Shown: piece by piece, positions 1 through 34,430 of the stretch | How positions within the stretch are numbered: position 1 is the stretch's first letter | How the letters are laid out: each line of letters opens with the position of its first letter | Assembly: GCA_028873075.1 (NCBI GenBank) | Contig: JAGWND010000007.1 | Coordinates: 1 to 34,430 of the forward strand | Length of the DNA stretch: 34,430 nucleotides | Source: Bacteroidota bacterium | GTDB lineage: Bacteria; Bacteroidota; Ignavibacteria; UBA10030; UBA8401 | Direction of reading: 5' to 3' | The notes under the pieces: generated by a model | Told to the model about the DNA's origin: nothing | Seen by the model: the letters and a program-made list of their open reading frames with translations, nothing else | The model's database searches: none | Position numbers and translations under genes: made by a program

Positions 1-457
1 GAAACGCTTCGCCCCGTTGCCCCGCAGTGCTGGACATATTGATTATTCTCCCGTAACGCCTCTTTTTCATGTGGGGAACGACCGCATTTATCATATAAAA
101 TGTTCCGTCAAGATTTACCTGCATGGTTTCTTTCCATGTTTCCTCCGAGATCTTACCTATTTCTCCATACGTCCAAATTCCTGCATTATTTATCAAAACA
201 TCAACTTGTCCGAATTTCTGAAGTGTTTTCTCAACAACTCTGATAGCAGCCTTAGGCTTAGCAATATTTGCCATTATAGCTATACATTTTCTGCCCAAAC
301 CAGTTACTTCGTCTATAACTTGCTTGGCAGCAAGATCATTACTTAAATACGTAAACACAATATCAGCACCTGCTTTTGCTAACATTACTGCGCTTGCCGC
401 GCCTATCCCCCTTGAACCGCCAGTAATAACTGCAACTTGTTCCTCAAGATTTATCAT
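1..457 (-). CDS. SDR-family oxidoreductase (FabG-like), 3' end cut by window edge
   Basis: Minus-strand reading from CAT at 455-457 gives MINLEEQVAVITGGSRGIGAASAVMLAKAGADIVFTY...DVLINNAGIW...; Rossmann TGGSRGIG and NNAG motifs; open to window edge. Confidence 0.9.
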   Translation of the reverse strand, partial: MINLEEQVAVITGGSRGIGAASAVMLAKAGADIVFTYLSNDLAAKQVIDEVTGLGRKCIAIMANIAKPKAAIRVVEKTLQKFGQVDVLINNAGIWTYGEIGKISEETWKETMQVNLDGTFYMINAVVPHMKKRRYGRIINMSSTAGQRGEAF

Positions 458-615
458 TTAATCTGTTTCCTTTTATTAAGATTTAATCTAAAACAATTCC
501 AATAAGTGCGACTTAATGTACAAATTCTACACATGTATAGCAACAGAAAATTGTTTAGACAAATAAGACTTTTTTAGTCCAATTAGCGAAAACGATTTAT
601 TTTACAGGATTTCTC

Positions 616-644
616 TTGACAAAAACACAGAAGATGGATATATT
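616..644 (+). promoter_or_regulatory. Predicted sigma70-type promoter of the Fur-family gene
   Basis: TTGACA (616-621), 17 bp spacer, TATATT (639-644). Confidence 0.55.
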
Positions 645-669
645 TATTTAGATTAAGTCTAAATAAATA
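641..669. promoter_or_regulatory. Perfect 12-bp inverted repeat, candidate metalloregulator operator
   Basis: TATTTATTTAGA-TTAAG-TCTAAATAAATA overlapping the predicted -10. Confidence 0.6.
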
Positions 670-702
670 GCTTGGTATGATAATTGCAGTCTAAAAACTG
701 CA

Positions 703-1161
703 ATGAAAACACATCAAATGGATATTGAAGCCGCAAAAAAAAGTTTTGTGCAGTATCTCAAAACCGGAGACTATAGAATTACGCCCGAACGTCTCCACGT
801 GCTTGAAACGATACTGAACAAAGACGGCCACTTCGATGCCGACGAGCTTTTCCTGCAAATGAAATCAAACGGCTCGAAAGTTTCACGCGCGACGGTGTAC
901 AATACGCTCGATCTTTTGCAGGATTGTGGATTGATTTCAAAATATCGTTTCGGCGAAAATCATTCCCGCTATGAAAAAGCATTCGGACGCCCGCACCACG
1001 ATCACCTCATTTGTCTTGAATGCGGCGACATCATCGAATTCGTCAACGACCGGCTCTCAAAAATCCAAGCTGATGTGTGCAAAGAAAATAATTTCAAACC
1101 GCAAAGCTCTACATTACAAATATTCGGCATCTGTTCGAAGTGCCAGAAGAAAGAATCATAA
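703..1161 (+). CDS. Fur-family transcriptional regulator
   Basis: 152 aa; winged-helix, HDHLICLECGDIIEF and C-terminal CSKC metal motifs; next to feo genes. Confidence 0.92.
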   Translation: MKTHQMDIEAAKKSFVQYLKTGDYRITPERLHVLETILNKDGHFDADELFLQMKSNGSKVSRATVYNTLDLLQDCGLISKYRFGENHSRYEKAFGRPHHDHLICLECGDIIEFVNDRLSKIQADVCKENNFKPQSSTLQIFGICSKCQKKES

Positions 1162-1165
1162 TACT

Positions 1166-1402
1166 ATGGAAATTTCGCACCTCTCTCTTTCAGAGATCCC
1201 TGCAGGAAAAAAAGCTCGCATCCACCGGCTCTTGTCGAAACCTGACGTCAGCCATCGGCTTCGTGAACTAGGGTTTTTGGAAAATGCCGTCGTCCGCTGT
1301 GTCGTCAACGGCGAAGGCAATTTGATTTTTGAAGTGTGCAATACGCGCATCGGATTAAATCATTCCGTCGCACAAACCATAAAAGTTTCCCGGTTCGAGT
1401 AA
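1166..1402 (+). CDS. feoA: FeoA-domain protein
   Basis: MEISHLSLSEIPAGKKARIHRLLSKPDVSHRLRELGFLENAVV...; FeoA SH3-like domain; start placed at 1166 inside the longer ORF 971-1402. Confidence 0.85.
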   Translation: MEISHLSLSEIPAGKKARIHRLLSKPDVSHRLRELGFLENAVVRCVVNGEGNLIFEVCNTRIGLNHSVAQTIKVSRFE

Positions 1403-1406
1403 GACA

Positions 1407-1649
1407 ATGAACGTATTGTCGCTAAACCATCTCACAGTTGGGGAAAAAGGAACTGTGCAAAACATTACAAACGCGTCGTCACAAATCAGGCAGCGGCTGC
1501 TTGAAATGGGGCTGACAAAAGGAACAACGATAGAAGTTGTCCGCTTCGCTCCGATGGGCGATCCGATGGAAATTGCAATTCGCGGCTACCGCCTTTCTCT
1601 CCGACGGCTTGAAGCTGAATCTGTTTTTGTCCAGAAGGAAATGCAGTGA
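1407..1649 (+). CDS. feoA: FeoA-domain protein (second copy)
   Basis: 80 aa; LSLNHLTVGEKGTVQNI...RQRLLEMGLTKGTTIEVVRFAPMGDPMEIAIRGYRLSLR. Confidence 0.92.
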   Translation: MNVLSLNHLTVGEKGTVQNITNASSQIRQRLLEMGLTKGTTIEVVRFAPMGDPMEIAIRGYRLSLRRLEAESVFVQKEMQ

Positions 1650-3826
1650 TGTTACGCGACAGATTGCATTCCCAAAAACAGATACGGCATCAACATCGGT
1701 CCCGAACGCGAGCGATGTTTCACGAACAAGCTGCACCGTCAACGCGCTACATCGCCATCATCGGAAATCCCAACGCGGGCAAAACGGCACTCTTCAATGC
1801 GTTGACGGGTTTGCGGCAAAAAGTTGCAAACTATCCGGGTGTCACCGTGGAAAAAAAAGAGGGCAAAGTGATCTTCGGCGACGGAAGCTCCGCAACGCTG
1901 CTCGATCTGCCGGGAACGTACAGCCTTACCGCGCATTCGCCCGACGAAAAAATTGCGACCGATGTTCTTTTCGGAAAAGCAACCCACACTCCTCGCCCCG
2001 ATTTTGTCGTCTGTGTCGTTGATGCAAGCAATCTCGAGCGCAACCTTTATCTTGTCAGCCAGATTATTGATCATCGCACGCCGCTCATCATCGCGTTGAA
2101 CATGATTGATGTTGCGGAAAAATCGGGAATGGCAGTCAACCCCCAAAGGCTTTCCGACGAACTCGGAGTACATGTTGTTGCCACAGTCGCGAACAAAGGG
2201 ATCGGCGTTCATGAACTGAAAGAAGCGATGCACGCACCCGTCACCGCTTCGCCAAAAGCTCGTCAATGGAGTTTGCCGAAATTAGTCAAGGAAGAATGCG
2301 ACGAGTTGCAAACCATCTTGCAAGACGCGCATCATCTTTCCGAAGCAGATTCCTTCCATGAAGCGATTCAACTGCTCACCTCTTCATCGGTCCTCAATAG
2401 CCATAATGATCGCTACGCACCTGAAGTGCTTGAGCATGTGAAAAAAGATCACGAGCGGTTGGACAGCTTCGGAATAGATCGGCAATCTGTCTTCGTCGAA
2501 TCCCGTTACGAGTGGATCAAGCATGTGTGCGAGGTCTCCCGTAAAATCAAGCAACAGGCAGAGGAAACAACAAGCGACAAGATTGATAAAGTACTGACCC
2601 ACAAAGTTTTCGGGTTTGTCTTTTTCATTGCACTCATGGCAATGATGTTTCAGGCAATTTTCTCGTGGGCAAACACACCGATGAATTGGATCGGCGACGG
2701 AATCACAGCGCTCGGTGCTCAGATTACTACCGTGATGCAGCCGGGCGATCTGCGCGATCTGATCGTCAACGGCGCGTTGGCAGGAGTCGGCGCTGTCGTA
2801 ACATTTCTGCCGCAAATCTTTTTCCTCTTCCTTTTCTTAGGAATGTTGGAAGATACAGGATACATGGCACGGGCTGCATTTATTATGGACCGGATGATGA
2901 GCAAGGTCGGCTTGCACGGCAAATCGTTCATCCCGATGTTGAGTTCTTTTGCCTGTGCAATTCCCGGCATCATGGCAACGCGCACAATCGAAAGTCGCAA
3001 GGACAGACTTGTCACAATGCTCGTATCGCCGCTCGTCAGTTGCAGCGCACGCTTGCCGGTGTACGCGCTGATGATTGCCGCGTTCATTCCTCAACAGAAA
3101 GTGCTCGGAGTCTTTTCGCTTCCGGGGCTCACGCTCGTTTCAATGTATCTGTTAGGACTCGCAGCGGCGTTGACGTTCGCGTGGCTGTTCAAAAAAACAC
3201 TTCTGAAAGGAGAAACGCCGGCGTTCATCATGGAGCTTCCTCCGTACAAATTGCCGTCGTTCAAATCCGTCATCATGCACACGTGGGAACGGTCGTATTT
3301 ATTCTTGCAGCGAGCGGGAACATTTATTCTCGGTGTTTCAATTGTACTCTGGTTTCTCGCGACATATCCAAAGATTACAAACGCAACGCCGGCAGAACAA
3401 TTGCAGCAAAGCTTTGCGGGACAAGCCGGACATCTCATTGAGCCGGTGATCAAGCCGTTAGGCTTCAACTGGAAAATCGGAATCGGGCTGATCGGCTCTA
3501 TCCTGCAGCGGGAAGTGTTCGTCAGCACGATGGGCACGATCTACAACATTAAAGATGCAAAAACAGGAATGGCAAATCTTTCGCTTCGCGAAAAAATGCA
3601 CAACGATGCTGATCCGCACACCGGAATGCCGACGTTCACTATTCTCACCGCCATTTGTCTGATGGTATACTACGTGCTTGCAATGCAGTGCATGTCAACA
3701 GTGGCTGTGATGCATCGTGAAACGAACGGATGGAAGTGGCCCCTGTTTCAAATTGCGTACATGACGCTCCTCGCTTACACGGGAACGTTTATCGTATATC
3801 GCATCGGACTCTTATTGATGACATAA
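1646..3826 (+). CDS. feoB: Ferrous iron transport protein B
   Basis: 726 aa; G1 GNPNAGKTALFN, G3 DLPGTYSL, C-terminal multi-TM gate domain. Confidence 0.97.
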   Translation: MMLRDRLHSQKQIRHQHRSRTRAMFHEQAAPSTRYIAIIGNPNAGKTALFNALTGLRQKVANYPGVTVEKKEGKVIFGDGSSATLLDLPGTYSLTAHSPDEKIATDVLFGKATHTPRPDFVVCVVDASNLERNLYLVSQIIDHRTPLIIALNMIDVAEKSGMAVNPQRLSDELGVHVVATVANKGIGVHELKEAMHAPVTASPKARQWSLPKLVKEECDELQTILQDAHHLSEADSFHEAIQLLTSSSVLNSHNDRYAPEVLEHVKKDHERLDSFGIDRQSVFVESRYEWIKHVCEVSRKIKQQAEETTSDKIDKVLTHKVFGFVFFIALMAMMFQAIFSWANTPMNWIGDGITALGAQITTVMQPGDLRDLIVNGALAGVGAVVTFLPQIFFLFLFLGMLEDTGYMARAAFIMDRMMSKVGLHGKSFIPMLSSFACAIPGIMATRTIESRKDRLVTMLVSPLVSCSARLPVYALMIAAFIPQQKVLGVFSLPGLTLVSMYLLGLAAALTFAWLFKKTLLKGETPAFIMELPPYKLPSFKSVIMHTWERSYLFLQRAGTFILGVSIVLWFLATYPKITNATPAEQLQQSFAGQAGHLIEPVIKPLGFNWKIGIGLIGSILQREVFVSTMGTIYNIKDAKTGMANLSLREKMHNDADPHTGMPTFTILTAICLMVYYVLAMQCMSTVAVMHRETNGWKWPLFQIAYMTLLAYTGTFIVYRIGLLLMT

Positions 3827-3831
3827 AAGCT

Positions 3832-4002
3832 ATGATCAACTGGCAGCAAATAGTTTCCTTGCTCATTGTCGGAGGAGCGTTTTTCTGGCTTGTGTGGAGC
3901 AAGGTAAGAAGAAAAAAAAATTCCAACGGAGAAGAAAGCGAACACTGCGCATCGTGCGCCGCCGCAGAAGCGTTTCGACAGAAGAACGCTAAAATCCATT
4001 AA
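3832..4002 (+). CDS. Small FeoB-associated Cys-rich membrane protein
   Basis: 56 aa MINWQQIVSLLIVGGAFFWLVWSKVRRKKNSNGEESEHCASCAAAEAFRQKNAKIH; one TM plus CxxC; directly after feoB. Confidence 0.7.
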   Translation: MINWQQIVSLLIVGGAFFWLVWSKVRRKKNSNGEESEHCASCAAAEAFRQKNAKIH

Positions 4003-4190
4003 ATAAAAAAGTGCATCACCCTTCTCCACATCTCAAGTAGGTTGGTGGCGATGCACTGTACAACGCAACAGAGAACCGTCTAACGATTACCCGTTGCTAT
4101 TTGCAATATACGGAAGTAGCAAACGGCAGTCAAGAAACCCGTTAGGCGAGTGCTCTGTGCTCAACCACCACATACCACAAGGAGTACATC

Positions 4191-5009
4191 ATGCTAAAAA
4201 TAACTGCCGTGGCACTTGCAACATTCATGCTCTCCGCAGCACTCCAGACTGCGCAAGCAAACGAGCGAAAGTTCGCCTACACGTACGAAACGTCCGTTCT
4301 TCCGCAGGGCGCCCGCGAATTGGAACTGTGGAACACATATCAAACCGGCAAGCCTTATTTTTACCGCCAATTGAATCAGCGAGTGGAATATGAATTCGGC
4401 CTCGGCGGAAACCTTATGACGTCGTTGTATATGAATTACGAGTGGAAAACGGCTGACTCAAACGGCGATTTGCTGAACGGCGATGCGGTGAACTCATCTT
4501 CCGTCAGCATCTCGAACGAGTGGAAATATAAACTGTCCGACCGCACAGCGGACCCGATCGGTTTTGGACTCTACGGTGAGGCAACGCTTGGCTTGGATGA
4601 ATCCGAGTTGGAAGGAAAACTGCTCTTCGATAAACAACTCGGCAAAACATTGCTTGCCTTCAATGCAGTTTTCGAGCGCGAATGGGAGTCCGGGCTTCAA
4701 AACGGTGCAACGGTAACCGAAGGCGAATCAAAATTGGAATTCAATCTTGGCGCATCATTTGCTTTCATGCAACATTTTTCCGCAGGCGTAGAAGTGTTCA
4801 ACCAAAATCTCTTGGGTGCAGAAGAAGGAGAAACCGGACACTCGGCATTGTTTGCGGGCCCGGTGGTTTCTTATACGGCAGAAAATTGGTGGGCAACGCT
4901 CACCTTCATGCCGCAGCTTGCAAGCCTGGAAAACACAGCGAAAGGAAAGTTAGACCTCGATGAATATCAAAAATATGAAGCGCGACTCCTTTTCTCATTC
5001 CATTTATAA
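4191..5009 (+). CDS. Putative outer-membrane beta-barrel-like protein, signal peptide
   Basis: 272 aa; signal peptide MLKITAVALATFMLSAALQTAQA; alternating beta-rich sequence ending FSFHL. Confidence 0.7.
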   Translation: MLKITAVALATFMLSAALQTAQANERKFAYTYETSVLPQGARELELWNTYQTGKPYFYRQLNQRVEYEFGLGGNLMTSLYMNYEWKTADSNGDLLNGDAVNSSSVSISNEWKYKLSDRTADPIGFGLYGEATLGLDESELEGKLLFDKQLGKTLLAFNAVFEREWESGLQNGATVTEGESKLEFNLGASFAFMQHFSAGVEVFNQNLLGAEEGETGHSALFAGPVVSYTAENWWATLTFMPQLASLENTAKGKLDLDEYQKYEARLLFSFHL

Positions 5010-5010
5010 A

Positions 5011-5358
5011 ATGAGAAAAATATTTTTCGTTGTCGCGGCATCAACTGTGGTTGCAGTGATAGCATCCATTGCGTCATGTTCCGGTTCAATACCTGAGCCG
5101 ACGCCGTCGCAATCTGTGTGGGCATCCGACAAATGGCCCGGAACAACGTACGAAACACTTGTTCACGGTAGAGAGCTGTACATTGCAAAATGTTCCGGCT
5201 GCCATAGCCTTCACGCTCCGTCGGAATATTCAGAACGGCGTTGGAGTGCAATTGTGGATACAATGAAATTCAAAGCAAAACTGAATGACAGCGAGGCAGT
5301 GTTGATTACAAAATATCTCGCATCGGCTGCGCAAAACAATCTTTCAAGCAGCCGGTAA
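5011..5358 (+). CDS. Monohaem c-type cytochrome lipoprotein
   Basis: Start placed at 5011; lipobox IASC, single CSGCH haem motif. Confidence 0.75.
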   Translation: MRKIFFVVAASTVVAVIASIASCSGSIPEPTPSQSVWASDKWPGTTYETLVHGRELYIAKCSGCHSLHAPSEYSERRWSAIVDTMKFKAKLNDSEAVLITKYLASAAQNNLSSSR

Positions 5359-5604
5359 AGCTGAACACTACAGATGTCAGATGCTTCGCATCAGACACCA
5401 TTGCAAAAAATAAAACGGTGCACCGTCCGAAACCTTTGGCGAGGAGGACAGCGCACCGCGCGAAGACCGATCCGGTATCGTGTACGGTACCTACGGCTTC
5501 TTCATTTATGGTACGGAATTTAGAAATTTTTTACAAGCAGAACAATCATGAACAAGATAAAAACACTTTCAGTAAGCTAAAAACATAAACAGGAGAATAT
5601 TACC

Positions 5605-6414
5605 ATGATACCGTATGATATCGCACCGATTAAAAAAATACAATGCTCTATCGCCCTTTGTTTTCTTGCTCCGCTGTTCCTGTTCGCGCAAGAAGACTTT
5701 TCTCCCGCTATCGAAGATAATTCGTTTTATATCGAAGAAGCCTACAATCAGGAAGCGGGGGTTGTTCAGCATATTTTTACAGGCGAACATTTGGCTGAAA
5801 GTCCGGGCGGCACAAACTTCACGCTCACTCATGAATTTCCTGCAGACGGACTGACAAACCAACTCAGCTACACCGTTTCGTACCCTACTGTTGCCAACGG
5901 CACAACGTTGATATACGTGAACTACAGATACCAGCTTTTCTATAAACAAGATTTTGCCGCAGTTGCACCCCGGGTTTCTTTCTATGTTCCCTTTCATTCG
6001 CCGGCACCGAGTCTGCAAAGAATGAGCGCACAAATCAATATTCCTTTTAGTAAGAGAATGAGCAACGACTTTGTTGTGCACTTCAATGCGGGTGCAACTT
6101 CCGAACGATCTCACTATGGTCGCGGAGATGAAAGTTCGACATCGTTTGTCTGGAACACCGGCGGCAGCATCATCTGGCTTTCATCCGAGAACATAAATTT
6201 TCTTCTCGAAGGTGTAGTGCTCCTAAATCCAAAAAACAAAACCGAAAACAAAACCATCCTGTGCCCTGGCATACGCTTCGCGCTGAACTTTGACCGGACA
6301 CAAGTGGTACCGGGCATCGGCTTTCCAGCAGAATATTCAAACTCGCAATGGAATTTCGGAACGTTCTTTTATTTTTCGGTCGAACTTCCGTATTGGAATT
6401 CTGAAAGACTCTGA
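5605..6414 (+). CDS. Putative outer-membrane protein
   Basis: 269 aa, signal sequence then beta-rich repeats. Confidence 0.6.
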   Translation: MIPYDIAPIKKIQCSIALCFLAPLFLFAQEDFSPAIEDNSFYIEEAYNQEAGVVQHIFTGEHLAESPGGTNFTLTHEFPADGLTNQLSYTVSYPTVANGTTLIYVNYRYQLFYKQDFAAVAPRVSFYVPFHSPAPSLQRMSAQINIPFSKRMSNDFVVHFNAGATSERSHYGRGDESSTSFVWNTGGSIIWLSSENINFLLEGVVLLNPKNKTENKTILCPGIRFALNFDRTQVVPGIGFPAEYSNSQWNFGTFFYFSVELPYWNSERL

Positions 6415-6445
6415 ATCTTTTTCAAAAAAAATTTAGGCACGAACT

Positions 6446-7225
6446 ATGTTTGAACACTATGACATTCAAAAAATGCCGGGACATTGGCTTCTTGCAAGAA
6501 TGGGCAAGCGCGTTCTCCGCCCTGGCGGAAGAGAACTGACGATGAAAATAATTGACGCGTTGGACATCAACGCCGACGATTCGGTTGTGGAATTCGCACC
6601 CGGCATCGGCAGCACAGCGCAGTTGATTTTTGCGCGGAAGCCGCAGCACTATACTGGAATTGATCAAAATGAAGAAGCAGTGAACCATCTCGCTTCGCTC
6701 ACAAACAACCACAGGTATAATTTCATCAATAAAAATATCACAAACTCCGGCTTGCCCGGCTTGTGCGCTTCGGTGGTGCTCGGCGAAGCGGTTCTCACAA
6801 TGCAAACGGAAGAACGCAAAGAACAGATTATTTCTGAAGCATGTCGTTTGCTGCAACGAGGAGGCAGATACGCAATTCACGAAATTGCGCTGCGACCTGA
6901 TGACATTCAAAACGGCATGAAGAATGAAATCCAACAAAAGCTTTCTGAAAAAATTCATGTCAACGCACGCCCCCTCACAACGCACGAATGGACGCTCATG
7001 CTCAACAAATGCGGATTCAGAATTATAAAAATTTTGACAAACCCGATGCATCTGTTGAAATTATCAAGAATGATTCGTGATGAAGGATTCATGCGGGCGG
7101 CAGGCATCGCTTTTAGAATTGCGACAACGCCTCACGCTTTCAAACGCGTGAAGGGTATGAGAAATGTTTTCGACACGTATGAACATTACATGACAGCAAT
7201 CAGCATTATCGCAATAAAGGAATAA
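6446..7225 (+). CDS. Class I SAM-dependent methyltransferase
   Basis: 259 aa; VVEFAPGIGSTAQLI motif I-like, YTGIDQNEE. Confidence 0.85.
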   Translation: MFEHYDIQKMPGHWLLARMGKRVLRPGGRELTMKIIDALDINADDSVVEFAPGIGSTAQLIFARKPQHYTGIDQNEEAVNHLASLTNNHRYNFINKNITNSGLPGLCASVVLGEAVLTMQTEERKEQIISEACRLLQRGGRYAIHEIALRPDDIQNGMKNEIQQKLSEKIHVNARPLTTHEWTLMLNKCGFRIIKILTNPMHLLKLSRMIRDEGFMRAAGIAFRIATTPHAFKRVKGMRNVFDTYEHYMTAISIIAIKE

Positions 7226-7229
7226 ATGC

Positions 7230-7580
7230 ATGGAAGCCAATCAAAATTTGTCCCAAGGGATCCCTTTGGGATTTGCACAACCAATACCGTTATCGGGCTT
7301 TATTCAATATTCCGACGGCTCGATCGTGAGCAAGCAACTCATCAAACAAAAGAGCGGCACAATCTCGCTCTTCGCATTCGATAAAGGACAATCGCTTAGT
7401 GAGCACACTGCGCCGTTCAACGCGTTTGTAGAAATTGTGGACGGAACGGCGGAGATTGTTATTGACAAACATCTGAACACAGTGAAAGCAGGTGAATTCA
7501 TTATTCTGCCGGCGAACGTTCCGCACAGCGTCAACGCGGCTGAACGTTTCAAAATGGTGATTGTGATGATAAAAGAGTAG
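7230..7580 (+). CDS. Cupin-domain protein
   Basis: 116 aa; LSEHTAPFNAFVEIVDGTAEIVID...GEFIILPANVPHSV. Confidence 0.88.
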   Translation: MEANQNLSQGIPLGFAQPIPLSGFIQYSDGSIVSKQLIKQKSGTISLFAFDKGQSLSEHTAPFNAFVEIVDGTAEIVIDKHLNTVKAGEFIILPANVPHSVNAAERFKMVIVMIKE

Positions 7581-7690
7581 CCGCAGATTTTTCAGCCAAA
7601 GGCTGATCCGGCCGTGGCGGAATGTATGCGGGATTTGAAAATGTCTGAAATCGTTGTACCTTTAGAAGAAAAACCTGAAGGAGATTTCCC

Positions 7691-8179
7691 GTGAAAGGCA
7701 ATGACAAGCTTATCGCAACGATCAATCAATTGTTGGCGGACGAGCTGACTGCTATCAATCAATATATGGTGCACTCGGAAATGTGCGCCAACTGCGGGTA
7801 CGAAAAACTTCACAAAGCAATCGAAAAGCAAGCGATGGATGAAATGCACCACGCCGAGTGGCACATTCAGCGCATTATTTTTTTAGAAGGCACGCCGACA
7901 GTTTCCAAGCTCAATCCGATGAAGATCGGAAATTCCGCGCTTGAAATGATCACGAACGATCAGGAAGCGGAAATGGACGCGGTGAAAGCGTACAACAAAG
8001 CGATCACATTAGCCCGCGACGTGAACGATGAGGCATCGGCAGAATACTTGACAAAAATTTTGAAGATGGAGGAAGGACACATTGACTGGGCAGAAAGCCA
8101 GCGTGCGCAAATTCAACAGATGGGTTTTGAAAATTATCTGTCGAAGCAAACCGAAGGCGCAACGAACAACGAAAAGTAA
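7691..8179 (+). CDS. bfr: Bacterioferritin / ferritin-like protein (GTG start)
   Basis: 162 aa; LLADELTAINQYMVHSEMCANCGYEKLHKAIEKQAMDEMHHAEWHIQRI with ferroxidase-type E/ExxH residues. Confidence 0.88.
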   Translation: MKGNDKLIATINQLLADELTAINQYMVHSEMCANCGYEKLHKAIEKQAMDEMHHAEWHIQRIIFLEGTPTVSKLNPMKIGNSALEMITNDQEAEMDAVKAYNKAITLARDVNDEASAEYLTKILKMEEGHIDWAESQRAQIQQMGFENYLSKQTEGATNNEK

Positions 8180-8191
8180 AGTGAGGACATT

Positions 8192-8542
8192 ATGAGCGAG
8201 ATTAAAAATTCTCTCGGAGAAAAAAATTCTGAAGCCGTCTCGTTGACGAAAGAACAAATCTACGAAGCGCTGAAAGATGTGTACGATCCGGAAATACCGG
8301 TAAGCATCGTTGATCTGGGTCTGGTATACGATGTTACGATTGTAGACGATTGGGTTGGCGTGAAAATGACATTGACCGCTCCGGGCTGCGGACTTTCCGG
8401 AATGATTGCCGACATGGTGCGCCAGCGGCTCACGCAGCTTCCCGGCGTACATGATGCCGACGTGCGCCTCGTATGGCAGCCGCAATGGAATCCTTCAATG
8501 ATGAGCGAAGAAGCGAAAAAAAAATTGGGATGGAAAAACTAA
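8192..8542 (+). CDS. MIP18/DUF59-family (SufT-like) Fe-S assembly protein
   Basis: 116 aa; LKDVYDPEIPVSIVDLGLVYDV...MTLTAPGCGLSGMIADMV. Confidence 0.88.
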   Translation: MSEIKNSLGEKNSEAVSLTKEQIYEALKDVYDPEIPVSIVDLGLVYDVTIVDDWVGVKMTLTAPGCGLSGMIADMVRQRLTQLPGVHDADVRLVWQPQWNPSMMSEEAKKKLGWKN

Positions 8543-8545
8543 ATG

Positions 8546-8586
8546 TTTAAGATGGACTCCATCTTTGAGGCGGAGTCCATCTTAAA
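8546..8586. repeat. Palindromic repeat, 15-bp perfect arms
   Basis: TTTAAGATGGACTCC / GGAGTCCATCTTAAA; related to 28110-28142. Confidence 0.8.
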
Positions 8587-8649
8587 ATGCAGCCGCAATC
8601 CTCAGATTGCAGTTCTTTTTTCCGCAGACATAAAGCCTGTGGCTACCAG

Positions 8650-9747
8650 TCACACATTAAACCTGAAGTGAACAATTTCTCCATCCTGAATGACATACTC
8701 CCTTCCTTCGATGTGAAGCAATCCGGCATCTTTCACCGCCTGCTCGCTCCCGAAACGAACCAGATCGTCGTACTTCATGATCTCAGCGCGGATAAACCCT
8801 TTCTCAAAATCGGTGTGAATGACTCCAGCCGCAGTCGGTGCTGCAGCGCCGCGCTTTACGGTCCATGCATGAACCTCCTTTGGTCCTGCAGTGAAAAAAG
8901 TAAGAAGGTGAAGGAGGTCATATCCCTCGCGAATGACTTGCTGCAAGCCGGATTCTTGTAAGCCGAGCCCTTCAAGAAATGCGGCGCGTTCTTCCTGTGG
9001 AAGCTCGGCAACCTCCGCCTCGACCGCCGCGCTCACAACAACCACTTTGGCATTTTCCTTCCGTGCAATTTCTCTCACTTGCGCAACATACGAATTTTCA
9101 TTCGTGATATCTTTCTCATGAACATTGCAAACATACATCACCGGCTTGCCCGTCAACAAATGCATATCGCGGAACCACAAGGCTTCATCATCATCGTGAA
9201 AAGAAACATAACGTGCGAGCCGCCCGCCGAGTAAATGCTCTTTTACTCGTACATAGAAATTATGTTCTGCTTTGAATTTTTTGTCACCGGTCTTTGCACG
9301 GCGCTCTGCTTCTGAGATTTTCTTTTCAATCGTCTCGAGGTCTTTAAAGATCAGTTCCGCTTCAACCACTTCAATGTCTCTTTTCGGATTGACGCTCCCG
9401 TCTACATGAACAACGTTCGAATCGTCGAAGCAGCGAACGACGTGCGCAATCGCATCCACATCGCGAATATGCGACAGAAACTGATTGCCCAATCCTTCTC
9501 CTTTGCTCGCACCCTTCACCAAGCCGGCAATGTCCACGAACTCGATTGTCGTCGGAACGACTTTCGGCGGCCGATACATTTTCACGAGGGCGTCAATGCG
9601 CGCGTCCGGCACCGCAACGACCCCGACATTCGGATCAATCGTGCAGAAAGGATAGTTCGCAGCATCTGCGCCTGCCGCAGTGATCGCATTGAACAATGTT
9701 GACTTACCGACATTCGGCAACCCGACGATTCCGCAATTAAATCCCAT
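8650..9747 (-). CDS. ychF: Redox-regulated ATPase YchF
   Basis: MGFNCGIVGLPNVGKSTLFNAITAAGADAANYPFCTIDPNVG; C-terminal TGS domain; start placed at 9747. Confidence 0.96.
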   Translation of the reverse strand: MGFNCGIVGLPNVGKSTLFNAITAAGADAANYPFCTIDPNVGVVAVPDARIDALVKMYRPPKVVPTTIEFVDIAGLVKGASKGEGLGNQFLSHIRDVDAIAHVVRCFDDSNVVHVDGSVNPKRDIEVVEAELIFKDLETIEKKISEAERRAKTGDKKFKAEHNFYVRVKEHLLGGRLARYVSFHDDDEALWFRDMHLLTGKPVMYVCNVHEKDITNENSYVAQVREIARKENAKVVVVSAAVEAEVAELPQEERAAFLEGLGLQESGLQQVIREGYDLLHLLTFFTAGPKEVHAWTVKRGAAAPTAAGVIHTDFEKGFIRAEIMKYDDLVRFGSEQAVKDAGLLHIEGREYVIQDGEIVHFRFNV

Positions 9748-9882
9748 GATTGTTTGATTTCTTTCTTTTGATATGTAGAAGGAAGAATTGCAGTTCAATA
9801 TACAAATTTCACGGAGCATTTACTAACCGCAAGTCATAACAATTCACCCCTGCTTCTTTTTTCACTGTTTTTGGAATAGTTC

Positions 9883-9918
9883 TTGCATTTTTATGCAATC
9901 TATTGTATATTTATGCAG
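9883..9918. promoter_or_regulatory. Tandem ARG-box-like sites overlapping the argC promoter
   Basis: TTGCATTTTTATGCAA (9883-9898) and TTGTATATTTATGCAG (9903-9918); TTGCAT-N17-TATATT. Confidence 0.65.
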
Positions 9919-9940
9919 TTTGATTTTTTGAAAGTAACCC

Positions 9941-10954
9941 ATGAAAATTTCAATCATCGGCGCCTCCGGCTATTCCGGAGCGGAGCTTCTTAACCTCCTT
10001 TTAGGAAGAAGAGGGATCGAAATCGAAAAAGTTTTTGCCAATTCTTCTGCCGGAAAAAAAGTTGAAGAGGTGTATCCTTTTTTCCGGTCAAGAACGGACC
10101 TGACGTACGAGGAATATTCTGCAGAGAAAATTCGAACGAGCGATGTTGTGTTCATCGCTCTTCCTTCCGGCGAAGCGATGCACATTGTTCCCGAGCTGTT
10201 GAAGACAGGAAAACGCGTGATTGACCTCGGCGGAGATTTCCGCTTGAAAGACGCTTCATTGTACTCACGATTTTACAAACGCGCACATGCTGCCGCCGAT
10301 ATTCTCCCGAAAGCTGTATACGGTTTGCCCGAATGGAATACATCCGCCATCGCTTCCGCACACTTGCTTTCAAATCCCGGCTGCTATGCAACAAGCGCAA
10401 TTCTCGCGTTAGTTCCTGTGCTGAAAGATAACTTGATCGAAGCGACAGGAATTGCCGTCAGCTCCCTTTCAGGAGTTTCAGGCGCGGGAAAAAATGCAAC
10501 ACTGGACTACTCTTTCACCGAGTTGAATGAGAGCGTCAGGGCGTATAAAGTCGCGGTTCATCAGCATACACCGGAAATGAAATCGGTTTTAGAAAATATC
10601 TCCCGGCAGAATGTCTCGCTGACGTTCGTTCCCCATCTCATCCCGATCACAAGAGGAATTTACACGACGATTTATGCAAGACCAAAAAAAGCTTTCACGA
10701 AAGATGAGATTATCGCTTCATTCAAGAAACATTATTCAAACGCGCCGTTTGTCCGATTCATCGGCGAAGCGGTGCCGGAAATCAAGCATGTCAACTACAC
10801 GAACTTCTGCGACATCGGCTTCAAAATAGATCTGGAGAATAACCTGCTGATTATCATGAGCGTTATTGACAATCTCGTGAAAGGTGCCGCGGGCCAAGCA
10901 ATTCAAAATATGAATATCATGTTCGGCATGAACGAAACGGAAGGACTCCTGTAA
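9941..10954 (+). CDS. argC: N-acetyl-gamma-glutamyl-phosphate reductase
   Basis: 337 aa; GASGYSGAELLNLL, NPGCYATSA active-site Cys. Confidence 0.97.
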   Translation: MKISIIGASGYSGAELLNLLLGRRGIEIEKVFANSSAGKKVEEVYPFFRSRTDLTYEEYSAEKIRTSDVVFIALPSGEAMHIVPELLKTGKRVIDLGGDFRLKDASLYSRFYKRAHAAADILPKAVYGLPEWNTSAIASAHLLSNPGCYATSAILALVPVLKDNLIEATGIAVSSLSGVSGAGKNATLDYSFTELNESVRAYKVAVHQHTPEMKSVLENISRQNVSLTFVPHLIPITRGIYTTIYARPKKAFTKDEIIASFKKHYSNAPFVRFIGEAVPEIKHVNYTNFCDIGFKIDLENNLLIIMSVIDNLVKGAAGQAIQNMNIMFGMNETEGLL

Positions 10955-10963
10955 GAATTAAAA

Positions 10964-12181
10964 ATGAAAAATTCAAAATTTAAAATTGTTGAGGGCGGAA
11001 TTTCTGCTCCACGCGGTTTTCTTGCTGCCGGTGTTCACGCCGGAATTAAAAAGAAGAAAAAAGATATCACGCTGATTGTTTCCGAAACTCCTGCAATCGC
11101 CGCCGGGGTTTTTACACAAAGCCTTACGCGCGCCGCATGTGTGGATGTTGATCAACAACAGCTTAAACAATCCTCTTATGCGTCGGCAATTCTCATCAAC
11201 AGCGGGAATGCAAACGCGTGCACAGGCGCGCGCGGCTACAAGAACACACTGCAAACAATTGAAACGACCGCTATTGCGCTCGGTATACCGAAGAAGCATG
11301 TCCTCGTTTCTTCCACCGGCGTCATCGGACAATTCCTTCCGATGGACAAGATGACGCTGGGAATTTTCGATGCCGCCAAACAGCTTCGCAAAGATGGAAA
11401 TAACGATGCGGCGGAAGGCATGTGCACCACAGACACGTTCATCAAAGAAACGGCGGTAGAGTTCGAGCTGAACGGTACGCCGGTCCGCATCGGCGGAACG
11501 GCAAAAGGCTCCGGAATGATTGCGCCGAACATGGCAACGATGCTCGCTTTCATCACGACCGACGCAGCGATCGCACGCCCGCTGCTTCAAAAAGCCTTGA
11601 AGCGCGCGACCGACATGTCGTTCAACCGCATCACGGTTGACGGCGATACAAGCACCAACGACATGGTGCTGGTGCTCGCAAACGGCAAGGCAAACAATGT
11701 TCCGATGAAAGAAGAATCGTCCGTGTTCCAAAAATTTTATTCTGCGTTTGAACACGTGCTCATCGCTCTTTCCAAAATGATTGTCAAGGACGGCGAAGGA
11801 GCAACGAAATTCGTTGAAATCACCGTACAAGGAGCGCGAACCCATGCCGATGCCGAACAAGCAGCACGCACTATTGCAAATTCCAATTTGGTGAAGACCG
11901 CGATTCACGGCGAGGATGCAAACTGGGGAAGAATTCTCGCGGCAGTCGGGCGGTCGGGCATCCGGTTCAATCCTGAAAAAGCCGAGATTTATTTCGATCG
12001 CCTTCGCATTCTCGGAAAAAATTACGATATCTCGTTTTCCGAGGCGCTGGCAAAAAAAATTCTTGCAAAAAAAGAAATCACTATTGTCGTTGATCTTCAC
12101 AGCGGAACATCGTCCGCAACATTCTGGACATGCGATCTTTCGAAGGAATACGTCCACATCAACGCGAGTTACAGGTCTTAG
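10964..12181 (+). CDS. argJ: Bifunctional ornithine acetyltransferase / N-acetylglutamate synthase
   Basis: 405 aa; GSGMIAPNMATMLAFITTDA cleavage/active-site motif. Confidence 0.97.
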   Translation: MKNSKFKIVEGGISAPRGFLAAGVHAGIKKKKKDITLIVSETPAIAAGVFTQSLTRAACVDVDQQQLKQSSYASAILINSGNANACTGARGYKNTLQTIETTAIALGIPKKHVLVSSTGVIGQFLPMDKMTLGIFDAAKQLRKDGNNDAAEGMCTTDTFIKETAVEFELNGTPVRIGGTAKGSGMIAPNMATMLAFITTDAAIARPLLQKALKRATDMSFNRITVDGDTSTNDMVLVLANGKANNVPMKEESSVFQKFYSAFEHVLIALSKMIVKDGEGATKFVEITVQGARTHADAEQAARTIANSNLVKTAIHGEDANWGRILAAVGRSGIRFNPEKAEIYFDRLRILGKNYDISFSEALAKKILAKKEITIVVDLHSGTSSATFWTCDLSKEYVHINASYRS

Positions 12182-12239
12182 AAATCATATGATTCAAAAA
12201 CTTTTTCGAAATATGTGCTAACCATACCCCCCTTTGTTC

Positions 12240-12268
12240 CCCCCTTCCCTAATTCTTAGGGAAGGGGG
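12240..12268. repeat. C-rich hairpin repeat
   Basis: CCCCCTTCCCTAA-TTC-TTAGGGAAGGGGG perfect 13-bp arms. Confidence 0.7.
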
Positions 12269-12330
12269 AACGGAGGATGAGCTTAGAGTATCGGTTCTAG
12301 AGTAAAAAATAATTCTATAATTTCATCATA

Positions 12331-13179
12331 ATGAACCAATCAAAAGAAGAAGTCCTGATCGAGGCGCTACCGTACATTCAAAAGTACGAGGGCAAAACGT
12401 TCGTTATCAAATACGGCGGTGCCGCAATGAAGGAGCCGCTGCTGAAAGAAATGTTCGGAAAGGATGTGACGATTCTCCGGAAGATCGGCATCAACATCGT
12501 CATCGTTCACGGCGGCGGAAAAGAGATAACGGAGACAGCAAAAAAATTAGGCATCGAGACACGGTTCGTCAGCGGACAGCGCTACACTGATGAACAGGTC
12601 GTCGAAGTCGTGCAGATGGTGCTCGCGGGAAAAATCAACAAAGAGATCGTCACGCTCATCAACCGCAACAACGGCAATGCCATCGGATTGAGCGGCGTTG
12701 ACAACATGCTGCTGCGCGCGGAAAAATTGATCGAAAACAATACCGACATCGGCCTTGTCGGGAAAGTAGTGGAAGTCAATACGCCGTTCATCAATCTCCT
12801 GCTCGACAAAGGCATGATACCTGTCATCGCCCCCGTCGGCGTGGACGCAAACGGAACAATCTACAACATCAACGCCGATCTTGCGGCGGGAACGATCGCC
12901 GCATCGCTGAAAGCGGAAAAGCTCGTCTACCTCAGCGACATCGAAGGTATCATCGTCAACAACAAACTCATTTCCTCGCTGACCAAACAGGAAGGCGAAC
13001 GGCTCATTGCGGGCGGCTCGATCTTCGGCGGGATGATCCCGAAAGTACAATCGGCATTTGATACGCTCAACGCAGGCGTCAATAAAGTTCATATCATTGA
13101 CGGGCGCATCAAGCACTCCCTCCTTCTCGAAATTTTCACGGACGAAGGAATCGGAACGCAGATGATTCATGAACAATAA
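12331..13179 (+). CDS. argB: Acetylglutamate kinase
   Basis: 282 aa; VIKYGGAAM, VHGGGKEI. Confidence 0.97.
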   Translation: MNQSKEEVLIEALPYIQKYEGKTFVIKYGGAAMKEPLLKEMFGKDVTILRKIGINIVIVHGGGKEITETAKKLGIETRFVSGQRYTDEQVVEVVQMVLAGKINKEIVTLINRNNGNAIGLSGVDNMLLRAEKLIENNTDIGLVGKVVEVNTPFINLLLDKGMIPVIAPVGVDANGTIYNINADLAAGTIAASLKAEKLVYLSDIEGIIVNNKLISSLTKQEGERLIAGGSIFGGMIPKVQSAFDTLNAGVNKVHIIDGRIKHSLLLEIFTDEGIGTQMIHEQ

Positions 13180-13211
13180 GATGTCCGACACCTCCAAGGT
13201 GCCGGACATCT
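13179..13211. repeat. Palindromic repeat overlapping the argB stop
   Basis: AGATGTCCGACACC-TCCAA-GGTGCCGGACATCT, one mismatch in 14. Confidence 0.7.
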
Positions 13212-13229
13212 CAGAACTGGCATAGCTCG

Positions 13230-14150
13230 ATGAAAAAAGATTTCATTTCACTCAACGACATTACAACCAAAGAGCTGTTCGAGCTTTTTGATCTTGCAGA
13301 CACATTACGATCTTCTTCCGCTCGTCAGCCTCTCGCCGGCAAAACCGTCGCGTTGATTTTCCAGAAGCCGTCCCTGCGCACGCGCGTGTCGTTCGAGGTC
13401 GGCGTTCATCAGCTCGGCGGTCATCCGGTCGTTCTCTCGCAGGAAGGAATCGGGGTCGGAACGCGGGAAAAGGCGTCGGACATTGCTCAGCTTCTTTCCC
13501 GCTACAACAACGCCATTGTTGCACGGCTGTACGACCATAAAATCCTTGTAGAGCTTGCACAGCATTCGACCGTGCCGGTCATCAATGCGCTCACCGATCT
13601 GTCGCATCCGTGCCAGATTCTGGCGGACGTGTACACGCTGCGGCAGCACAAAATTCTGCGCGACGGAATAAAAATCGCGTTCATCGGCGACGGCAACAAT
13701 GTCGTCAATTCATGGCTCGAAATGTCGAAGCTAATCCCGATGCACTTCGTACTTGCAGCACCGATCGGTTATGAGCCGAACACTGAAATACTCAAGAGCG
13801 CACAAAACAACGGCGCCAGCACCGTTGAAATTGTTCGCTCACCGGAAGATGCTGCGCGCAATGCGGATGTGTTGTACACGGATGTTTGGATCAGCATGGG
13901 ACAAGAGAACGAGCGGGAAAAACGGATGAAAGATTTTGCCGGGTTTCAAATCAACGGCAAGCTCCTCACGCTTGCACAGCCTAATGCCGTCGTCATGCAC
14001 TGCCTTCCGGCACACCGCGAAGAAGAAATTACCGCCGATGTTTTGGAAGGAACACGCTCAATTGTGCTCGACGAGGCAGAAAATCGTTTGCACATTCAAA
14101 AAGCGATTTTGGCAAAGTTGATCGGAAATAACAGTGGAGTGATACTTTAA
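13230..14150 (+). CDS. argF: Ornithine carbamoyltransferase
   Basis: 306 aa; SLRTRVSFEVGV, HPCQILAD, HCLPAHR. Confidence 0.96.
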   Translation: MKKDFISLNDITTKELFELFDLADTLRSSSARQPLAGKTVALIFQKPSLRTRVSFEVGVHQLGGHPVVLSQEGIGVGTREKASDIAQLLSRYNNAIVARLYDHKILVELAQHSTVPVINALTDLSHPCQILADVYTLRQHKILRDGIKIAFIGDGNNVVNSWLEMSKLIPMHFVLAAPIGYEPNTEILKSAQNNGASTVEIVRSPEDAARNADVLYTDVWISMGQENEREKRMKDFAGFQINGKLLTLAQPNAVVMHCLPAHREEEITADVLEGTRSIVLDEAENRLHIQKAILAKLIGNNSGVIL

Positions 14151-14169
14151 AGTTCTTGTCGTTACCGCC

Positions 14170-14214
14170 CTCACCCCGTCCCCTCTCCCATAGGGAGAGA
14201 GGAAAAAGGGTGAG
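14170..14214. repeat. C-rich hairpin repeat
   Basis: CTCACCC (14170-14176)/GGGTGAG (14208-14214) enclosing CTCTCCC/GGGAGAG. Confidence 0.6.
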
Positions 14215-14260
14215 CAGGATTGATCGCTTATACTATGAGCACCAAAAAATTAATACACGT

Positions 14261-14713
14261 ATGAACAAAGCAAACCGGCTTCTTACCATCAAAGAAATCA
14301 TCCAGTCGAAACCGATTGCGAGCCAGGACGAGCTTGTTCTCGAGCTGCGCAAGCGGAGCTTCGACGTTACGCAGGCAACGCTCTCGCGCGATTTGCGCGA
14401 GCTCGGTGTGGTTCGCATTCATGCGGAAGGAGGCGTGCGCTACGCGCTCAGCGTTGAAAGCGAGGAGCGCAAGCTAAAATCGCTCGTCGGATTTGAAATC
14501 GTGAGCGTAAACTGCAACGAAGCGATGATCGTCATCCGCACGCTGCCGGGGCGCGCGCAGGGAGTAGCGTCGTATATCGACTCGCTTCACAGCCCGGAAA
14601 TTCTCGGCACCGTCGCCGGCGACGATACGGTGCTTGTTCTTCCTTCATCAACGAAGAAAACGCAGACCGTGATGAATTCTATCAAGGAATGGATGGCAAC
14701 AAGGAATGCGTGA
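14261..14713 (+). CDS. argR: Arginine repressor
   Basis: MNKANRLLTIKEIIQSKPIASQDELVLELRKRSFDVTQATLSRDLRELGVVRI; start placed at 14261 because the longer ORF reads through a repeat. Confidence 0.93.
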   Translation: MNKANRLLTIKEIIQSKPIASQDELVLELRKRSFDVTQATLSRDLRELGVVRIHAEGGVRYALSVESEERKLKSLVGFEIVSVNCNEAMIVIRTLPGRAQGVASYIDSLHSPEILGTVAGDDTVLVLPSSTKKTQTVMNSIKEWMATRNA

Positions 14714-14892
14714 ATGCTGTTGTCCCGGAGTCCCGCTGTACGGGGATGCCGTAAAGCGGCATTTAATTCCAGAACAAGATTCTGCGCGGGAGCAAACTCA
14801 CACTCAACTGATTCCTGAAACTGAATGCTCAATATTCAACTCACAACTATCAATATTCAACTATTAACCACGAACAATCATCATAAAGGGAC

Positions 14893-16137
14893 ATGACCTT
14901 GAAAAAACAAAAGATCGCAGTAGCATACTCCGGCGGACTCGACACGTCCGTCATTGTGAAATGGCTACAGGAAAAATATGACGCCGACGTCATCACTGTC
15001 ACGGGCAATCTCGGACAGAAAAAGGAATTGGTCGGCGTAGCCGAAAAAGCGTACAAAACCGGCGCGAAGAAAGTGTACATTCAGGACCTCGCCAAAGAAT
15101 TTGTCGAGGAGTACATTTTCCCCGCGCTGAAAGCCGGCGCGCTGTACGAACACACTTATCCGATGGCAACGGCGCTCGGACGCCCGCTGCTTGCAAAAGC
15201 GCTCGCAGAAGTTGCAAAGCGCGAGCATTGCACCGCGGTCGCGCACGGCTGCACGGGAAAAGGAAACGATCAGGTGCGGTTCGAAGTTTCGATCATGGCG
15301 CTTGCACCGGAACTGAAAGTGATCGCGCCGCTGCGCGAATGGGAATTCAAATCGCGCGAAGAAGAAATCGCGTACTGCGAAGAGCGCGGCATTCCCGTTG
15401 CGGCGACGAAGGCAAGCCCGTATTCCATCGACGAAAATATCTGGGGCACGGCGATCGAGTGCGGCGTTCTCGAAGACCCGATGACCGAGCCGCCGCTCGA
15501 TGCGTTTCAGCGGACGGCGAGTCCCGAAGACGCACCGGACAAACCCATGTACGTTTTAATTGAATTCAAAGAAGGCATACCGGTCGGCTTGAACGGAAAG
15601 AAAATACAGGGCGTTGCCTTGGTTGAAAAGCTGAATGCGATTGCCGGAGCGAATGGCATCGGGCGGTTAGATTTAGTGGAAAATCGTCTTGTCGGAATCA
15701 AGTCGCGCGAAGTGTACGAAGCGCCGGCAGCAGTGACGCTCCATTTCGCTCATCGCGAATTGGAACGGCTGACGCTCGACAAGGAAGTCGCGCATTACAA
15801 AGCGAAAGTCGCTCACGATTACGCCGATTTGATCTACAACGGACTCTGGTTCTCTCCGCTGAAAAAAGCGCTCGATGGTTTCGTGAACGAGACGCAAAAA
15901 AATGTTTCCGGTGTCGTGAAGGTGAGAATGTATAAAGGCAATCTTACTGTCGGCGGACGCGCTTCGCAATTTTCACTGTACGACAAGAAGCTTGCAACGT
16001 ACACCGTCGAAGATCAATACGATCACACGGCAGCGGAAGGCTTCATCAAAATCTACGGCTTGCCGCTGAAGACATTCAACCGCGTGAACAAACCGAGGCT
16101 GTTGAAAGTGAAAAAGATTTTGAAAAGGAAGAAGTGA
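14893..16137 (+). CDS. argG: Argininosuccinate synthase
   Basis: 414 aa; [29 protein letters not shown]. Confidence 0.97.
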
Positions 16138-16143
16138 ACATTC

Positions 16144-16319
16144 TAGTGCCGTTTTTCAAAAAAACAAAACGTGTTTTTGAAAAGGTGTTTTTCAGCAGAA
16201 ACCGACCCCACCCTAACCCTCCCCTCATAGGGGAGGAATAAATCCTCTGCCCCTTGAAGGGGGGAGAGATTAGAGAGGGGTCGGCGAAACCGCAAGAAGA
16301 CTTTTGAAAAACAGCACTA
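16144..16319. mobile_element. MITE-like element, 18-bp terminal inverted repeats including TA
   Basis: TAGTGCCGTTTTTCAAAA (16144-16161) vs TTTTGAAAAACAGCACTA (16302-16319): 17/18 complementary; no ORF inside. Confidence 0.7.
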
Positions 16320-16332
16320 CCCAGCAAATAAC

Positions 16333-16361
16333 AAAAGACCCGACGCAACGTCGGGTCTTTT
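16333..16361. terminator. Bidirectional intrinsic terminator between argG and the minus-strand lipoprotein
   Basis: AAAAGACCCGACG-CAA-CGTCGGGTCTTTT, perfect 13-bp stem with flanking A and T tracts. Confidence 0.92.
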
Positions 16362-16380
16362 GTTGTGGATTACCTTTTTT

Positions 16381-17247
16381 TCAGTCGGTAATGATGACCA
16401 GATGATTCACACGCCAGAATGCATCGGGCCGTACTATTTTCAGCACGGCTGTTCCGTCACCGGATTGTACTTCCACATAGCTCGAGGTATCCCGCTGGGG
16501 AATAATTTTTTCAATTTTCCCCGGTACCTGAATCGTGCTCTCCGCAGTCTTATCCATCGGCTGAAACTGTGTGTTGTCGAAATTTGCTGCGAGCACCGTT
16601 GTGGAACCGAGCAGCCCCCACAGGAATCCCCCCTCATCGGCAATGACCCCTTTCTTCCTCAGCTCGTCGCGCTTGCCGGCAACATAATAGACCGTGTTGA
16701 GCTTTTGAGTTTGCTCATTGATCGTTTGTTCCCGCTGGGCAATCGTATTTTCGCGATCGGCGATGACCTGCGTTTTTTGCTGCACATCGTTCTGCAGGCT
16801 CTCAACGCGGGTGTTCAAGTCGGCGATAGCTTTCTCGCGGTCATCAAGGTTCTGTTTAAGATCGGCGACCATCTTTTCCAGCCCCGCGTATGCCGCTCCG
16901 GCGTCTTTTAATTTTCTCTCAAGAGCGATCGCTCTCTTTCGGTTTTCGGAAAGCAAACTGCGCATTGCGGCAATGCGGTCAATAATTTGCCGCTTCACCT
17001 CGGCGACGTTCTCAGGCTGCACACCTTCCGTCTTCACGGTTTGCTGAACAACGCCCTTCTCCATCGCCCATGCGCTTTCGATCGTGTTGTGGATGTCATT
17101 GATCGTCGCAGTGACGTCCTCGATGAATTTATCTTTCTCCGCCAACTGCTGCGTCAATTCCTTGTTCCTCTGCTCAAGCTCGTCTTGTTTTCCGCATCCT
17201 GCAAGAATGAGCACAAGCACTGTGAACATCCAGATATTTCTACGCAT
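16381..17247 (-). CDS. Coiled-coil lipoprotein
   Basis: MRRNIWMFTVLVLILAGCGKQ lipobox; long heptad-rich coiled coil. Confidence 0.75.
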   Translation of the reverse strand: MRRNIWMFTVLVLILAGCGKQDELEQRNKELTQQLAEKDKFIEDVTATINDIHNTIESAWAMEKGVVQQTVKTEGVQPENVAEVKRQIIDRIAAMRSLLSENRKRAIALERKLKDAGAAYAGLEKMVADLKQNLDDREKAIADLNTRVESLQNDVQQKTQVIADRENTIAQREQTINEQTQKLNTVYYVAGKRDELRKKGVIADEGGFLWGLLGSTTVLAANFDNTQFQPMDKTAESTIQVPGKIEKIIPQRDTSSYVEVQSGDGTAVLKIVRPDAFWRVNHLVIITD

Positions 17248-17635
17248 ACGAAAATCCTCCTCTCTATGCATTTGTTGAAAAATACTCCCCCCCAATGAAT
17301 TACGTCTAAGTACATTAACACGTTATCAAAGCGGCAAGTTCGCAAAGTTCCGAAGGGCACCCCTGAGATAAGAAATGCTTTATTGAACCCTAATGTTACA
17401 CCGGGGCAAAGTTCACAAAGCCCTGCAAAAATAAACTTTGTAAGTTGTTATTTTGAAATGAATTAAAATGAAAAAGGGGGGATGACAAATCGCACCTTTT
17501 TATTGTGAGAAATAATGCCTCACACTGTTTTTTTGCGACAAGCCATCACTCTCGGGGCTGTCTGACATTTTCGGGCGAAGAGATCCTCCATGTCAAACAA
17601 CTGGAAAGCGTGCCGTCAGACATCATTTCGCTTGA

Positions 17636-17729
17636 GGGCATCTCTAAAAACAAAAATATAGTCATGGTGAGCCCCGCCTTGCGGGGCTCAGCGCGACATT
17701 TTTCTTGCAATCAATTTTTAGAGATGCCC
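17636..17729. mobile_element. 94-bp MITE-like element with TTGA duplications
   Basis: GGGCATCTCTAAAAA (17636-17650) / TTTTTAGAGATGCCC (17715-17729); TTGA at 17632-17635 and 17730-17733; internal GAGCCCCGC-CTT-GCGGGGCTC hairpin. Confidence 0.8.
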
Positions 17730-18947
17730 TTGAGTTACTTCTGCAACTTGTGGAGGGGAAATCAAAATTCTCCGCGCACGGACGAAACGGTTCAAATCGT
17801 ACGGATCGTACAGCGGCGAAGCGGAATCGAAGCTGCTGATGCGTACCATGCCCGAAGAATGAATAAACGTCTCATCCCCTAAGTAAATCCCGACGTGAAC
17901 AATTTTTTCAGGCATGAACGCTGTCGCTTTTTTCCCGAAGAAGAGAAGATCGCCTTTGCGGAGGTTGGAGAAATGCTCGTCGACAGGAATATCGAGTCCC
18001 TCATCGGCTTGCTGATTTGCGTCGCGGTTAAGCTGAAGCCCGTTCATCATGAAAACCGTTTTCGTGAAGCCGGAACAATCAACGGCTTTGGTTGATGCGC
18101 CTCCCCACAAGTACGGAATGCCGATCATCAGCTTTGCAAAATGCTCGATGCCGTCCGGCGTCGGCTTTGTGATTTTTTTCCACGTTTCATAGTCCGTTAC
18201 TCCGTTGGAAAGCAAGTAGCCGGTGCGCCGGTCAGGCAGCTCGATCTTCGTCCACGTACCGACTTTTCCATCGTCTTTCAGCAGCGAACCGGCAACGACA
18301 TCGCTCACCGGATACGAATTCATGTCGGGCGTTTGCCACACTCTGCCGGTAAGATCGGTCACAATTATTTTCTTCGCATTCATCCACGCTTCAGCACCGG
18401 CTTCGGAAGCTTTGATGAACGAATCGTTATCCATCCATCCCAAATAGCGGTCGGGTGTTTGAACATAGCTCCAGCCGCGCTGCACTTTCCATAGACGAAT
18501 GACCGTTCCCATAAGCGACTGCGATGCAAGCTCCGATTGTTCAGCGGGTTTGACGCGCATGTTCGCCACGCTGATGCGGACAATCCCCCACGCCGGCTCG
18601 CCTTTACCGGGGCCGGTAATCACGTTCACGCTGTCAATCACGCGAAAGACAAACGACGAAAGAGAATCGAGAAGCACCTTCTTTGCTTCGGGATTGTTCA
18701 TTTCGCCGTTCACAACCAAGCCGCGATTTGTCCAGTGCGCGGCAACATCAAAGATTGCAACGCGCGTATCGGGCGCGAAAATATTTTTTACGCCGGAAAC
18801 GGTTGCCGCAATTTTCGCATTCTCATCCGAGAGCGATTCGCAGCCCGACAAAATGATGGCGGACAAGCCGGAAAGAAGCGAAAGAGAAATTATGCCGTAT
18901 TGAAAATCGCGCCGAAGGCGACATAGAGAAAAGAAGATTTTTTTCAT
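17718..18947 (-). CDS. NlpC/P60-family lipoprotein peptidase with SH3-like region
   Basis: Lipobox IILSGC; IPYLWGGASTKAVDCSGFTK catalytic Cys, KIVHVGIYLGDETFIHSSG His; start placed at 18947. Confidence 0.9.
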   Translation of the reverse strand: MKKIFFSLCRLRRDFQYGIISLSLLSGLSAIILSGCESLSDENAKIAATVSGVKNIFAPDTRVAIFDVAAHWTNRGLVVNGEMNNPEAKKVLLDSLSSFVFRVIDSVNVITGPGKGEPAWGIVRISVANMRVKPAEQSELASQSLMGTVIRLWKVQRGWSYVQTPDRYLGWMDNDSFIKASEAGAEAWMNAKKIIVTDLTGRVWQTPDMNSYPVSDVVAGSLLKDDGKVGTWTKIELPDRRTGYLLSNGVTDYETWKKITKPTPDGIEHFAKLMIGIPYLWGGASTKAVDCSGFTKTVFMMNGLQLNRDANQQADEGLDIPVDEHFSNLRKGDLLFFGKKATAFMPEKIVHVGIYLGDETFIHSSGMVRISSFDSASPLYDPYDLNRFVRARRILISPPQVAEVTQGHL

Positions 18948-19020
18948 AGGTTGAATGAGAATATGAGCTGAACGATTCTGATGCCAAAGGCATTGAGACT
19001 GTGTGAAAAGAAAAAATGAA

Positions 19021-19087
19021 ACGGTAGCCGCGACCTTCAGGCCGCGTTGTTGAATCAATTTCGCAATCTAAAGATTGCGGCTACCGT
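19021..19087. repeat. Palindromic repeat (GTAGCCGC type)
   Basis: ACGGTAGCCGC (19021-19031) / GCGGCTACCGT (19077-19087), inner GCAATCT/AGATTGC. Confidence 0.75.
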
Positions 19088-19175
19088 CTCCTCATGCGTT
19101 CTCATACATTCTCCATCCCTTTAGAACATATTCTACTAAGAATTCTTCTCTTGTGCAAGTTGCGTTTCCCCATCA

Positions 19176-19484
19176 CTGAGGTTGTGTCGCATTGTCATTG
19201 CGAGTAGCAAAGTGAAGCAATCTCATGCTTGAAATTAGAACAGAAACGGAGATTGCTTCGTCGTTCCACTCCTTTAATGACATCAAGAAGAAAGAGGTTT
19301 TTCGGCCCCTCGGCTTCGCTCAGGGCGGCTGTCGTGGAGCGAAGTCGAACCACGACTACGAATGACAAAGGATGTCATTGTAGAAGAAGATTCCACGCCA
19401 AATCAAAGATGGCACAACCAAGCGACAGGCGTGGATGAGAACCTCGCAATGACGCTTTACGGCATTGCAACACAGCCTCTGAGG
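19176..19484. repeat. Composite nested inverted repeat, possibly a non-autonomous element
   Basis: GAGGTTGTGTCGCATTG vs CATTGCAACACAGCCTC (14/17), then GTCATTGCGAG/CTCGCAATGAC, then GAAGCAATCTC/GAGATTGCTTC; CTGAGG at both ends. Confidence 0.65.
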
Positions 19485-19632
19485 GGGGATGAAGGGGAGA
19501 GGAACTATTGACAATTGAGAAAAAATCTATACAATTTGCAAAAGCATTTCGAATCGGGCTCGGGGTGTTTTGGGTTTTGCCCCGGGTCGTTAACGATTGA
19601 AGTAAAACGCGTCCTGACTCCTGAGGGCTTCT

Positions 19633-20135
19633 TTGGAACTGTTACAAACAAAACCGCGAGGGCTTTTCGCAACGCTTTCCACAGAGAGGCGGCTGAGGAA
19701 TTATTCTCCGAAGACGATCAAAGCATACAAAAGTTGTATTCGTACGCTTACCACTTATGCCGCGCCAAAACATCCCCGCGATCTCACCAATAATGAACTG
19801 CGTCAATTTTTTATTCATCTGGTAGAAGAGAAAAAACTTTCCACCGGAACAATAAGCCAGACAATCAACGCTCTGCGGTTTTTATATGTAGAGCTGTACA
19901 AGAAACCATTTGCGCTGAATGGCCTGAGGCGCCCGCGCAAGGAACGGAAGCTGCCGGTGTTCTTTCAGAAGCAGAAGTGCGTACTTTATTCGAAGCATTG
20001 GGAAACATCAAGCACCGCATTATGATGATGCTTGTGTACTCCGGCGGTTTGCATGTAGGAGAATTAGTCCGATTGAAACCGGAGGATATTGACGGCGAGC
20101 GGACATTCGCGAAGCAAAAAGCGCTTCGCTCATAA
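19633..20135 (+). pseudogene. Tyrosine recombinase/integrase, frameshifted and truncated
   Basis: Frame 1: LRNYSPKTIKAYKSCIRTLTTYAAPKHPRDLTNNELRQFFIHLVEEKKLSTGTISQTINALRFLYVELYKKPF...RPRKERKLPV; after about 19957 continues in another frame as VLSEAEVRTLFEALGNIKHRIMMMLVYSGGLHVGELVRLKPEDID, then ends in repeat sequence. Confidence 0.88.
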
Positions 20136-20178
20136 ACGTCCGCACATCGTTGCGCGTGCTTCCCGCGCAACGTTATAC
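20099..20178. repeat. Adjacent hairpins, attC-like, at the end of the integrase remnant
   Basis: GCGGAC(20099)...GTCCGC(20138) enclosing GCGAAGC/GCTTCGC, then GTTGCGCG(20149)-TGCTTCC-CGCGCAAC(20164) followed by GTTATAC. Confidence 0.5.
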
Positions 20179-20206
20179 ACCAGCACGTGGTCGAATCAGG
20201 AAGGAA

Positions 20207-21355
20207 CTACGCGCCGTCTTGAATATACTTGAATCCGTATTTCAGCGAGAGTTCGGCTTTGGTGAGTTCTTTGCCGATGTAAGCGGAATGAGAGAGTTGC
20301 GTAACCCAATTGTTCTCAATGATGGTCCAGTACAGACTTCGGGCATCTTTGCCTTCAATCGTTTGTTGGAGTTTATCATCGTATCCATAATGTTCAACGA
20401 GAATTGTTCCCTTGTCGGCTTGCGGCAACACGACAAAGTATCCAGCTTTGTCCATCTGAATCTTAGACGGCTCTTTCGCCTGAATGATAGGAGCGTCGCT
20501 AATTTCGGCAACAGCGGTCTCCTCATTGCAGTCTGCACATCCACACGATGTCTTGAGATTCATAGGTAGCTCCTTAATCCTTTTTACGATAGTCTCATTG
20601 TCTTCACATCCAATCATATCTACAACTTGTACTTGCTTCCGAAACGACTCGACTTCGTTGGGTGTCACGTTCCTCAGAATCGGTCGCTTTCCCTTCGAGC
20701 CGATGACACGCATCTTCTCGTCCACACCGTTGGTTGAGAGGCTAAGAAGTGTTTGCCCGGGAAGATGTCCCATCGGGTCGGAACCTGCAAGCACAAGAAA
20801 CCGAATTGCTCGGTTCGTAATCGTGTTCTTGATGATCTTGTCAATGCCGATGTTCTCGGTCTCCGTTTTGCCGACAATGCAAACCTCTTCCGGCCGCAGT
20901 GCTGCAAGGTTGTCGGCCAAATCTTGACTTCCAAGCGTTGAGATTGCAACCGGACAATTTCCATTCCCGCGAGCGGGATCTCCGACTTCACAGAGGACTT
21001 TGTACTCTCCCGCAACCGGTGGCCAGCGTTGTTGCTTGACTTCAAATGAACAACTCAACGCATCTTTGGACGCTGCTTCAGGGTATGCTTCGTTGAGCAG
21101 ATTCATCGCCACTGCCGGGAAACAATACTGGCAGCCGAGGCAAGCGTATTTGATCGGCTCCATTTCGGTCCGCCAGTTTACAATATTTCCCTCTAAGGCG
21201 TTTGCTGAACGAGCTTCTACGTTTTTGAGAGCATTGTCAAGCGTTTCGAGTGTGTCTCTCATACACCCACACTTCCGACACTTGGCGAGCGCCATCCCTT
21301 CGCGAAGCTCGGCTTCAATTTTTTCAAAATGTTTTGTCTCTATGTCGGTTTGCAT
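20207..21355 (-). CDS. Fused MtrA-like (tetrahydromethanopterin S-methyltransferase subunit A) and DUF4346-like protein with Cys-rich N-terminus
   Basis: MtrA-like GNCPVAISTLGSQDL...GKTETENIGIDKIIKNTITNRAIRFLVLAGSDPMGHLPGQTLLSLSTNGVDEKMRVIGSKGKRPILRNV...VQVVDMIGCED; C-terminal YFVVLPQADKGTILVEHYGYDDKLQQTIEGKDARSLYWTIIENNWVTQLSHSAYIGKELTKAE; N-terminal CRKCGC and CLGCQYC. Confidence 0.8.
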   Translation of the reverse strand: MQTDIETKHFEKIEAELREGMALAKCRKCGCMRDTLETLDNALKNVEARSANALEGNIVNWRTEMEPIKYACLGCQYCFPAVAMNLLNEAYPEAASKDALSCSFEVKQQRWPPVAGEYKVLCEVGDPARGNGNCPVAISTLGSQDLADNLAALRPEEVCIVGKTETENIGIDKIIKNTITNRAIRFLVLAGSDPMGHLPGQTLLSLSTNGVDEKMRVIGSKGKRPILRNVTPNEVESFRKQVQVVDMIGCEDNETIVKRIKELPMNLKTSCGCADCNEETAVAEISDAPIIQAKEPSKIQMDKAGYFVVLPQADKGTILVEHYGYDDKLQQTIEGKDARSLYWTIIENNWVTQLSHSAYIGKELTKAELSLKYGFKYIQDGA

Positions 21356-21828
21356 TCTTCCTCTCCTTCACAACAATCTGTTTCGGGAAGAGACTTCCGT
21401 TCCATCCAAATATATCCAACAACGATTGAAGACAGCGTAAGGGCAAACGTCAGGAGTTTTGTAAATCCTAAGAACGATGATCCAAACAATGTCAGATATA
21501 CTGCAAGCATCGGCGAACCGCAGCATCCGAGCAGGAAACATCCTGCAACATAGAGAACTCCTGTCAATGTTATTCCGCCAACGAGTCCGGCAAATCCTTT
21601 CTTGCGGGTCTCAAGAAATCTCAGCAGCGCAAACACAGAGAATCCGATTGCGAGCGCATACGAAGCGCCGATTAAGTATTCTGAACGCTCAACATAAAAC
21701 TGTATGTAGTTCGTTTCGTTGGTCATTGCCCAACGCTCAGCGAGTGTTTTCGCTTGTATCACGAAGTACGAAGCGTGCAACACCAAAGCTGCCACGAACG
21801 CACTCGATGACAGGAGAATCTTCTTCAC
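21340..21828 (-). CDS. Multi-TM protein with Cys pairs (GTG start)
   Basis: 162 aa; several TM helices, CFLLGCCGSPM within the membrane region, C-terminal DCCEGEEECKPT; overlaps the neighbour. Confidence 0.65.
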   Translation of the reverse strand: MKKILLSSSAFVAALVLHASYFVIQAKTLAERWAMTNETNYIQFYVERSEYLIGASYALAIGFSVFALLRFLETRKKGFAGLVGGITLTGVLYVAGCFLLGCCGSPMLAVYLTLFGSSFLGFTKLLTFALTLSSIVVGYIWMERKSLPETDCCEGEEECKPT

Positions 21829-22208
21829 TTTGCTTCGACCTCCTGAGCAATGAAGACGTACTTTGCCTGCTCAGTTTTCTTTACTTCACCGTAGGCAATG
21901 ACGTTTGTACCCTCTTTCGGCAGTTGTCCATTGAACTTCACAGGCATTTCTATGCAAGCATCTTCGCAACCTAACGTGAACGCTAAGCTCCTTTCATCAA
22001 CGTGGGCAATTGTGCCTTTCACACCAATGAAGTCTTTGAACATCTCCGGATTGTTCACAACCTCATTGACGTCGACAATTTTTACATTGTTTGCTGTTGC
22101 CCCGGTTTCGGCTTTCTCCGATGGTCTGGACGTCAACCAATGTACTCCCCAACCTGCACCGATGAGAACGAGGGCAATCGCTACGACGCCCAGTGATTTC
22201 TTCTCCAT
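21825..22208 (-). CDS. Membrane-anchored OB-fold-like protein
   Basis: 127 aa; N-terminal TM, FIGVKGTIAHVDERSLAFTLGCEDACIEMPVKFNGQLPKEGTNVIAYGEVKK. Confidence 0.6.
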   Translation of the reverse strand: MEKKSLGVVAIALVLIGAGWGVHWLTSRPSEKAETGATANNVKIVDVNEVVNNPEMFKDFIGVKGTIAHVDERSLAFTLGCEDACIEMPVKFNGQLPKEGTNVIAYGEVKKTEQAKYVFIAQEVEAK

Positions 22209-22544
22209 TCACTTTCTCCTTTTCTTCATTTGGTGCAATCCATCAAGTACTTGCGTCAATGTTAACTTTGGAAAATCTCTTTTCAGTGTATCAACAAGGT
22301 CGCAATATTGGCAGGAGCCCGGGCAGCTTTCGAGTTCCTCGACAATCCGTTCAGCAAGTTCAAGCCGATGTTCTGTTTCAAACGTTGAAACAATTGATTT
22401 GCGGAATGCGGACTCGACTGAGCGCAGCTGCACAAAGATGTCTGACGAGTCCTTTCCCTCTGCAATCATCTTGTTGATCGCTGCCAGTTGTCCCGTCACG
22501 TATTTAATTCGTTTGCTTAGTTCCTTTTTCTGCTTGGAATTCAT
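22209..22544 (-). CDS. CsoR/RcnR-type (DUF156) metal-sensing repressor
   Basis: MNSKQKKELSKRIKYVTGQLAAINKMIAEGKDSSDIFVQLRSVESAFRKSIVSTFETEHRLELAERIVEELES...; start placed at 22544. Confidence 0.82.
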   Translation of the reverse strand: MNSKQKKELSKRIKYVTGQLAAINKMIAEGKDSSDIFVQLRSVESAFRKSIVSTFETEHRLELAERIVEELESCPGSCQYCDLVDTLKRDFPKLTLTQVLDGLHQMKKRRK

Positions 22545-22554
22545 CTCATTTAAG

Positions 22555-22582
22555 ATAATACCAATGGGTAGGGGTTTGTCAA
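22555..22582 (-). promoter_or_regulatory. Predicted promoter of the csoR-type operon with a G/C-tract operator in the spacer
   Basis: On minus strand TTGACA (22582-22577), 16 bp AACCCCTACCCATTGG, TATTAT (22560-22555). Confidence 0.6.
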
Positions 22583-22745
22583 GTCCAATGTACGAAATTT
22601 CTCTGAAGACCACGTGCCGTCGCCGCACATGAGCGCAGCGTGGGGGGGTATCGCGCAATTGCAGATCATGTTTTTTGTTGACTGAAACTGATGAGTTTGT
22701 CAATTTCGTTGTTGACTCTTCACGCGCGATACACGCTGCGCGAAT

Positions 22746-22900
22746 GGCGGCGGAACAAGCGTAAGCACCTCGCTCCATTGTTTTTGCCGCGTGTTGGTTT
22801 GCGGCTCCAGCTGCTGGAAATCAATCGTTTGTCGCGGCTTCCGCCGCATTATCTTTGAGCGGCAAAAGCAACGGCGTGCTTACGCTGAACGTTAGCCGCA
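22746..22900. repeat. Long imperfect hairpin, integron attC-like, ending GTTAGCC
   Basis: AGCGTAAGCAC (22758-22768)/GTGCTTACGCT (22876-22886) and TTGTTTTTGCCGC (22778-22790)/GCGGCAAAAGCAA (22859-22871); GAACGTTAGCC at the right end. Confidence 0.55.
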
Positions 22901-22943
22901 TGTCGTGCGATTGCCACAATCAATGAACATACGGAGATGAATA

Positions 22944-23282
22944 ATGAACAACGTCGAGTCTGAAATCCACGATGCGATGGCAGCCATCAATCGAGCGTGG
23001 CGTGAGAGCCGTCCTTCGGAAATGGAACCGTATTTGCATCCTCAAGTAACAATGGCCTTTCCCGGCTTCAGCGGCACTATCGTTGGGAAAGATGCGTTGT
23101 TAGCAAACTTCGTCGAATTCTGTTCGAATGCTTGTGTGTTCGAATACAAAGAGAGCGATGAAGAGACGCAGAGCGTCTACGGTCAACGTTCCCGCGCAGG
23201 AGCGTGGGAACGATATAAACTCGTTTTCGGCTGTCGGGGCGATGCCCCCGACTTGGAGCATCTGACGCCTTCGGCGTCATGA
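22944..23282 (+). pseudogene. NTF2/SnoaL-like protein, 3' part replaced by repeat sequence
   Basis: MNNVESEIHDAMAAINRAWRESRPSEMEPYLHPQVTMAFPGFSGTIVGKDALLANFVEFCSNACVFEYKESDEE, then only hairpin-derived codons. Confidence 0.65.
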
Positions 23283-23380
23283 GAAAAATTCCCCCAACTT
23301 GTCGGGGGAAAAAATATTTCAAGCGAGGGCAACGCCCTCGTTATCATCACAAACAAAGGCAAAAATCCCTGAAAGGGATT
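23164..23380. repeat. Array of seven different short hairpins
   Basis: AGACGC/GCGTCT; CGTTCCC/GGGAACG; GTCGGGG/CCCCGAC; TGACGCC/GGCGTCA; TTCCCCC/GGGGGAA; CGAGGGC/GCCCTCG; AATCCCT/AGGGATT. Confidence 0.85.
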
Positions 23381-23426
23381 GATTCACGATACTCAGTGGA
23401 AAAATAAAATGGGTAAACTCGCGTCA

Positions 23427-23711
23427 TCAAAACGAAAACCGCGTAACGAAGTCGCTCATCGTCAGCGTGAACATGATGATGAGCCAGAAAAATCCTGCCG
23501 ACACAAACACCCATGTTACACGGCTGCCGTAGCGCACGTGCATGAAATAAAGAATTACGAGCGTCGCCTTGATGATGGCAATAACGAGGGCTATGATGAC
23601 GTTGAAGGGGCCCAAATCGAAATACGCCATCGAGATGGTGAGAATAAGCAGCACCATGAGTGCTGCAAAAATGAAGTAGTAAACTTTTCGTGAAACAACG
23701 TGTCCGTTCAT
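23427..23711 (-). CDS. Cytochrome c oxidase subunit IV
   Basis: 94 aa multi-TM, IIKATLVILYFMHVRYGSRVTWVFVSAGFFW; downstream of coxC. Confidence 0.85.
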   Translation of the reverse strand: MNGHVVSRKVYYFIFAALMVLLILTISMAYFDLGPFNVIIALVIAIIKATLVILYFMHVRYGSRVTWVFVSAGFFWLIIMFTLTMSDFVTRFSF

Positions 23712-24361
23712 TTGTGCACGTGGATAAGATAAAGCAATGGATAAAGAAAAATCCAGACGATGTCAATAAAGTGCCAGTAGAGTCCGCTGACTTCCACCGG
23801 CGAGTAATATTCTTTCGTGAAGTTGCCCCGCGCCGTCATCATTGCAATAACGCTCAGAACGCCGATGCCGATGATCAAGTGGAGCGCGTGGAATCCCGTC
23901 ATCACAAAATAGAGAATGAAATAAATTTCCGCTTTGCCCGCATTAGGTCCTTTATATTCAAAATTCCATCCCGGAACAAGATGCTCGACGTACTTGTGAT
24001 GATATTCGAACCCTTTGATAACAAGAAACGTTACGCCGAACACCATCGTGATAATAAGGAAAAGTATGATCTGCTTCCGCTTTCCTTCCTGCGCGGCGTG
24101 AACGGCAAGCGCCATCGTCAAGCTGCTGACGAGCAGCACGCCGGTGTTAATGCCGCCGAGGAGAATATCCATGTAATGACTCGCCGCGGCAAACGCATCG
24201 GGATACGAAAAGCGGTACACGAAATACGCCATGAACATTCCGCCGAAGAAAAGAATTTCTGTGGCGAGAAATGTCCACATGCCGAGCGTGCCGGCTTCCT
24301 TCTGCTGTTCGAGATCGTCGAATTGATGAGCGACATAGTGTGAAGAATGTTCGTTAGCCAC
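23708..24361 (-). CDS. coxC: Cytochrome c oxidase subunit III (GTG start)
   Basis: [24 protein letters not shown]...[14 protein letters not shown]...[18 protein letters not shown]. Confidence 0.95.
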
Positions 24362-25982
24362 CGGCAACGTCCTCCTCGAAAACCCCGTCTGTGTATGCAT
24401 ACGCTTCTTCATTGACAATCGGCGTCTTCTCAAAATTGAATGTCGGCGGCGGAGACGACGTGAGCCATTCCAATCCTTTCGCATTCCACGGATTGTCGCC
24501 GGCAGTTTTTCCCTTCCGCAGCGACCACATTAAATAAAAGAACGGAATGATGTATCCGAGCCCGAGAATGCTTGCGCCTGCTGTCGAAAGAACATTCAGC
24601 ACCTGGAACTCCGGCGGATAAATATGATAGCGCCGCGGCATCCCCAAATAACCGAGAATGAATTGCGGGAAGAATGTCAGGTTGAATCCTACAAATAAAA
24701 TCAACGCCGCCAATTTCGACCAGCCTTCAGAATAGAGCTTGCCCGTCATCTTGGGCCACCAAAAATGAAGCGCTGCCATGTATCCCATCACCGCGCCGCC
24801 GACCATGATGTAATGGAAATGCGCGATAACGAAATACGTATCGTGCACATGCACGTCAACCGGCAATGTTGCGAGAACGATTCCCGTCAATCCGCCGATG
24901 GTGAACAAGCCGATGAAGCCGAACGCGTACAGCACCGGCGTTTGAAAACGAATCGTTCCTTTATACAACGTTGCAGTCCAGTTGAACACTTTTACTGCCG
25001 ATGGAATTGCAACGAGAAAGCTGAGCGCGGAAAATGCCATCCCCGCATAGACCGACTGACCGCTGACGAACATGTGATGTCCCCACACAAGAAATCCGAA
25101 CACGGCAATCGCCATGCTTGCGAACGCCATTTGCCGGTAGCCGAATAATTTTCGACGAGAAAAACAGGTTACCACTTCGCTTACAACGCCCATCGCAGGA
25201 AGCACCATGATGTACACAGCGGGATGAGAATAGAACCAGAACAAATGCTGGAACAAAATCGGGTCGCCGCCGATGTTCGGATCGAAAATTCCGACACCGG
25301 CAATCCGCTCGAACCCGACCAGCGCAAGCGTAATGGCGATGACCGGCGTTCCTAAAATCTGAATGACGCTCGTCGCATAATGCGCCCAGATAAATAGAGG
25401 AAGCCGGAACCATGTTAACCCCGGCGCACGCATTTTATGGATCGTTACGATAAAATTCAATCCGGTGAGAATCGAAGAGAATCCGAGAATGAACACGCCG
25501 ATAACCGTGGGCACGACGTTCGTGTGGGAATAGCCGCTGCTGAACGGCGTGTAAAATGTCCAGCCGGTATCAACGCCGCCCATCACCATCGCCGTGAGCG
25601 TGAACATGCCGCCGACAATATAAACGTACCAGCTCAGCAAATTTATTTTCGGAAACGCAAGGTCGCGCGCGCCGATCATCATCGGCACGAGAAAGTTGCC
25701 GAACACGGCGGGGATGGACGGGATCAGGAAAAAGAAGATCATCGTGATGCCGTGCATCGTAAACATTTTGTTGTACGTGTCTGCCGAAACAAGCGTTCCT
25801 TCCGGAGAAAGAAGCGTCAGGCGAATCACGAGCGCAAAAAATCCGCCGATCATGAAGAAGATCGTAATGGAAATCAAATAAAGAATGGCAATGCGCTTGT
25901 GGTCGGTGGTCAGCAGCCACGACTTCACGCCGTAACCATTGTTCAAATAATTCACGTGATCCGTGCTCTCGCTTGCTTCCAT
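24354..25982 (-). CDS. coxA: Cytochrome c oxidase subunit I
   Basis: 542 aa; [43 protein letters not shown]. Confidence 0.98.
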
Positions 25983-25985
25983 TGC

Positions 25986-26939
25986 TTACTTTCCTTTCGA
26001 AGCCGTCTGTTGTTTTCCGAGCGACTTAACATATTCTATCAATTGCATCAACTGCGCCTGATCAATTTGATTCTTGAACGTCGGCATAACCGGCTGGTAC
26101 GTGGCGACGACTTTCGCCGTCGGATCAAGAATTGATTCGCGGATGTAATCCATGTCGGCAACAACGGTCTGCCCGGTTTGCAGTTTCACTTTTTGTCCGA
26201 ACAAGCCGATGAGCGACGGACCGCGTCCGGTGTTGTCGGATTTATGGCAGGTAACGCAGCCGAACTGCGTGAACAGCTGTTCGCCGGAGCTTGACATTGT
26301 GGCGCCGGTCGAGGATTTTCCCGAAAGCCATTGTTCGTATTCCCACGGCTGCATCACGATCACCTTGCCGACCATCTGCGCGTGCCCCGTTCCGCAATAT
26401 TGCGCGCAGAAAAGATGATACTCTCCTACTTTCGTCGCCTCAAACCATTCCGTCGTGTAACGGCCCGGAATGACATCCTGTTTTACACGAAATGCAGGGA
26501 TGAAAAAATCGTGAATCACATCCTGCGACGTTAAGATCAAGCGCACCGGTTTGCCGAGCGGAACGTGCAGCTCGTCAATCTCGCGGTTCCCTTCCGGGTG
26601 CTGAATGTACCACATCCACTGTTTGCCGACGACGTAGATATCCATGGCATCTCTCGGCGGAACATGCATGTCGAAATATAATTTCGATGCCCACGCGAAA
26701 ATTCCCATCGTGATGCAGAGCGGAATGATCGTCCAGACAAGCTCGAGCTTCAGATTTTCCGATGTCGCACCTTTCCTGCTTGCCCGCGAGCCTTGCCGGT
26801 AGCGGATGGAAAAGAAAATCACGCCGACAAAAATGAGCGCGGTGAAGAAAACGATAATTCCCATCAAAGCAAAGAACAGCAGGTCAACGCGCGATGCTGT
26901 CGTAGAAGCTTCGGTCGGGAAAAGAGGGATATTAAACAT
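25986..26939 (-). CDS. coxB: Cytochrome c oxidase subunit II with fused c-type haem domain (caa3-type)
   Basis: CuA motif CAQYCGTGHAQM; C-terminal CVTCH. Confidence 0.96.
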   Translation of the reverse strand: MFNIPLFPTEASTTASRVDLLFFALMGIIVFFTALIFVGVIFFSIRYRQGSRASRKGATSENLKLELVWTIIPLCITMGIFAWASKLYFDMHVPPRDAMDIYVVGKQWMWYIQHPEGNREIDELHVPLGKPVRLILTSQDVIHDFFIPAFRVKQDVIPGRYTTEWFEATKVGEYHLFCAQYCGTGHAQMVGKVIVMQPWEYEQWLSGKSSTGATMSSSGEQLFTQFGCVTCHKSDNTGRGPSLIGLFGQKVKLQTGQTVVADMDYIRESILDPTAKVVATYQPVMPTFKNQIDQAQLMQLIEYVKSLGKQQTASKGK

Positions 26940-27050
26940 AGCCGGAAAATTCAGTTCGATAATTGTAATTACGCTGTCACAACGTCACAAAGAATTGATT
27001 CACGTTTCATGATTCATGATTTTTCACCCGTTCCCAAAATCTGTTCGGGA

Positions 27051-27111
27051 GCGAAATGTTTTCCTCCCTTTACCCCACTCCTTGAGGGGGGACAAAGGGA
27101 GAGGTTTTCGC
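27051..27111. repeat. Hairpin repeat between coxB and the SCO gene
   Basis: GCGAAA (27051)/TTTCGC (27106) enclosing CTCCCTTT/AAAGGGAG. Confidence 0.6.
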
Positions 27112-27112
27112 T

Positions 27113-28090
27113 TCAGGTTTTTTCTTGCGCATCCTGCGCGCCGTTTTTTTTCTTTTCATGCCGGAAAAAAATGAACAGCACGGTGCCGAGCACGACAATC
27201 GTTACCGCACCGGCTGCGCGGAAAATATTTTGAATGACCAAACCGTATTTCCCTGTAACAGGATTATAACAATAACACAACAGCAAAAGCTGATCCACTG
27301 GCGAGCCGATTTTTCTTGACGATGCCTCTATCAACGAGAAGCGAAGATCTCTCGGCTGATATTCGATACCGAACAGGTACCTCGACACTTTGCCTTGCGG
27401 GGTCAACACCATAATGCCGCTCGGATGTGCGTACGTATCTGTTGTCGAATCGTACAAGTACCGGAAGCCGACCGCATCGGCAAGCGAATCAATCTGCGGC
27501 TTCTCGCCTGTCAAGAAATGCCAGCCTTCTTCGGAGCCGGGACGATTGCCGTACATCTTCAAATATTCTTTCTTTTTACCCGCCGCGATGTCGGGCGTTT
27601 CTTTCGGATTGATGCTGACGGTAACGACATTAAAATCTTTTCCGACGGACATTCTCAAGGAATTAAACGCCTGATCCATGCCGTTCAGAACTTGTGTGCA
27701 GAGCATCGGGCATTCATAATAGACGAGCGATAACACGACGGGCTTGTCATGAAAATATTCTGCAAGCTTCACCTCTTTGCCTGTTTCATCACGAAATGTC
27801 GCATCCAACGGAATTTGTGAATTCAGCTTTTGCTCGAACTTTACTTGAGCGAACACTTGTTTTGAATTCAACTGAGCAGTTGCCGGCTGCACTACGACGA
27901 ACATCGTCAGTATCACAACAACAAATACACCGATAAAGCCGTTATGCCCGAATTTCCCGCTTTCCAGGGATTCCGCTTTGAACGGGATTCCAAAAAGCGG
28001 AACTTTTGTCGGGCATCCATTCAAAAGATTCCCGCCCAAAGCCTGCGGAAATGACACAGCTTTTTTTTCGCCACAATACTTCGTTTTCAT
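27113..28090 (-). CDS. SCO1/SenC-family protein with repeat-encoded N-terminal insertion
   Basis: YYECPMLCTQVLNGM (CxxxC) ... GIMVLTPQGKVSRYLFG; C-terminal TM. Confidence 0.9.
   Translation of the reverse strand: MKTKYCGEKKAVSFPQALGGNLLNGCPTKVPLFGIPFKAESLESGKFGHNGFIGVFVVVILTMFVVVQPATAQLNSKQVFAQVKFEQKLNSQIPLDATFRDETGKEVKLAEYFHDKPVVLSLVYYECPMLCTQVLNGMDQAFNSLRMSVGKDFNVVTVSINPKETPDIAAGKKKEYLKMYGNRPGSEEGWHFLTGEKPQIDSLADAVGFRYLYDSTTDTYAHPSGIMVLTPQGKVSRYLFGIEYQPRDLRFSLIEASSRKIGSPVDQLLLLCYCYNPVTGKYGLVIQNIFRAAGAVTIVVLGTVLFIFFRHEKKKNGAQDAQEKT
27945..28017. repeat. Palindromic repeat inside the SCO coding sequence
   Basis: ATGCCCGA (27945-27952)/TCGGGCAT (28010-28017), CCGCTTT/AAAGCGG, direct GGGATTCC at 27968 and 27985. 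Confidence 0.75.
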
Positions 28091-28539
28091 TGTCCTGCCT
28101 TTACATCAGAGACGGACTTCGTCTTGGAAGCGGAGTCCATCTGTTTTTGAGGAAAGCCTTTCTTCAGCGCCATCTTCATAGCAACGGAAATCGGAACGTG
28201 CGCAATGCCGGCATCTTTACGTACCCAGCCGTAACGATAGAGCACAGAATCTTCCGACGCGCGCAGCTTCAGCAAATCCGCATGAGGGTCTGCTTGTATG
28301 TGCGGACCCGGCGCAGTGTTGTCCGGTGCAATGAACGTCGAGGCTTTTGTATCCGGTGCTGTTGTATGGTGCGTGTAAAATGCAAAGACGCCCGCTAACA
28401 CCGCCAAGACAACCAACACTCCTGCAAATAACCCGCCGCCGATCAGCCACAAATTTTTAACATTGGCGTCGCGCAGCTCGTGCAACGGAGAAGGCGGCGC
28501 GTTCATATTTTCATGTTGATGAGGATCCATTGTAATCAA
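28087..28539 (-). CDS. Small membrane protein of the respiratory operon; ATG start at 28530 also possible
   Basis: MDPHQHENMNAPPSPLHELRDANVKNLWLIGGGLFAGVLVVLAVLAGVFAFYTHH...; overlaps both neighbours. Confidence 0.65.
   Translation of the reverse strand: MITMDPHQHENMNAPPSPLHELRDANVKNLWLIGGGLFAGVLVVLAVLAGVFAFYTHHTTAPDTKASTFIAPDNTAPGPHIQADPHADLLKLRASEDSVLYRYGWVRKDAGIAHVPISVAMKMALKKGFPQKQMDSASKTKSVSDVKAGQ
28110..28142. repeat. Palindromic repeat inside the 3' end of the preceding CDS
   Basis: AGACGGACT/AGTCCATCT; similar to 8546-8586. Confidence 0.7.
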
Positions 28540-29729
28540 CCTTCAGCCCCAACAGCGTTTTCAACGCGCTCAAGTGCCGGTTCAAAACGCGGGTCGTGTA
28601 ACGGAACCAACGAATATCCTTTGAGATTCCGAACAAACGCCGCTAACCAAAGTCCCCCGAGAGAAATCGGCACGGCAACATCAAGCCAGTGAATATGAAA
28701 TTCTCCCGGATGAAACGCCGGCGTAATAAGCCAGAACATATCGGCTAACCGCATTGCTAAGATAAAAACTGCAACGAGCGCGAGCCGCGCCATCGCCCGC
28801 TTCGTTCTGCGCGACAAAAGAAGAAAGAACGGAATGAAGAAATGTCCGATGACAAGCGGAACAACAAGATAATCCCACGTGCCGGTGCGGTGTAAATACC
28901 AGAGATTTTCTTCCGGCAAATTTCCCGACCAGATGATGATCAATTGCGATACCTGCATGTACGCCCACAGCACGACGAACGTGAGGAGCAAATTTCCGAG
29001 ATGATGAAAATGCGTCTCCTTCAAAAATCCGGAGAACGGTTTATACGCCGCCAACAAACGGAGCGCAATGATGCACAGCGCCAACGTCGAAAGCACTTGG
29101 CTGACGATGATCAGCGCGCCAAAGATAGACGAATACCATTGCGGCTCGAGCGACATCACCCAATCGAATCCGGCAAACGTCATTGTCAAGACGTAAACAA
29201 TTATGCCGGGAGCGCTGAGGAGGCGCATCTTCCGCGTCAACGCTGCACCCGCGTTTTGATCTTGCATGTGCGACCATCGCGAAAGAGTGAACGCCATCAC
29301 TGTCCAAATCACGAAGTAAAGAACAGCGCGGCTCACAAAAAACGGAACGCTCAAATACGTTTGCTTGAATCCCATGAGCGGACCCTGCGGCATCCCGTTT
29401 TGATTCATCCACGGATAAACATCACTCAATCCCGCAAGAATCGGAATGAAGAGAAGCGCCATCAACGGAATTGTCCGCGCCGCAGCTTCAATCAAGCGCT
29501 GAATTGCAAATCCCCATCTGCCCGATACCATGTGATGGAGAACGAGAATTCCGAGCGACCCAACGGCAAAGCTCAACACGAACATGTACGCAAACAAGTA
29601 CGATTGAAAAAATTGCTGCGCTGAAAAAATCGCCCCGACAACAAGCGCGCACGCGCCGAGTCCCCCGACGACAAGGGCAGATTGCTGAATGCGATCAAGC
29701 AGCGGACGCGGTCCTTCAAAATGATTCAT
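28536..29729 (-). CDS. actF: Alternative complex III subunit ActF (quinol:cytochrome c oxidoreductase membrane subunit)
   Basis: 397 aa multi-TM, position after ActE, NrfD-like fold features. Confidence 0.88.
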   Translation of the reverse strand: MNHFEGPRPLLDRIQQSALVVGGLGACALVVGAIFSAQQFFQSYLFAYMFVLSFAVGSLGILVLHHMVSGRWGFAIQRLIEAAARTIPLMALLFIPILAGLSDVYPWMNQNGMPQGPLMGFKQTYLSVPFFVSRAVLYFVIWTVMAFTLSRWSHMQDQNAGAALTRKMRLLSAPGIIVYVLTMTFAGFDWVMSLEPQWYSSIFGALIIVSQVLSTLALCIIALRLLAAYKPFSGFLKETHFHHLGNLLLTFVVLWAYMQVSQLIIIWSGNLPEENLWYLHRTGTWDYLVVPLVIGHFFIPFFLLLSRRTKRAMARLALVAVFILAMRLADMFWLITPAFHPGEFHIHWLDVAVPISLGGLWLAAFVRNLKGYSLVPLHDPRFEPALERVENAVGAEG

Positions 29730-30340
29730 TGAGCTTTTCCAAGTAATTGACGTTGTTCTGCTTCGGGCAAATCTTGTACCGGAACGTTTTGACTAAGCTG
29801 AAGCGCGCGGATGTACGCCACAATTGCCCACCGATCTCGAACCGGCACGCTCGGCGCATAGCTGTACATTCGTCCGAAACCGTTCGTGATGACGTCGAAG
29901 AAAAATCCTGCCGGCATCGCACGAAGGCTGTCCGTTTGAAACGATGGCGGCTTGGGAAATCCTCGCTGCACAACCATCCCTCCTCCATTCGCAAGCCGCC
30001 CATGACACGGTGAACAAAATGTGTTGAAGCGATCCTCTCCCCGCACGAGCACCTGCTCGGTAACAGGAAACGGAAACATCGTAGCGAACTGCCCGTTCAC
30101 TCTCCCGGCGATCAACAGCGAATCGGTTGTGAACGAGCCGCGCGGCACTGTTCCTTCCACCAGCGGGCGAGATGACATTCCGTCCGGGAAAAATCTGCTC
30201 GCTGCGAGCGGCTTGTATTTCGGCTGGTTATCCAAATTCACGCCGCCGCAGCCGACCGCGCCAAGCATCATCGCCGACAATACAAACGCGAAAACACTCT
30301 GCGGAAAAGCTTGTTTCAATTTTCTCATAATCGTCTTCAT
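29726..30340 (-). CDS. actE: Alternative complex III monohaem cytochrome c subunit ActE
   Basis: FNTFCSPCHGRLANGGGMVVQRGFPKPPSF; lipobox AVGCGG. Confidence 0.9.
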   Translation of the reverse strand: MKTIMRKLKQAFPQSVFAFVLSAMMLGAVGCGGVNLDNQPKYKPLAASRFFPDGMSSRPLVEGTVPRGSFTTDSLLIAGRVNGQFATMFPFPVTEQVLVRGEDRFNTFCSPCHGRLANGGGMVVQRGFPKPPSFQTDSLRAMPAGFFFDVITNGFGRMYSYAPSVPVRDRWAIVAYIRALQLSQNVPVQDLPEAEQRQLLGKAQ

Positions 30341-30882
30341 TTTTCCACAACAGAAACTTCTGCTGGATGCAATGACTTTAAAAAATTTTCAACCGTGGAT
30401 TGATCGAATTTTGGATCTGCTGCTTCAATACACAGAAAAAATTTATCGCGCGATGCTCGTTCAAATGCCGCAACGTTAAATACCGGATGATACGGCATTG
30501 GAAGCCCGTTAAGAATGATCATCGCCACTGCAGCAGTAACGCCGGCACACAGCACCGTCAGCTCGAACGTAATCGGAATGAACGAAGGCCAGCTGTGAAA
30601 CGGTCGCCCGCCGATATTCAAGGGATATCCGATGACGGCAGCCCAGTATTGCAAAAAATATCCGCCGACGGCACCGAACAATCCTGCGATCAGCACGATG
30701 AGCGGCAGGCGCGTTTTATGAAATCCGACCGCTTCCGACAAGCCTTCGACCGGAAAAGGACTGTACGCATCCATTTTTGTGTAGCCATTTTGCGATGCTC
30801 TCTGTGCCGCGTTCAACACTTCATCGGCTGTATTGAACTCCGCCATCAATCCGTGTATCGTCGAGTTCTCCATACTCATCAT
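30337..30882 (-). CDS. actD: Alternative complex III subunit ActD (DUF3341)
   Basis: GLMAEFNTADEVLNAAQRASQNGYTKMDAYSPFPVEGL...NIGGRPFHSWPSFIPITFELTVL. Confidence 0.92.
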   Translation of the reverse strand: MMSMENSTIHGLMAEFNTADEVLNAAQRASQNGYTKMDAYSPFPVEGLSEAVGFHKTRLPLIVLIAGLFGAVGGYFLQYWAAVIGYPLNIGGRPFHSWPSFIPITFELTVLCAGVTAAVAMIILNGLPMPYHPVFNVAAFERASRDKFFLCIEAADPKFDQSTVENFLKSLHPAEVSVVEK

Positions 30883-32255
30883 TCGTGATTAGATTTGGAC
30901 GTCGGCAGCAATGTCCGCAATTCAAAAATTGAAATCATCGGCAAGACCCGTATGAACAGAATCATCGCTGTCAGGAAAAAACCAATGGTACCGAAAAACG
31001 TAAACCAATCCCATTTTGTCGGGATGTAAATTGCCCATGACGAGGGAACAAAATCCCGCGCCAGACTCGAAACAATAATCACAAACCGCTCAAGCCACAT
31101 TCCGATATTGACAATGATAGACACTACGAAAAGCATCCACGGAGTTTGACGAAACTTCTTCAGCCACAACAATTGCGGCAATGCGATGTTGAATAAAATG
31201 AGCATCCAGTACAAAGGGCCGTAGGGGCCAAACATTCGGTTAATCATCATATCGTGTTCAAATCTGTTGCCGCTGTAGAACGCAGTGAACGTTTCGATTG
31301 CGTAGCCGTATGCAACAATCAACCCGGTGGCGAGCATTACTTTCGCCATATAATCGAGATGACGCGACGTAACAAAATCTTCGAGGTGATAAAGTTTACG
31401 CACAGGAATAACAAGAGAAAGCACCATTGCAAAGCCGGAGTAAATCGCACCAGCAACGAAATACGGCGGAAAGATTGTTGTGTGCCAGCCGGGAACAATA
31501 CCGACGGCGAAATCGAAGCTCACGACGCTGTGAACAGAAACAACAAGCGGTGTAGCAAGTCCGGCAAGCAGCAAATACGCGCTCTCATACCGATGCCAAT
31601 GCTTCGCTGAATTTCTCCAGCCCATTGCAAGCATGCCATAGATAATTTTTTTCCATTTTTGTGCAGCCTTGTCCCGCATTGTTGCCAGATCAGGAATCAA
31701 GCCGACAAACCAGAAAACGAGTGAAATTGTTGCGTACGTGGTAACTGCAAATACGTCCCACACGAGCGGGCTTCGGAAATTAGGCCACAGCCGCATCGTA
31801 TCGGGCATCGGAATAATCCAATAAAAGACCCACGGGCGTCCGAGATGTAATATTGGAAACATGCCGGCGCAAGCTACAGCGAAAAGCGTCATCGCTTCCG
31901 CGAAACGATTGATGGAATTGCGCCACTGCTGATGAAGAAGAAGCAAGATTGCTGAAATCAGAGTTCCGGCATGACCAATTCCGATCCACCATACGAAATT
32001 GACAATCGCAAATCCCCAGGCAATCGGAATCCGGATTCCCCAAATGCCTACACCTTTCAAGAAGAGATAGGTAACCGCAAGCAAGAGAAGCATTACCAAA
32101 CTAAAGGTGACCGCAAACGCCATAAACAGACCCTTCGGCGTTTTCTTTTCAAGAACATCCGAGCTGATCTTGTCAGTAATCGTGCCGTAATCATGCTTCC
32201 CGCCGATAAGCGGCTGCGGTTGTTCGTAAACAGCGGTCTGTTCTATTGTCTCCAA
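30879..32255 (-). CDS. actC: Alternative complex III subunit ActC (NrfD-like)
   Basis: 458 aa; WWIGIGHAGTLISAILLLLHQQWRNSINRFAEAMTLFAVACAG. Confidence 0.93.
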   Translation of the reverse strand: METIEQTAVYEQPQPLIGGKHDYGTITDKISSDVLEKKTPKGLFMAFAVTFSLVMLLLLAVTYLFLKGVGIWGIRIPIAWGFAIVNFVWWIGIGHAGTLISAILLLLHQQWRNSINRFAEAMTLFAVACAGMFPILHLGRPWVFYWIIPMPDTMRLWPNFRSPLVWDVFAVTTYATISLVFWFVGLIPDLATMRDKAAQKWKKIIYGMLAMGWRNSAKHWHRYESAYLLLAGLATPLVVSVHSVVSFDFAVGIVPGWHTTIFPPYFVAGAIYSGFAMVLSLVIPVRKLYHLEDFVTSRHLDYMAKVMLATGLIVAYGYAIETFTAFYSGNRFEHDMMINRMFGPYGPLYWMLILFNIALPQLLWLKKFRQTPWMLFVVSIIVNIGMWLERFVIIVSSLARDFVPSSWAIYIPTKWDWFTFFGTIGFFLTAMILFIRVLPMISIFELRTLLPTSKSNHE

Positions 32256-32290
32256 AAATTTTTCCTGTCTGCTAATTTCGGATTTATCAC

Positions 32291-32319
32291 CCTTGCGAAG
32301 GTTCAGAACCTTCGCAAGG
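32291..32319. repeat. Perfect palindrome in the actB-actC gap
   Basis: CCTTGCGAAGGTT-CAG-AACCTTCGCAAGG. Confidence 0.8.
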
Positions 32320-32335
32320 TTTTATATTTCATTCC

Positions 32336-34430
32336 CTAACTCACTACTTCCGGATTTGGATTATTCACTTTCGCAAGATACGTTGTGCGCGGCTTCGTGT
32401 TCAATTCGGCAAGCAAGCTGTAATTGTGAGGCTGCGCCTTCAACCGAGCAACCTTGCTTTTCTTGTCATTGATATTCCCGAACACAATCGCCTGCGACGG
32501 GCACGCCTGCTGGCATGCCGTAACAACTTCGCCGTCCCGAATCGGACGATCTTCTTCTTCCGCCGTGATGCGCACTTCGTTGATGCGCTGAATGCAGTAC
32601 GTGCATTTTTCCATCACGCCACGCTCGCGAACTGTGACATCCGGGTTGCGCATCATTTTGTACGTTTCCGTCTTGTCGTCTGTGAACAAAAGGAAATTGA
32701 AACGACGTACTTTATACGGACAGTTGTTCGAGCAGTACCGCGTGCCGATGCAGCGGTTGTACACCATAACGTTTAATCCTTCGGAATCATGTACCGTCGC
32801 ACCGACGGGACAGACAAGCTCGCACGGCGCGTTCTCGCACTGCATACACGGAAGCGGCTCGAAGTACACGTCGGGATTATCGAGGTCGCCTTTGAAGTAC
32901 CGGTCAATACGAATCCACTGCATCTCTCTCGACAACGCCACTTGCTCTTTGCCGACAACCGGAATGTTATTTTCCGCCTGACAGGCAATGACGCACGCGC
33001 TGCATCCGGTACACGCCGAAAGATCAATGGACATTCCCCACGCGTAGCCGTCATAATGATACGTCGGATACAGTGTTTGGTCCGGTGCCGGTGCTTCTTC
33101 CAATTCTTTTGGGAAGTCCGGCTTCTTAATAAATTCCTGAAGCGTTCCTGCGATGACGAGATTGCGGTGTTCCACATTGAAATGTTCCTGCGTTACCGAA
33201 AGCGGGTACGTCTCGCCTGTTTTGCGCACCTCGACATTTTCCGCATGCCACATCGCCGTTGACGTGCGAATCAAATTTGCGTTGAACCCCGTGCCGCTTC
33301 CGACTTTTCCTGTTTTCGTTCTGCCGTAACCGAGCGTCAACGTCATCGCTTCAGCAGGATGACCGGGCTGGATCCATATCGGTGCTTTCACCATCCTGCC
33401 CTGAACATGAAGCTCGACAACATCTCCATTCTGCACACCGAGCCGTTGTGCAGTTGCCGGCGCGATGAGTGCGGCATTGTCCCACGTTAATTTTGTCAGC
33501 GGCTTCGGAAGCTCCTGGAGCCATCCGTTATTTGCAAAACGCCCATCCCACATTGTCGGGTCAGGACGGAAAATTATTTCAATTCCGGACGGCGCAACGC
33601 TCGACGAAGTATTTTGCCAACCTGAACTAACAAGCTTTACATTTTTCGGCGACGATGCCGTGTTTGCAATGACGCCATCATTCAATGACTTTTCCCAAAG
33701 AACATCAAAATTGCCGGACTTTGTTTGCGACTTCCAGAAATTTCTGACGATGTCATATCCTTTATTCTCGTTGCCGCTAATGAATTGATCAAGAAATTCA
33801 CACACTGACCGAGATTCGTACAGCGGAGCGATGAGCGGTTGGATGATCGAAGCCGTGCCGTCGAACGCGCGCGCATCTCCCCACGATTCAAGAAAATGAG
33901 ATTCGGGTAAATGCCATGTGCACAGCGCCGACGTTTCATCTTCATACATCCCCACGTGAACACTCAGCTTCACATTGGAAAGAAGTTCGGCAAACTTCAA
34001 ATCTGCCGGCGCATCGTACACCGGGTTGCCGCCGAGAATGAACAACATATCAACAGTGCCGCTTGCCATTTCCTGCGTGAGAGATTTCAACGATTCAAGC
34101 TGGTTCACGGGCGCGACCTCCGGCGATCCGACAAACGTCACTGTCCTGCCGACATTTCCCAGTTGAACATTCATCGCATGAACAAGCGCGTGCAACCGAG
34201 CCGAATGATGCGGGCCGGCGATGACAACGCTCGCACCGCCATGCTTCTGAAGATCGGCAACAATAGCAGAAATCATTGCCTGCTGTTGTGCATTTTGAAT
34301 CGGGCGAAGCGGCACAATGCCGGAAATCCCGAGCTGCTGAGCAACAGCACGTGCAACATTTTCAATTTCCCCTGCACGCATCGTCAGCCGGTGATCCGCC
34401 ATCACACCGGCAAGCGTCGGCGAGCTTTCA
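32336..34430 (-). CDS. actB: Alternative complex III subunit ActB (molybdopterin-oxidoreductase-like plus Fe-S), 5' end outside window
   Basis: CTGCSACVIACQAENNIPVVGKEQV, CMQCENAPCELVCPVGATVHDSEGLNVMVYNRCIGTRYCSNNCPYKVRRFN; reading frame stays open to 34430. Confidence 0.93.
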   Translation of the reverse strand, partial: ESSPTLAGVMADHRLTMRAGEIENVARAVAQQLGISGIVPLRPIQNAQQQAMISAIVADLQKHGGASVVIAGPHHSARLHALVHAMNVQLGNVGRTVTFVGSPEVAPVNQLESLKSLTQEMASGTVDMLFILGGNPVYDAPADLKFAELLSNVKLSVHVGMYEDETSALCTWHLPESHFLESWGDARAFDGTASIIQPLIAPLYESRSVCEFLDQFISGNENKGYDIVRNFWKSQTKSGNFDVLWEKSLNDGVIANTASSPKNVKLVSSGWQNTSSSVAPSGIEIIFRPDPTMWDGRFANNGWLQELPKPLTKLTWDNAALIAPATAQRLGVQNGDVVELHVQGRMVKAPIWIQPGHPAEAMTLTLGYGRTKTGKVGSGTGFNANLIRTSTAMWHAENVEVRKTGETYPLSVTQEHFNVEHRNLVIAGTLQEFIKKPDFPKELEEAPAPDQTLYPTYHYDGYAWGMSIDLSACTGCSACVIACQAENNIPVVGKEQVALSREMQWIRIDRYFKGDLDNPDVYFEPLPCMQCENAPCELVCPVGATVHDSEGLNVMVYNRCIGTRYCSNNCPYKVRRFNFLLFTDDKTETYKMMRNPDVTVRERGVMEKCTYCIQRINEVRITAEEEDRPIRDGEVVTACQQACPSQAIVFGNINDKKSKVARLKAQPHNYSLLAELNTKPRTTYLAKVNNPNPEVVS

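Follow-up and report, generated by a model that had tools for sequence, protein, structure and literature searches.

A widespread MtrA/DUF4346 protein, probably corrinoid-binding and metal-linked, with membrane partners and candidate selenocysteine forms

HgcAB provides a known case of corrinoid chemistry on metals. Like the gene set described here, that system (PMC11588087) unites a corrinoid domain with a transmembrane part and Cys clusters, and selenocysteine (Sec) variants have been reported for both HgcA and HgcB (PMC13188914). The two systems differ, however, at their centre: the corrinoid fold of HgcA is unrelated, its cobalt ligand is a Cys where our protein has a His, and the genome that carries our locus yielded no profile match to HgcA (NF040863). 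Fold, a His84/Glu54 pair, Thr53, Gly57, Asn64 and the region of the GxxPxxxN meander are shared with methanogen MtrA (structures 5LAA and 5L8X; PMC4915002), for which the reported cobalamin contacts include His84, Glu54, Thr53, Gly57, Asn64 and Tyr18 (PMC4915002). Unlike methanogen MtrA, our protein has an added Cys domain and no C-terminal transmembrane helix, in place of which it carries a DUF4346 domain; unlike methanogen Mtr, it occurs mostly in non-methanogens, in a metal-linked context, and no other Mtr genes were seen nearby. With the AcsCD corrinoid iron-sulphur protein, which is a neighbour in three Nitrospirota, it shares a possible combination of Fe-S cluster, corrinoid and methyl-pterin, whereas corrinoid fold and domain order differ. 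The MerP-MerT-MerA import relay resembles our locus in logic only, with a periplasmic thiol protein, a Cys-Cys membrane protein and a cytosolic enzyme; there is no MerA in our operon.

The window, a 34,430-nucleotide stretch of a Bacteroidota contig, contains this operon as four tight minus-strand genes (20207-22544). A CsoR-family regulator of 111 amino acids (csoR, 22209-22544, start ATG at 22544) directly abuts the gene of a CcmE-like OB protein (21825-22208), which overlaps by four nucleotides (GTGA, 21825-21828) with the gene of a four-helix membrane protein (21340-21828); the latter overlaps by 16 nucleotides (21340-21355) with the MtrA/DUF4346 gene (20207-21355). The packing with its two overlaps, described in an earlier note on this DNA, was found exactly so, as was the single promoter ahead of the genes, a strong sigma-70-type TTGACA-16 nt-TATTAT element on the minus strand (22582-22555; 11 of 12 positions in our scan) with a TG before the -10 box. 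Only 11 nt separate the -10 box from the csoR ATG that follows it, so that the mRNA may have almost no leader. The C-rich promoter spacer contains TACCCATTGGTA (22559-22570), a possible operator; the -35 box and the C-rich spacer are also kept in two relatives (L006 and L009), while the exact palindrome is not conserved. No Rfam family was found in the window.

All three protein families named by the earlier note were matched in Pfam, and its MtrA-like core and DUF4346-like domain are confirmed by strong scores (PF04208, 1.1e-38, 133.1 bits against a gathering threshold of 25; PF14251, 4e-22). The MtrA domain occupies residues 108-264 and DUF4346 residues 301-380. Ahead of them stand the two Cys clusters that the note had also seen (C26, C29, C31 and C72, C75, C78), and these prove invariant, each Cys being kept in 73-74 of 73-74 relatives. 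Residues 109-263 align to MtrA of known structure (phmmer), so that the reported contacts His84, Glu54, Thr53, Gly57, Asn64 and Tyr18 correspond to H197, E167, T166, G170, N177 and Y118. The first five of these, including the cobalt ligand H197, are kept without exception (83 of 83 relatives), and Y118 is a Tyr in 75 of 80. In the AlphaFold2 model (pLDDT 86.4), the MtrA part superimposes on cobalamin-bound 5LAA with a Z score of 22.6 and an rmsd of 2.0 over 151 residues; one alignment used for structure modelling excluded the rows from plasmid records. Corrinoid binding by the predicted protein is well supported because of this MtrA fold and the invariant His and Glu. Seven B12-binding domains are encoded elsewhere in the genome, which therefore very likely uses B12.

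A model that covers nearly the whole protein (residues 4-382) is NF002128 (PRK00964.1-6, full length, named MtrA), with 444.7 bits against a cut-off of 568; the model for subunit A of methanogen Mtr, TIGR01111, gave 122.8 bits against an equivalog cut-off of 249. The name of NF002128 implies a function in methanogenesis, which does not fit our protein, and 'tetrahydromethanopterin S-methyltransferase subunit A' is a misleading annotation in non-methanogens. A role in the methanopterin pathway was rejected, as neither MtrH nor any other Mtr gene was seen in the stretches examined, in agreement with the earlier note, which had seen no other methanopterin gene. DUF4346 may bind a pterin, as suggested by its Pfam name and by its similarity to the C-terminus of TIGR00284. 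Structure searches with this domain reached a Z of only about 6, with ribosomal proteins, and those with the Cys domain and the membrane part listed no convincing relative.

The regulator belongs to the CsoR family, as the earlier note had proposed (PF02583, 3.5e-11, 43.8 bits against a gathering threshold of 22.8). In our alignment, read against what we take to be the canonical CsoR pattern, its His is kept, but the two Cys positions of the copper sensor are apparently not Cys, which advises against taking the protein for a copper sensor. Its sequence ends in a Cys cluster, CPGSCQYC, which is invariant in six of six aligned proteins as a CPGxCxYC tail and might plausibly act as a soft-metal sensor. 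Beyond the window, the csoR gene occurs only in five close relatives (L006-L010); elsewhere, an ArsR or MerR regulator stands in its place.

The two partner proteins, one periplasmic by prediction and one in the membrane, both have conserved Cys. The OB protein, whose match to CcmE remains below the cut-off (PF03100, 1.1e-3, 19.8 bits against 24.6), is probably periplasmic and signal-anchored, judging from its N-terminal hydrophobic segment. Among 14 aligned relatives, almost all keep its LGCEDAC motif as GCEDAC; two have GCKDAC or GCQDTC, and the motif is missing from one short piece (L039). The membrane protein, a member of no described family and without a Pfam match, carries a GCCGSP motif, with Cys at a helix break, and a Cys-containing C-terminal tail. 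GCCGSP is invariant in all 19 homologues. Beyond a weak match to a MerTP-like NCBIfam model (0.031), no sequence relation to the Mer proteins was found, and an assignment to MerT or MerF is not supported, since no Mer family is among the Pfam matches of the 19 members. Six loci (L022, L024, L026, L028, L063, L067) encode the membrane and MtrA proteins as one fused chain. A gene of an SO_0444/SaoE-like (ArsP_1) efflux permease (L024:6120-7124) lies just upstream of one of these fusions.

When 84,980 species genomes were scanned, 127 relatives of the MtrA/DUF4346 protein came to light across bacteria and archaea, and 80 of them, from Bacteroidota to archaea, were kept. Within its own phylum, the gene was found in one of 296 sampled genomes, that of the window, and in none of 40 close relatives. 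Distant relatives reside on four plasmids, and none were detected in viral contigs and phages. This patchy distribution, together with the plasmid copies, fits horizontal transfer. The earlier note had asked for co-occurrence of the four families across phyla. This holds for the trio of OB, membrane and MtrA proteins, which recurs in Bacteroidetes, Verrucomicrobia, Omnitrophota, Acidobacteria and one Methanomassiliicoccales archaeon, with fusions among them, but not for CsoR with its restricted occurrence. The complete four-gene set recurs in L006-L010, and chance co-occurrence was rejected in view of this recurrence and of the enrichment of metal genes described below. Three of these contigs (L007, L008 and L010) belong to one metagenome-assembled genome (MAG), WY2.bin60, each with a related four-gene set; the module may be present there in several copies, or the bin may be mixed.

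Metal genes, counted as metal-type ArsR, CsoR or MerR regulators, heavy-metal P-type ATPases and Czc-type RND pumps, adjoin 26 of the 62 loci outside Nitrospirota (our own count over the results, leaving out one Mg-type ATPase at L057). ArsR matches numbered 15 within 3 kb and one at 4.5-8 kb, and P-type ATPase matches 12 and zero, the near bin comprising about 303 kb and the far bin about 230 kb; the neighbour profiles were built from genes within 5 kb, which biases this comparison toward near matches, and the ATPase count includes the Mg-type enzyme and small HMA proteins. Many of the surveyed contigs are short, and those from MAGs may have been binned wrongly. Seven heavy-metal ATPases were tested, and each scores above the cut-off of the cadmium family TIGR01512, and in Paraburkholderia a CadR/PbrR-like MerR gene is divergent from the MtrA/DUF4346 locus. 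Such neighbours point to Cd, Pb, Zn or Hg as the metal class concerned. The metal-linked corrinoid module that the earlier note had envisaged is supported in part, by the conserved ligands and by the metal regulators and efflux genes nearby; its regulator is not general, and copper is not to be assumed.

In our judgement, a corrinoid-binding protein with a metal-related role is quite probable for the window and similar operons, and the gene set suggests an undescribed B12-based handling of toxic metals. As best reading, we regard the proposed relay and corrinoid module as a functional parallel to HgcAB or Mer. The operon would respond to metal and handle soft metal (or metalloid) ions, which the periplasmic OB thiol protein would hand over via GCEDAC to the membrane protein. 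From there, the metal would travel over the Cys-Cys site (GCCGSP) and the Cys-containing tail of the membrane protein to the soluble corrinoid protein, which would receive it at its N-terminal Cys (or Sec/Cys) site. Cobalamin, held in the MtrA fold of this protein with its cobalt coordinated from below by His197, could then methylate the bound metal or, in reverse, demethylate an organometal, and DUF4346 may serve the side of the methyl donor or acceptor. The thiol relay is suggested by the recurrence of the trio, by its fusions and by the conserved GCCGSP and GCEDAC motifs; its direction, the metal as substrate and the movement of a methyl group are what we infer from this arrangement. That the corrinoid centre, fed from periplasm to cytosol, carries out methyl chemistry on a soft metal is a tentative proposal, to which we give somewhat less than an even chance. 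The metal operons contain no methyl-donor enzyme (MtrH- or AcsE-like), which counts against it. Instead of a substrate metal, the Cys domain could hold an Fe-S cluster for the reactivation of cobalamin.

On Planococcus plasmids, ArsR, an HMA protein and an ATPase adjoin the MtrA/DUF4346 gene, and the encoded protein (L003:7350-8729) contains an extra Cys-rich, metallothionein-like stretch, inserted after the Cys clusters and ahead of the MtrA domain. This insert, the many Cys of the family and the ATPases as direct neighbours would suit a metal buffer or chaperone, whose Cys clusters sequester Cd, Pb or Hg and deliver them to P-type ATPases while the MtrA fold serves as scaffold or as sensor of the corrinoid state. 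We consider this improbable, however, as a working corrinoid is indicated by the invariance of the cobalt ligand, of the Glu paired with it and of most of the named cobalamin contacts, and a relay that resembles import would work against a pure buffer.

Ten relatives carry an in-frame TGA exactly at the codon of Cys72, which in the window gene is a TGC (21140-21142, minus strand). The first six of these loci are L057, L074, L077, L078, L081 and L084; four more (L088, L091, L092, L093) emerged from searches near two of them. SelB and tRNA-Sec both score above their cut-offs in each of the first six genomes, and neither does so in any of three genomes that encode a Cys form; the tRNA-Sec result covers these six of the ten TGA genomes. 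SelB was also found in three of the four further genomes, and the one without a match (G693) has its MtrA/DUF4346 gene split over contigs. A SECIS-like hairpin follows 3' of the TGA at the expected place, with a GGUC loop in 6 of 10 TGA members and 0 of 73 Cys members, and the hairpins of TGA members are stronger (Mann-Whitney p = 0.001, kinship ignored). In the Firmicutes group of these members, one stem pair of the hairpin is changed on both sides from U-A to A-U, a single event that is not significant alone. What had looked like a separate N-terminal gene in Firmicutes is actually one gene interrupted by the TGA, and an alternative genetic code was dismissed, as TGA serves as the stop of other long reading frames at five of the six loci (none were seen in L084). 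Sec in place of Cys72 in these ten relatives, which fall in two separate places on the tree, is strongly supported by this genomic evidence. They represent a candidate selenoprotein family, whose database genes are probably truncated or mis-started. Reviews of selenoproteins (AEM 2026, Biomolecules 2022) include a putative mercuric transport protein, a cation-transporting ATPase and a MerB-like protein, and the former additionally HgcA and HgcB; neither contains an MtrA/DUF4346 selenoprotein, nor did we find a Sec form of NF002128 described in the literature consulted, although priority is not certain.

Sec at a UxxC-type site, the CxxxC of the OB protein and the Cys at a helix break of the membrane protein would also be compatible with a transmembrane thiol/disulphide (electron) relay of CcdA/DsbD-like logic, whose task under metal stress would be to maintain the corrinoid or the Cys site in reduced form. 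GCCGSP, though, lacks the CxxC spacing of a redox pair, and the window operon includes no thioredoxin-fold partner, which makes such a relay very unlikely in our view.

The Nitrospirota members (L030-L064, L079) form one clade on the tree, in which the MtrA/DUF4346 gene is fixed beside parA-parB (about 20 loci) and has no ArsR or P1B neighbour; three of these loci adjoin acsC/acsD/acsE-like genes. No adjoining metal-resistance genes were seen for the Sec-containing members either. As both groups are without metal neighbours, the ancestral role of the family may lie in one-carbon metabolism, and the metal modules would then be derivatives of it. This context also favours a corrinoid iron-sulphur protein of one-carbon metabolism, in which an Fe-S cluster of the Cys domain reduces Co(II), the MtrA domain carries the methyl group and DUF4346 meets the methyl-pterin; the copy in metal operons would replace or repair a metal-sensitive methyl transfer, for example in methionine synthesis, and leave the metal untouched. 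The invariant CxxCxC and CxxCxxC motifs resemble cluster ligands, and in an Omnitrophota MAG (L026) the trio, with its fusion, lies among the tetrapyrrole-biosynthesis genes hemA, hemC and a uroporphyrinogen methyltransferase gene. Such a function would leave the Cys-bearing membrane and periplasmic partners and their fusion unexplained, however, Sec would be an uncommon substitute for an Fe-S ligand, and pumps of the Cd/Zn/Pb class are enriched nearby, so that we rate it as unlikely.

The metal-methyl reading, in its widest form, would describe a corrinoid system that arose from MtrA, independently of HgcA, and adds methyl groups to a soft metal or removes them, served by a thiol relay of its own from periplasm to cytosol. 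It would be widespread in bacteria and archaea, with Sec in some anaerobes; we rate this form of the reading as rather doubtful. A mobile MtrA-type protein in metal operons, plasmid-borne and patchily distributed, with a membrane fusion and a Sec form, is a candidate for a second metal-corrinoid chemistry.

The surroundings of the module in the window hold several further features. Downstream, a tyrosine recombinase gene is broken over two frames (19633-20135, plus strand; best match integron integrase, TIGR02249, 2.4e-15). A long imperfect palindrome (22740-22905, arms 22758-22790 and 22859-22886) lies upstream of csoR and folds as single-stranded DNA with a z score of -3.2. It could be attC-like, and the module could have arrived as an integron cassette; the core sites, however, fit poorly. 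Between the palindrome and a cytochrome c oxidase operon (23427-28090, minus strand; subunits IV, III, I and II, the last with cytochrome c) stands a small SnoaL/DUF4440-like reading frame (22944-23282, plus strand, sub-threshold), and a SCO1/SenC gene is located upstream of the oxidase operon.
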